Assembly (NCBI GenBank): GCA_025526935.1
Contig: JAHLKD010000001.1
Location: 124,001 to 188,000 of the forward strand
Direction of reading: 5' to 3'
DNA: 64,000 nucleotides
From: Cladochytrium replicatum
Taxonomy: Eukaryota > Chytridiomycota > Chytridiomycetes > Cladochytriales > Cladochytriaceae
In this document: piece after piece, positions 1 to 64,000 of the stretch
How positions within the stretch are numbered: the stretch's first letter is position 1
Layout: each line of letters opens with the position of its first letter
The notes under the pieces: generated by a model
What the model saw: only the letters and a program-made list of their open reading frames with translations
What the model was told of the DNA's origin: nothing
The model's database searches: none
Translations under genes and position numbers: made by a program

Positions 1-2
1 GA

Positions 3-125
3 GTTAAGAAAGTGTCCGGGTGGACAGAATCCTTTTGCTAGTAACATTGATAGAGAGGTTAGTTGTACTTGATAGAGATCACTGAAGTACCGTCAATAAG
101 TTGAGAAAGTGTCCGGGTGGACAGA
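3..125. repeat. Direct repeat carrying a short hairpin
   Basis: A block of about 26 bp occurs at 3-28 and again at 99-125 with one difference (gttaagaaag versus gttgagaaag). Each block contains the self-complementary sequence TGTCCGGGTGGACA (13-26 and 110-123), a 5-bp stem with a 4-nt loop. No gene is visible here. It may be a repeat-element edge; its role is unknown. Confidence 0.5.
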
Positions 126-138
126 AAATACATGCCTC

Positions 139-271
139 GACGTCTGTTGTGCTGCAAATTGTTTGATACACAACGAAAAACTAGATACCACGGTGCAAGA
201 TTCGCTGGGTTGACAATGCGAAGTGGACAAAGGCTATTAATTGCAAGATGAAGCAAAAGTTGTAAAACAGG
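139..271 (-). mobile_element. LINE family A ORF2 C-terminal remnant
   Basis: The minus strand encodes a stretch (IVNPANLAPWYLVFRC) that also occurs near the ORF2 C-terminus of the better preserved LINE-A copies at 1553-3853 and 25029-25866. Only about 40 codons remain and they are interrupted, so this is a decayed fragment next to the LINE-B tail that starts at 273. Confidence 0.6.
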
Positions 272-272
272 A

Positions 273-1417
273 TTTTTTTTTTTTGAACTTCATAATATGT
301 ATTTATTGTCCAACCAATACATATCACCCGGTGGTGCAAAATCCAATTACAAGTGTAAAAATACACGTAAATTGGCAGCACCCTGGAGCCGTGTGAGCTG
401 TAGGGTTTTTTTTTGGGACTTCATAATATGTATTTATTGTCCAACCAATACATATCACCCGCTGGTGCAAAATCCAAATACAAGTGTAAAAATACACGTA
501 AATTGGCAGCACATGGGGAGCCGTGCGAGCCGTAGGAACCAAAACACTAAGGCATATCCAAATCAACAAAAGCAGACAATATAGAATCAGGAGCGGGAGA
601 CAAAACTAGGTCATAACCAAGACAGTTTGAGCAAATGCGGTTAAGTGCACGAAGAACAAAGAACCCACTGGGGAAAAGCAGGCGAAGGATAAAAAGGCCG
701 TGGTGAAAGCATATCAATTGTAATGTCAAGAGGTAGGCGGGGATCGTCAGGCGGGCCCAAATCAAAACTAGCAGACAAACTAGCATGCAAATGTAGCCAC
801 ACAGAGACATAGGCACGCGACACTTCAGGGGCATCATGACAGTTCCTACAATAAGGTCGGGGGTTTGGAAACAGGCGGCCAAGCCGATATAGCAGTAACA
901 AACGAAGACATACTGTTGGGAGATGTTGGTGAGGGGGTAGCAACAAAGGGTGGCGAAGTTTCAAATTGCGGACAGGGGCAAACGAAACTGCAATTGGTCC
1001 ATTATGCGCAACAGCTAAAGACTGAAAATGCAACATCAATGCATGAAGTGGGGGCACAACAGGCATGGGAACAATGAGATCATTGTGACAAGCTGAAACA
1101 TAAGGAGATGAACCATAACCGACTGGAGATGACCGATAGAATTGCAACACAGCAGCTGGTAACAGAGGGCTGGAATCACTAGACCAGCGAGCAAACATAC
1201 ATGCCTGAAGGTACTTCAGCCTGAACTCAAAAATAGGAATTTGCGCAAACAGCAACAAATCAACACACGAAGTGGTATGGGCTAGCGAAAACAGACTACA
1301 CAGTGCATGATAACAAAAAGGCTCGAGTACCTGAAGCTGAGCAGTGGAGGGCTGAATAAGTGGTAAACCAAACTCAAGTGAAGATCTAATTAAACCAATA
1401 AACAACAACCTGGAAAT
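273..1417 (-). mobile_element. LINE family B, 5'-truncated, with duplicated 3' tail
   Basis: A minus-strand non-LTR retrotransposon fragment. The coding remnant (about 1408 down to 547) has the conserved C-terminal layout YRLGRLFPNPRPYCRNCHD followed by a C/H-rich motif and ends near FVDL. It parallels LINE-A but is clearly diverged from it. The 3' tail ends in a T-run on the plus strand, which is the element's poly(A). The tail is present twice in tandem, at 273-405 and 406-536, about 85-90 percent identical by eye. Frameshifts show it is dead. No target-site duplication could be assigned. Confidence 0.7.
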
Positions 1418-1422
1418 AGAAT

Positions 1423-1542
1423 GTTTTTTTTTTGAATGTTATAACATGTATTGACAATGCTTAATCAGTACATGTCACCAACGTGTACTTCAACCAAGAT
1501 TTGGAATCTTCAGTACTTGGGGAGCCGCCCGAGCCGTTGGAA
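1423..1542 (-). mobile_element. LINE family B 3' tail copy (diverged)
   Basis: This begins with a T-run, then repeats the layout of the tail at 406-536: a tgtatt/caat block, a paired acatgtcacc block, and a final ggggagccg..cgagccg box. It is much more diverged than the 273/406 pair and has no coding part attached. It is either a severely truncated LINE insertion or a short non-autonomous element sharing the same tail. Confidence 0.55.
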
Positions 1543-1552
1543 AGAGGAGCGA

Positions 1553-3853
1553 TTTTTTATTTTTTTTAACAATATTATTATTTATTTTGCACATACAATG
1601 CATAACAAAAAACAACACCCAAAGTGCCTTACAAGATGGTCATGGACCAGCACATAGGGAAGCGCGCGCAGCATAAGGAAAAGCAACAAAGCAAAACAGA
1701 GAACGTAAACTCAAACCTGTGGCTACCCGTCAGATACTGCTAAGGTGCCAAAAAAACAGGTGAGTAATAAATAATAAAAAAGAAACCGTTAAAGATCCAC
1801 AAATGCAGGGCCAAAGAGGGAGTCTGGAGGAGAAACTTCTAATGGCAGACCCATACAGTGAAGCCAAATCTTATGGAGACAACGAAAAACTAGATACCAC
1901 GGTGCAAGATTCACTGGGTTGACAATGCGAAGTGGACGAAGGCTATCAATTGCAACGTCAAGCGGAAGTTGTAAAACAGGAACAGGAACAGGAGGCAACA
2001 ATAGGTCAAGACGCAGACATTCTGAAACATGAGATCTAGAGAGAGTTGCAGTGCGGCAGTGACAACACTGCTTGCGGGGGTGATAAAACAAACGTCCAAG
2101 GCGATACTGCAGAAGCCTCAAGATTGACGAAATAGGGAAGCATGGAGGAGCAATTGCTAGTGCATGAGGGTGTGCAGATGCAAGGGGAGCAAAGCTAGCA
2201 GCTATAGAACCATAGGCAGATGAGGCTACTAGGTGAAAGTGATTTGCGATAACATCAGAAGGTTTGGGAACTAGAACATTTGCAGCCGGGAAGAGGAAGT
2301 GATTGTTGAAAGGGACAGGAGAACAACGAAAGTGCTTTCCCTGGTGAAGAAAGAATGACAACATAGAGTGAACCATATCAGGGGCATCATCATCCAGCCA
2401 ACGTTGAAACATCTGAAACTGCAGATATTGAAGCCGAAACTGAAGGTCAGGAAACTTAAAAAACAGTAAAACCCCAGCAATTGAAGTAGAAAATGAAAGG
2501 CAAAGAAATCGACACAAACATTGGTGAATAAAAGTCCGAACTGGTTTGCAAACAGCAACAGAGGGAAGAATAAAATATAAACCAAATTCAAGCGTAGGTC
2601 GAATAAAAGACAAAAACAAATGACGAACCACAACCAGAGAATGAGAACCTAAACATCCTTGAAAAAGAAAGCAAAGCAAAAGAAGCTGCGCGCGCTTTGG
2701 CAAGTCGATGGGAAATAGTCAGTGAAACATCAAATCCAGTATCTCCAAAAAAGCAACCCAGATAACGAAATGAAGGCTTGACAGGCAGAGGTTGACCATG
2801 AAGAAGCAAAGGCGAATGAGCAGGAATAGGAATTTTTGTGAGAATCACAGACTTCAAAGGAGCAAAAGAAAAACCACGAGCTTGGGCAAACTGGTCACAA
2901 ACAGAGAGAAGAACCTGCATAGCATCCAAAGTAATTGCAAACAAGGCCAAATCATCTGCAAATAAAAAGAATTATATCGTGGTTTGGCAGGATGAAAGAG
3001 TGTTATAGGTGGGGCAAATGGTCGGAGGAGCCCAGGTAGAGGATCAAGAAAAGTGATATAGAGAAGTGGACTGAGAACAGAACCTTGAAACAAACCTCTA
3101 AACAAATCAAAAGCATCTGAAAAACAATTTGCAACAACCACTCTGGAAGAATAAAAATCAAACAGAGACTTCAAAACAAAAACAAATGGCAACGGTACTC
3201 CCCTAGAAAGAAGCTCAGCCCAAAGAATTGCACGATTTGTGGTGTCATAAGCTGCTTGAATATCTAAAAAACCAGCAACCCAAGGAACCTTGGCATTAGA
3301 CGCACAGGAGATACACTGCCTGAAGACCAAAAACACATTCCATTCCCGAGTGGTGTGACCTGAAATCCCACTTGGGCAGCATCAAGTGGGCGTTGAGACG
3401 TGATAGCAGAATAAAGATAGTGGCAACAAAGCTCGCTCAAAATTTTTCGGGCAACACACGAAAGAGTAATGGGGGCGATAATTAGTAATAGTCACCAAGT
3501 GTACCACGTTGCTTCCAAACTGGGTGTAAAAGCCCAAGATTCCATGAAGTGGGTGTAAGACTACTGCGAAAAATGGACTGAGAAAGTTGCAAGAACAATG
3601 GAGCAAGAATAGCTGAAATTGGGCGATAAAGTTCTGCAGGCAGACGATCATGACCCGGGGCAGACTCCAAAGGGCAGTCCCTAATAGCTAGAACAAAAGC
3701 TTCAACATCCAATGGCAGCTGAAAATCACACAGAACAATTGAAGGTGAAAACTGGGTCAGCAGCTTGAGCATTGTAGACACTAGCAAAATGATCAGATAT
3801 TTGGCTAAAGACTGAGGATCAAAATCTAAACCATTAGCTGAAGCACAGTTCAT
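1553..3853 (-). mobile_element. LINE family A, 5'-truncated copy (RT to 3' end)
   Basis: A Tad-like non-LTR retrotransposon on the minus strand. Reading 5' to 3' it contains the reverse transcriptase with motifs GFLDIQAAYDTTNR and RGLFQGSVLSP and the catalytic FADD box near 2950-2965. A C-terminal region follows with QYRLGRLFYHPRKQCC and a CxxC..SHVSEC cysteine/histidine motif, and ORF2 stops at 1789-1791. A 3' UTR of about 230 bp ends in an A/T-rich tail at 1553-1565. Several frameshifts break ORF2 (for example between about 2590-2700 and near 2940-2990), so it is inactive. The endonuclease and ORF1 are missing. Its truncated 5' end stops about 4 bp from the tRNA-Ala gene. Confidence 0.8.
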
Positions 3854-3854
3854 T

Positions 3855-3927
3855 GGGGATCTAGCTCAGATGGTAGAGTGCGTGCTTAGCATGCGCGAGG
3901 CACAGGGATCGATACCCTGGTTCTCCA
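3855..3927 (+). tRNA. tRNA-Ala (AGC)
   Basis: This 73-nt sequence folds as a cloverleaf: acceptor GGGGATC/GTTCTCC (one T-T mismatch and one G-T pair), D arm GCTC/GAGT, anticodon stem CGTGC/GCGCG with loop TTAGCAT giving anticodon AGC, T stem CAGGG/CCCTG, discriminator A. The overall sequence is the typical eukaryotic tRNA-Ala type. No intron and no encoded CCA. A truncated LINE lies immediately upstream. Confidence 0.85.
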
Positions 3928-5540
3928 GTAGACAAATAATTACATTTTAGTAATTCCGAACAATACGCAGCCCTGCTTTTTGTTGGGAAGGAGGTGTCGG
4001 TAGGGAGGAGGACTTGGCGCACAAAACGTGATGCAGTGGATCATCACTCTGTTTTCTAATTTCAATCCTGTATGAGCTCGGGAGGTCTTTGCTGCACCAA
4101 AGCTGCTCTGCAACATGGTGTACTCGTAAAAGGGAATGGGAATGTCTGTTATCTTTATTAATCTATTCCAACCGACACTACCAGCAACATATTTGACTGT
4201 CTTGCATCTTGCAGACACACACAGCCTTGGATAAATCAGATCTCGATTTGTTTCAATCATTTGAGTGAAGTTGAGGTTAGAAATACAGGACTCATATGCT
4301 GCTGGAATAATCGATTGCGCTATTGTCTTTGGGGGGTATTTGTGTTTGGTGGAGACTGCTTCATCTGATTCAAAGTCATCTTCTTTGAGTCCAGAACTCC
4401 GGATTTTGGATTCAGTTGAGCAACTTTCTCAGATTTACTGTCAATAAGTTATCAAAGAGAATATCTTGATCCTCCCAATTCATCTCCAAGAGCTGGTGTA
4501 CAGAAATCAAAATTAGATATTCTTTATCCCAATTGGAATTAATGCCTTCTCATACTCCTGACCATCATCTGCTTCACTTTTGTGAACACACCAGCGATCC
4601 TGGAGAATCATGATCCAGATCTTGATCTACACATAAAGGTGGACAGGAGATTGACAACAAAAGCGTCAGATTGCCATCTGTTGATGATGGAAACTGCGTT
4701 GTCGCTCGCATCGACACAGAGTTCACACATCAAATGTCAGAAGAAGAGATTGATACCCCAGGAGGTAGTGGTACGATGTCGTTCAGGATCCCTGCAGTGT
4801 CGTCCTTCAGAGCACTTGAAGTCACAACCGAGGAGGATGGTGGTGAACAAGTGGGGATAGGACCAGAGACGATTGGGTCGCATCAAACTATTTGGGAATG
4901 TGGCAAGAGGACTGGAGGAAGGCACGGAAGATGAAGAAGGTTTCAGACATTCTGATGCTTTCAGTGAAGGGCTGAGAGAAGAAGAAAAAGAGATTGATGA
5001 CAGTGAAGGTGGGACTGGTGTCAGAAACTGACGAGGAGGACTACAACAGTAAAATGACGATGTGATGTGGGACAGCAGCTAATCACCTTACCAACCAGTC
5101 TACAGAAATTGAATGATTGAGTGGTTTTTAAGGAAGAGGGTTGCTATCTACAACACCGAAAGTAAATACTGATGTTTCAAAGGATAACGATGGCATTGTT
5201 GATGATACAACAGATGTTAGTTTATAACTACAAGAAGCATGGAGGCTGGTTGTTGACTAAAAATTTGGCTTTTTTATCCTTGTAAATTGGCAAAAAAAGG
5301 TTCTCATATAGCCGGTAAAGACTCCGACACTTCGAGAACTGATGGCGATAACCTCACTTGTGCCACTGATGTGGGTTTGTTGTTGTTGTCGCAGTGCCAA
5401 GAACCCCGATGAGAATACATCAGCTACAACCCCTACGACCCCTCGACCGCAACGGTAACATCCCTACGCCCACAAATTTGTACCCCTTTAAATTTTCGAC
5501 CAATCGTATCTCGATCTTGGCATGTGGCGGTCTGTTCCAT
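3928..5540. other. About 1.6 kb without a supported gene
   Basis: Only short, mutually overlapping open frames are present, at 3940-4260 on the minus strand and at 4265-4447 and 4671-4934 on the plus strand. None shows a recognisable domain, signal peptide or convincing intron structure. The plus-strand frames at 4582-4934 overlap each other and look like decayed coding sequence at best. I see no RNA gene or clear repeat here. Confidence 0.5.
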
Positions 5541-5542
5541 AA

Positions 5543-5548
5543 TATAAA
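5543..5548 (+). promoter_or_regulatory. TATA box of the first acidic secreted-protein gene
   Basis: TATAAA lies 106 bp upstream of the ATG at 5649. Comparable boxes sit about 100 bp upstream of the ATGs at 33787 and 57072, which supports it as a core promoter element. Confidence 0.45.
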
Positions 5549-5648
5549 GAAAGGCCCTGATTGCTTCGCAGTCCCTCCCATAAACCGAAGGAACCTTCCA
5601 CGCTGACCGATTACCCACCACCCGCACTTTTGCAAGAATCAAACAACC

Positions 5649-6050
5649 ATGCGATCTGTTTTGGTCTTAATCTTCGCTCTCCTGGCCTGCGCCATCTTGG
5701 CTGCAGCTCTTCCGGTCCGCAACTCGGCCATCTCTGCATCGCTTAAGCGCCGCGCCGACGGCATCGATGGCGAGGTCGGCTCCAGCAGCTTCGAGGATCT
5801 TGGTCTCGAAGCTCCCGAAGACGAGGCCGCTCCCGTTGACGAACTAGAAGACCAGGACCCTGCAGAGGAGGACGGTGCTGAGGATGACGTCGACCAGGAC
5901 GGTGCTGAGGACGACGGTGACGCGGACGATGCTGACGTCGCTGCCGCTTCTTTTGACACTGTCGAGGAAGCTGAAGACACCGCAGATGCCGAGGATGATG
6001 GCGATGCGGATGTAGAGGACGACGCTGACGCTGACGACGAAAACTGAGCG
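5649..6050 (+). CDS. Small acidic secreted protein (copy 1)
   Basis: An intronless gene for 132 residues; function unknown. It starts with a clear signal peptide (MRSVLVLIFALLACAILAAA), followed by LPVRNSAISASLKRR, where the KRR is a likely Kex2-type processing site. From about residue 45 to the end it is almost entirely Asp, Glu and Ala with very few basic residues, giving an extremely acidic, probably disordered mature chain after maturation in the secretory pathway. The gene 570 bp downstream (6617) is a diverged paralog sharing the signal-peptide style, the PVxNSAxS block and the dibasic site. Nothing in the sequence names a partner; acidic chains of this type could bind cations or basic surfaces, but that is speculation. 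A TATA box lies about 100 bp upstream. Confidence 0.75.
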
Positions 6051-6616
6051 CACATACACTCCGTCACATTTTCTTTGTCCTTCGCTTTTCGTTGCATTAT
6101 TGTATATGTTGCTACAGCTGAAATGCACACACGCATCCTTCTTTTGAATGTTATCATTTAACATTCGTTTATATAAGACCATATACTTTTTTCTTGGTTG
6201 CCCGTGAATAATTACGTTGCAACTTTCAAAGGATTTGAACATTCGAAGAAAAATAGTGGATACCTTTTTCTGGCCGAATCCCAAGTGTTGCCTTACTTTG
6301 CTGATAAGCAAGGTAAAATTTGCTGGAACTTTCGGCAACTCAGGAAGAAGTTGCTTTCAACAACAGGACTGGTCAGGCTAGAACCATTTGACCGCAGTAG
6401 AATTCCAGAATCACGAACCTGTCCATAATCTTGCAGGCGAACAAAATTATGCGACGAATGAGGTTTATGTGGTTGGCCACCGGCAGAGTGATCAACTCCT
6501 AGCGGCAACACCGTTTTACTTTAAACTAACAGCGGCACCCCCAACCCTCAGTCAGCTTCTGCACATCCGGCAATCACAGCTCTCAGCCCTTAAGCAAGCT
6601 CTTCGACGAATCAACC

Positions 6617-6967
6617 ATGCGAACCACCTTGTACTTCTTCCTCGCCTTCCTCGCCTGCGCTTTTCTCGCCAGTGCGTTCCCCGTTTCCAACTCTGCCCTT
6701 TCGTCTCTTGAGCGCCGTGACGATTCCAGCAACCCTGTCGACGTTGGCGTGGTTCAGGAGGCTGCGGCTGACGACACCACCGAAGACGAGCAAAGCGATT
6801 TCACTGCTGCGGCAGGGGACGATGAGGAGGAAGAGCAGAGCGACGTTGCCGCTGATGAGCAGGACGATCTCACCGCTGCGTCCACCGAAGACGGCGAGGC
6901 TGACGAGGGAGAGGACTTCACTGCTGCCGCTGCAGAGGACGATGCGGACAACGATGACGAATGAGCG
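6617..6967 (+). CDS. Small acidic secreted protein (copy 2)
   Basis: An intronless gene for 115 residues, a paralog of the gene at 5649. The signal peptide (MRTTLYFFLAFLACAFLASA) is followed by FPVSNSALSSLERRDD with a dibasic ERR site. The rest is a D/E/A-rich chain with a loosely repeated E(D/E)xxDFTAAA-like unit (DFTAAAGDD, DLTAASTED, DFTAAAAED). This internal repeat is not obvious in copy 1, so the two tails have diverged while staying acidic. It is probably secreted and processed. No domain or function is recognised. The start is set by the signal peptide; no upstream in-frame ATG gives a better one. Confidence 0.72.
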
Positions 6968-7851
6968 CAACAACATTCATTCTTTTGCAAGCTTTTTGCG
7001 TCCATAAAGTTCCGTATATTTTGGTGATTCATGAACGTTTTGATTTCAGCTGTTTCTATATTTTGTACACGTTTCAATACATATCACTTTGTTTTTTTTG
7101 GTATCTTCAAAAGATGTTCGAAGTGCCAGAGCAAGTCAATTCTAAAATGTGAGCTCTCTTGCTTACATTTACAGTCACATTAACAACGCTACATTTCGGA
7201 TAAACTGGAGACGTCTGGAATGTCTCATTGCTGGACCATCAGCTATGATAGTGCTTTCTCTTTTGGGGATGAGTATTTTGCCTCGTCTATATTACCATAA
7301 TCGGTAATACCAATTAAGTTAATAATCTGGTTAATGTGTCTTGTTCAATGAAACCATATTTAGAACAACAAATCTTAACAAATAACTAAACTTCCAAAAG
7401 GCAGACTAAAACAGTTTGTTTGCTGGAGTGAGGAGGTGTAAATTGTATGTCCCCCTTTTCCAGGATTGGCACCTGTCGGTTGGTTGGAAGTGCATCTAAG
7501 GTTTGGCGGGCCTGGGTTAGGTCAGGGTTGTAAAGTCAACCCGGCAGAACCTGATGTGATTGGAACTACTGAGGTGCTGTAACTTGAATATGACAAAGGT
7601 ATTTACATAATCACTTTGTATCTGTGTGGACAGTATGATATGGTGGAGTTTTGGAAGTGTGAAGGGATTGGTGAGATCTGATCTGTCTATCGAGCGCAGG
7701 GGAACCTTCTCCTTAAATAGTTTAGTCCAGCCAATCCCAATGCACCAAACCATCCTCCACAAAATGTCTAGTAAGTTCCATCATTTCCATAATCTCCCTT
7801 TAACTAAAGTTCCTTGGAAATCCCAAATAAAAACAAGCATGTCAGACTAAT
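6968..7851. other. Intergenic, no gene seen
   Basis: An AT-rich spacer between the acidic secreted-protein pair and a LINE-A tail fragment. Open frames at 7517-7762 (minus) and 7626-7850 (plus) overlap each other and show no domain or targeting signal. Confidence 0.5.
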
Positions 7852-7945
7852 TTTTTTTATTTTTTTTAACAGTAGTGTTTATTTACTTTGCATATACAAT
7901 GCATAACAATAGACAGCACCAAAAGTGCCTTATAAGATGGTCATG
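7852..7945 (-). mobile_element. LINE family A 3' tail fragment
   Basis: An A/T-rich run followed by the same tail words seen at 1555-1660 (gcatataca/atgcataaca, agtgcctta.aagatggtcatgga). Only about 90 bp of the 3' UTR is present, so this is an extremely truncated LINE-A insertion in minus orientation. Confidence 0.65.
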
Positions 7946-8419
7946 GAGCAGCATATACATCAGCCTGCTTGAAGATCACCATCACATCGAGCAGCAGTCG
8001 CAACGGTCGTGTGCCCTCACAGGAGTCCAATTCTTCGCAGCTATTTTTTGAGTGTCTGAGCGACAGTGGATTCGCATCTGGAGAGAGTGCGTGTGACATT
8101 GCAATCTGTAGAACTCCTGGCAATCTGTTTGTGTGTATTAGTTTTCACGAGTTCTCTCTGTTGACTGCCACCAGCCACATCCACAAATACAGAGTGTGAT
8201 AACGTTTCGTCCATAGCTCAATACTAAATACTCCGTAAATAAAACACACATCCACAAAGAAAACAAACTCAAAAATATCTCTTCCACTCATCTCCACGGC
8301 CAAAGAAAAATAACGTAGATTCATTAGACTGTTACTCCACGGCCAAAGAAAATCATTTCGATTGATTAAGCTATTCAGTAACACGAACTTCCATAGGCGC
8401 AAGTTCACTAGGACTTATT
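7946..8419. other. Spacer before tRNA-Ile, no gene seen
   Basis: A run of about 475 bp with short open frames only. A 15-bp word (ctccacggccaaaga) occurs twice, near 8290 and 8336, within a slightly longer imperfect duplication. No domain is seen. Confidence 0.4.
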
Positions 8420-8493
8420 TGCTCCATACAGGGATCGAACCTGTGACCTTGGCGTTATTAGCACCACGCTCTAACCAACTGAGCTAATAGAGC
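8420..8493 (-). tRNA. tRNA-Ile (AAT)
   Basis: On the minus strand the 74-nt sequence begins GCTCTATTAGCTCAGTTGG and folds as a cloverleaf: acceptor GCTCTAT/ATGGAGC, canonical A box, anticodon loop CTAATAA (anticodon AAT, read as IAU), T arm with GGTTCGATCCC, discriminator A. No intron. A truncated LINE-B tail starts about 12 bp upstream of its 5' end. Confidence 0.92.
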
Positions 8494-8504
8494 TGAAATT
8501 TTCC

Positions 8505-8628
8505 TGTGGCTCCGCATGCTCTGATAATTTACATGTATATTTACACTTGTATTTGGATTTTGCACCAGCAGGTGATAGGGGTTGGACAATAAATACTATT
8601 ATGAAGTTCAAAAAAAAATAAAAACATT
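8505..8628 (+). mobile_element. LINE family B 3' tail copy
   Basis: The reverse-complement layout of the tail at 406-536: ggctccgcatg, then acacttgtatttggattttgcaccagcaggtgata, then ttggacaataaata, ending in an A-rich run at 8611-8628. It has no coding part. It sits just upstream of the tRNA-Ile gene. Confidence 0.65.
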
Positions 8629-8640
8629 TGCGGATCTGTA

Positions 8641-8863
8641 ACGGTTTCTTTGTTCATTATTTATTACTCACCTGTTTTTTTGGCACCTTAGCAGTATCTG
8701 ACAGGTAGCCACAGGCTTGAGTTTAAATTCTCTGTTTTGCTTTGTTGCTTTTCCTTATGCTGCGTGCGCTTCCCTATGTGCTGGTCCATGACCATCTTGT
8801 GAGGCACTTTGGGTGTTGTTTTTTGTGACGCATTGTATGTGCAAAATAAATAATAATATTGTT

Positions 8864-8868
<5 letters not shown>
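8641..8868 (+). mobile_element. LINE family A 3' UTR fragment
   Basis: A plus-strand copy of the LINE-A 3' UTR. It matches the reverse complement of 1555-1795 and the plus-strand UTR at 25867-26060 over nearly its whole length, including cattatttattactcacctg and gcactttgggtgttg. It ends in ttgttaaaaa and runs directly into a TC microsatellite, after which the next LINE-A copy starts. Confidence 0.75.

Positions 8869-8906
<38 letters not shown>
8869..8906 (+). repeat. (TC)19 microsatellite
   Basis: A perfect TC dinucleotide run of 38 nt at the junction between a LINE-A 3' end and the 5' region of the next LINE-A copy. Confidence 0.95.
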
Positions 8907-8909
<3 letters not shown>

Positions 8910-9114
8910 ATCAATGCCGCCTCCCAGCGCTCCGCATGCCGCGCCGCCCGCCGCACCCCCCTCCAAAATTTTCATCGCTTCTGGCCGTGCTCGCTCCCGT
9001 GCTCCATCTGTGTCCAACCCTCGCGCCCCTCAGGAAATTATTCCTGACTCTCAGCCCAGCAACTTTGATGGAGAAAATTTTCTGTGGGCAGATGAAGTGA
9101 ATTCTCCTCGCGAA

Positions 9115-9138
9115 TCACGTGACTGCCGGTCACGTGAC
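9115..9138 (+). repeat. Paired TCACGTGAC palindromes
   Basis: TCACGTGAC occurs at 9115-9123 and 9130-9138, each with a CACGTG core (E-box type). They lie inside LINE-A ORF1, so they may be chance, an internal promoter element, or a binding site carried by the LINE. Confidence 0.4.
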
Positions 9139-10133
9139 TAAGCGTCATCCACTTCAGAACCGGCTCGAATTAGAGGAAGATCCCCCGCAAGTGTCGTTGA
9201 TGTTTACATGAATGATACAGTCGACGTGTCACTTACCATTGCTGATGCTGATCCCAAAGGGAAACGTCGAGCATCAAAATCACCCCCGACTCGCCGACCT
9301 GCCTCTCGTGCCAGGGTCGAGAAGAATGCCTCTGCAGGTGATCATGCTACCTCTCCCTTGCCCACTCCTCGTGACGGATTCTTGGATGCTCTGCATATGC
9401 TGGCCCCTGCTCAAACTTCTGGATCTCATCCATTAGTGATGTCTGCTTTCACTCGTGCAATGCAATTTCTCCCAGTGTTGGAACCAGAAACTGAGGCTGC
9501 CTTCTTTGCTGCATTGACTATTGCTGTAGTTCCGTTGGTTGAAACTATCAGCTGCCCTCCTGCTGCTGTCTCTGCCGTGCCTTCCTATGCTCAAGTTGCG
9601 AGTGCTAGCCGACCGCCACCTGCCCCTGCTACTCGCAATCCTGGACCTTTCAGCACTGCAAAATTTGCCTCTCGTGCATCAAATGCTATTGTTCGTATTG
9701 AAGATGCCGATGCTGATGCTCAACCCGCCCTTTATCGCTCAGTAGTTGCTGGAGTGGACCCCCTATCTCGCAGATCACTACGGCCACCCAGATTGGTGAT
9801 TGATTACCCAGCTGAGTCACCAATTTTGATCAATCATCCTCAGCCTGTTCGCGATCGTGCTGCTGGTTTTGCTACTGAGGTTTAAGGAAATTAGTCGTCA
9901 GCCACTTAATCAGCTCCGCACTCTGATTAATCAAATTTCTGGAAACCCTCAATTTTCGCGTGACATTCGCCATATTAGTTTTATTGGGCGCAACACTGCT
10001 GGGTTTATTTGTACTTCTGACTGTGCTGACAAGCTCCGCAAGGACATTTTTCCAGGTGATGAGGTGCAGGTTGATCTTTTTGACCCTGGGCAGCTTCGTT
10101 CTGGGTCTGTTCAATCACTTGAGCAACGTCAAG

Positions 10134-10603
10134 TGTTAAAAACCAAGGGCTTCTCCTGGCAGCGGTAGGGCGTGTTTAGCTGTACTTTAGCTAGCACAAC
10201 AGCTCCAGGTTCCGTCTCTTGGCCCAGTTGAATATGGGGTAAATGATAAAGCAAATTCCCTTGTTGCACACAAGCACTCTGTGGCTAATACAAATCAAGG
10301 CTGGGATTGCTAACCAGGAAGACTGTGGTGTGTGAGTGTTTGGTTTGTTCCACTGTCTCCTTTATTTATACCTGTGGTGTGTGAGTGTTTGGTTTGTTCC
10401 ACTGTCTCAAGGAACCAGCCACCCTCACACCGCAATAAATATTCCCACACAGAAGAATATTCAACAATTACAATAAAGAAAATAAACAGCATGACTGCCC
10501 AAAACATAAATCGAGCAATAGCATAAAAACTTCTCAAGCCCAAGAGAAAAGCCTATTGCACAAAACAATGGGTAAGCCCTCCAAGGGTACACAGAATTTA
10601 ACA
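10134..10603 (-). repeat. 3' LTR of the deleted chromovirus
   Basis: A 470-bp LTR. The purine-rich tract next to it reads gagggggcacc on the minus strand (10604-10614). It carries the reverse complement of TCATTTACCCC, the same variant found in the 3' LTR of the full-length copy. Confidence 0.93.
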
Positions 10604-10659
10604 GGTGCCCCCTCGAAGATGAGCTTTTGGGTCACCAAAGCTCATGTCATCAGATAAAC

Positions 10660-13641
10660 TCAAAAAAGAATGAAAACACCTGCACGCTCCTTGTACTCTG
10701 CAACAGTGTCAGCTGAATGTTCTTCCAGTTCGTCAGCAGGTTCCCAGGAGTCATCAGAGGGCGGATAGCCTAACCAACGCACACGAAACTGGAGTTTCCC
10801 GCGATGTTTCCGGTGAGCCACTATTCGTTCGACTTCATACCATTCACCATCTTCTTCGAGCTCCGGTTCTGGCCTATCTCGACCTTGCTGCCGGGGAGCA
10901 GGAGGTTCATGCTTCTTCAACATTGAAACATGAAACCAAGGATTGACACGAGAAAACTTTTTGGGAAGTGCAAGACGGTAGGTGTCATACTTGCCCACTT
11001 CCTCAACGACAAATGGACCAACCCAAGATTCCGATAGTTTCCGTTGATAGAACTTCATATGCTTGGTGGTGAGCATAACATCGTCTCCAACTTTGAATAT
11101 TGGAATTGGCCTCTTAGTGTCCTGAGCTCTTTTATAATACTCCTGATATTCTGAATAAAGTGTAGTGCACTGGATTTGCAATTCCCTCAATCGATCGACT
11201 AGTCTTTCTGCATCAGCTGACCGTAGGGCACGATGTTCTGACGAATCGATAAGGGCTCCTGGACCAGTGGGATTATATCCCAAATCCTGTTCAAATCTGG
11301 TAACTCCCAAAGGTTCATTACTGGCTCGAACTTGTGAATTGATTGCGAACTCAACCATCGGAAGGTAACGCTCCCATGCTAACCCACAGTCATCCCCATC
11401 GTACACTGCATCAGCTAATTTGGATAGAACTGCAACTGCCAATTTCACTGTGCTCTCTGCATATGGATTAGCCTGTGGATGATGAGCTGTACTAGAATGC
11501 TGCTCGATTCCCAATCGCTTCAGGACTGTCTGCGTCATCCCACTAACAAAGGCAGATCCTCTATCTGATGTGAATCTCTCTGGTAAACCATGGAGTGGAT
11601 AATATCTCTCGTATATCAAATTGCCAACTTCTTCGGATGTTGGGTTGATGTTACACTTGTAGAGATGACATCGTGAAGAGAAGCAGCAGACTACAACAAG
11701 AATGCCAATCAATGGATGACAACCACAGAATGGACCTGCATTGTCTAAAGATGAATGAGCCCAACGACCAGTTATGGCTGCAATATTCCGGAGGAAAGTT
11801 GAATGAGGGGGTGCTCGGGCATGATCTTGACACACCTGGCAACCTTTGACCCATCTCCTGATCTTATGCAGCATCTTTGGAAACCAGAAGACTGTAGCTA
11901 ATGCAGCAAACATTTTTTCAGCAGAAAAATGACCACCTCTTTCATGTCTATCCTGGAGGATAGTTGCTTCGGCAACCTCAGTTGGTACAAATACCTTCCA
12001 ACCTCCAGCATTATGATACAGAATATTATCTATAAATTCCCAAGAGGTGGCAAAGACTCGCTCTTGCTCACTGCATTGCTTCAAATCTCCATTATTTTTT
12101 TCTATAATTGCTAGATAACGCTGTGCTGGCTTTTCCAAATCCTGAACACGCTCACGCCTCCACTGTTCATCACGATCGTCCCACCAGCGTGACACTGCAG
12201 AATTATCTTTGAACCGTAGCACCATAGCTTGAGCTTGCATTGGTTCTGTCCAAGCTTGACTAATTGCAACTTTTGTCACTGCTTTGAAAAACTTCCCTAA
12301 CTCATTTGAGCTGGCATCATCAGCCTGGCCTGAAGAAGAAGTCCCAGCAAAAAGAGGTATGCTGTTTAGAGCATTCTGGTCTAACTTCTCTGATCGTTTG
12401 GTGAGAAGCCCAGTTTGTTGGAGTGCTGAAACAATTTCCAGTCCAATGTTTCCCTGTGGAGGGGAAGATTGGCCAACTGGAAAGCTCTGGAAAACATCCG
12501 CTGTAGGTCCATGATAATCACTAGTTCCAAGTGTTTTCACTGTTGGTACAGCTGCATCTTTCAAAACAAATTGGGCAGATGGTAAAACTGGGGAAGCTTG
12601 TTGTGATGCCGAGTCCTTTGGTCCAAGCTCTTGCATATCGGAGTGCTGATCGTCAGATGATGATGACACTGCAAGTAATGCTCGAATCTGATCACGATCC
12701 CTCTTCAATCTGTCACATTCAGCAATTGATAAATCCAAAGCTTCACGCAATTTGTGGTTGGCCCTGCATTCTGCTCGCCACAGACCACAAAATCGATCTG
12801 CCAACGTTGGAGGTCCATTTTCGTTTTGTGAAGAGACCTCGCTCCCACGCCCGCTCTGCTGCGCCATTTCGCCGTCGGGTATGTTGGCGCGATCCAAACG
12901 AGTGCGAAGACTGGCTCCGGCAGCCTTCACTGAGGCCAATTCCGCCTCTACCAGTTCGGCCTCGATGCGGAGTTGGCTGGCAAGCTCTTGGGACACCTTC
13001 AACTGCTTCTCCAAGTCATCCAGAGCTGAAACTCGCTTTGCCTCCACCGATCGAGCCGTCTCTAGCTCCGCTGCAGCACTGGCTGCCTTGCGCCGTGCTT
13101 CCGCTGCATTCTCCTGTGCAACGCGAAGCTCTCGACAAGCACTAGCCAGTTCCTGCTGCAGGTCTGCCAAGTTTTGGCCAATTCCATCATGGTTCGATAA
13201 ATCGGCATCCCAAAAATCGGTCTGGGTCTGGGAATCAGTCCAACGCTTCTCTCCATCGTCCTCGACATCAGGAACATCAATGGGATCAAGCTGATCCGTC
13301 GCCAGAACCAAGTTATCCGCAAGCGCCGAGCACTGCATCACAAGTGCATCGTTCTCGATTTCAAGCTGCTCGAGCGATACGGCCGATTCAGCGCGTCCCT
13401 CTTCACGCGCACAGTTTAGCAATTCCACAAGTGCATTCGGGACAGCGATCTGGCCAGATCCAATACTGGCCAAAAATCCAGCAACGTCCTCCAATGAATA
13501 CATCAACAAAAACGCATTCCTCCACGCATTGCGAGGTTCCCCCAAGCGCTCCGCAAGATGCCGCAATCGTTCCCGAGGTTCCAAAGGCTGTCCAACATGA
13601 GCCCTCGCCACGCGATCCTGAACCCTCGAAGTTGTCGACAT
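10660..13641 (-). CDS. Gag-integrase-chromodomain fusion ORF of the deleted chromovirus
   Basis: A single uninterrupted frame of 993 codons starting at the ATG 13639-13641 (MSTTSRVQDR); the frame stays open upstream to 13788. Residues about 1-430 are the gag N-terminal part, including a long Ala/Glu-rich coiled coil at about 145-260. The capsid-like segment runs to ERVQDLEK. The frame then jumps to PAQRYLAI, the start of integrase. The integrase zinc motif (RHERGGH..CQVCQDH), the catalytic D, D and E (LDNAGPF, TSDRGSAF, YAESTVK) and a C-terminal chromodomain (EWYEVERIVAHR..RVRWLGYPPSDDSWEP) are all present. Gag and pol use different frames in the parent element, yet the 4,175-bp deletion joins them in frame. 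It lacks protease and reverse transcriptase. A protein with gag assembly, integrase and chromatin-targeting parts is plausible; activity is inference. Confidence 0.85.
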   Translation of the reverse strand: MSTTSRVQDRVARAHVGQPLEPRERLRHLAERLGEPRNAWRNAFLLMYSLEDVAGFLASIGSGQIAVPNALVELLNCAREEGRAESAVSLEQLEIENDALVMQCSALADNLVLATDQLDPIDVPDVEDDGEKRWTDSQTQTDFWDADLSNHDGIGQNLADLQQELASACRELRVAQENAAEARRKAASAAAELETARSVEAKRVSALDDLEKQLKVSQELASQLRIEAELVEAELASVKAAGASLRTRLDRANIPDGEMAQQSGRGSEVSSQNENGPPTLADRFCGLWRAECRANHKLREALDLSIAECDRLKRDRDQIRALLAVSSSSDDQHSDMQELGPKDSASQQASPVLPSAQFVLKDAAVPTVKTLGTSDYHGPTADVFQSFPVGQSSPPQGNIGLEIVSALQQTGLLTKRSEKLDQNALNSIPLFAGTSSSGQADDASSNELGKFFKAVTKVAISQAWTEPMQAQAMVLRFKDNSAVSRWWDDRDEQWRRERVQDLEKPAQRYLAIIEKNNGDLKQCSEQERVFATSWEFIDNILYHNAGGWKVFVPTEVAEATILQDRHERGGHFSAEKMFAALATVFWFPKMLHKIRRWVKGCQVCQDHARAPPHSTFLRNIAAITGRWAHSSLDNAGPFCGCHPLIGILVVVCCFSSRCHLYKCNINPTSEEVGNLIYERYYPLHGLPERFTSDRGSAFVSGMTQTVLKRLGIEQHSSTAHHPQANPYAESTVKLAVAVLSKLADAVYDGDDCGLAWERYLPMVEFAINSQVRASNEPLGVTRFEQDLGYNPTGPGALIDSSEHRALRSADAERLVDRLRELQIQCTTLYSEYQEYYKRAQDTKRPIPIFKVGDDVMLTTKHMKFYQRKLSESWVGPFVVEEVGKYDTYRLALPKKFSRVNPWFHVSMLKKHEPPAPRQQGRDRPEPELEEDGEWYEVERIVAHRKHRGKLQFRVRWLGYPPSDDSWEPADELEEHSADTVAEYKERAGVFILF

Positions 13642-13789
13642 ATTGTGCTCAGAAAAATGCGTAAAATAATCGAAACTGATCGCCCGTAATTCTGAGTAAT
13701 CAGGGAAGTGTTTGTGTAGCCGGTAATACGTTCCTGAGTGAATGCACAAAAAGGTCCAAAAATGGTGGGTCCTGGATGAAACCACCACC

Positions 13790-14258
13790 TGTTAAAAACC
13801 AAGGGCTTCTCCTGGCAGCGGTAGGGCGTGTTTAGCTGTACTTTAGCTAGCACAACAGCTCCAGGTTCCGTCTCTTGGCCCAGTTGAATATGGGGTGATG
13901 ATAAAGCAAATTCCCTTGTTGCACACAAGCACTCTGTGGCTAATACAAATCAAGGCTGGGATTGCTAACCAGGAAGACTGTGGTGTGTGAGTGTTTGGTT
14001 TGTTCCACTGTCTCCTTTATTTATACCTGTGGTGTGTGAGTGTTTGGTTTGTTCCACTGTCTCAAGGAACCAGCCACCCTCACACCGCAATAAATATTCC
14101 CACACAGAAGAATATTCAACAATTACAACAAAGAAAATAAACAGCATGACTGCCCAAAGCATAAATCGAGCAATAGCATAAAAACTTCTCAAGCCCAAGA
14201 GAAAAGCCTATTGCACAAAACAATGGGTAAGCCCTCCAAGGGTACACAGAATTTAACA
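13790..14258 (-). repeat. 5' LTR of the deleted chromovirus
   Basis: A 469-bp LTR ending next to the TCAAG duplication. It carries the reverse complement of TCATCACCCC, as in the 5' LTR of the full copy, plus two private changes (acaacaaag for acaataaag and aaagcata for aaaacata). Confidence 0.93.
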
Positions 14259-14426
14259 TCAAGTTGCTGTAGCAAAGGCTGTTCACAAAAGATTTGCTCA
14301 CCTCTTGCGAATTACTCATGATCCTGCAGTTATGCATTATCTTCGTTCTAATCTTCCTGCTGCAGACTCTGAAGCTACTGTTTGTTTAGCCTGTTCTTCG
14401 CGTTCTGAACCTACATCTCGCAATTA

Positions 14427-16145
14427 ATGTGGAATTTTCCTAAATTTGTTTTGAATTCGGATACACCAGTAGTTTTGATGGGTGACTTCAATTTTAGAAC
14501 TCAGAGCACCGGTGATCGTGTTACTACTGCCCGTGCCAGAGCACTTCTTCCTTTTTTTACAGCCCACTCACTTTCATTAGTTGTCCCAGCTTCTTCTTCA
14601 GCTCGTCGCCCAGCTTTTCGTTCCCACTAAGGGAGCTCAATTATTGATTTGTTTTTTGCTTCTACTTATGTGACAGCTTCCTCTTATTTAGTGCATGATC
14701 AACCCCAGTCTATGGCTCCCCATCCTTCAGACCATTTTGCAGTGACCTGTTCATTTTCTTTAGCTGGCCCAGATCCTCAGGCCACTGTGCCTCCTCTACC
14801 TTCTTGGAATCTCCGATTGCTAAAGGATGAAGTTCTTTGTAAGTCGCACAGAGAAACTGCTAAGATTCTGCTTCTTCCAACATCAGAGGCGCTAACAGCA
14901 GCATTGGAACCACTTCAGGACCCTGTTGATTCCGCATTTCAAATTATAGTTGATTTTGTTGAGGCAGCAGCAGTTCTGACATTGGGACCCCCAACCCCTC
15001 GTCGTAGAGCACCAGCAACCACTCCTCTGCCCCCTGAGATTGCTTTGTTGCGTAGTAAGGCTCGTTCAGCATTCCGTGACTATCTTTCCCTCTTGCACCA
15101 CAATTCTTCTGACCCTCTTCTTCCTTTTCTAAGAACTCGCCAACGTGATAGTCACAAAGCATTCAAATCAGCTCTGAGATTCACTTCATCAGTGCCTTCT
15201 CTTCTGAAACATGTGTCTCATGCTCGGCGCTGTGCTAACTTTCGTACTTCAGCTAATGGTTTAGATTTCGATCCTAAGTCTTTAGCCAAATGTGCTGATC
15301 ATTTTGCTAGTGTCTACAATGCTCAGGCCGCTGACCCAGTTTCACCTTCAATTGTTCTGTCTGATTTTCAGCTGCCATTGGATGTTGAAGCTTTTGTTCT
15401 AGCTATTAGGGACTGCCCTTTGGAGTCTGCCCGCGTCATGATCGTCTGCCTGCAGAACTTTATCGCCCAATTTCAGCTATTCTTGCTCCATTGTTCTTGC
15501 AACTTTCTCAGTCCATTTTTCGCAGTAGTCTTACACCCACTCCATGGAATCTTGGGCTTTTGCACCAGTTTGGAAGCAACTTGGTACGCTTGGTGACATT
15601 ACTAATTATTGCCCCATTACTCTTTCGTGTGTTGCCCAAAAAATTTTTGAGCGAGCTTTGTTGCCACATCTTTATTCTGCTATCAAGTCTCAAAGCCCAC
15701 TTGATGCTGCCCAAGCGGGATTTCAGTCACACCGCTCGGGAATGGAATGTGTTTTTGGTCTTCAGGCATGTATCTCCCGTGCTTCTAATGCCAAGGTTCC
15801 TTGGGTTGCTGGTTTTTTAGATATTCAAGCAGCTTATGACACCACAAATCGTGCAATTCTTTGGGCTGAGCTTCTTTCTAGGGGAGTACCGTTGCCATTT
15901 GTTTTTGTTTTGAAGTCTCTGTTTGATTTTTGTTCTTCCAGAGTGGTTGTTGCAAATTGTTTTTCAGATGCTTTTGATTTGTTTAGAGGTTTGTTTCAAG
16001 GTTCTGTTCTCAGTACCTGGGCTCCTCCGACCATTTGCCCCTCCTATACAAGAATTCCCATTCCTGCTAATTCGCCTTTGCTTCTTCATGGTCAAACTCT
16101 GCCTGTCAAGCCTTCATTTTGTTATCTGGGTTTTTTTGGAGATAC
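14427..16145 (+). pseudogene. LINE-A ORF2 (endonuclease and reverse transcriptase), first part, broken
   Basis: An ORF2 remnant of the split LINE-A. The endonuclease keeps only its C-terminal half (VVLMGDFNFRT, SSIIDLFFAS, PHPSDHFAV), so its N-terminal catalytic motifs are missing. An in-frame TAA stands at 14628-14630. A frameshift near 15430 separates DCPLESA from the following region. The reverse transcriptase then reads in another frame, with GFLDIQAAYDTTNR and RGLFQGSVLS, after which the FADD box is deleted and the reading resumes at IPIPANSPLLLHGQ. It continues after the solo LTR at 16624-16723 and again from 25029. Confidence 0.8.
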
Positions 16146-16623
16146 TGTTAAAAAACCAAGGGCTTCTCCTGGCAGCGGTAGGGCGTCTTTAGCTGTACTG
16201 TAGCTAGCACAACAGCTCCAGGTTCCGTCTCTTGGCCCAGTACCTGTTCTCCCAGGTGCGTATATGCCTAATACTCCGACAGGCTGTACACTACACCCAA
16301 GCTGGTCAGGCAACCAGGGAATGCTGTGGTCAAAGACATTGGTCACATCAACTCCTATATTCAAGTGAACAGTGCGTGTGGGCATACCTGTGGTCAAAGA
16401 CATTGGTCACATCAACTCAAAGGACCAAGCCACACCACATTCCCCACTAAATGCCAAGATCACTCCACACAGGACCTGCCAAACATGGATATAAATACAT
16501 GAAATACAAGTCCATAAATAATAATGAAGAGGGATTGACAAAAAAACTCTCAGGTCAAAGAGAAAAAAGACAACCCAAAGGATAACCCATATAGCAAACA
16601 GTCTGATATGCTAGTTTTTAACA
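16146..16623 (-). mobile_element. Solo LTR of a related chromovirus family
   Basis: A 478-bp element starting TGTTAAAAAACC and ending TTTTTAACA, flanked by GATAC (16141-16145 and 16624-16628). The first 95 bp or so closely match the LTR start at 10134 and 13790, and the rest is diverged. A 28-bp unit beginning gtggtcaaagacattggtca is repeated inside it (about 16329 and 16390). No internal region is present, so it most likely arose by LTR-LTR recombination. The orientation is inferred from the LTR match. Confidence 0.9.
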
Positions 16624-16723
16624 GATACTGGATTTGATGTTTCACTGACTATTTCCCATCGACTTGCCAAAGCGTGCGCAGCTTCTTTTGCTTTGCTTTC
16701 TTTTTCAAGGATGTTTGGTTCTC

Positions 16724-17192
16724 TGTTAAATTCTGTGTACCCTTGGAGGGCTTACCCATTGTTTTGTGCAATAGGCTTTTCTCTTGGGCTTGAGAAGTTT
16801 TTATGCTATTGCTCGATTTATGTTTTGGGCAGTCATGCTGTTTATTTTCTTTATTGTAATTGTTGAATATTCTTCTGTGTGGGAATATTTATTGCGGTGT
16901 GAGGGTGGCTGGTTCCTTGAGACAGTGGAACAAACCAAACACTCACACACCACAGGTATAAATAAAGGAGACAGTGGAACAAACCAAACACTCACACACC
17001 ACAGTCTTCCTGGTTAGCAATCCCAGCCTTGATTTGTATTAGCCACAGAGTGCTTGTGTGCAACAAGGGAATTTGCTTTATCATCACCCCATATTCAACT
17101 GGGCCAAGAGACGGAACCTGGAGCTGTTGTGCTAGCTAAAGTACAGCTAAACACGCCCTACCGCTGCCAGGAGAAGCCCTTGGTTTTTAACA
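16724..17192 (+). repeat. 5' LTR of the full chromovirus
   Basis: A 469-bp LTR carrying the TCATCACCCC variant (near 17081-17090). A tandem block (gacagtggaacaaaccaaacactcacacaccac) is present twice within it. Confidence 0.95.
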
Positions 17193-17340
17193 GGTGGTGG
17201 TTTCATCCAGGACCCACCATTTTTGGACCTTTTTGTGCGTTTACTCAGGAACGTATTACCGGCTACACAAACACTTCCCTGATTACTCAGAATTACGGGC
17301 GATCAGTTTCGATTATTTTACGCATTTTTCTGAGCACAAT

Positions 17341-19581
17341 ATGTCGACAACTTCGAGGGTTCAGGATCGCTTGGCGAGGGCTCATGTTGGACAGCCTTTG
17401 GAACCTCGGGAACGATTGCGGCATCTTGCGGAGCGCTTGGGGGAACCTCGCAATGCGTGGAGGAATGCGTTTTTGTTGATGTATTCATTGGAGGACGTTG
17501 CTGGATTTTTGGCCAGTATTGGATCTGGCCAGATCGCTGTCCCGAATGCACTTGTGGAATTGCTAAACTGTGCGCGTGAAGAGGGACGCGCTGAATCGGC
17601 CGTATCGCTCGAGCAGCTTGAAATCGAGAACGATGCACTTGTGATGCAGTGCTCGGCGCTTGCGGATAACTTGGTTCTGGCGACGGATCAGCTTGATCCC
17701 ATTGATGTTCCTGATGTCGAGGACGATGGAGAGAAGCGTTGGACTGATTCCCAGACCCAGACCGATTTTTGGGATGCCGATTTATCGAACCATGATGGAA
17801 TTGGCCAAAACTTGGCAGACCTGCAGCAGGAACTGGCTAGTGCTTGTCGAGAGCTTCGCGTTGCACAGGAGAATGCAGCGGAAGCACGGCGCAAGGCAGC
17901 CAGTGCTGCAGCGGAGCTAGAGACGGCTCGATCGGTGGAGGCAAAGCGAGTTTCAGCTCTGGATGACTTGGAGAAGCAGTTGAAGGTGTCCCAAGAGCTT
18001 GCCAGCCAACTCCGCATCGAGGCCGAACTGGTAGAGGCGGAATTGGCCTCAGTGAAGGCTGCCGGAGCCAGTCTTCGCACTCGTTTGGATCGCGCCAACA
18101 TACCCGACGGCGAAATGGCGCAGCAGAGCGGGCGTGGGAGCGAGGTCTCTTCACAAAACGAAAATGGACCTCCAACGTTGGCAGATCGATTTTGTGGTCT
18201 GTGGCGAGCAGAATGCAGGGCCAACCACAAATTGCGTGAAGCTTTGGATTTATCAATTGCTGAATGTGACAGATTGAAGAGGGATCGTGATCAGATTCGA
18301 GCATTACTTGCAGTGTCATCATCATCTGACGATCAGCACTCTGATATGCAAGAGCTTGGACCAAAGGACTCGGCATCACAACAAGCTTCCCCAGTTTTAC
18401 CATCTGCCCAATTTGTTTTGAAAGATGCAGCTGTACCAACAGTGAAAACACTTGGAACTAGTGATTATCATGGACCTACAGCGGATGTTTTCCAGAGCTT
18501 TCCAGTTGGCTAATCTTCCCCTCCACAGGGAAACATTGGACTGGAAATTGTTTCAGCACTCCAACAAACTGGGCTTCTCACCAAACGATCAGAGAAGTTA
18601 GACCAGAATGCTCTAAACAGCATACCTCTTTTTGCTGGGACTTCTTCTTCAGGCCAGGCTGATGATGCCAGCTCAAATGAGTTAGGGAAGTTTTTCAAAG
18701 CAGTGACAAAAGTTGCAATTAGTCAAGCTTGGACAGAACCAATGCAAGCTCAAGCTATGGTGCTACGGTTCAAAGATAATTCTGCAGTGTCACGCTGGTG
18801 GGACGATCGTGATGAACAGTGGAGGCGTGAGCGTGTTCAGGATTTGGAAAAGTTGAAGGAAGCTTTGATTGGTCGCTTCCGCTCCCCAGATTTCTTGATC
18901 CACGCCAGGCAAACTTTGGAATTTTTGCCTATTGAATCATTCCCATCATTGGATCAGCTGTTAAATGAAATGTCACGTCTTAACCAACTTGCCAAAAGTT
19001 CGCCAACAGGAAGCATCTCAGAGAACACCTTGATTCAACGTATTGTGGACCATTCAGCTTTTCCATCAACAGTTCGGGAATCATGGGACCAAGAAAGGTC
19101 CAAATTGGCTACACCATATCCAAGTCGCACTGTTGTAACAAACTTGGATATATTTGGAGTTTGGTGTGCTAAGAAGTTTTCTTACCTGAAGTCAAACCCT
19201 TTCGCTGATGCACATGCTAAGTGGATAAAAACAGCAAAGGATCCCAATGTCAAAAATGACTCAGTTGAGAATCAGCGACCATCATCATCTCAACAAAAGC
19301 CTAAAAAAGAACCGTCCGAAAAGTCAAAACGCCCCTTTCTGCCAGCAGAAGAGTTCAAAGTGAAGGTTGAAGATCCTGCGTGGCGAAAAGCAAATCCCAG
19401 TCCTTTCCCATGTCGAAACGCTGCTTGCAAAGGAGCTAAGCATTATAGACTGGACTGCCCCAATTATCGGAATCGGAGAGACAATAGTAGTGGTGCTCCA
19501 GCTACCACTTCCTCATCTTACACGATTTTCAGCAGTAGTGTAGCGAGCGGAGATTCTTTGACTGAGGAGGATTTTTACTGA
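17341..19581 (+). pseudogene. Chromovirus gag with one nonsense codon
   Basis: A 747-codon frame starting at ATG 17341 (MSTTSRVQDR) and ending TGA 19579-19581. It encodes a coiled-coil N-terminal region (residues about 145-260), a capsid-like region (SRWWDDRDEQWRRERVQDLEK, about 470-500) and a zinc knuckle near residue 691. The knuckle has spacing CX4CX4HX4C (CRNAACKGAKHYRLDC) instead of the usual CX2CX4HX4C. Codon 391 is TAA (18511-18513) where the sister element at 10660-13641 has CAA, so this is a single C-to-T change. The rest of the frame is open. Gag products from this copy would be truncated before the capsid unless the stop is read through. Confidence 0.85.
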
Positions 19582-22500
19582 GGGCCTCCCTTGAGGGCAA
19601 TAGGGTGGCCTTAGTCGAGTTAGAAGATTCTCTTTCAAAGCCCATATTCACTACAACACACAGCAGGCCGTTGGCGGACGCCCCTCCCCCTGCTAGAAAG
19701 AATCAGCATCCGAGCGCTCAGTTAAATCCACGGTATTACCGAGCATTATGTACACATTTCAACGTCTCCCCAACAGTAGATGTTTTTGGGGATGGAGCTT
19801 CAAGATTGGCAAAGCAGTTTTGGAGCAAAGATCCAATAGATCTATCAGTTGAAGGTTGTTTAGGGCCGGATCCTACCAGTTTGGGTGTTCCCTGGCCAAC
19901 TGAAGAGATTTTTTACGCAAACCCACCTCCACATCTGCTTGAGAGCTTCTTGAAAAAGGTCAGAAATCAGCGCTTAAGCTCTGCTTTATTAGTATGCCCT
20001 TATCGGACAAGGGATCGATCATTTGCTATCATCAAAGCTTTGCTTCAAGCACAACCTGTTCAATTGCCTTTAGAGCGAGACCTATTTTTACCAAGATCGG
20101 CTCAAGTACCATTCAGAAATCGGAGGAAAGACTTTTATCAGCAGAACAAGCCATTGCCTGATGAATGGGGTCCACCTAATTGGGGGCCGATTGGAGCTTT
20201 CTTGATTTCAGGAGACATTAAGAAATTGACATCCTTCCAGAATCTCTCAAATCAAGTGATTACATTTGAAAATTTGGAATCACGCCTGCTGAATCTTTTA
20301 GTCACCCCAAGTATTCAGCAGTTTTTGGCAGCAACACCAATCTACAACGTTGATCGTACTCCCCAAAATGGTTTGCACAAAAAGGTTTCTACGCTTATGG
20401 AGGCTATCACCACACCTTGGAAAGATGTGATGGATGAGGTTGTTGGGGAATGTAACACTGAAGTGACATCTGCGTTGGAAACAGATAGAGATCACCCAGT
20501 CAACCCCTCACCTCCTAAGCCAGTAGTGCCATTTTGGTGCATGGGAACTATTGATCACAAAGAGCATCCAATTATTGTTGATACTGGATCATCCATTTCC
20601 GTTGTGTCGTACAATTTATATCATGAGTTGGGACTGTCTGCTCCACGACGTGAGTGTCACGAGCCACTAGAGGGCATAGGAGGTGCCAATACTGCCACTG
20701 AGGAGATAGTGTCAGATATTGTGCTCTATGCGTATGGTGGTCGTGAATTGCGGATTGCTGTCAGGTTTGTGATGGTGCAGCACTCTAGACCCCTTCTCTT
20801 ACTTGGTATGGATGTAATCCGTCCAATGTGTTTTGTCATTTGCATCCGCCCTCTTCCTCAGCCATCATTTATGCAATCACCTCGGGATCCTATGACAATT
20901 GTACCATGTTCGTCGACCCCGAACTTGGTTCTTCGCGGGGGCAGGGAGAAGAATGGGGCAAAGAAAACACTAATAGTCTCAATGTCATCGTATTCAACGA
21001 TAGAACTGAAATCCTTTCAGGCCATATTCACCATTGAGAACATCTCTGAAATTGAAAAATCAGAGATTCGACAAGCACATTTGGAATCAAAGTTAACACT
21101 CTCACAGAAGCAGATTAGCACTCTCTGTGATCGTGCAGGAATTGATCCTTTTAATCCACCAGAAGTTCCAAATGCATTCCTGAAAGTGTTGCTTTCTGAT
21201 GGAAGATTCAATCTTGACATGCCAAGAGTGTTGGTCAAATTGACTTTGATGGTTGTATGCAAATTTCATAAGGCTTTCTCTTATCCTGGAAATGACTTGG
21301 GAGAGTTCAAGGAATTTCCTTTTGATGTGGAATTGATAGGGAAATTACCAGTAGAGCCCCCTCCCAGGAGATTCAGCCCAAAGCAAGTGGAGGCTGCCAG
21401 GAAAGAGTTTGATACATTTGCCAGGCTCAAACGATATGGTCCGATACCTGATGCAGAGTATGTTAGCGAGGTGGTTGTTGTATTCTACCCTGAAGAATCT
21501 GGGAGAACACCACGTATTACCGGAGATTATACAGTATTGAATGCTCACACAAAGTTGACTCCGTACCCTTTCACTCCAATGCACTTGGTATTACGGTGGT
21601 TACAAAATTCTTCATTTGCTGTTGCATCAGGAGGTGATCAAAATAAGGCTTTCCATCAAATTGTGTGCACAGAAAGAGCAAAGCGTTTATTAGCAATACG
21701 AATGCCTGGATCAGGGCAAGTGATTGCTCCATCACATATGCCACAGGGTCCAAAGAATGCTCCAGCTCACTTAGAAAAATGCTCAGATTTTTCATACAAA
21801 GGACTTGTATGGAAGATAATGGTGAAATATGCTGATGATCAGAACCTGTCACAAACAACTGCATTCGAGCATGTTGATGCAGTTATCCATTGGTTACGAC
21901 GGACTGTTCAGTTTGGATGGACTTTGAAGATGGCAAAGTCTTTCTTTTTGGTTGTAATGCTCAATGCACTTGGATTTGTGTTTGATCAGAAAGGCAGGAG
22001 GCCTGACCCAACCAAGTTAAGATCGGTCAAGAATTTATTGCCACCACAAACAGTTGCCGAACTTTGGATGTTTTGGGGTCTAGCCAGTTTTTATCGGGAA
22101 TCAATTCCTGGCCTGCAGACAGACTACCGAATTTTATCTGATATGATCATTGAGGCTGTCAAGCGTTATCATGCAAAGCGTCCAAAGAAGAAGGTGTCTC
22201 ACCGGGTCTCAGATGGCATCGCAGAGGATCTAAGGAGACAAGCTGATGTGGGGATTCAGCCTGTCAATGTTCCTGAAGATCTGATGCACAACGATGTCCT
22301 GAGGGTGAGAGAGAAAGACCGCAACATGAAGAAATTCATGGAGAGGTGTGAAGTACACCACTCAGCGGAATTTCTCAGTGCTTTTGAGAGGTTAAAGCAA
22401 GAACTGTGCAGTGATAGAGTCATAGCTGTAGTGCTACCTCCATATGAATATCTAATGTCACTGCATTTTGACACCTCCTATGTTGGAACTAATTTAACAA

Positions 22501-24497
22501 TCATGCAAACACAACCAGACATGACAACAAAACCAATTGCTTTTTACAGCAAGGCCTGTGGTCCAACAGAGATGAAGCTGTGGGCTACGGAGCTCGAAGT
22601 TTGGGGATTAATTACGGGACTGGAAAGTGCTGAAAGAGCCGGCTTCCTGTATGGGGATTTCCCTTTCTCAATTGTTGTAGATCATGAAGCTTTGCTGTGG
22701 TTGAAGAATTACCAAGGTTCCAACAGAAAATATGCACGAATGTGTTTGAAATTTATGGAATACGCGGATCGCGCTGTAATTGTGCATAGGCCAGGCTACC
22801 TGCATGTTGTTCCAGATGCTTTGTCACGGTTGCCTCGTACTGAGGACTCTTGGTCAGTAACACGTTCAGCTTTGTATGCAATGGATGGTTCCATTGCTGT
22901 ATCTAGTTGGATGCTGCATTGCAGTCAAAACTCCAAGCGGGAGACTTATCAGACGAGTGTGGGAACTGTAGGACCCCATACCCTGATAGAATTGTTACAG
23001 AATGAACTGCAAAAAACTCAATATGAACCAGCACAGCGTTATCTAGCAATTATAGAAAAAAATAATGGAGATTTGAAGCAGTGCAGTGAGCAAGAGCGAG
23101 TCTTTGCCACCTCTTGGGAATTTATAGATAATATTCTGTATCATAATGCTGGAGGTTGGAAGGTATTTGTACCAACTGAGGTTGCCGAAGCAACTATCCT
23201 CCAGGATAGACATGAAAGAGGTGGTCATTTTTCTGCTGAAAAAATGTTTGCTGCATTAGCTACAGTCTTCTGGTTTCCAAAGATGCTGCATAAGATCAGG
23301 AGATGGGTCAAAGGTTGCCAGGTGTGTCAAGATCATGCCCGAGCACCCCCTCATTCAACTTTCCTCCGGAATATTGCAGCCATAACTGGTCGTTGGGCTC
23401 ATTCATCTTTAGACAATGCAGGTCCATTCTGTGGTTGTCATCCATTGATTGGCATTCTTGTTGTAGTCTGCTGCTTCTCTTCACGATGTCATCTCTACAA
23501 GTGTAACATCAACCCAACATCCGAAGAAGTTGGCAATTTGATATACGAGAGATATTATCCACTCCATGGTTTACCAGAGAGATTCACATCAGATAGAGGA
23601 TCTGCCTTTGTTAGTGGGATGACGCAGACAGTCCTGAAGCGATTGGGAATCGAGCAGCATTCTAGTACAGCTCATCATCCACAGGCTAATCCATATGCAG
23701 AGAGCACAGTGAAATTGGCAGTTGCAGTTCTATCCAAATTAGCTGATGCAGTGTACGATGGGGATGACTGTGGGTTAGCATGGGAGCGTTACCTTCCGAT
23801 GGTTGAGTTCGCAATCAATTCACAAGTTCGAGCCAGTAATGAACCTTTGGGAGTTACCAGATTTGAACAGGATTTGGGATATAATCCCACTGGTCCAGGA
23901 GCCCTTATCGATTCGTCAGAACATCGTGCCCTACGGTCAGCTGATGCAGAAAGACTAGTCGATCGATTGAGGGAATTGCAAATCCAGTGCACTACACTTT
24001 ATTCAGAATATCAGGAGTATTATAAAAGAGCTCAGGACACTAAGAGGCCAATTCCAATATTCAAAGTTGGAGACGATGTTATGCTCACCACCAAGCATAT
24101 GAAGTTCTATCAACGGAAACTATCGGAATCTTGGGTTGGTCCATTTGTCGTTGAGGAAGTGGGCAAGTATGACACCTACCGTCTTGCACTTCCCAAAAAG
24201 TTTTCTCGTGTCAATCCTTGGTTTCATGTTTCAATGTTGAAGAAGCATGAACCTCCTGCTCCCCGGCAGCAAGGTCGAGATAGGCCAGAACCGGAGCTCG
24301 AAGAAGATGGTGAATGGTATGAAGTCGAACGAATAGTGGCTCACCGGAAACATCGCGGGAAACTCCAGTTTCGTGTGCGTTGGTTAGGCTATCCGCCCTC
24401 TGATGACTCCTGGGAACCTGCTGACGAACTGGAAGAACATTCAGCTGACACTGTTGCAGAGTACAAGGAGCGTGCAGGTGTTTTCATTCTTTTTTGA
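19566..24497 (+). CDS. Chromovirus pol polyprotein (protease, RT, RNase H, integrase, chromodomain)
   Basis: An open frame of 1,643 residues in the -1 frame relative to gag. It overlaps the gag end by about 15 nt at a T5 run (gaggatttttactga). No early ATG is present, so -1 frameshifting is the likely route. From a GTG at 19605 (used for numbering) the order is as follows. A module of about 150 residues (58-205) contains DVFGDGASRLAKQFWS and FYANPPPHLLESFLKK and resembles the Dam-like methyltransferase module of DIRS elements. Then come protease (DTGSS, about 326), RT (GGDQNKAFHQI and YADD at about 742), RNase H (HFDTS, ELEVWG, VDHEALLWL, DALSRLP), integrase (HX3H..CX2C, then D, D, E) and a C-terminal chromodomain (about 1570-1625). 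No stop or frameshift is visible, so pol looks intact. Confidence 0.92.
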   Translation, partial: GGFLLRASLEGNRVALVELEDSLSKPIFTTTHSRPLADAPPPARKNQHPSAQLNPRYYRALCTHFNVSPTVDVFGDGASRLAKQFWSKDPIDLSVEGCLGPDPTSLGVPWPTEEIFYANPPPHLLESFLKKVRNQRLSSALLVCPYRTRDRSFAIIKALLQAQPVQLPLERDLFLPRSAQVPFRNRRKDFYQQNKPLPDEWGPPNWGPIGAFLISGDIKKLTSFQNLSNQVITFENLESRLLNLLVTPSIQQFLAATPIYNVDRTPQNGLHKKVSTLMEAITTPWKDVMDEVVGECNTEVTSALETDRDHPVNPSPPKPVVPFWCMGTIDHKEHPIIVDTGSSISVVSYNLYHELGLSAPRRECHEPLEGIGGANTATEEIVSDIVLYAYGGRELRIAVRFVMVQHSRPLLLLGMDVIRPMCFVICIRPLPQPSFMQSPRDPMTIVPCSSTPNLVLRGGREKNGAKKTLIVSMSSYSTIELKSFQAIFTIENISEIEKSEIRQAHLESKLTLSQKQISTLCDRAGIDPFNPPEVPNAFLKVLLSDGRFNLDMPRVLVKLTLMVVCKFHKAFSYPGNDLGEFKEFPFDVELIGKLPVEPPPRRFSPKQVEAARKEFDTFARLKRYGPIPDAEYVSEVVVVFYPEESGRTPRITGDYTVLNAHTKLTPYPFTPMHLVLRWLQNSSFAVASGGDQNKAFHQIVCTERAKRLLAIRMPGSGQVIAPSHMPQGPKNAPAHLEKCSDFSYKGLVWKIMVKYADDQNLSQTTAFEHVDAVIHWLRRTVQFGWTLKMAKSFFLVVMLNALGFVFDQKGRRPDPTKLRSVKNLLPPQTVAELWMFWGLASFYRESIPGLQTDYRILSDMIIEAVKRYHAKRPKKKVSHRVSDGIAEDLRRQADVGIQPVNVPEDLMHNDVLRVREKDRNMKKFMERCEVHHSAEFLSAFERLKQELCSDRVIAVVLPPYEYLMSLHFDTSYVGTNLTIMQTQPDMTTKPIAFYSKACGPTEMKLWATELEVWGLITGLESAERAGFLYGDFPFSIVVDHEALLWLKNYQGSNRKYARMCLKFMEYADRAVIVHRPGYLHVVPDALSRLPRTEDSWSVTRSALYAMDGSIAVSSWMLHCSQNSKRETYQTSVGTVGPHTLIELLQNELQKTQYEPAQRYLAIIEKNNGDLKQCSEQERVFATSWEFIDNILYHNAGGWKVFVPTEVAEATILQDRHERGGHFSAEKMFAALATVFWFPKMLHKIRRWVKGCQVCQDHARAPPHSTFLRNIAAITGRWAHSSLDNAGPFCGCHPLIGILVVVCCFSSRCHLYKCNINPTSEEVGNLIYERYYPLHGLPERFTSDRGSAFVSGMTQTVLKRLGIEQHSSTAHHPQANPYAESTVKLAVAVLSKLADAVYDGDDCGLAWERYLPMVEFAINSQVRASNEPLGVTRFEQDLGYNPTGPGALIDSSEHRALRSADAERLVDRLRELQIQCTTLYSEYQEYYKRAQDTKRPIPIFKVGDDVMLTTKHMKFYQRKLSESWVGPFVVEEVGKYDTYRLALPKKFSRVNPWFHVSMLKKHEPPAPRQQGRDRPEPELEEDGEWYEVERIVAHRKHRGKLQFRVRWLGYPPSDDSWEPADELEEHSADTVAEYKERAGVFILF

Positions 24498-24553
24498 GTT
24501 TATCTGATGACATGAGCTTTGGTGACCCAAAAGCTCATCTTCGAGGGGGCACC

Positions 24554-25023
24554 TGTTAAATTCTGTGTACCCTTGGAGGGCTTACCCATTGTTTTGTGCA
24601 ATAGGCTTTTCTCTTGGGCTTGAGAAGTTTTTATGCTATTGCTCGATTTATGTTTTGGGCAGTCATGCTGTTTATTTTCTTTATTGTAATTGTTGAATAT
24701 TCTTCTGTGTGGGAATATTTATTGCGGTGTGAGGGTGGCTGGTTCCTTGAGACAGTGGAACAAACCAAACACTCACACACCACAGGTATAAATAAAGGAG
24801 ACAGTGGAACAAACCAAACACTCACACACCACAGTCTTCCTGGTTAGCAATCCCAGCCTTGATTTGTATTAGCCACAGAGTGCTTGTGTGCAACAAGGGA
24901 ATTTGCTTTATCATTTACCCCATATTCAACTGGGCCAAGAGACGGAACCTGGAGCTGTTGTGCTAGCTAAAGTACAGCTAAACACGCCCTACCGCTGCCA
25001 GGAGAAGCCCTTGGTTTTTAACA
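24554..25023 (+). repeat. 3' LTR of the full chromovirus
   Basis: A 470-bp LTR carrying the TCATTTACCCC variant (near 24911-24921). It is otherwise the same as the 5' LTR as far as I can compare by eye. Confidence 0.95.
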
Positions 25024-25866
25024 TTCTCATTCTCTGGTTGTGGTTCGTCATTTGTTTTTGTCTTTTATTCGACCTACGCTTGAATTTGGTTTATTTTATT
25101 CTTCCCTCTGTTGCCGTTTGCAAACCAGTTTGGACTTTTATTCACCAAAGTTTGTGTCGATTTCTTCGCCTTTCATTTTCCACTTCAATTGCTGGGGTTT
25201 TGCTGTTTTTTAAGTTTCCTGACCTTCAGTTTCGGCTTCAATATCTGCAGTTTCAGATGTTTCAACGTTGGCTGGATGATGATGCCCCTGATATGGTTCA
25301 CTCTATGTTCACCAGGGATAGCACTTTCGTTGTTCTCCTGTCCCTTTCAACAATCACTTCCTCTTCCCGGCTGCAAATGTTGTAGTTCCCAAACCTTCTG
25401 ATGTTATCGCAAATCACTTTCACCAAGTAGCCTCATCTGCCTATGGTTCTATAGCTGCTAGCTTTGCTCCCCTTGCATCTGCACACCCTCATGCACTAGC
25501 AATTGCTCCTCCATGCTTCCCTATTTCGTCAATCTTGAGGCTTCTGCAGTATCGTCTTGGACGCTTGTTTTATCACCCCCGCAAGCAGTGTTGTCGCTGC
25601 CGCACTGCAACTCTCTCTAGATCTTATGTTTCAGAATGTTTGCGTCTTGACCTATTGTTGCCTCCTGTTCCTGTTCCTGTTTTACAACTTCCGCTTGACG
25701 TTGCAATTGATAGCCTTCGTCCACTTCGCATTGTCAACCCAGCGAATCTTGCACCGTGGTATCTAGTTTTTCGTTGTCTCCATAAGATTTGGCTTCACTG
25801 TATGGGTCTGCCATTAGAAATTTCTCCTCCAGACTCCCTCTTTGGCACTGCATTTGTGGATCTTTA
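25024..25866 (+). pseudogene. LINE-A ORF2 C-terminal part after the chromovirus insertion
   Basis: The continuation of the split LINE-A ORF2. The Cys/His motif is CCRCRTATLSRSYVSEC, with Tyr in place of the His seen in the copy at 1553-3853 (SRSHVSEC). The frame ends at FVDL and TAA 25864-25866. At least one frame change occurs between 25330 and 25540, where sequence equivalent to the other copy is shortened (a deletion near 25305). Confidence 0.75.
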
Positions 25867-26060
25867 ACATTTTCTTTTTTCATTATTTATTACTCATAAG
25901 TTTTTTGGCCCTTTGCAGTGTCTGACGGGTAGCCGCAGGTTTGAGTTTACTTTGTGTGTTTTTCTTTGCTGCTTTTCCCTTATGCTGCGCGCTCTTCCCT
26001 ATGTGCTCGTCCATGACTATCTTGTAAAGCACTTTGGGTGTTGTTTATTGTTATGTATTA

Positions 26061-26186
26061 AAGAATACTGTTAAAATTACTGGTTGGTGGATATGTATTG
26101 GTATAACATTAACACATATTATGAAGAATACTGTTAAAATTACCGGTTGGTGGATATGTATTGGTATAACATTAACACATATTATG
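26061..26186 (+). repeat. 63-bp tandem duplication at the LINE-A 3' end
   Basis: Two copies (26061-26123 and 26124-26186) of a 63-bp unit starting aagaatactgttaaaatta differ at one position (ctgg versus ccgg). The unit overlaps the LINE-A terminus (tattaaagaatactgtt), so part of a target or tail was duplicated. Confidence 0.9.
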
Positions 26187-26199
26187 AAGATTAAAAAAA

Positions 26200-26690
26200 T
26201 CTTAGTGTGATTCTCGTGTTTTGCTGACTCCACAAAATTAGGCTTCATTGTGTGGGTCTCCTTTTGGTAATTTTGCACCACAATCATACTTTGCTCCTGC
26301 TTTTCTGGATCTCTGATGCCTTTCAGTTCGCTTTGAGGTTTTGAGGAGTATGCTTCTTTTTATTCTCACCCTGTTTTGATGCCTTTGCAGTTAAATGATG
26401 GGTTGTCACAGCATTTGGTCAAACTGACTTGGTCGTGAGCATATTTTGTCTCCTCCTGATTCTGTACTAGGTGCTTGTTGATTTGGATATGCTTAAGTGT
26501 TTATAGTATTTTTACCTCTGTTTTTTTTTAAACTTGTGTTTGGATTTTGCACCAGTGGGTGATATGTATTGTTGAAAATTGAATACCAGTGGGTGATATA
26601 TGTATTGTTGAAAATTGAATACTAGTGGGTGATATGTATTGTTGAAAATTGAATACTTACTATGAGGCTCCAAAAAAATATAAAATAAAA
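26200..26690 (+). mobile_element. LINE family B 3' fragment (plus strand)
   Basis: The segment resembles the reverse complement of 538-700. It has an ORF2 C-terminal remnant (caaaattaggcttcattgtgtggg), then ctcctgattctgta and gttgatttggatatgctta, then the LINE-B tail (acttgtgtttggattttgcaccag). It is heavily decayed, and its tail contains an expanded short repeat (26551-26655). Confidence 0.6.
26551..26655 (+). repeat. Three tandem units of about 35-40 bp in a LINE-B tail
   Basis: The unit (a)ccagtgggtgatatgtattgttgaaaattgaat is present three times with small length changes. The word ggtgatatgtattg is part of the LINE-B tail itself, so the array grew from the tail. Confidence 0.85.
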
Positions 26691-26869
26691 TTAGAGCCAC
26701 ACTCCAAGGTTAGAATCCTTTTGGGGGACTGGATCCGAATTTCCTACTATTTATATCTATTGCAATATCATTTCACATTCAAGTATTGTGCTACACCTCC
26801 TTTGATTCTCTAAGCCTTGGCTCCAACAACAGCTAACGAATTAAAATGTAGCAATTTTTGAACTTAATG

Positions 26870-27160
26870 GCAGTTCATTGAAGGAAAGTAAACGCATAAT
26901 GGTCCAATTGTTGTTTATGTTTCCCCTGTTTGAGATGTGAAAATTTGTTACCTGTGTTGCTTCCCCAACATCTCCTAGAGGCATGTCTTTGTTGTTCCTG
27001 CTTTATTTGGCTAGGCAGGCTGATTACCAAACCCCATGCCTCATTGTAGGAATTTACAATTCCCCTGAATTGTCGCTTGTCCATGTCTCAGATTGCTTAG
27101 ATTTGCGCGCTCTGGTTTGTCTGGTAGTGTTGATCTTGGCAGCTCGTCCATTCAAGTGGA
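26870..27160 (+). mobile_element. Decayed LINE-B ORF2 fragment
   Basis: The frame starting near 26983 (LLYLARQADYQTPCLIVGIYNSPELSLVHVSDCLDL) aligns position by position with the LINE-B segment of 273-1417 (LLYRLGRLFPNPRPYCRNCHDAPEVSRAYVSVWLHL). Key Cys and His residues are lost. It is a non-functional relic. Confidence 0.5.
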
Positions 27161-28236
27161 ATGACACAAACGGATCAACTTGGTCCTTGGAAAGAAAAAC
27201 CAGAAACTTAAGAAATGTTCAGGAAACTGTTGCTGAGGACCTGAGAAGCTCTTGGGGATACGTTTCTATTGGCTCAAAATGAAATCTGGGAAACAGGTGT
27301 TCGGAAATAGTCTTGCAGAATTATTTAAAACTAAACCTGCAGTTAACTGACTGAAATTGGTGTCATCATGAAAAATAAACAGCTAAGAACATGCCAGCCT
27401 CGTTCCACGAATTATTACTGCTCACTCGCCTGCCCAGCAAAGAAAAACGAGGTGTCGATTGTGGCTCGACCCGCCTGCAAGGCGAAGTTCACGCCGGGAC
27501 CAAAGGCCTCAACCAGATCGTCCTTCTGGCCAAGATCATAGCTGGCTCCGAAATCTCTTCTCCTCCGACTCAGCCTATACTGAAGTTGGTCCATCCTTCC
27601 TCATCTCCTGTCTCACATTTGTTCATCATGATTCTCTCAGTTGTACCACATATGAGAAGAGGCCACTGGCCTCGTTACTATACATCCCATTCTTACTACA
27701 AGAATACTGCCCAGTAAAATCTTCTATCCTCCTCTCCATCCGCCTCGGGATCGGCACCACAGTGTTGTGCGGACGCTTTTTCAACTCGGAAACCACATCA
27801 CAGATGCCCCGAATTCACTCTGCTTCGTTCGGATACGACAGGGGCTGGACCTCCACTGCTCACCGCGAGCACCCATTCGACACTGAGACGACAGGACTTC
27901 TGATTCACGGGTGTTTGCACCAGGAAACTAGCAGGATCATACGTGAGTGAAGGGCCATGTAAAGTTACACACACGATGAACTCGCCAAATTCCCCTGGCA
28001 GTCCCCTGCAAGTTTCGACCACGAAGCAAAGCTCGTCGCCGCTTGCCCGAATCCAGCAAACATCAGTGTCCTTAACAAGATGGAGCGCTGAACAATATTT
28101 GTGCTATTTCAATGCAGATTTCGATTTCCATAAGCCAATATTTGGTAAAACAGAGCCATGCCCCCACAGTGGATGAGCCGTAGTTGGCGACATCATTAAA
28201 CTGTGTCGCTCACTTGACATCTAACGCACTCCGCGC
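27161..28236 (-). other. Possible gene remnant downstream of the CorA pair
   Basis: No complete gene is seen. On the minus strand two coherent stretches suggest former coding sequence. One at about 28090-27800 reads DELCFVVETCRGLPGEFGEF onwards. The other at about 27560-27415 reads DFGASYDLGQKDDLVEAFG onwards and ends at a TAA. They are in separable frames with no clear start, and I recognise no family. They may belong to a short, spliced or decayed gene ending near 27415. Confidence 0.3.
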
Positions 28237-30511
28237 TCATTGCATTTTCCTATCCCTCCGCATGAACTTTGGGAGCTTCGTTGGTTTTAGAACGCGGCTG
28301 ATGTAAAGAAAGGCGGTAGAAAGCACAATTGAAACACCGACCCAAACCCTGGTTAAAGTTAGAAGGGTCAAATCTCCCCAGGACAGCCCACATACCAGAA
28401 ATACATAAAGTTGCCAAAGAGACCCATCCCCTCTGGAATAGCCATTGCGCCTTTCACTTCCTGAACAATGGAGAGATCGTGAGACTTAAAAATGCCAATA
28501 AGCCATATTATCTCACCGGAAAATATTCAAAATTCATCCTTTACGTAATGAAGGAACTGATAAGCGGTAGAGTAAAGGCACGGATTTTGATGCGCACATA
28601 CCCGTACACTCCCGCAAGGAACGTCACCGGCAAGAAGAATACGCTGAAGATTGCTTTGTGTCACAATCATCATGAGCAAAATTTCTACCTTTGTTGGTCC
28701 TTCTTACCAAGCACCTTCATCGACTCATTCGTGGAGTTCGACGTCACGTTGAAAATATACTGAATCAAGTCATTAGCTTCGTCCCTCAACCCTTCCAGAT
28801 TCTCGAGGACCGAGGTCATATGGTCGTGTACGTCGGACAGATATATCCTGGTCGTCTTACTGACACTCACGCGGTGCCATTGACGACCCTGATCATCAAG
28901 TTCCTCGCGACTTGCTTTCAACGCCGTGATGAGTGTATTGGTCGGGTCCAGAAGACGTTTGAACGCTCGAACTTCCTTGGCGACGAGATGCAGAGCTACA
29001 GAAATGAATGGTCAGAACAATGAGAGCATCGAGAAGGCTCGATTGCTACTTTTGGTGTAAACGGCCTTCGGCTGCTTCATGATCTTCTCCTCAAGATGAT
29101 CGATGACACCGTTGTACTATTGTTTTCAATTGGCAGTCGATCAGATCAGCGTAAGTAAGGAGCAGCGAGCCGTTGACGAACCATGTCAGTCAAAATGAGA
29201 TAATGATCTACTACGCCGTCCACAAGCGAATACAATATATACGACGGGTCCTCGAGCTCTCTTATCATTGTCCCTTCCTGATCGATCCTCTTTGAGATCG
29301 GTTCGGTCAATTCTAGCAACGCAAACGAATCAATTAGCGAAATCCAACCCGCAAGACCAACGCTCCGTACCGGTCCCCTCATGCGAGAAGATCGAAATCA
29401 CCGTATCCTGCAACAAGAAGAAGTTCGCCTGCTCGATCTCGGTCTCCAAGTCCATCACAACATCCAACTGATCCCGCTGCAACCACTCGTGCATCGTCTT
29501 CCTATGCCTCAGTCGTCGATAATGATCGAACCGGTCTTGAGCCTCGTGCTCGTTATCCCCGTTTTGATGATGCCAATTGGACTTGGTCACTGGTCGTGGA
29601 ATGTGTAGGCGATTGTGATTGATGGGGTGGTGTGGCCGGTTCACGAGGAGCATGGTGGTGAAAATATGGTCATCGTAGAAATCGGCTTTTATGCGCGCGG
29701 GGGTGTGGAAGACATCCTCGATCGCGAGAGGGTGAAGCCCGTATCGTAGGGTCAGCGCTGGAGGTTGTGATTGATTCGATTCAATTCCATTTGTGATGGA
29801 TTGGGGGCTCACCTCTCATGACCTCGAAATCAACTCCTTGGATGTTGATCCATCGGACTTTTGAGAAAGAGGGTCGAGGCTCATTGATGAACTTTTCAAA
29901 ATTGGAGTTGTTAAGGATCGTCGTTGTTGAATGGCCTTCGTCGTAGTCCTTCACCGTGACCTTCACTTCACAACGAATAGTCTGATAAGGAATGGGCACA
30001 TCAGTCGAATGATGCATCCAAGACGTCCCGAACCAACTTACTTTCAGATTCTCCGGCGCATCTGATAACGTCAATGAGTGAAAAGAAACCGGTTGGGCTG
30101 TGATATCTCACCGTTAAAATTGACCCCTCCTTGGGCGCTTTATTCGAAGCTTCGTTAGCATCTTTCAGGTATATCAACAAAAGTGGAGGCGTTTTACCCA
30201 GCTATGATCAAGGGGTTATCTGGGACAGCTGCGGTCCCTGTTCCGAGTCTCACTGCACTCATACTCCGCATCGACTCGCTCGAATTTATCCATTTTGTTG
30301 TTCCAACGGTTTTTGTCCTCAATGCTGCAGCCAACACAACCGGTTGCGATGTACGGCTGTCATGTCTCCTTACGCATGCTTGCGTAAATTTATTCCGTTT
30401 GCATTGCTGTGTAAGCGGACGATTAACGAAGGCCAACTCAGCGGGGAATGGAATCCGCGAGATAAGAATCCCTCTAGCCCTCGAAATTATCGACATCTTC
30501 ACACCACTCAT
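28237..30511 (-). CDS. CorA-family Mg2+ transporter (copy 1, ALR/MNR2-like)
   Basis: A membrane Mg2+ channel of the CorA superfamily. Twelve exons can be traced on the minus strand: 30511-30198, 30137-30112, 30061-30042, 29981-29813, 29757-29371, 29312-29182, 29116-29050, 28995-28708, 28653-28602, 28538-28517, 28460-28396 and 28348-28237. They sum to 1,653 nt (550 residues) in one frame. Recognisable parts are the cytoplasmic alpha/beta region (RWINIQGVDFEVMR, LHPLAIEDVFHTPARIKADFYD), the long helix ending YIFNVTSNSTNESMK, TM1 (FFLPVTFLAGVYG), the GMN signature built across an intron, and TM2 (VWVGVSIVLSTAFLYISRV). The sixth donor (GTTCGT) is weak. The N-terminal exon differs from copy 2. Membrane location (plasma or vacuolar) is not decided by the sequence. 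Confidence 0.88.
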
Positions 30512-30684
30512 GAGGTGATGGAACGGCAAATTTTTTGAGAATAAGTCACCCAAACTAATACAGTTAAAACAATTAAGCGAAGGTCCTTGGCTTCTATAAG
30601 AACAAATCCAAAAAAAGAGAAGAGAATAACATAGCTAAATCCGTATCAAAGGCGCAAGCAGTGGGCAGTTGTGGAGTCGAAGGA

Positions 30685-33243
30685 TCACTCGAACTTCCTC
30701 TTGTTGTGCCTCATAGCACGGACCAGTGTGTACGGGTTCCAAACACGACTAAAGTAGAGGAACCCAGTCGACAGAATCAGGCTCACTCCAACCCAGAGCC
30801 TGCGATAGCGGATCAGGAATTTGATTCTAGTTTACACCGAAACTACGACTTACCAGAACCACCAGAAACTACCAAGAAGTCCAACACCGTCGGGAACTTC
30901 TGCTTTCGTTCCCTTAACCTCCTGTAGTCCGGATTGTAAGCATATTGGGATATTTTATTTTTCGGACATCGACAAAGTCTTACTGGGAAATATTCAAAGT
31001 TCATGCTAGGCAAAAATGAGCTGTCAGCAAAGTAGTTTATAGTATTGAATTGCTTTGCAACGTACCCGTAGACTCCCGCAAGGAATGTCACAGGAAGGAA
31101 GAATACACTGAAAATGGCTGCAAAACGACATTCAGACTAAATCAAAAAAAGGACAAATCAGGAACTTACCCAGCAGCTTCATAGACTCGTTAGTAGAGTG
31201 CGACGTGACGTTGAAGATGAAACCAATCAAATCGTTCGCTTCGTCCCTCAGCCCTTCCAAGTTTTCAAGAACAGAGTTGATGTGGTCCTGCACATCGGAA
31301 AGATAGACCCTGCTCGTCTTGCTTATAGCGATACGATGCTTAGAACGTCCATGTGGGTCAAGCTCGTCTGTGCTGGCCCTCAGCGCGGAAATGAGGGCGT
31401 TGGTAGGGTCCAACAAACGCTTAAATGCTCGGACTTCTTTCGCAACGAGATGGAGCGCTTACAACCAAAAAGCTATGTTAGTATATGCAACTGAAGAGCG
31501 GCATGAGATTTACATACTTTTGGTGTAGACAGCTTTCGGTTGCTTCATGATTTTCTCTTCCAAGCTGTCAATCACGGAGTTGTACTGACAAAGGATTGAA
31601 TATACAGACTCAGGTTGCATCATCAGGACATACCATGTCGGCCAAGACAAGATAATGGTCCACAACACCATCGACCAGCGAGTAGAGAACGTAGGAAGCA
31701 TCTTCTAGCTCCCGGATCATAGTTCCTGTCTGTTTGATCCGCGTGTGGATGGGGTCCGTAAGTTCTAAAAAATAAGAAGAAAGAAGAAAAAGGACTAAGT
31801 CTCAGGACCCGATTTCGTATACCCCCATGAGCCAACTTACCTCGCCCTTCATGTGAAAAGATTGAAATCACAGTATTATCTTGCAGCAAGAAAAAGTTTG
31901 CTTGCTCAATCTCAATCTCCAGGTCCTGGATGATACTCAACTGATCCTGCTGCAACCATTCGTGCATCGTAGATCGATGCCTAAGACGCCTGTATCGCAA
32001 TGGCGCGACCTGCGCAATGGACCCTGCTACACTCAATTTTCGTTCCATCGCGCCATCCTCCTCTGCGATCAAATCACCCAACCCCGAGGCTCCAGCCCGA
32101 TTATCGTACATCGGATCATGCGATTCAGTAGTAGAGATCTGAGGAGGCGACATGGAGTGAGAGTCGCGTTTGTGCCAGTTGGATTTGGCACCAGGGCGAG
32201 GAATCGTGTTTTGATGATGATGGAAGCCCGCAGAAGTGCGGGTGCGGTGCAGCTGCTTGGCTTTGTTGACCAAGATCATTGTTGCGAACAGGTGGTCGTC
32301 GTAAAAGTCCGCTTTCGTGCGGGCAGGGGTGTGGAAGATGTCTTCGATTGCAAGTGGGTGGAGCTTAAACTGCTGAGCGAGAACTGTAAACTGAAATTTA
32401 AGATTTGCTGGCCAGATCAGCATGGATATTGTGTTACCTCTCATGACTTCAAAGTCGACACCTTGCACGTTTATCCACCGAGCTTTCAAGAACGCGGGAC
32501 GAGGTAGTTTGAGGAAGTTTTCGATGCCATCGTTGTTTAATGTCGTGGTCTTGCAATTCCCCTCGCTATAGTCTACCACGGTTACAACGACGTCACAACG
32601 AATTGCCTGGTGAAGCTTGAACACCAAAAATTAAGAAATCTTTTCGAAATAGCCTACCAAGAGATTTTTTGGAGGATCTGTTCAAATCAATTAGTCGAAG
32701 ACGAAGAATTTGGAGAAGGCTAGCACGCACCATTAAAGTTGACGCCGCCTTGCTCTCTATGGGCTATTGTGAGAAGAAAGTTTGTCAACGGAACGATAGT
32801 TTAATAATTTACCCCGCAACCATGAGTTGATGGTCTCTCCCATTATCAAAGTGTTCCGATCTCATCGAGTCGATTTTCCTTGCCGCCATGATTGCTTTCA
32901 CGCCTGTTTTAAATCTCCCAGCGTTGTCCCTTCCCTCCCTTCCTTCCGTTCCCTCTCTGGCTTCTCTGCGTCCCAATGTGAACATTGGACCCCACGGCTG
33001 CTGCATTAACGGGGATCTTGGAGACTTCTGCGATGGTCGTTGAGGTAATTCGGTTTCGATGACCAGATTCACGTCATCTGTCTGCTCAAGACCAGAAACT
33101 TTTGGTGGGGTTGGCGGAGGGATTGCAGGGTCTGACATGAAGTAAGCCGTTGTGTTGAGCTGAGCAGGGTCCTCTGCAGTGTGGGATAATTCTTCTCTGT
33201 GAGCCTCCTGAGTTTTGCGCACTACCGAAGCGAAACGTTGCAT
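30685..33243 (-). CDS. CorA-family Mg2+ transporter (copy 2, ALR/MNR2-like)
   Basis: The tandem paralog of copy 1, with 12 exons at homologous positions: 33243-32813, 32756-32731, 32677-32658, 32606-32438, 32383-31841, 31764-31634, 31584-31518, 31457-31170, 31117-31066, 31005-30984, 30921-30854 and 30799-30685. The total is 1,932 nt, 643 residues. The same CorA features are present, including FFLPVTFLAGVYG, the GMN motif split by an intron after the second base of the Gly codon, and a second TM helix (VGVSLILSTGFLYF). Compared with copy 1 the first exon is longer and a segment of about 50 residues is inserted before the conserved RYRRLRHRSTMHEWLQQDQL. These extended N-termini are typical of fungal ALR/MNR2 rather than bacterial CorA. 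The start ATG is the first in the open first exon. Confidence 0.9.
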
Positions 33244-33786
33244 TTTGAAGGTGCCTTTGGACGGGTGGTTTTGGGTGTGTGGCGAGACACAAATTGGTAA
33301 GTGAAACTTACGAAGTTGTGTTTGGATGAATAAATAGACCAGGGTGAAACAAGAGCGCTATTCTGGTATGCTGAAGGGAAAATATGATGATAGCTTCAAA
33401 TATCAATTACCCCCTAAAAAGGGGACACGGGTAATTTTTGTGGACACTCTGTCAAAATGGATAATGTTCTATTATTTTGAGCCACGATGAATTATGGTGC
33501 TCGTCCAATGAAGATATCTTTGGACCCTCTTTGGAGTTAGTTCCCAATTATATATCCAGGGTCCATTTATTGGCGGTGTCTACCAACAACTCCATATATC
33601 ATTCATATGAATTCTGATCAGGCATGTCACGCTGGCAAAAAGTCTTTGGCCAGGAGAAGAGATCGCCTTAAGCATTGTAGGGCTCGCTTTATAAAGATGG
33701 CCAGAAAGTGAAAACTGGCGATGGGAAAATTTTTATCCACATTCTGAAACACCATTTCATTACCTCATTCGAACTTCCACTCAATC
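33244..33786. other. Divergent promoter region
   Basis: About 540 bp between the CorA copy 2 start (minus) and the oxygenase start (plus). No gene is seen. It must hold both promoters, and a TATA box is visible for the plus-strand gene at 33690. Confidence 0.6.
33690..33695 (+). promoter_or_regulatory. TATA box of the mpaB-like oxygenase gene
   Basis: TATAAA lies 97 bp upstream of the ATG at 33787, at the same distance as for other genes in this window. Confidence 0.45.
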
Positions 33787-35004
33787 ATGACAAACGCTAG
33801 GGCTCTGGTATCCGGTGGGCTGCTGCTTGTCAGCTACCTTGCACTCGTCCGCCTCTTGCGCTACCGCAACCGCAACAGAATCCGCGTTCTCGCTGAGAAG
33901 ATCCGCGTTGCTAGGCAGGTCGCGCAGCCTAGAAAGAACGGGGACCCACTTGTATCCAAAGATCAAGAGGAGCTCTTGAACCTCTCCGCTTATGACTTTG
34001 GTGCGCTGCAGATCATTGCCCTCGAAGTAAGTACAAATGTAACCGACGCGCGCAGAAGAAAATGACGCAACACTTTTCCCAGCTCGCGTTGTTCAAGACG
34101 TACAGTTCCCCAACGATCTCTTCGCTTCTTCACAAAACAGGCGAGTTTAGAAGGAATGCGGAGAAACGCGCTGAGGACACCGGGCTGCTACTTTCTGAGC
34201 CACGAGAGAATCTGAACAACCCGGAACGGTCAAATGCCGCCATTTCGCGAATCAATGAGATCCATGGACGTTATCGCATCACGAACGATGATATGATGTA
34301 CACTTTGGCTCTGTTCATGCTTGAGCCCGCGCGATGGATTCAGAAATACGGGTTTCGACCATTGGAATGGAGCGAGATTGAGGTTTGCTGAGATTTGAGC
34401 AGCTTTTGAGAACCTTTGTTGAATCTTTGATTCAAAGACAAACTTTGAGTACTGGAAGGCAATGGGCTCGGACATGAACATCAAGGATATTCCCGCAACC
34501 TACCAGGAAGTAGAAAGGTGGACAAAGGTTAGTCTGCTGATCTGGAACCTTGATTTTTCTGGCAGTTGATTTTGATTGTTTTCACCGCAGGAGTATGAGG
34601 AGAAACACGTTGTGTATGCAGAGACAAACCGGAAAGTCGCAGACAGCACAACCGCACTTCTCCTGAAAGCGTATCCCACGTTCCTCCACCCTTTTCTCGA
34701 CCAGGTTGTCATGGCTGTGCTTGAGCCCAATGTCCGCCGAGCGTTCGGGTACCCCGACCCATCTCCTATCGTTGCTAACTTTGTCCACTCGTCGCTCAAC
34801 TTCACTGGGTGGCTCACGCGCTGGTTCCTTCTACCCCGGATCATGAACCCCAGACGCACGTCTTTGACAAAAGACACGAAAGGACTTTACAGATCACTTT
34901 GGTCTCCTTTCCCGAGCAACATGTATGGAAAGGGCTACAAGATCGAAGAGCTTGGACCCGCTTTTGGCAAGGGGAAGTCTGAGAATGTGAACGAGGAGAA
35001 ATGA
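33787..35004 (+). CDS. ER-bound mpaB-like oxygenase (DUF2236/latex-clearing-protein type)
   Basis: Four exons (33787-34026, 34083-34382, 34438-34527, 34591-35004) give 347 residues in one frame. The N-terminus is a single hydrophobic anchor (VSGGLLLVSYLALVRLLRY) followed by basic residues, fitting an ER membrane anchor. The rest matches the fungal mpaB/rubber-oxygenase domain: RINEIHGRYRITNDDMMYTLALFMLEP, NFEYWKAMGSDMNIKDIPATYQ and EEKHVVYAETN, with the His-containing segments the family uses for heme binding. Members cleave or oxidise hydrophobic chains; the substrate here is unknown. No biosynthetic cluster surrounds it. A partial broken copy lies 340 bp downstream. Confidence 0.85.
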
Positions 35005-35347
35005 ATTATTCGAAAATCTTTGGCCAGAGCATTCAATATGCATCTATGAGACTGCTTTTACATCAACATGGGAAACTTGTGATCTCGATTTGCTACTTAG
35101 TTCCTCCTGTGAGGATGCAAAGTTTTTACCCATGAAATTCTCGTGTGTTAATGCCAATCCTTGTGTTGCGATATGTTCTACGCTATGATGTCAGAGATTG
35201 AATGTGCCACTCTTTGCCCACACAATCGTACAATCGTGGTGCAGAAACAGATTCAAATAGAAACACCCGCACATTGTGCAAGCACAAATGGTGTTTTCCA
35301 TCAATCACTTCTCTCCGAAAGTGTGGATGGGGTCTGCGAGTTGAAGA

Positions 35348-35702
35348 ATGCTGCTGACTTCAGAAGCCTTGCTGGCCAGTAATCTAGCTCTCGTTCGAGC
35401 ATTGCACTACAATAGGAACAGAATCCGTGTCCTCGCCGAGCGAGGCCGTCAGCGCAGGCTAGAACGTGTGAACCCCAAGAAAAGGTCCACGGCATTCTGC
35501 GCTTCTCTGGCTGGTTTACACGATGGTTCCTCACACCTCGGATCTTGGATCCTAGACGCACGTCCCGTATATGGATGAGAATGGAATACACAAGTCGCTG
35601 TGGACTCCCTTCCCAAGCAACATGTACGGAAAGGTTCATAAGGTTCATGTACTGGGATCTGCGTTAAAGTCGAAGCCCGACGTTGCCGAGGAGGAGCAGT
35701 GA
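35348..35702 (+). pseudogene. Broken partial copy of the mpaB-like oxygenase
   Basis: The N-terminal anchor region is recognisable (SNLALVRALHYNRNRIRVLAE, compare SYLALVRLLRYRNRNRIRVLAE). It then joins directly to the C-terminal region (SGWFTRWFLTPRILDPRRTS, then in another frame GIHKSLWTPFPSNMYGK up to AEEEQ and a TGA at 35700-35702). The whole catalytic middle is missing and there is a frameshift near 35560. It is a duplicate of 33787-35004 with internal deletion. Confidence 0.85.
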
Positions 35703-36042
35703 TCGGATTAGGTTGAAAATAAAGTGCTGGTTCCCTAAGCTGATACCGAAATATGACTCAACATGGGTATATTCCATATATGTGAATATCTTTGTTTGGA
35801 AAGCTCACAACGTCTTAGTGAAGTATAATATTTTGAATGTTTTCCCCGATAACACGCAATCAAGCAGTGCGCGAATTTAACGAATAGGACAGGATAGGAC
35901 CACAAGCCGTACGCGGGTCTGATGACGGACGCTTTCTCCCTTTGCAGCAGCTGGAACGTTTGTCCGACGGAGCTCATTCGTGGGGACTATCTCCTTCCCG
36001 GCGATTCTCAGTAAGTCAATCTATTCACAAATTATTGCCCTG
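35703..36042. other. Intergenic between convergent genes
   Basis: About 340 bp between the oxygenase pseudogene and the RasGEF stop. No coding or RNA feature is seen. Confidence 0.5.
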
Positions 36043-39000
36043 CTATGGTGCCGCACTCAACCTTGGCTCGCAAATCTTTGACTGTTCATACAGCTCGGCG
36101 TCATCCAAAACAATCCACCCCTCCACCAAAAACCACTGCATCTGCTCCTCGGGAGCAAAATCGTACCGCCTCCGCTGAAGCTCGCTGACTTGTTCAAGCA
36201 TGCCAGAGATCATTCGAAACTTTTGAAAGTTGACATGAATGCATTCCGGTGGGAGGAACGTTTGGTTTCCGTCCTCGGCGAAAGTGAGATCTTTGAGCGT
36301 GAGACCTAGGTAGGGCATCACAGGTGCTTCGGCAGATTTTTGGCGAACAGATTCAAGTGATGCACGGTATGTTTTGTATGACCCTACGAGAATAACGAAA
36401 TAAACAATTTCCGGGTCAAGTTTGTACCGTTAACTTCAGTCTTTGTACCTTCGCTGGAAGCAAGATGGTTCAAGATCGTCCAAACGTCCCAGTACTTCTT
36501 CGGCAATGCCTTCCAAGTCTTCTTCAGCCTCGCAACAGCCCCAACATTCAACCCCGCGACGATCTGAAACACCGTCGAGAAGTTATTCCACCCCACACAA
36601 AGATGCGCGATATATATCCACCGCTTCAATATTGTCACCCGATTCCTGATCCTGTGCTCCCTGACCACCTCAGATGCAACACCGTACGACGCGCGGTTGA
36701 ACCACTTGATCAGCGCGATCAAGTTTGGCGCGAGCATGTTCCCGTGTGTTTTGTCGTTCCAGTTTTGACAGAAGAGTTCACACAGCTCGACGCGATGGAA
36801 ATGGGTCTGGTCCACAATTGTAAGCTGTCGTGCAAGGAAGTCGGGCTCGAGCTCCGCGGCGATGGATGGGGTGGGACCGGAGGTCAAGATGCGGTGGACG
36901 GAAGGTGTTCGGCTCCGTCTGAATATGTTGCCTGTTATCGAGGAATCGCCCGCGCTGTGTGTGGACGACGCAGACTCTGTGCGGGAGTGATCTTTGCCCG
37001 GCGATCTGTCGGGCGAAAATACACCCCCGGATTCCAAGTTCAACGATTGGTGTGACACTCGGACATTGTACCCGTCCATGCTGACCGGGCGGGATGTCCT
37101 TCGTATTCCAAAGGTGTCTGGTTTTGTCGACGTGCTGAAGACATCCGAGCCCAGTGAAGACTGGCTGCTCGTTTGTCTCAGGTGCGCTCCATCCTGCGCC
37201 GAAACGTTCACGTCCTCAGGGCTCTCTCTAACCGGCGGGTCATTTTCGAGGAGCGAGGTGCGGTTTGGGGGTGTGGGCACGGATATAGTCGCAGCAGAAA
37301 GAGGTGAGGTGGTTTTCTCTGCATTGCTCGGGTGTTCCGCTCGAGCTGGGATCGCGATTGCGAGGGGTGGAACACGTCCATTGTGTAGATGTGAGCTGCT
37401 ATCCCGGGCAACACTGAGTCTGCCTTGCGCGAGAAACGAAGATCCCGAACGTGGTCGGTTTTGTGCACCAGATGCGAGTATACTCATTTTGGAATCGAGG
37501 TTCTGTCGCAAAGACTCGCCAAACACTGCGCGCTTCGGGTCCTTCTTCACATGCGTATCGAGGAAAAGACATAGGATCTCGTGTAAAGGTGGATTATGGA
37601 GAAAGTCTTCCGGATGATGCTCGACCCACTTCTTGAACACATTCAGCGTTCGGAGCTGTAGGAACTGATCCCATTGAACCCCAGCGCCAAGATCACTCGA
37701 CTGCGACTGCAGCGTCCCCGATTTCCCCTTCCCCTTCTCATCGTCCTTCTTCCTCGAGAAATAGGCAGATACCGCCCCGCCGGCGCCTTTCGATTTCGAA
37801 CTCTGCTGCTGCGTACCTGCGCTTTTCGCCAAACTCTCGCTGAATTCAAGGTACCTCACAATCAACAGCCTCGCAACGTCCACCGCGTCCGCAAAGTACC
37901 TATACGTCCTCAAGAAATCAATCATGAACGTCTGATCCACCGTGCCCTCCGACGAAAGCAACGAAACCAATCCCAGCACCGGCGCGGATTTCACCACCTT
38001 CCTTCCACCCGCAACCTCCTCAGTCACAATAGAGAACGGGTCCACGTTCATCGCAATGCCAGATCCATACACCTTCTCCGCCGCAACCGTGCTACTGCTC
38101 ACGCCCACCTCCTCGCTCCCCGGCCGAACATCCAAAGCCTCCAGAAGCGCCGGGACAACCATCCCCGCGATCCCCGCCATCTTCTCGATGCTCAGGAAGA
38201 TGTGCCCGATGCGTTTGCGCTGGTGCCGCGGCGCGCTTGGCGTGAGGCTGACCACCGACGGCGCTGGCGCGAGCGACGTGTCCGAGAGTCGGTTTCGATT
38301 CGGATGCTGCGTTCGTGAGTCGAGTGAGGTCACTGAGTTCTGGAGCTGCCCGAGGGATTGGTACTGCGGCAGGGATTTCGACACGGGTGCACGTTGGTCC
38401 GTGAGACTGGTTAGCGAGCCGTGGATCGTATTCTGGCGGTACTCCTCCTGTCCTGCTGCCTTGCTGCGTGTCAACGTCGGCACTTCTTGGTCTGGCCCAG
38501 GAGCACGGATCAGCGTCGGGAACTCTGCAGACCACTCTCGTTTGTGCGCAGAGAATCCGGTGGGCGGCACAATCTCCGAAGGCCGCGCGGAGTTGACTGC
38601 GTCGCCGTTTCTGTGCTCGTCACGCGGGTCCGAGTCGCCGATCGCTTCCAAGAATGGCGCGGAAGGCGGGACGGAACTGCCGCCCGGATTCTGCAGTCGC
38701 GTGTCGACGTTGAACGTCATTGGTTTGAAAAACATGGTCTCCCGAAGCGCAGAGTTGTGATGCCGTACGTTCCCGGTTCGGCCTTGCTCTCGCATGTCTG
38801 CAATAGAATCCGACTCCTCCCCATTGCTGAGCGAAGTCTGCTTGGACGGCTTTGCATGTGCCACCAGCAATTCATCGAGTGATTTTGATTTGTCAGATCC
38901 GAGTTTTGGGGTGCTGCTCGGCTTCTGCAGTTGGTAAGAGTAGTTTGTACCAATTGGTGCGATTGCTGGTGGTGTATTTTGAGCTATGTTGCTCAAGCTG

Positions 39001-39146
39001 GCACTACTAGCACTCCTGCTTTGGATGGGCTTGAGCAGGTCCCGACGCAGCTCGTCCATTATGTCCAGGTGCTGCGAGTCGGATCTAGGCAACGTTGGTG
39101 GTGTTGTCGTTCCCGGCTGTCGTTGTGTTCTGTTCTGCGTGGCCAT
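36043..39146 (-). CDS. Ras guanine nucleotide exchange factor (RasGEF)
   Basis: A minus-strand gene with two exons (39146-36449 and 36383-36043) joined by a 65-nt intron; 1,012 residues. It promotes GDP release from a Ras-type GTPase. The first 250 or so residues are Ser/Pro/Gln-rich and probably disordered. The RasGEF N-terminal (REM) domain covers roughly 320-520 (VLGLVSLLSSEGTVDQTFMIDFLRTYRYFADAVDVARLL, then WVEHHPEDF). A long Ser-rich linker follows. The CDC25 catalytic domain starts near 740 (DFLARQLTIVDQTHFHRVELCELF) and includes IALIKWFNRASYGVASEVV, RVTILKRWIYIAHLC and PYLGLTLKDLTF. The intron sits just before GSYKTYR. The start at 39146 (MATQNRTQ) was preferred over an upstream in-frame extension. 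The substrate GTPase cannot be read from sequence. Confidence 0.88.
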
Positions 39147-39499
39147 TCCGATGGAAACAAAACATCTAGTGCTTAGCAGTGTCGCTTTAGATAAACGCTT
39201 TGCCCAATCAGTGTGTTGAGACACAATTATCAGTTTTCCCAAACAGTTTCCTTGTTTGATTATCCGTTTTCCCACCCTTCCCGAGTGATCCTCCGCCCGA
39301 GTGATCCTCCGCCCGTAGACGATCCCCCAGAGATTCCTGAGAATCCCGCCCGCCCCTCACCGCTTGCGTCCCAAGAACAAGCCCAGCCCAGCCAATCCCC
39401 CTCCTCGCCCTCCTCCTCCTTCTCTCCCGGGACCCCCGCCGCCCCATATACTCCACACTTCACAAACCAACCTCACCTCCAGGCACACCCGCAACCCCG

Positions 39500-40620
39500 T
39501 CCTCCCCCTCCGCCCTTCGCAAGATTTCACGTTCGGCCGCCCCTCGGCGAAGGCTCCTCTTTCCTTACGCACGAACCCTCCACATCGCGCACCTACGCCG
39601 TCAAGATCCGCGACAAAAAGCACATTGTCCGCGAGCAAAGGATTAAATATGTTAACATTGAGAAGGACGTCTTGAACAGAATGGCGCACCAGTTCGTAGT
39701 GAGACTGAACTACACGTTCCAGGACCGGGACTCGCTATACTTTGTGCTCGAGTACGCGGAGCACGCGGACTTGCTTGGGGTGGTGAAGAAATGGTTGGGC
39801 ATGTTGTTGAAGACGATGGGTTTTTGGTTGCATAATGGGAGCTGTATGGGCTCCCGAATCGGGTTGGAAGCTCGGGTGTAGTTTCGGCGCTTTCAGATGA
39901 CTCTTTGGGTGCTCGGCCGACGGAGATTGGAGTACCGCATTCAGCGGGGGAGATCGTTATGCCGCATATCGTTGGGGCACCGACTGAGATCGGAGAGCCC
40001 CATGGCACAGACATTAGCGCAGCAGCAGCCGTAGTGCCTCATACACCGCCGGTTACGCACGCATCCCGAAGTAGTATTCACGTACTCCATCGCCGCCCAC
40101 AACGTCCCCACAATCGATCCGGGCAGTCGCGTCTGTGCAATAGATCAACCTAACACCACAGGCGTCGAGGGTCACCTCGCCGTCAAGTTCCACGGCTTCT
40201 CTCGCAGCGTACCTCCACCCAGACGAAACCATTCTCCGACAAGGCACGGTGACCCGTCGACCCCCCGATCTTTGGAAAACGGGTGAAACTCACGCTGGTT
40301 CTGACCACTTGACCACCCACCCGCGTCTCCTGCTCTTCGACGCCTCGTCGTCCTCCGAATCGCTCGGCACGTCTACGATCGAGCCTAGAGTGGCTGAAAG
40401 TAGTGCAGGTGTGGGAGTTGTGAAGCAGGTCTAGTTGGGGGGCGGGGTTGGAGTTGAGAACAGGGATGCCAAGCAGTTTGCTGTGACGGTGAAGGGGTTC
40501 GCAGGGATCGGCAAGTCGTATGTGTTTGAGAGCACTGAAGCAAGTGCGCAGGGGTGCTGAGGGGCCTTGCGTGCGGCGACGAATAAGTACACAGATGTAA
40601 ATAATTTTAACTTCCATATA
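39500..40620 (+). pseudogene. Remnant of a PDK1-like protein kinase
   Basis: A Pro-rich lead (39213-39520) is followed by a kinase N-lobe: TYAVKIRDKKHIVREQRIKYVNIEKDVL (with the VAIK-type Lys), FVVRLNYTFQDRDSLYFVLEYAEHADLL. This is the PDK1 pattern (animal and yeast PDK1 read TFQD..LYFxLxYAxNG). The frame then degenerates: no HRD or DFG motif, no activation loop, no C-lobe. Further along, DETILRQGTVTRR, PRLLLFDASSS and FAVTVKGFAGIGKSYVFES followed by ALRAATNKYTD resemble the C-terminal PH domain of PDK1, with stops at 40432-40434 and 40557-40559. An internal deletion plus stops make it non-functional as a kinase. Confidence 0.65.
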
Positions 40621-40671
40621 TGGCAGTCATCGCACCCACCCAGCAATCACCAGCAATTCCACTCCACAACA

Positions 40672-42229
40672 ATGCGGTCGGCCGCGGTGGCCCCGTCCAC
40701 CCTCCTACTCCTGCTATTTCCCCTCGTCCATTCACTATCACCTAAACCATCCCCTCCAGTCCACCCAACAGCTGCATTTTCGCTCAACGCTACAATATCC
40801 ATTTCAAACCACCCCACTCCAAACACTCTCCCGATTCCCTCACAATCATCCCTCCTGCGCGCCTTCATCGTCGCACACACCCGCCCAACACTCCATATCC
40901 CGTCAGAATCTGAATCTCTATGTAACCTCGCGCTCCCGCAAATACAGACACAATGCGACGCGAACGAGCACTTGTCCGGGTTGATTGTGCGCGGTGCGGA
41001 GTGGTGGGGCACCCTGGACGGCTTGGGTCGTTTCACGGGGCTTGAGAACCTCGTTGTCGACGACGCGAAGTGGGTGAACGGGCTCGGCGACGATCTCGGG
41101 AATCTGGGCAACTTGCGCGTGCTGTGAGGATTGATATCCCGAGTGCTGTGAAAACACACATGGTGCTGAAATTATTGTTTTATTAAAGGGAGGTGAAAGG
41201 GACGGGGATCAGGGAGATTCCGGCGACAGCCAGGAAGCTCGTCAACCTCGAGACATTGTGAGTTTGCGAGAAATCATCATTCAACTTTGTGTATATGTAA
41301 TCTCCCGATTTGGGCGGCAGAGTGCTGAGCGAGTGTCCCTACGTACCCTGGATCGAGCACACCACTCTCGCGGGCCTCGTCAACCTCCGATGGCTGTATG
41401 TGTAACCAAAAAAGAGAGATCGTTTCTCGCTGTAACCTTGATTAACTGGTTTTCCTTCCAGTGAACTGAGATGGATGATGCTGAATTGGCTCCCGGAAAG
41501 TATCGGCGAGCTCCGCAAGCTGCAGCATCTCGGTCTGCACGACATGGAGGCGTTTGGGTACCTCCCAGGGAGCTTTTACGACCTCCCCGCACTCAAATCC
41601 CTGTAAAGTGTTCCAACACACCTAAATACCAACAAGTAATCACTGACATGTGTGTTTTTAATGTAGCACACTGGAGAACACGGGGTTCAGGGAGATACCC
41701 GAGCAGATCACGTATCTTGGACAGACGCTGGAGGTGCTGATTGTGAGCGGGAACAAGAATCTGTGGAGGGTTCCTGGACACGTTGGATGGCTCGTGATGG
41801 TTACCCACATGTGAGTTAATTGCGATCGGCTAAATATTGACGAGGTGTCTGACAAAAAAGTTTCAAAAACCATGTGTAATAAGGAGCATCACGGGGAGTC
41901 CTAAATTGCGAGAGTTGCCTATCGAGATTACGTTGATGAAGTCGCTTCGATACTTGTGAGTTTTCATTCTGATCGCCAAAGTCATTACGATCTTGATCCA
42001 AACGTGCTTTTTATGTGTGTATAAATTTAGGGATATTGGGGGAAACGGGCTCGAGGATGTTCCGGATGTGGAAGCACCGAGCAAGCTGGAGCGATGTGTT
42101 GGGTTTGGAAACGAGTTTTCTTGCGATGAAGAACATGATGACGGGGAATGGTGGAGGGTTTCAAGGGTCGGACATGTTGGGGTGCGAGAGGCGTGCGGAG
42201 TCACGAGCAAGTGCCAAGTGCAGAGATAG
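40672..42229 (+). CDS. Secreted leucine-rich-repeat protein
   Basis: Seven exons (40672-41123, 41189-41257, 41321-41395, 41462-41602, 41667-41810, 41884-41955, 42031-42229) give 383 residues in one frame. The N-terminus is a signal peptide (MRSAAVAPSTLLLLLFPLVHS) followed by a Pro-rich stretch. From about residue 110 there are seven to nine LRRs of 23-24 residues (LVNLRWLELRWMMLNWLPESIGELRKLQHLGL is the typical form). The C-terminus has four Cys (CVGFGNEFSCDEEHDDGEWW..CGVTSKC), perhaps a capping domain. All six introns are phase 2 and interrupt the codon for the Leu (Met in one case) that precedes the xL/xI of the repeat. Internal exons are 69, 75, 141, 144 and 72 nt, that is one or two repeats each. 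No TM or kinase domain follows, so it is probably extracellular; ligand unknown. Confidence 0.87.
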
Positions 42230-42567
42230 ACAGCACTCGCTTCAAGAGCGGAGAAATTCATTGTAGTAATAACCTTAAATATTAAGACATGCATCCATTG
42301 CCATTAAATGTGAGTTGAATCTGTCCCGGCGTTAAATATTGCGATAATAGCACCAGTCTCTGTTAACTCATGTGATGATGATGTGGCCTGGTTAAGGTTT
42401 TTACACGCCCACGTGGCTGTCGTTTTTGTTGGTTGGTCCAGCCACCACCCAGCAGTGCTCCCGTGACTGCCATTTGCCCCTAATAGTATTTATTGATAGC
42501 GTAACCCACATCCCGGGAATCTCTCCAGCGGATTCCCTCACACTACACTACCCACATCATCGACTCA

Positions 42568-45084
42568 ATGAACAAGCAAGGTCTCTACACAATCGACGTG
42601 CCCGGCGCTCCGGACATCCCCGGTGAGGGAAAGGTACTGTAACTACTTCCTAATCTATGCAATGACGCCCTCATGCTCAAATCCAATTCGTAGCCGAGAA
42701 AGGCCGCCCTCTTCGCAGACGACAAGGAAGTCGACATGATCCCCGGAATCGCAAACCTCTACGACAATTTTCTCCACGGAGTCAAAGTCGCCGGTATGTT
42801 CAAACACCCCCCTCCTCGCATATCCACATCCATCACCCTTAACACAGATGTTTTTCTCTTTTGAAGGAAACGACCCGTTCATGGGCATCCGTCCCACCGT
42901 GAACGGTGAACCAGGTCCGTATGTCTGGCAGACCTACAACGAGATCCACCAGCGGATCAAGGACCTCGCGGCTTACTATAAGATCTTGGGTCTGGACACC
43001 AAAGCCAACGTTGGCTTGTTTTCGATCAACAGGCCCGAGTGGGTATGTATTTGAGTTTGTGTGAATGTGTCGGGTGATTGTTTTGGCGTGTGCTCGCGTG
43101 ATCGTGGGAATTCGCGAATTGGGCACTGATTCTGAGAGGATAGATGTCATGACGCTCCGCGCCATTGACCTTGAGAGAAATGAAGACTGATGCTTCGCGC
43201 CATGAACCTCCCTTTATGGTTCTATTCTCCCATTACTTTCAAACCAATGCATACCCACATTTCCCCCTCCCCCAACAGATCATTGGAGAGCAAGCATCGT
43301 TCTACGTCAACATGATCACCGTACCGCTGTACGATACCCTTGGCGTCGAAGCCATCGAGTACATCGTCACTCAGACCTCCATGTCAGTCGTCGTTGCCAC
43401 CAGCGATAAGGCAAAGACCCTCGTTGGTATGCGCGACAAGATTCCCACCCTGAAGACCATTATTGTGATGGATGAAGCGAGCGACGAGCTGGTCGCTTCT
43501 GCCGCCGGTCACATCAAGGTCATTGGCATCCTTGACGCGGAGAAGGAAGGACGCGCCAAACCCGTCGATGCTAACCCACCAGCATCCGACGACGTCGCTA
43601 CCATTTGCTACACCTCCGGAACCACTGGTGAGTGATTATTGATATGAGATCTCAGATAATCGCTTAATTTTTGTGCTCGCTCAGGTCTTCCCAAAGGTGT
43701 TATGATGACCCACCGCAACATGCTCGGCTTCCCCGGCTCCGTAATGGCCCTCATTGGCCGTGGCAAAGTATTCCCCTTTACGAAAGAGGACGTCCACATC
43801 TCCTACCTTCCACTCGCCCACGTTTTCGAGCGCGAGGTCCAGATCGTTGTCCTCTACGTCGGCGGCCGGATCGGTTTCTACCAAGGCGACACACTCAAAC
43901 TCCTCGACGACGTAGCGGTCCTCAAGCCCACTCTCTTCGCATCCGTCCCGCGCCTGTACAACCGCATCTACGACAAGGTTCTAGCGAGCGTGAAGGCAAA
44001 GGGCGGCCTCGCGGCGTACCTCTTCAACGCCGGTTTCCAGGCCAAGAAGAAGGGTCTTGCCGCAGGCAACGTAACGCACTTCCTGTGGGACCGTCTTGTC
44101 TTTGGCAACGTCCGTGCCCGTCTGGGAGGTCGTGTCAAGGTCATGATGTCCGGTGCAGCGCCGATCTCCGCCGACGTCGTTGATTTCCTCCGCATCTGCT
44201 TCTCCACCGAGTTCCACGAAGGGTGAGCCAAAAAGCCCTTTCTAACCCCTCCAGGAATCTAAACTGTTCATTCTTTTTTGTAAAAGTTATGGGCAAACCG
44301 AGACCTGCGCCGCCATCTCCATCACCGACCGCCACGACCTCCAATCCGGCCACGTCGGCGTCCCGCTCCCCTGCCTCCAAGTCAAACTCATCGACGTCCC
44401 GGCGATGGACTACACCTCTAAAGACAAGCCCTTCCCGCGCGGCGAGATCGCGCTCAAAGGCACCAACGTCTTCCCGGGGTACTACAATTCCCCCGAGAAG
44501 ACCGCCGAGGCCTTCACTCCCGACGGCTGGCTCCGCACCGGCGACATTGGACAATGGGACTCAAAAGGTCGTCTCCAAATCGTCGACCGTGTCAAGAACA
44601 TCTTCAAGCTCGCGCAGGGGGAGTACATTGCGCCTGAGAAGATTGAGAACGTGTACATCAAGCACGAGCTGGTGGCCCAGGCGTTTGTGTACGGCGACTC
44701 GCTGCAGGCCCAACTCGTGGCGATTATAGTGCCCGACGAGGAGACGTTTGTGAAGTGGGCAGACGGAAAGTTTGGAGCCGGGAGGGGCTACGCGAAACAC
44801 GCGGCGGACGACGCGGTCAGGAAGGCGCTGTGCAAGGAGCTCGAGGCGTTTGGAAAGAAGAATGACTTGAAAGGGTTTGAGAACATCAAGGCGCTTTACA
44901 TTGACACCAAGGAGTTCTCGATGGAGAACGGATTGTTCACGCCCACTTTCAAGTTGAAGAGGTGAGCAAGGAGAGAAAAGAGTTTCTTTGGTCCTGATGT
45001 GTTTTCTTTTTTCTCAAAAGGCACGAGGCGAAGAAGTATTATGAGACCCAGATTGCAGAGATGTACGCCGAGCTCACAAAGTAG
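42568..45084 (+). CDS. Long-chain acyl-CoA synthetase, copy 1
   Basis: This enzyme activates long-chain fatty acids to acyl-CoA with ATP (AMP-forming). Seven exons (42568-42633, 42694-42793, 42867-43042, 43279-43627, 43685-44222, 44287-44961, 45021-45084) give 655 residues. The ANL-superfamily signature is YTSGTTGLPKGVMMTH (split by intron 4). Also visible are SYLPLAHVFER, the linker/A8 region WLRTGDIGQWDSKGRLQIVDRVKNIFKLAQGEYIAPEKIE, YGQTETCAA and the C-terminal NGLFTPTFKLKR with the active-site Lys context. The C-terminus (AELTK) has no peroxisomal PTS1. Intron 3 is unusually long (236 nt; others 52-73). It is the only copy on the plus strand; the start is fixed by the shared N-terminus MNKQGLYTIDVPGAPDIPGEGK-type motif. 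Confidence 0.93.
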
Positions 45085-45668
45085 ATCAACTTTGTCCATC
45101 GGCGGTTTCTGTTCTTTTTTTTTCTGACTTTCCCGCGAAGCACTGGCCAACGAGAAAAAAAATATTATGATCAAAAGCACTTTTTTTGTGCGTTCTATCC
45201 CACGAAATTCTCTCTGTGAGCATTTGACATTTTTCTTTGCTCTGATTTATCCTCGATTTTCTCTACTGCGTGTATATTCTTTTCTTTTTACACAGATTCG
45301 GTGCCCTCTTTACGTTTGTGTTTTTTTCAACTCTCTTTTTGACAGAATCAATCAATTGGGTTTGTCGATACATTGTGCCGTTTCAGAGCAAGGGAAGGTG
45401 TTTTCACGTTTATCAATTTCGCCTTAAAATTCTTTTTTTCCCAAGCATTTTGGTTGTTGTGTGAGCCCATCCTGGATTAAAAAGGACATCATCCTCTCTT
45501 GTACTACTATCAATAACCAGTAACAGAGTTACATGGGACCTTCCAACCGAACAAAGCACAGCCGAATCGCAGGGTCCAGTGCTGTGCTTTGTGCTTGCAA
45601 ATTTTGTAGTACCGCCCATCAAGTTATTTAAAACCTATTCGTGCCACCACCAAAAGAGTTCATCAAAG
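45085..45668. other. Intergenic spacer
   Basis: A T-rich region of about 580 bp between the acyl-CoA synthetase stop and the serpin start. A possible TATA-like sequence (TATTTAAAA, about 45625) lies some 45 bp before the serpin ATG. No gene is seen. Confidence 0.5.
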
Positions 45669-47192
45669 ATGCACACCAGATTGGAGCTATTCGTTACCGG
45701 CGCTATTCTCGTCTGTTTCTCGGTGTCCGTGGTGCACGCCTCCGACCAGGACATTGCAGTGCAGCTCTCGAACACAGGAATCAAGGATCTCAGCGGCATT
45801 TCAGTCCCGTCTGTCATCTCCCCGCTCAACGTCTTCCATGCCCTCTCGCTTCTCTTTGCCGGTAAATAGGAACCAAAAAGACCGAAAGCCTTCCGCCCCC
45901 CGCCCCCCCCCCCCCCCCCCCCCCCCCAAAAAAAAACAAAAATAAACCATAACAGGGATCCTAACGTTTGTTTTTCTTTTGCTTAGGCCTCACCAACACC
46001 ACCGCCTTCTCCACGATCCTCGACGGCAACTCCCCAACCTCCGTCATCAACGGGATCTCCACCCTACTGCAAACCTCCATCCCGGCCTCCCTGACCACCA
46101 CCAACCTCTCCATCGCTAGCGTGGCCTTCCTCAACCCACAGGTTGTCGGCGCCCCATCCGAATCCTACAACTCCAGCCTCGCAAAACTCAACGCCAGCGT
46201 AGTGCTCAACACCAACCTGAAAGCCGCAGACGTGAACACCTGGATCTCCACGCAAACCCGCGGCAAGATCGACAATGTGGTCAAGGACTCGGACGTTGCG
46301 GGCAAAACCGTCCTCGTCTCCGCGCTGTACTTCCAAGACCACTGGCTCAAAGAATTTGCGCCGACTTCGTCTCCGATCGCGTTCGCGACGCTGCCGTCTG
46401 CAAGTAGCACCCAGATCCAACACACGAACCTCAACGCGATGGTTTCCGAAGTGTCCACCCTCGTCGAAACCGACGCGTTCATCGGCTTCAGCAAGCCGTT
46501 CCTGCCGATGCAGCAGAAACAGTCCCCGTTCACTGCGTACTTTTTCATGGCGAAGCGCGAGATCGGAAAGGCTGACCTGACTGCGAACGCCTTTCCGACC
46601 GCCGCCGAACTCGCCAGCTTTGACGCCAAGACGGTCTTTGCGGACAAAAACCTGTTCAATGGCGTCGCGACGGTCAAAGTCCCCGCGGTGGTCGAGGTCA
46701 GCTCCCAAGTCAACCTGCTCACAGAATGGGCCAAACTGCCCAAATACGCGCCGCTCCTGCGAACGTTTGGGTTCCTCGGCGCACGAGAGTTTTTGATCGA
46801 ACAGGCTATTCATGTCGCAAAGGTAAAACAAAAAGAAACAGATCTCCGAAGAAAGGGAGATTCCGTTGAGGCCCACAGCGTGATTTTCTTCTTTTGGTGT
46901 TTTTCAGGTAAAAATTGATAAGGAAGGTTTCGAAGGCGCCGCGGTGACCGTGTTGATCGGAGACGCTGTGAGCGCTGGTCCTGGAAGCTCTAGGAATGTC
47001 ACCTTCGATCGACCATTCGGGTTCCAGATCGTTCACACGCCTTCGAATGCGGTGTTGTTCCACGGCGTGTATACGCCCAGCGGGGTGATCTCGGACAAGG
47101 TACCCACTGCGACGGGTGGAGCCGGAAGAGGGGCAGGTCTCTTGTGGATTTCGGTGTTGGCGAGCATTGCGGTGGTATGGATTTTGGCTTGA
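45669..47192 (+). CDS. Secreted serpin with probable GPI-anchor signal
   Basis: Three exons (45669-45861, 45987-46822, 46908-47192) give 437 residues. An N-terminal signal peptide (LELFVTGAILVCFSVSVVHA) precedes the serpin fold. Serpin landmarks appear in order: SPLNVFHALSLLFAG, VNTWISTQTRGKIDNVV, VLVSALYFQDHWLKEF, FLIEQAIHVAKVKIDKEGFEGAA (the hinge) and FDRPFGFQIVHTPSNAVLFHG. Counting 14 residues from the hinge puts the scissile bond at Val-Ser (AV/SAGPGSS), which would suit an elastase- or subtilisin-like protease. The hinge is odd: P17 is Lys instead of Glu and P14 is Phe instead of Thr/Ser, so inhibition by loop insertion is not certain. The end (GAGRGAGLLWISVLASIAVVWILA) looks like a GPI-attachment signal. 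Serpins are rare in fungi. A decayed second copy follows at once. Confidence 0.88.
45903..45928 (+). repeat. C26 homopolymer in serpin intron 1
   Basis: An uninterrupted run of about 26 C, preceded by further C-rich sequence from 45894, followed by an A run. It lies inside the 125-nt first intron, close to the splice donor. Length errors in assembly are likely. Confidence 0.9.
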
Positions 47193-47403
47193 ACCAACAT
47201 TACTTTTTTTGAGTTGGAAATGGTCCGTGTCTGAAAAATTGATTTCCGGTTCAGTTTTCTTTTTTTGTTTGTTGTTTATGCCAGGGTTGCGCCAAAAATT
47301 GTAGTATAATATGTGCGTTCCCAAACTTATTTTACGGCGGCGAATTCGTCGCGAGAGCTGAGCTTTTTGGCTGACAGTTTAGAAAAAAAGTCTGTTCAAG
47401 CGT

Positions 47404-47760
47404 GTGGCGACGCTCAAAGTTCCCGCGGGTGGTGGAGATAGGCTCCAACGTCAACTTGCTCGCAGAATGGCGCAAATACGCGCCGATCACGCACTCGTTT
47501 GGCTTTCCTTCGCACACAAGATGTTTCGATCGGGAAGGCTATTCATGACGCGAAGGCAAAAGAAGTATAGTCGATCCCAAAATTTTGGAAAAATGCGAAG
47601 CTGATTTCATTTTTAAAAGGTTAAGATTGACGAAGATGGGATTGAGGGAGCGTCGGCACCAGTGGTGATTGAAGCTGTGAGTGCCGGACCAGGGAGCTCG
47701 AAGAATCACCTTTGACGTTCGGGTTCTAGATCTATTGAATGTGGTGTACTGAAAGGAACC
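47404..47760 (+). pseudogene. Decayed serpin fragment
   Basis: Starts with VATLKVPAGG (compare VATVKVPAVVEV in the intact serpin) and then loses frame. After an intron-like gap it reads VKIDEDGIEGASAPVVIEAVSAGPGSSKN, which aligns with the hinge and reactive loop of the intact gene and keeps the same Val-Ser pair, then meets a TGA at 47714-47716. Most of the fold is missing. It is a partial tandem duplicate, 210 bp downstream of the intact gene. Confidence 0.8.
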
Positions 47761-48260
47761 GAGATCCTTCGTGACGAGATGTAAGACGAGATCCAAGATA
47801 GATTGAAGCACAAGACAGTGTTATTTAGATAACATGATAGAGAAAACATGAAGCTTTTATACTAAAACATTACTAATCCCCAAATAAGAAACATTCAAGA
47901 AAGAAAGAGAACATTCATGAAAAATTAGAAACGTTGAAGAACAATAACATTCAAGATAGAAAACATTTTCGGTGCGAGAAGGGCTAGTGAAGCGATCTTG
48001 GCTTGAGATATTTGAATCACAGCAAATGTTTTGTTAATGTTTTTGTTTTGTCGAGAGAAATGAATTAAACTCAAGTTGTAGGGACTTTTATGCAATGATG
48101 TTTCCGTTGCCCAACCCCACGTCGGATCGCGAGGACGGAGAAACCCGCTTCGTCGGCAATTCCCGAAAGCCCGAAGCCCTAGCTCGATCAATCGGGATTC
48201 AAGAGCTTGTAGAGCCTAGTCCACTGGCATAATGTAATCGGCGGAAATAGACGCTCTGAA
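47761..48260. other. Spacer, no gene seen
   Basis: About 500 bp, A-rich in its first half with repeated acattca/gaaaac words. A short minus-strand frame at 47925-48191 has no recognisable domain. Confidence 0.45.
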
Positions 48261-48265
48261 GAGTG

Positions 48266-49028
48266 TTATGGAGGTAAACACATAGTCTGTGCGATCAGTG
48301 AGTATCGTCGGTGTGTACCCAAGTAATCGAACAGCTGTTTGTAGTACTCTTCATTCGTGGTAGCTATATTTCGACTGGGAACCACCAGCTTCTGCGGGAC
48401 GGGCCCCTGTTGTTGAACAGGGTCCCGTTTTGGTGATGGTAGTAGAAGTGAATATCTGTGGCGAGCGACAGTTCCTGAAGCGTCCACATCCTGCTGGCAA
48501 AGCGAAAGCCATTTTCTAAGCACCTACATATGGTTCGACGTTGTGTCCATCATTCGAGATGACTTGGGAAACAAAAGCGCACAGGTATCCGGTATGGCTT
48601 CGATTTTCGAAAACGCGAGCCTGATATCGTCCTGCTAAACGAGAACGATTACAGATACTGCTGGCATAATGATGGCGTTCTCACACCTTATTACCAAGGT
48701 TTTTACCGCTGTATGCTCACAGCGCGCATCAAGAGCTGACGGCACGCCATAGAGATCTTCCACATGCAGATTTACTCCCCATACGTGCGACAAGGCGACG
48801 TAATCAAATTTTCGGAGATCAGACAGACCGATATGCCAGAGCGCGTAGTCCTTGATCAAATACGTGTACGGCTCGGGACATGATAGGTTGCAAATCACAT
48901 TTGGAAACTCTTTTGGCTTGAGGCTGGATAAAACAGAATGATGGTTTTAGTTCATGATATGGAGGAGCGAAGTCAAAGTGCGCACTCCCTTTCACCGGCT
49001 GTTCCTCGGGGAAACATAGCGAGATCAC
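48266..49028 (-). pseudogene. Possible HET-domain-like remnant
   Basis: Broken minus-strand coding sequence. The best piece (48898-48635) contains DLRKFDYVALSHVWGVN, similar to the YxALSxxWG signature of fungal HET (heterokaryon-incompatibility) domain proteins. A second piece (48523-48266) has RKWLSLCQQD, which resembles the HET linker WLxxC. Stops and frame changes lie between them and no start is evident. The assignment rests on one short motif. Confidence 0.35.
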
Positions 49029-49345
49029 AAGAGCTCAAAGCCTTTCGGCCCGCCAATCAAACCAAGGTCGGGGATCAGAAATTTTATTTTTGAATCAAGA
49101 TAATGTCTAAAAAGTGGATCCAGCATAAATCTTCATACGAAGCAAACCAACATTTACATCACGAGCAAAAGGGGGGGCTTTCAAACAAAAACAAATACAT
49201 AGAGTGAAACAGCAATACCAGAAAAGAAAGAAAAAAGAGGCAAACTGGGCAGGTGAGCATACAGCGTAACTCAAAAAGGGTCCTCAATCATATGCACACA
49301 ACGGTCCAAACATGAACATCACATGCCAACCAACCTGTGTTCGGA

Positions 49346-51704
49346 CTACTTCGTCAGTTCATCGTACATCTCCGCGATCTGTTGGGCATAATACTCGCTC
49401 GCCTCGTGCCTAAAATTATGATGTGAGAGAACGAAATCAGTCCAAATTCGGGCACCAAAAAGCAAAACATCATCGGGCATACCGTCTTAGCTTGAACGAC
49501 GGCGTCAGCAGACCGTTCTCCATCGAAAACTCTTTCGTATCAATGTACACCGCCTTCACGTTCTCAAAACCCTTGAGATCGTTCTTCCTCCCATACTGAT
49601 CCAACAACTCACACAGAGCCTTGCGGACCTCCTGATCCGCCGCGTGCGTCGCGATCCCCTTGCCCTCGCCAAACTTTGCATCAGCCCATTTCACAAAGCG
49701 CTCTGCATCCGGCACAACAATCCCTACGAGCTGCGACCTCAACGTATCGCCGTACACGAACGCCTGCGCGACCAGCTCGTGCTTCGCGTACACGAGCTCG
49801 ATCTTTTCGGGGGCGATGTACTCGCCCTGTGCGAGCTTGAAGATGTTTTTGACGCGGTCGAGGATCTGGAGTCGTCCTTTGGAGTCCCATTGTCCGATAT
49901 CGCCGGTTCGGAGCCAGCCGTCGGCTGTGAACGTCTCGGCGGTTTTCTGCGGGTTGCGGTAGTACCCGCTGAAAATATTCGTGCCCTTTACGGCGATCTC
50001 GCCCCGGGGGTGCGGTTTGTCTTTCGAGGTGTAGCCCATATGTGGGACATCGATGAGTTTGATGTGGACGCAGGGTAAAGGGACTCCAACGTGGCCGGAT
50101 TGGAGGTCGTGGCGGTCAGTGACTGTGACTGCAGCGCACGTTTCCGTCTGTCCATATCTACGAAATAAATAGGTTCATTATTTGGCAAAAAGAATGATCC
50201 GGTTTAGATCTTGGCTTACCCTTCGTAAAACTCTGTCGAGAAACAGATGCGCAGAAAATCGACAACCTCGGCCGTTATCGGCGCGGCTCCCGAATACATC
50301 ATCTTGACACGCCCGCCCAACTTCGCCCTCACATTCCCAAAAATCAACCGATCCCACAGGAAATGCGTATACGTCCCCTGCGCAAGACCCTTCTTCTTCG
50401 CCTGGTATCCCGCATTGAACAGATAGGCCGCCAACCCGCCCTTCGCTTTCACGCTCGCCAAGACCCTATCGTATATCCTGTTGTACAGTCGTGGCACAGA
50501 CGCAAAGATGGTCGGTCTTAGTGCGGCGACGTCGTCGAGAAGCTTTAGTGTGTCGCCCTGATAAAAGCCAACGCTTGCGCCGACAAACATGATGATCACG
50601 AACAGCTCACGCTCGAAGATGTGCGCGAGGGGGAGATACGAGATATGGATCTCATCTTTGGTGGACGGCCAGAGTTTGCCACGGTTCATGAGGGCGATCA
50701 TGGAGCCGGGGAAGCCGAGCATGCTGCGATGGGACATCATCACACCTTTAGGAAGACCTACAAGCCATCAAATAGTCGATTCAAGAACCCTACAATAAGA
50801 CCAGCCCGAATTGTTTACCAGTGGTGCCAGAGGTATAGCAGATAGTTGCGAGGTCGTCAGGACTGGGGGGTGACGCTTCAGCCGGCTTTGCGCGTCCTTC
50901 AATCTCCGCATCGTCCATCCCAATAACGTTGACCCTACCAGCAGCGGCCTTTATAAGTCTTCCATTCAGCCCGTCCATAACGATAATAGTCTTTAACGTC
51001 GGGATCTTATCAAGCATGCCCACAAGGATCTTTGCTTTGTCTCTCGTCGCGATGACCACTGGCATCTCGGTTTGTGTGATGATGTACTCTATCGCCTCTA
51101 TCCCGAGTGTATCGTAAAGCGGTACGGTGATCATGTTCAAATAATAGCAAGCTTGTTCACCGATAATCTGCACAAAAACTTAGGTTGGGTACCCGATACT
51201 TCAAGGTCGAACTCACCCACTCAGGACGATTGACTGAAAACAAACCGACGTGCGCCTGCTCACAAAGTCCAATGATCTTCAAATAGGAAGCGAGATTCTT
51301 TACGCGCTGATACACCTCGCCGTATGTCTCCCACACATAATCCCCGGCCAACCCGTCGACTACAGGACGACGGCCTAAGAACTGATTGCTTCCTGTATTT
51401 AATAATTGATGAGCTCCAATTCCAAGTACCTAGCTTTGCGAAGAACGCTCTCTGATTAATTTACCCGAAGCATCGACTGTGCGCTTAAAGTTTTCGTACA
51501 GGGTTGTCACGTTGGGAAGCATTTCGAGTATGGGGTCTTTCGCAAAGAGTGCAGACTTTCTCGGCTGTTGGTGTGGTGGAACACATTGTGTGAGTCTTTG
51601 GGAAAACGGAGAGCGTGAGAGACGGGTCGTTTGGCTACCTTCCCCTCGCCAGGTATGTCCGGGACACCGGGAACTTCGATGGTATACTGGCCTTGCTTGT
51701 TCAT
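49346..51704 (-). CDS. Long-chain acyl-CoA synthetase, copy 2
   Basis: A minus-strand paralog of the gene at 42568 with all seven exons at the same positions: 51704-51639, 51564-51465, 51392-51217, 51167-50819, 50757-50220, 50157-49483 and 49409-49346, total 1,968 nt, 655 residues. Exon lengths are identical to copy 1. The AMP-binding motif (YTSGTTGLPKGVMMSH), YGQTETCAA and WLRTGDIGQWDSKGRLQILDRVKN are intact. It is the most diverged of the three: exon 3 reads GSNQFLGRRPVVDGLAGDYV where copies 1 and 3 read GN(D/E)PFMGIRP.VNGE.GPYV, and the C-terminus reads EASEYYAQQIAEMYDELTK. Substrate preference may therefore differ. No peroxisomal tail. Confidence 0.92.
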
Positions 51705-52189
51705 TATTGCTTGAGGGATTGAGCAAGTCCGGATGTGTAGATTGATGGTGGTGAAAAAAGTTTTTGTCCCTTCAGGTCACACGGTCATTAAAAACGGCAA
51801 CTTTAAAGTCACCACTGCGAAGCTGAAGTTCAGCGCACAAAAAGGCGAAATGGGCCTTTCGTATCTAAAAATTACACACTGTTGAAAGCCTATTAAAGCC
51901 CATCGCTTGGATCCATCAAACGAGAATTGTTTTTATGCAATCATAAAATCTGTTTCCACGTGGCATGAGAATGTGATGACGAACCACACCAAAAATTGTT
52001 TTTAACTTTTCTATTACTGGTAGATTCACCATATTTTTGAAGTCACTTATCAAACAAGAGGGCCTCCAACATGACCCAAGTAAGCAACGAAAGATTAAAG
52101 CTCAGATTTACAGCAAAAAAAAAGTTTGGACGCAGAAAGCAGAACCAAATGCACCAAAAATCCAGCTCCAAGAAGCTCATTCACGCCAT
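51705..52189. other. Spacer between acyl-CoA synthetase copies 2 and 3
   Basis: About 485 bp with no supported gene. It must contain the copy 2 promoter and the copy 3 terminator. Confidence 0.5.
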
Positions 52190-54567
52190 TTACTTTGTAA
52201 GCTCTGCATACATCTCGGCAATCTGGGCCTCATAGTACTTCTTCGCTTCGTGTCTAAAATACCCAATCAATAAACTCAATTTCACAAAGTCAACTATCAA
52301 ACTCACCGCTTTAGCTTGAACGACGGTGTAAGCAACCCATTGTCCATCGAGAATTCCTTTATGTCAAGATACACCGCTTTCACGTTCTCAAAGCCCTTGA
52401 GAGAGTTCTTCTTTCCAAAGTCCTCGAGCACCTTGCAGTACGCCTTGCGCACCGCAGGGTCCGCAGCGTGCTTGGCAAAACCCTTTCCCTCGCCAAACTT
52501 GGAGTCGGCCCACCTCAAAAACGCCTCTTCGTCTGGCACAATCACACCGACGAGCTGGGCCTGCAACGAGTCGCCGTACACAAACGCCTGGGCGACGAGC
52601 TCGTGCTTCACGTACACGAGCTCGATCTTCTCTGGCGCAATGTATTCACCCTGCGCGAGCTTGAAGATGTTCTTGACACGGTCGACGATCTGGAGACGGC
52701 CTTTGGCGTCCCACTGGCCGATGTCTCCGGTCCGGAGCCACCCGTCGGCAGTAAACGCCTCAGCGGTCTTCTCGGGCGCTTTGTAGTACCCGGTGAACAC
52801 GTTCGAGCCTTTGAGCGAAATTTCACCACGGGGGAAGGGCTGGTCTTTCGAGGTGTATCCCATCTCGGGGACGTCGAGAAGCTTAACCTGAAGGCAAGGA
52901 AGCGGAACACCGACGTGGCCGGACTGAAGATCCTGACGATCGGTGACGGTGACGGCAGCGCATGATTCAGTCTGTCCGTAACTAGGAGGAAATCACTAGT
53001 GTTAGCACATATCGATTTTGATAATACCTCCCACTACTCACCCTTCGTGGAACTCTGACGAGAAACAGATGCGCAAGAAATCAACAACATCGGCAGAGAT
53101 CGGTGCAGCACCGGAGAACATCAGTTTGACACGTCCTCCCAGCCTCGCCCTCACGTTTCCAAACACCAATCGATCCCACAAGAAGTGTGTGAAAGCACCC
53201 GAGGCAAGACCCTTTTTCTTTGCGGCAAAGGCGGTGTTGAACAGGTACAACGCGAGACCACCCTTAGCGTTCACGCTGGCAAGAACCTTGTCGTAAATCC
53301 TGTTGTAGAGACGTGGAACGGATGCAAAGATGGTGGGCTTGAGGACAGCCACATCGTCGAGGAGCTTAAGGGTGTCACCCTGGTAGAACCCGGCACGGCC
53401 ACCAACGTGCATGACAATGATGAAGATTTCACGCTCGAAAATGTGGGCGAGAGGGAGGTATGAAATGTGGCAATCGTCCTTGTTCAATGGAATGATCTTT
53501 CCACGTCCCATGAGTGCCATGATTGAGCCAGGGAAGCCGAGCATTTGGCGATGGGTCATCATCACACCTTTAGGGAGTCCTAAAGGTCAAGTTAAGACCA
53601 TTTAGCGGAATAAGTCACATTCATGTCAATTATTCCACACACCAGTGGTTCCAGAGGTGTAGCAAATCGTCGCAATATCTTCACAACGAGCAGGGGTGGC
53701 CTCTATCGGCTTGGAGTGCCCTTCCTTCTCCGCATCATCAAGGCCGACAACTTTAATGTCCCCGCCGGATTGGACGAGAGCATCGTCTGCCCCATCCATG
53801 ACAATAATCGTCTTCAAGGTAGGTATTTGAGCACGCATCTCCAGGAGGACCTTTGCCTTGTCCTTGGTGGCAATGCAAACAGACATGTCTGTCTGGGTAA
53901 TGATGTACTCAATGGCCTCAACGCCAAGTGTGTCGTAGAGTGGGACCGTCACCAAGTTGAGGTAGAAGCATGCTTGCTCTCCAATTACCTTCGAACAAGA
54001 AAAGTGTCAGTTCAGAGTGCCCAATAACAAACCGGTTTACGGGGAATTTTTCTCTCAAATTCATCCCAAATGATTCAGCACCCGCTCAAGTTGAAACTCA
54101 CCCATTCGGGACGGTTGATAGAGAACAAACCAACGTTGGATTTCGGCTCGAGGCCAATTATTTTGAAGTAAGCCGCCACGTCCTTCACTCGCTGGAAGAC
54201 TTCGTTGTAGGTTTGCCAGACATACGGACCCGCCTCTCCGTTGATAATAGGACGTATACCCATGAACGGCTCGTTACCTAACGTGCTGGACGTAAGATAT
54301 GCAACCCCACACCAAGATGGTTGTTCAAGTTGTTTCCATACCGGCGATCTTGAGAGCGCGAAGGAAATTCTCGTAAATGGAGGTAACGCCGGGAAGCATG
54401 TCGACCTGCGGGTCCTTTGCGAAAAGGGCAGCCTTCCTGGGCTGAGGGACAAAATGGGTTAGCCAAAGTTAACCGGAGTGATCATGCAACAAGAATCGCA
54501 CCTTTCCCTCACCGGGAACATCAGGGGCATCCGCGACTTCTACGGTGTACTGGGAAGTGTTGCTCAT
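52190..54567 (-). CDS. Long-chain acyl-CoA synthetase, copy 3
   Basis: The third paralog, in tandem with copy 2. Exons are 54567-54502, 54441-54342, 54277-54102, 53988-53643, 53579-53042, 52981-52307 and 52253-52190; total 1,965 nt, 654 residues. Only exon 4 differs in length, by one codon. All AMP-forming synthetase motifs are present (CYTSGTTGLPKGVMMTH, YGQTESCAA, WLRTGDIGQWDAKGRLQIVDRVKN). It is closer to copy 1 than to copy 2 in the N-terminal region (GNEPFMGIRPIINGEAGPYV). Start MSNTSQYTVEVADAPDVPGEGK is homologous to the other two. The reaction is fatty acid plus ATP plus CoA to acyl-CoA; location is not shown by a clear signal. Confidence 0.93.
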
Positions 54568-55439
54568 TGCAATGTTTTATTCTTTTCAAGAAATTAAAGA
54601 AATTCAAGAAATTCAATTTAAGAAATTCACGAAATTCAGACACTGGGAACCACACGTGACCGAGATCACACGACGGAATGTTAGATGAAGGTCCCGTGTG
54701 CATAATGGAAGAGAAGCGACACGTATATATTAATGACTAAGCTGCCTGTTTCATGGGTTTCCTTGAGCGCACGTCACAGGTAAGACGCATATTAAAGCTA
54801 AAGACCGCTGCCACCATCTGCGTTAACGCTCCACACTCATCTGTCCCGTCCGAACAGAAACAATCGATCCGACAGACAGCCCGAGAATTCCTCTTGAAGC
54901 TCACGACCGATGGGTTCCCCGCCGCTGAACACGGAAGTTCGCATTCGGAATGATCAGCTCCCGCCTAAAGCTTTCTGCGATACTGCGCGCCTCGCCGGTG
55001 GTGATCAGCGACGCTTGGGTGCTGTTGTCGTGTTGTGCGAGCGGTGGCCCGTCTTCGTAACGATGGGATAGCGTGCACGCGGTCTACGGAGTTCTACAAT
55101 TCATGTACACCAAAGACGTCCTCTTCCTCGGGAGCTCCTTCGTTGCCGGCACCCTCGGTGTAAACTGGATCAAATCATTACAGTGGATGCTTCCGAGAAG
55201 TGTGGTGCTGAGAGACCCCTCTGTTGCTAATCACCTTCTTGCCTTAGTGGTATTATTTGGGGCAGATCGCTTCGTCTGACTGTTGATTCTTCTGTGCGAG
55301 GATTACGGCGAGACTTTAAAGAACCTTTCGTCCAAAACAAAAAAAAAATGAAGGCGCTATCATCCACTGATTGTAGATAGCAAATAGATAGAGATTCGGT
55401 TTTGTATCTTTCATCACTCGTGAGAACTGCGTAAGAAAC
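54568..55439. other. Spacer with short unassigned frames
   Basis: About 870 bp. A TATATATTAA sequence at 54724-54733 could serve the copy 3 promoter (about 157 bp upstream of its ATG). A plus-strand frame (55073-55279) contains FMYTKDVLFLGSSFVAGTLG onwards and a hydrophobic end, but I recognise no family and the flanking frames are broken. An array of aattcaagaa/gaaattc words occurs at 54588-54640. Confidence 0.4.
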
Positions 55440-55895
55440 CTACAGCTTATGAGCTTTGATAAAGGGGACAGCGCCACCCGTAACCTCGGTCTGCGTCACA
55501 AAGTCCGTCTCAGCCAGCAACCCGTTCCCGAAACCTCTATGTTCACAGACAGGATCTGGAACGCGTTGGTTTCGGAGTTGGTCGTGTTCCTGACCTGTTT
55601 GCGTTTGCTCGACCAGGCATCATTGCCGACTGCCGCGGCTTCGGTGATCACGGGCTCGCCGATGTTGTCGGTCACAACGTATGCGTAGAGATCAGAGGAG
55701 TTGATGGGGTAGAAATCGATCTCGGGACGTGCGAAGCGCAAGATTCTGTCGCGGCAGGCGAAATTGACGATGGAAGACCCCGAGAAGCTCGGTTTTGCCT
55801 GGTGGGAGAAGGATTTCTACGTCCTGGGCCGAGACAGCGATGAAAAGGAAACGAAAAAGAAGAGAGCCTTGGACCACCAAGTCAAGTCATCGTTG
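55440..55895 (-). pseudogene. Broken inverted copy of the DUF3455-like gene
   Basis: Minus-strand homolog of 57072-57617. The N-terminal part keeps AVSAQDVEILLPPGKTELL (signal-peptide end and mature start). A frameshift with a small deletion follows near 55785, then NFACRDRILRFARPEIDFYPINSSDLYAYVVTDNIGEPVITEAAAVG in another frame, then further decay after VSGTG. It has no proper ATG in frame with the signal peptide. It is inverted relative to the intact gene, about 1.2 kb away. Confidence 0.85.
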
Positions 55896-56967
55896 GTAAA
55901 ATTCGTGATCCCTCTCAATGTTTATAAGAAACATATTTAAGTATATTGCCCATATATAGGTGGCTTGATTGTGTTTTGTTATCGGGTCGTCGGTAAAACC
56001 GGGCTGTGTGCTTGTGATATAAATATAACTCAACGGAGAACACAAAAAAATTAAACTTTCTCCGCGGATGGCACCGCCGGATGAGTGTGATGCTACTGAC
56101 CACTTAGAACTGCCGATCGGCGCACCATATATCTTCCATCTTCCAAAAGGTGGAAGGTGTTGTGGTGCAGAGCGCGCCAGGAAATATCACTGTCAAATGG
56201 TCTAGGGCGGTGTGAGGATTTTTGTGGAACCTTTGTGTTTGTGCATTTGTTGGTGTTCATGAAGTGGGCCTCCGTTTTCTATGTTATTTGCGGTGTTCTT
56301 CTTACCTTTATATCTGTTGGTGTACTTGCAACGCTTTTGTCTGTTATTGGTAAAAGTTTTGTTCCGGAGGACGAAAAAGTACATTTATATCCTTATTAGT
56401 TCGTACGCTGTTCATCTTGGAGGAGCCATCATTACATCTCTGTCTTGATTGTATTCGTCTACGCTCGCTATCTCTTCAGTTGCCAATCATTCATAAATTG
56501 GCATATGGTAACGTTTGCTTGAGGTTCACTAGCAAATGAGAAGCCGTCCAGATGGAAAATTAATGATCAAAGAGGGAGATTGATGGGACTGAAGCGCAAA
56601 TTTCTTAGATGGCATTTAAATGATTGAAAACTCGACCACTTATAACTCTGCGAGTGCACAATTCTCAGCAACTATGTCAATCTGACACAATATGGTTACG
56701 ATCTGCTCTTATAGTAAGGCATTTCTTGGAGGACTGAGGTGATTCGCGATGAAAAACAACACGACCAAGGAGGAGCTGAACCGTGCCTTCCCGTTCAATT
56801 CCGGAGAAATGTAAGTTCAGTTCCGGAGAAATATAATATAAGTTACATCGTATGCGTGGGGCTCAACGTCCAAGTGTGCCCACTGATGTTTGAAATATCC
56901 GCGAGAGTGAGTGTGATAGGGTTGCAAACGATGCATTGTTCCAGCGTGTGCGTTCTTCCACTTTTAG
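55896..56967. other. Spacer with one possible small membrane-protein frame
   Basis: About 1.07 kb. The only candidate is a 46-codon plus-strand frame at 56259-56399 (MKWASVFYVICGVLLTFISV, then a polar acidic tail), which could be a single-pass membrane peptide. It is unsupported otherwise. No RNA gene seen. Confidence 0.3.
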
Positions 56968-56973
56968 TATAAA
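56968..56973 (+). promoter_or_regulatory. TATA box of the DUF3455-like gene
   Basis: TATAAA lies 104 bp upstream of the ATG at 57072, matching the spacing at 5543 and 33690. Confidence 0.5.
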
Positions 56974-57071
56974 AACAGAAGCAGAGTCCCGTCAAATTGT
57001 AGCCAGCGAAAGCATCCACTTCAACTTCTTCAAGCTTACAGCTCGTACATCTTACCGATACTCTCCGTCCA

Positions 57072-57617
57072 ATGATGTCCAAGATTCTGATCCTCCTGGT
57101 TTCGTTCCTCATCGCCGCCGTGTCGGCTCAGGATGTCGAAATCCTCCTTCCGCCCGGCAAAACCGAGCTTCTCAAAGCCTTCCGCGCCGTCGGCATCGTC
57201 AAGTTCGCCTGTCGCGACGGCATCTGGCGCTTCGCAGGACCCGAAATCGAGCTCTACCCACTCGACTCCTGTGATCTCTACGCCAACGTCGTGACCGACA
57301 ACACCGGCGAGCCCGTGATCACCGAAGCCGCGGCAGTCGGCAACGGTGTCTGGTCGGGCAAACGCACACAAGTGAGGAACTCGACCAACCCCGAGATCAA
57401 TGCGTTCCAGATCCTGTTTGAGAAGACCGAGGTGACCGGTACGGGTTTGCTCGCGGAGACGTACTATGTGACGCAGACCGAGGTTACGGGTGGAGCTGCG
57501 CCGGTCGAGTGCGATTCCACTGAGCTCTTGCAAGTGCCGATCGAAGCGACATACAGCTTTTTCAAGAAGACGGAGTGTGTCATTGTGAAGAGGCGTGCCA
57601 GGACCTACCGTAACTAA
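57072..57617 (+). CDS. Secreted DUF3455-like protein
   Basis: An intronless gene for 181 residues. A signal peptide (MMSKILILLVSFLIAAVSA) is followed by QDVEILLPPGKTELLKAF. The pattern fits DUF3455: a beta-rich core with GIVKFACRDGIWRFAGPEIELY near the front, then W(S)GKRTQVRN, TGLLAETYYVTQTEVTGGAAPVECDS, and VPIEATYSFFKK at the end. Two in-frame Met codons (57072, 57075) start it. Function of the family is unknown; some fungal members are annotated as malate dehydrogenase by database inheritance, without catalytic motifs. It is probably extracellular. A broken inverted copy lies upstream (55440-55895). Confidence 0.82.
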   Translation: MMSKILILLVSFLIAAVSAQDVEILLPPGKTELLKAFRAVGIVKFACRDGIWRFAGPEIELYPLDSCDLYANVVTDNTGEPVITEAAAVGNGVWSGKRTQVRNSTNPEINAFQILFEKTEVTGTGLLAETYYVTQTEVTGGAAPVECDSTELLQVPIEATYSFFKKTECVIVKRRARTYRN

Positions 57618-58380
57618 GTTCGAACGAGTTGGGATGTTTTTATGCAATTTCAGATGTGGAACATGGGTGTACTTGCAGGGGGGTCGAAGATAAGCTTTTG
57701 GCTTGCTTTTGATGAGTATTTCTATGCCAAAGCAATGTTAAGATGGATGTAAGCCAACGATATTGCTTTGGAGTTTTCTGTGATCCTATGTGTTATTATT
57801 ACTTGAGAGGGTTCACTTTGTTCACTTTTGCCTCAATATCAATGTTAATGAAGTTCTCAACCAAAATGCGAGAATGCATGTCCATCACCGCAAGTCCTTG
57901 AGTTTGCTTACAAAAATAATGCATTGCTGCTACATAGAAATATTCATGCAAATTTCAAACGACTGTGCAAGAATGTTCGCATTGCCGGACTCGACTCCCA
58001 ATTGTACTTAAGAAACAAAGAAAGCTTGCTTAACCAATATGCCGGGGAACATCGCTCAACTGTGGACGCTGGAAGTCGATATCGACACCCAGTACCTTCA
58101 AATCCCCAAACTCATACTTCCCAGCCCAGACTGTGGATTTGTTTGTGGAAGTACTTGCTCAGCAGCTTGATTCATGCTCCCTTACCTCCCACACAACCCT
58201 CGCAGGCTCGACGACGGAAGGCATCCAAAAAAACTGGACACTCGATGGTATCTTTGAATTATTGACACATTTGCTCTACTGAATCCCACTTTTTTTCAAC
58301 TGTTCCCTTGATATATTCCATTACAGACATTGTAACCAGAATACCTCCACTCGACACATGCACCTTGACACCAGCCCAAT
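57618..58380. other. Spacer, possible decayed coding sequence at its end
   Basis: About 760 bp without a supported gene. Between 58040 and 58265 two overlapping plus frames (NMPGNIAQLWTLEVDIDTQY and, one base off, VDLFVEVLAQQLDSCSLTSH) read like one coding sequence broken by a frameshift. No family recognised. Confidence 0.35.
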
Positions 58381-58390
58381 GACGATGTCA

Positions 58391-59179
58391 AGTTCGCCTA
58401 CCAAAGCTAAAGCTCTGTCCCATTTCGAGCTTTACAGTCAAAAACTTTGCTATTGACGGAAAGCAGCTCATTGGGCTATACATGAGGTACAAGAAGCAGC
58501 ATCCCGAGGATGATGACCTCCCAATAATCAAAGACATCGACTCACCTGAATTGTGTGAGCCGTGGGTCAACCGTGCGTTCCACAAGATCGCACTTCCAGA
58601 TACCCATGCACGCGATTCAGCAACTGGAAGAATCATCACAGGATCTCGGTTTTAATTCATCGTAGGAATGCCCAGATCAAGGACTCGTCTCCTCACCATC
58701 CAGATTATCTGCCTTGGGACAAAGCGAAGAAGCGCTTTGCTTATCCGGAAGTTGGTATTGGGAAGACTTGTATGCCAAATATACTGAAAAACTCTTTCTG
58801 TTGCAGACGCACTTCCAACCCACCTAGGTGCCAATCTGGAAAAATGGACATCCAATTTACTAGCTCCCAAGTCCAGGACACCTGTGCTACTCTGCTGAGT
58901 ACTATCTACGTGTTAAACATCAACTCAGCGAGACAGTGGCGGGAATGGCGACTGGCAGAGAAACTGAGCGTGCGGCGAGCCCAGAGCTCACGTCCTTGGC
59001 TGGTCACCACGGACCCTCAGCAAATTGACGCGCGCATTAATTGGTTTGGGCACTTCATTGAGGCAATGCTTGCACACTACACCACCTTGGCGAAAAGTCG
59101 GGAACAGATAAAGCTTGTTCGAAAAACGCTAATCTGGAACAAAGATCTTCAGAGGACATTGTCGCTCTTAAGATTCTGA
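58391..59179 (+). pseudogene. Unrecognised coding remnant
   Basis: A coherent plus-strand stretch (about 58445-58654) reads AIDGKQLIGLYMRYKKQHPE, then PELCEPWVNRAFHKIALPDTHARD and a stop TAA at 58653-58655. Further plus frames up to 59179 (for example QWREWRLAEKLSVRRAQSSR) are not connected by obvious introns. It looks like an old, broken gene or element ORF. I do not recognise it. Confidence 0.35.
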
Positions 59180-59439
59180 CAATGCGACCATTTGAGCAAA
59201 TAGGAATGTCATTTGAGCACATAGTAAGAATGTAGACAGGCTCATCCACAATTGCACCAAAAGCTAAAAATGTTTTTTTTCCAATTCTCTATTTGACCAC
59301 AAATCTTGCTCCAATTGGCTGAATTTTACTACCAGGGGTATGATGAAAATAAGTTCGTGTTTCGTGGCGGTTCGAATATGAGCGATATGTGCGTTGTGAA
59401 TAAATTCCCCTGTTTTGTGCTGGTGCAATCCGACGAGAC

Positions 59440-60367
59440 TCATCTTGGCGCAGGGAGCTTGAAGACGTGCTCTGTAGATATGCATTGAAGATATACTTCA
59501 TCAAACTCTGACACAGCAGCAAACAATTAACTCACCTCGATTTCGCATTGAGTATATAAAGTAAGATAAAACGTCCTTCTCATTGACTTCTTGCTGATCG
59601 TAATGCCTAGAGACGGTGTTGACGAGTTCATCTCTTGTTACTTCAACTGCTTTTGCGTCGGCTGGGGGAAGTCCGAGGTTGTAGGCACGGCGGTAACGCT
59701 GGAGTGCAACGTCATCCAACGAGCCAATATCAAGCTATACAAGAGTTGCATTAATGAGATAGTGCGTGATCATGTTTGCCATTTGAGAGGAGGAATGTCG
59801 TAGATATATCAATATGAAATTCCAGTTTGCCATTTGAGAGGAGGAATGTCGTAGATATATCAATATGAAATTCCAGCAGGCTGATCTGCTTCGCCAAACA
59901 ATAAAGCAGCATATCAACCCAAACCGCTCTACGCTTACCTTTACAGTTGGATCGCCATACGAAGAAGGATCGGACGCTGCAGATGATGCCATTCGCTTTG
60001 TGTTCACATTATAGCCGTATCCATAAGAGTTGGAGTGGTGCGAAGAGCTCGACGGATGATACATTGAGGAAGTGGAAAGTGTTGAGCGACCAGGAGGTTT
60101 TACACCCATGCGTTTTGGTTTGTCGTTGAAAGAAACAGCAGACATTAACGGTGATGCGGTTGTGGGTGGAGCAGCGGCTGGTGCAGTCACAGATGCTGAT
60201 GGTGCTGGTGAAGGTCTCGAATGTACAGGTGGTTTGATTGCACCTTGTGCGGCAACGACGGCAGCAGCAGCGGCTTTCGTCACCATGCGTTTGGTTTGGT
60301 CCTCTTTTGTGATCTTTCCGACTCCATTGGAGACGGTGAGAGTATTCAGACGGGTCTCCATCGACAT
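59440..60367 (-). CDS. SAP30-like subunit of the Sin3 histone deacetylase complex
   Basis: Three exons on the minus strand (60367-59939, 59734-59536, 59507-59440) give 231 residues. The first 140 residues are low-complexity (Ala, Pro, Ser, Thr) with short basic patches (TKRMVTKAAAAAV, DKPKRMGVKPPGR). The C-terminal part matches the SAP30 Sin3-binding domain: LDDVALQRYRRAYNLGLPP, then RDELVNTVSRHYDQQEVNEKDVLSYFIYSMRNR. The pattern L(x)YRRxYxL...REELxxxVxRHF..Q.V.E..V...F.Y is typical, and the domain is known to dock on the Sin3 PAH3 region. It is therefore probably nuclear and part of a chromatin-repressor complex. The first intron (204 nt) carries a 51-bp tandem duplication. Confidence 0.8.
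59774..59875 (+). repeat. 51-bp perfect tandem duplication inside the SAP30-like intron
   Basis: Two units (59774-59824 and 59825-59875) starting gtttgccatttgagagg are identical by eye. They lie entirely inside intron 1, and the splice sites are unaffected. Confidence 0.95.
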
Positions 60368-61040
60368 TTTTAGTGTGTAGAAGGCTAAAGAGGGGGTGAA
60401 GAAGCAGGAATATCAGAAAAGTGAAAAGTGATCCAAATGAGTTCGATCGATTGATGAGCACATGAGCTGTCTCAGAACCAAGGTGCTATTCTCAAGATAT
60501 TTTATCTCACCAGAGATAGCAATCCAGGATGGCAGTCTCCACAATGCACACGATGATGTTCGTTTCGCTGGTGTGATTTGCACCGGCTGTCGGGGGTGAA
60601 GGATTTGACCTGTGCCACGAACATCGCGCCACTCATTAGCACAGGAACGGTAAATTAAAAGTATCCAACGATTTATTGCAAAAAATTGCCATATTCTCAA
60701 ATTGGGGATCTCATGTTGGAGGGATCACAGTTTATCAAGGTTATGTAAGTACTCAAATGCCCCATACTGATACTTTAACAGAATCCGCAGCAATGTCGGA
60801 ACAGAAATGATTACCGTTGAAAAGCAAACGCCACACACCAATACTTCAGGAGTCAGAGGAAGCTTCCAATAGCAATGCCTATCACGAGCCACTCGTGAAG
60901 CTGTCCCCCTTTCATTTATCATGGGGGCTACCAGCGTGAGTAAACAAGGTCTTCGGTGAACAAATTTACGCTAGTAGTGAACGTCTAGGCTATTCCTAGC
61001 GATGCTCTTGGCGGGTTAATTAAGGCCAAAAGCGACAAGG
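60368..61040. other. Spacer, no gene seen
   Basis: About 670 bp upstream of the SAP30-like gene. Short frames only, without domains. The region next to 60380 presumably contains that gene's promoter. Confidence 0.45.
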
Positions 61041-61335
61041 ATGGTCGGCGGTAGGGTTGGTCTCGCCATTTTTGGTGCCATCTTAATCAGGCGGATCTTT
61101 GATGAGTTGACAAACTCACTCCCAGTACGCAAACGGCCGATTTCATCGCATGATGTCGTACGAGCCTCTTGCCGTCCACTTGGTCGCGGCAATTCCGGGA
61201 GTGGAGGCGATCATCCTTCCGATCTACCGGCATAGCTTTTCGGCTGAAAATCGGGTTTCTCTCGGTGCAACCTTGTGGAATCCTGGTGGTGGTGAGTTCC
61301 GCGTTCCTAAACCACATTCCTTCCACAAAACCTTT
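61041..61335 (+). pseudogene. C-terminal fragment of a DHA2-type MFS transporter
   Basis: GGRVGLAIFGAILIRRIFDEL and, after a frameshift, IPGVEAIILPIYRHSFSAENR match the C-terminal part of the decayed transporter at 61720-62741 (GGSVGLTIFGTVFNNRIYKEL and IPNGATIILPIYWHCFSA). Only the last region is present, so this is a partial tandem duplicate. Confidence 0.65.
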
Positions 61336-61719
61336 TAAGAAAGCAGACAGACTTCCGGCAGAGACCCAAATTGATTCTTATCAGTTTTAATTCTCCCCTC
61401 TTCCCCATTTTGTTTTCCAAAAAGTTTGGTACTATAGTTTATTTAATTGCTTAATAAATCAATCTTTGATCAAACAGTGGCGGGAACGAGTTCGCTACAC
61501 TTAATGACACATGAGCACATAATGATCATCCCGTCTCCACTGCGGTTGCTGTATGGAATGTGATCCGACGTTTACAATGTGGTTAGTTCAGCTCTAGGGG
61601 TTCTGATCATGAAACAGGGAAAAGGGGCTGGTCGACGAGCAACGGATGTTTATGTGATTCCTTTTGTTGGTTATGATATGTTTCAATTACACTATTGACT
61701 TTTCGGAGTTCTTAATGAG

Positions 61720-62741
61720 ATATGCGTAACCCGTCCCCTTCTGCTATGGAATGCTGCGCATGGTGGCACGTTCCCATTTCCCATTGGACAAAACGGCAGT
61801 TCGTTTTGCAATACAAGGATTTTCCTCGGAGTCCTTCGATCAGCACTGGATCAAACAAGCTTTTCTACTGCGGTTCCTGTTCTATCGACGGAATTCCAGG
61901 CTGCTGACCTGATCCCTTGGGTCGGGATCGCGTACCTCCTAACTTCGGCAGCATTCAGCTCCATCTATGGAAAGATGGCAGATATCTTTTGACGCAAGAC
62001 CAATTTTGTTTCCGCGATTGAGATTGGCTCCCTGGTATGCGGTCTCGCACCGGTATGTTTCAACACTGCCAAGCTGTAATATGTAGCTGATTTATGATTT
62101 AAGGACATGCCAACGCTCATTGCGGGACGCGCGATTGCTGGAATTCGAGGAGGTGGAATCGTGTCCTTGGTAGCTGGTGGAGCTTTCACGGACAGTTCAG
62201 CAACTTGGCGGTAAGGCTTCTTACTAGTGTTGACAGAGGGGCCGTCGAACTTATGAGGGTTCATTCAGGTGGTGCTTCTATATCAACCTACCGCCTGGCG
62301 GATTCGTCCTCTTGGTCATCATTTTCATTCTCTGCTTTCCAAAATCTTCCGATTCGACCACTTTTGCCTCTCGTTTGAAGCGTGTGTCCCTAGGGTCCCT
62401 TTTAGTAACTCTCCCCGCGTTGTATACAAAGATGCTAGGTGGTAGTGTAGGCCTCACCATCTTCGGCACTGTCTTCAACAATCGCATATACAAAGAGTTG
62501 ATCGCCCAGCGTCCTCCACAGTACGCATCAGTTGAGTTTGTCCGAGCACTAGCAAGCCGTGAGCGCGATCGTCGATGAGATTCCGAATGGAGCAACCATC
62601 ATTCTTCCGATCTACTGGCATTGTTTCTCCGCTGCGCTTAGCATTGCCTTTTCTTCCGTTTTGCCTTGTGGCGTCCTTATTCTGCTGTCCGAGGCGTTCC
62701 TGAATCATATTCCCGTCGACCAAGCGGACGAAGCGACCTGA
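61720..62741 (+). pseudogene. Decayed DHA2-type MFS (multidrug) transporter
   Basis: Parts of a 14-TM major-facilitator drug transporter are in order: an N-terminal LGLLGSALDQTSFSTAVPV-like piece in a shifted frame, EFQAADLIPWVGIAYLLTSAAFSSIYGKMADIF followed by TGA where motif A needs Gly (61990-61992), an intron-like gap, LIAGRAIAGIRGGGIVSLV joined directly to GGAFTDSSATW (TM4-TM5 region deleted), then WRWCFYINLPPGGFVLL, and the C-terminal VGLTIFGTVFNNRIY. Frameshifts and the large deletion rule out function. Confidence 0.75.
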
Positions 62742-63302
62742 CACGGAGTCGGGAAAGGCTGAGAGTTCTGGAGAGGCGGCTCCCTTGAACGACGAATGAA
62801 AGGGAAGTTCGATTCTCTTGTGATCTGATTTCGAAGCTGCGGGTCGCTCCCGTTTCGAAAGTTTCGGGATTTTGGGCAATTGTTGGAATCTGGATTGTTA
62901 CTACTATTGCTTTTCAGATTTCTGGGAAAATTGCCACCAGCTCGTTGGTGTTTTACTTTCAGCCAAGCGGCTAACAATTTAAGATGCTCTGCCCTTAATT
63001 TGAATTTAAGATGCTCTGCCCTTGATTTGAATTGGTGAAGTTCTTTTTCCTTCTTTGTTCGCTTTTCCAAGCTGAAAAGAATTTGTGGTGGGTTATGGAT
63101 ATCAGTCCAGTTTATTTCTCCTCATATTATTGATAAACAAGGAAATAGTTATGATAAATTGAACATCGACACGCCATGTCGTGAAATTTGATAACCCAGA
63201 TTTGAACAAAAGCTCTGTCTGCTTCCCACCCTGCCCCGGCCATTCGCCCCTGTCATGATTCTTCTGTTTCAAGTTTTGTTTTTTGTCATCATGTGCAATA
63301 TA
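62742..63302. other. Spacer with a short tandem repeat
   Basis: About 560 bp. A 27-bp unit (aatttaagatgctctgccct...) is duplicated at 62976-63002 and 63003-63029. No gene supported. Confidence 0.5.
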
Positions 63303-63920
63303 TTATCCGAACAAACGTCTAAACCACCCCTTCTCTTTCGACGCAGGACTTTCGTCGAATCCCGCCAGTCTCTGGTAATTTACAGAATCACCGACCACCG
63401 TCACCCTCCTCTTTCCTTTCGCTTCTTCTTTTGGTGCTGGGGGAGCCTCCATGATCGGCTGCAAGATTCCGCACTCCTGCATCGCGTCAAAGACTTTGAA
63501 TCTAAGCGTGGCGAGCTGAGTGTCCTCCGCCATCTTCTGTACGATCTCAGCAATGTTTTCGTTGTTTGCGTCGGGTGATGATTTGTCGACTCCGACCGCA
63601 CGTGCGTATTCCGGATGTTTGTTCATGTAGTTTCTGAGCTTGTCCAAAGAACGTTGAACTTTGGGATGCTCTTTTATTGTGCTATCGAGTGCGGCGGCAT
63701 ACTGCGGATTCCTTTTGATTAAATCGAAAAGTGCGGATGTATCTCGAAATGAGATTGTAATTGTTCCTCCTGGCGGGATTGGCGGTGCGGGCTGATTTTC
63801 ATTCTGCGATGGTTGAGATGAATATTTTCTGCAGTGAGCGTGCAGCAGTAGCAGCGATGATGGATGTTTTGCACTGCGAATGAGAACGTTGAAAAACCGA
63901 ACTGAAAGAGCTTGTCGCAT
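63303..63920 (-). CDS. Predicted mitochondrial protein of unknown function
   Basis: An intronless minus-strand frame. With the start at ATG 63918-63920 it has 205 residues; an upstream in-frame ATG at 63978-63980 would add 20. The N-terminus MRQALSVRFFNVLIRSAKHP to CRKYSS is Arg/Ser/Leu-rich without acidic residues, a typical mitochondrial presequence with RKYSS as a likely cleavage site. The mature part is Pro-rich, then contains a helical segment (FDLIKRNPQYAAALDSTIKE, KVQRSLDKLRNYMNKHPEYARAVG) with a repeated NPQYAAA/HPEYARA element, then AEIVQKMAEDTQLATLRFKV. The C-terminus (GWFRRLFG) is basic. No family recognised. The gene's upstream region runs off the window. Confidence 0.65.
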   Translation of the reverse strand: MRQALSVRFFNVLIRSAKHPSSLLLLHAHCRKYSSQPSQNENQPAPPIPPGGTITISFRDTSALFDLIKRNPQYAAALDSTIKEHPKVQRSLDKLRNYMNKHPEYARAVGVDKSSPDANNENIAEIVQKMAEDTQLATLRFKVFDAMQECGILQPIMEAPPAPKEEAKGKRRVTVVGDSVNYQRLAGFDESPASKEKGWFRRLFG

Positions 63921-64000
63921 CCTTGAATCGTTAGGGTAGGGTTTGTTCAATGGATCTATCAAGACAACTTTTCTTTGCATTATTAATTATGATCTATTAT

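Follow-up and report, generated by a model that had tools for sequence, protein, structure and literature searches.

The chytrid fungus Cladochytrium replicatum (Chytridiomycota, Cladochytriales) encodes a protein of 437 amino acids, P0001, which is a real serpin and an evolutionarily isolated variant within a well-known family and not a new kind of system. With somewhat more confidence than doubt we believe that it is secreted, N-glycosylated, most likely GPI-anchored outside the cell, and that it acts there as a suicide trap for an elastase-like or subtilisin-like serine protease; within this explanation we infer signal cleavage, glycosylation, GPI attachment, inhibition and the target. NCBI already lists the protein, with the generic title 'Serpin domain-containing protein [Cladochytrium replicatum]', so the gene is not unknown, but we found no description of it. 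The literature searched (titles and the openings of abstracts, subscription papers being mostly outside it) returned no paper that brings Cladochytrium and serpins together, and no description of this gene, of any GPI-anchored serpin or of single-use protease traps bound to the surface of a zoosporic fungus.

What makes P0001 interesting is the isolation of the protein, its hinge and the probable anchor at its C-terminus. Few serpins are on record from fungi, and a tree of the superfamily, as far as the accessible part of that paper goes, leaves the fungal ones unclassified and unplaced (PMC8233489). With a two-member, intron-bearing chytrid family that has a probable C-terminal lipid anchor, one can ask in a definite case whether the fungal ancestor already had serpins or whether they came by transfer, and whether proteases can still be trapped when P17 is Lys and P14 is Phe. 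Most work on serpins concerns soluble proteins, to which a membrane-tethered form would be an addition.

The gene, its paralog and the serpin fold

The window, that is the whole stretch of 64,000 nucleotides that was analysed, is G000:C1:124001-188000 of a 50.5-Mb assembly in 198 contigs; the contig that carries the gene has 1,498,356 bases, and the positions given below are those of the window. Enumeration of GT-AG introns within 45669-47192 (plus strand) leaves two open models, of 437 and 432 amino acids, whose sole difference is the last acceptor. A protein search of NCBI/nr finds the 437-residue model identical to P0001 over its full length (100%), so the outside annotation chose the same splice sites. 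The original prediction, made from the letters alone, of a three-exon gene in a fungal host is thus borne out by the enumeration, the NCBI identity and the taxonomy. Exon 1 (45669-45861, 193 nt, ending in phase 1) codes for the predicted signal peptide and helix A, exon 2 (45987-46822, 836 nt) for the serpin body, and exon 3 (46908-47192, 285 nt) for the hinge, the reactive loop, s1C-s5B, the C-terminal tail and the stop. Between them lie intron 1 (45862-45986, 125 nt) and intron 2 (46823-46907, 85 nt, phase 0). Intron 1 contains a long poly-C run, at about 45896-45928, whose assembled length may be unreliable.

Serpin-profile matches in the assembly amount to three stretches, two of them parts of the window gene and the third a gene on contig C18. 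The latter encodes the paralog P0002, 439 amino acids long and 60% identical to P0001 over 91%. Its exons 2 and 3 have the same lengths (836 and 285 nt), and its two introns, of 51 and 54 nt, stand at matching positions in the same phases, 1 and 0. This bears on the suspicion that the gene is a product of misassembly or contamination, or is dead. The poly-C run of the first intron and the decayed copy beside the gene could feed such a suspicion, but the contig is long, the window holds eukaryote-type genes such as RasGEF, the frame is intact, the same-structured paralog sits on another contig, and differences that change an amino acid are fewer than silent ones between the paralogs (pN well under pS). 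We consider the chance of an artefact practically negligible and reject it.

Membership of the serpin superfamily is clear. P0001 scores 96.1 bits against Pfam PF00079 (cut-off 27; E 3.3e-27), and Serpin is the single Pfam family that matches it at E<=10; the profile check suggested with the prediction has therefore come out in its favour. So has the reading of the landmark motifs, which are all present in the translated model and in the predicted order. A first AlphaFold run, based on a 9-row alignment and with a pLDDT of 58.3, already matched serpins, and the predicted structure of P0001 has the serpin fold. In the model from the second run, on a 40-row alignment, pLDDT falls below 50 in segments 18-22, 260-265, 364-376 and 402-423. 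The loop is inserted in the model, which says little on kinetics.

The closest solved structures by sequence are conserpin and leukocyte elastase inhibitor (3.7e-13 and weaker); with a profile of the two paralogs MENT is reached at 4e-17 (65.5 bits) and leukocyte elastase inhibitor (the 4ga7 stretch) at 56.3 bits. To matches from outside Cladochytrium that span over half its length, P0001 is at most 27% identical. What ties the protein to the superfamily (Pfam PF00079, MEROPS I4) is the profile, the modelled fold, the hinge-loop-s1C-s5B layout and a canonical length from P15 to P1, while Lys at P17, Phe at P14, Gly at P12 and the hydrophobic C-terminal extension set it apart.

Hinge, reactive loop and the question of inhibition

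Residues 350-376 (46926-47006) form the reactive centre loop up to s1C, and the hinge from P17 to P8 is residues 348-357 (46920-46949), reading K E G F E G A A V T. P positions were numbered from the P15 glycine, G350, and P1 was assigned by this count together with a Val-Ser-Ala that both paralogs keep. The 15 residues from G350 to V364 are the canonical length, and the count places P1-P1' at V364-S365 (46968-46973), the pair that had been predicted; P1-P1' is Val-Ser in P0002 too. A Val-Ser bond suits elastase-like or subtilisin-like enzymes.

Between the paralogs the hinge is 6/7 identical from P15 to P9 and s1C-s5B 26/27, while the stretch 358-372 retains 4 of 14 residues, namely Val at P7 and Val-Ser-Ala at P1-P1'-P2'. 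Compared with its flanks (P15-P8 plus 373-399, 33/35 identical) the loop is strongly diverged (Fisher p 6.6e-6); compared with the whole body, residues 26-349 (194/324 identical), the difference gives a p of only 0.026. A diverged loop beside kept flanks is to be expected of a serpin whose targets change but whose trap and cleavage site are preserved. Since silent sites are saturated (pS 0.767 overall), no claim of positive selection on the loop can be made.

It was also predicted that Phe at P14 and Lys at P17 (F351 and K348) are unusual, and the 38 other serpins of our alignment A3 agree. P17 is Glu in 38/38 of them and Lys in 0/38, while both P0001 and P0002 have Lys there; P14 is Thr in 30/38 and Phe in 2/38. 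P12 is Ala in 34/38 and Gly in 4/38, P0001 having Gly. Further, a position that we take, from antitrypsin work, to be the usual salt-bridge partner of P17 carries Lys or Arg in 30/38 and Ala in P0001. With Lys at P17 and Ala at the partner position, the usual salt bridge seems to be absent from P0001.

These oddities are the ground for an explanation in which the fold is kept but the protein does not inhibit: it would be cleaved as a protease substrate, or would serve on the surface in binding, in adhesion or in a chaperone-like role. Lys at P17 in both paralogs instead of the consensus Glu, Ala at the partner position, Gly at P12, and a Phe at P14 that is uncharged but not small all speak for it, and because of the P17 Lys in both paralogs we do not file P0001 as a proven inhibitory serpin. 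Yet P15, P13 and P11-P8 follow the common serpin pattern (Ala at P10 in 37/38 and Thr at P8 in 36/38 of the others), P12-P9 are small residues (G A A V in P0001, G A A A in P0002), the length from P15 to P1 is canonical, and P1-P1'-P2' were kept while the rest of the loop diverged. Phe at P14 with Gly at P12 is, moreover, not confined to Cladochytrium: P0012, a serpin of Natronosporangium, and P0023 both have a GFEGAAAT hinge, albeit with Glu at P17. By the same count their P1-P1' pairs are Val-Ser and Ala-Ala, respectively.

As far as the accessible parts of two papers go, charged residues at P14 made PAI-1 a substrate and loop length was critical (PMC6379291), and Arg at P14, P12 or P10 led to loss of activity (PMC6329500). 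Those P14 data concern charged residues and Arg, not Phe; they penalise charge, so Phe alone does not exclude inhibition. We find inhibition by P0001 likelier than its absence, despite the unusual hinge, and a non-inhibitory role rather improbable.

If P0001 does inhibit, a serine protease that cleaves behind small aliphatic residues would cut Val364-Ser365 and would be held as an acyl-enzyme on P1, while the loop strand would insert into beta-sheet A and disable the protease. The dead complex would remain on the cell surface, since the anchor-bearing C-terminal fragment would be retained in sheets B and C. A likely use would be to shield fungal surface proteins from subtilases, whether secreted by the fungus itself or by competing microbes. 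In the genome the subtilase profile matches 53 stretches and the trypsin profile 6; subtilases secreted by the fungus and those of its neighbours are both possible targets.

Secretion and the C-terminal tail

Hydrophobic ends were predicted for both termini, and hydropathy confirms them. Both paralogs begin with a hydrophobic segment that ends near VHA or VHG (by hydropathy in P0001, by eye in P0002), a putative signal peptide. In P0001 it would comprise residues 1-24 (45669-45740), the signal cleavage rule placing the cut after VHA. All five sequons of P0001 are sequons at the same columns in P0002, other Asn residues being kept in 9 of 16 cases.

Beyond the serpin fold P0001 continues with a C-terminal extension, residues 400-437 (47076-47189), whose hydrophobic end is residues 421-437. 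Past the last conserved serpin glycine there are 41 residues in P0001 and 42 in P0002, as against 3-10 in 35 of the 38 other serpins; the longer ends belong to P0024 (46, with a second Pfam domain), P0027 (22) and P0025 (19). The last 17 residues have an average hydropathy of 2.55 (P0001) and 2.17 (P0002) with nothing after them, and this hydropathy is kept although only 3 of 18 tail residues are identical. Small residues that could serve for attachment stand 3-10 positions (P0001) or 4-12 positions (P0002) before the hydrophobic end; the candidate omega residues of P0001 are A411, G413, G414, G416 and G418. A rule of our own combining hydropathy and small residues, set after inspection of the tail, is passed by both paralogs and by 6 of 459 other reading frames, and by none of P0003-P0028. 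Gaa1 of the GPI transamidase is encoded in the genome (five matching stretches).

The same tail could be a plain membrane-spanning segment, or could be cut off and the protein released. A lone hydrophobic end behind a linker with basic residues may be read in this way. In a GPI signal no residue follows the hydrophobic stretch, and this is the layout of both paralogs; together with the small residues ahead and the presence of Gaa1 it makes a tail other than a GPI signal unlikely in our judgement. A GPI anchor, for which the support is good but indirect, is thus what the tail probably carries. Of the prediction that the protein is secreted and GPI-anchored, the first half probably stands; the second is probable on the evidence of sequence.

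It had further been argued that anchoring at the cell surface would be a different design for a serpin. This is correct for the end of the protein concerned, a comparable hydrophobic C-terminal end being seen in none of the 38 non-fungal serpins compared. However, 24 of these 38 match a loose lipobox pattern at the opposite end, the N-terminus, so lipid anchoring of serpins as such is probably not new. Some of these matches may be chance. In all, 25 of the 40 rows fit the pattern, including P0001, a eukaryotic protein for which such a fit means nothing. Apart from the lipobox comparison, the PDB entry 9hl2, Vaccinia K2 with A56, came up as a match and is known here by its title and that match. 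K2 is presumably a membrane-displayed serpin, as we propose for P0001, but we take it to be held at the membrane by a partner protein and not by a tail of its own.

Relatives, origin and surroundings

The original prediction named only the serpins of Neocallimastigomycota as known in fungi, which is too narrow. They are indeed reported there, but also in Entomophthoromycotina (PMC8778642), and a Metarhizium serpin has relatives in Trichophyton, Aspergillus and Fusarium (PMC13236867), as far as the accessible parts of these papers go. Celpins of anaerobic gut fungi (Piromyces) are likewise fungal extracellular serpins, but they carry CBM_10 modules and belong to cellulosomes, according to the part of PMC8778642 at hand; no CBM_10 or dockerin module is found by Pfam in P0001, which has no second domain, and we reject its assignment as a celpin. 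The Metarhizium brunneum myco-serpin shares with P0001 a predicted reactive loop. It differs in coming from an insect pathogen, being compared with Drosophila Serpin 42Dd, and in its serpin domain filling residues 13-365 of 365, thus lacking such a tail, by the accessible text of PMC13236867. Ortholog searches whose queries were P0001, the P0001+P0002 profile and a nine-row profile gave 9, 10 and 22 proteins (about 7,995 candidates scored per search), and among the named minority of matches the two C. replicatum proteins were the only fungal ones.

Where, then, did the gene come from? One scenario is acquisition from a bacterium with a Bacteroidota-like serpin, followed by gain of introns and of a eukaryotic C-terminal anchor. 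The best foreign scores of the two-paralog profile, among 43 rows scored (P0024 and P0028 left out), are L025 with 81.0, P0003 with 74.6 and L024 with 71.1 bits, all three being Bacteroidota or 64-69% identical to Bacteroidota serpins, and the orphan status of fungal serpins in the published tree, as accessible, fits this scenario as well. But the lead is narrow, for MENT scores 65.5 bits against this profile too. Sampling of the Bacteroidota went through P0003, and among 395 genomes of one bacterial phylum, that of G001, there was no closer donor: 6 genomes had a match at E<=1e-10, with G001 itself at the top (78.5 bits). In the 40-row tree P0001 and P0002 sit on a stem of 3.2 changes per site without a placed neighbour, the eukaryotic rows being three PDB chains. 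(Besides P0024 and P0028, the tree is without P0025-P0027; the 40-row alignment A3 leaves out P0028, L026, L028, L029, L037, L040, L041 and L042 as near-copies, partial, overlong or not taken.)

Serpins of Bacteroidota (P0003, L024, L025, L027, L030 and others) resemble P0001 in further respects: Ser-Ala follows P1 in P0003, L024 and L025, and several match the lipobox pattern, so they are probably lipid-anchored. Their anchor would be N-terminal, though, P17 is Glu and P14 Thr, and 5-10 residues follow the last conserved glycine as against 41 in P0001. P0003 even has S-A-G-P-G-S right after P1, as in the product of 46968-46988, despite 27% overall identity; the string is missing in P0002 and is perhaps convergent. 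On balance we regard a bacterial origin as rather doubtful. A separate Cladochytrium lineage, C-terminally lipid-anchored and inhibiting through a reset hinge (P17 Lys, P14 Phe, P12 Gly), is an idea that we hold tentatively and at somewhat less than even confidence.

A search of the assembly with the P0001 protein gives nine stretches, including fragments downstream of the window gene and on contig C7. The former are a decayed partial copy at about 47386-47732 (plus strand), with stops and frame shifts, delimited by tblastn, blastn, reading of the three frames and the genome search; it corresponds to the last stretch of exon 2 and a portion of exon 3. The relic keeps sequence on both sides of the place of intron 2, which suggests that it arose by duplication at the DNA level. 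With the frames read separately, its hinge shows Glu at P17 and Ile at P14, residues that neither intact gene has there; its loop, with the string AVSAGPGSS, is shorter by one residue than that of the intact gene. The second broken copy (L021, G000:C7:193500-198500) is closest to P0002.

Elsewhere in the window there are two retroelement copies with integrase and chromodomain, at 10660-13791 (minus) and 17191-24497 (plus), which by eye have long stretches in common; Pfam finds no reverse transcriptase in the minus-strand frame. Around the serpin gene and its relic lie three AMP-binding (acyl-CoA synthetase-like) frames, at 44246-44965 (plus), 49473-50174 (minus) and 52306-52992 (minus), probably a local cluster of duplicated ligase genes.
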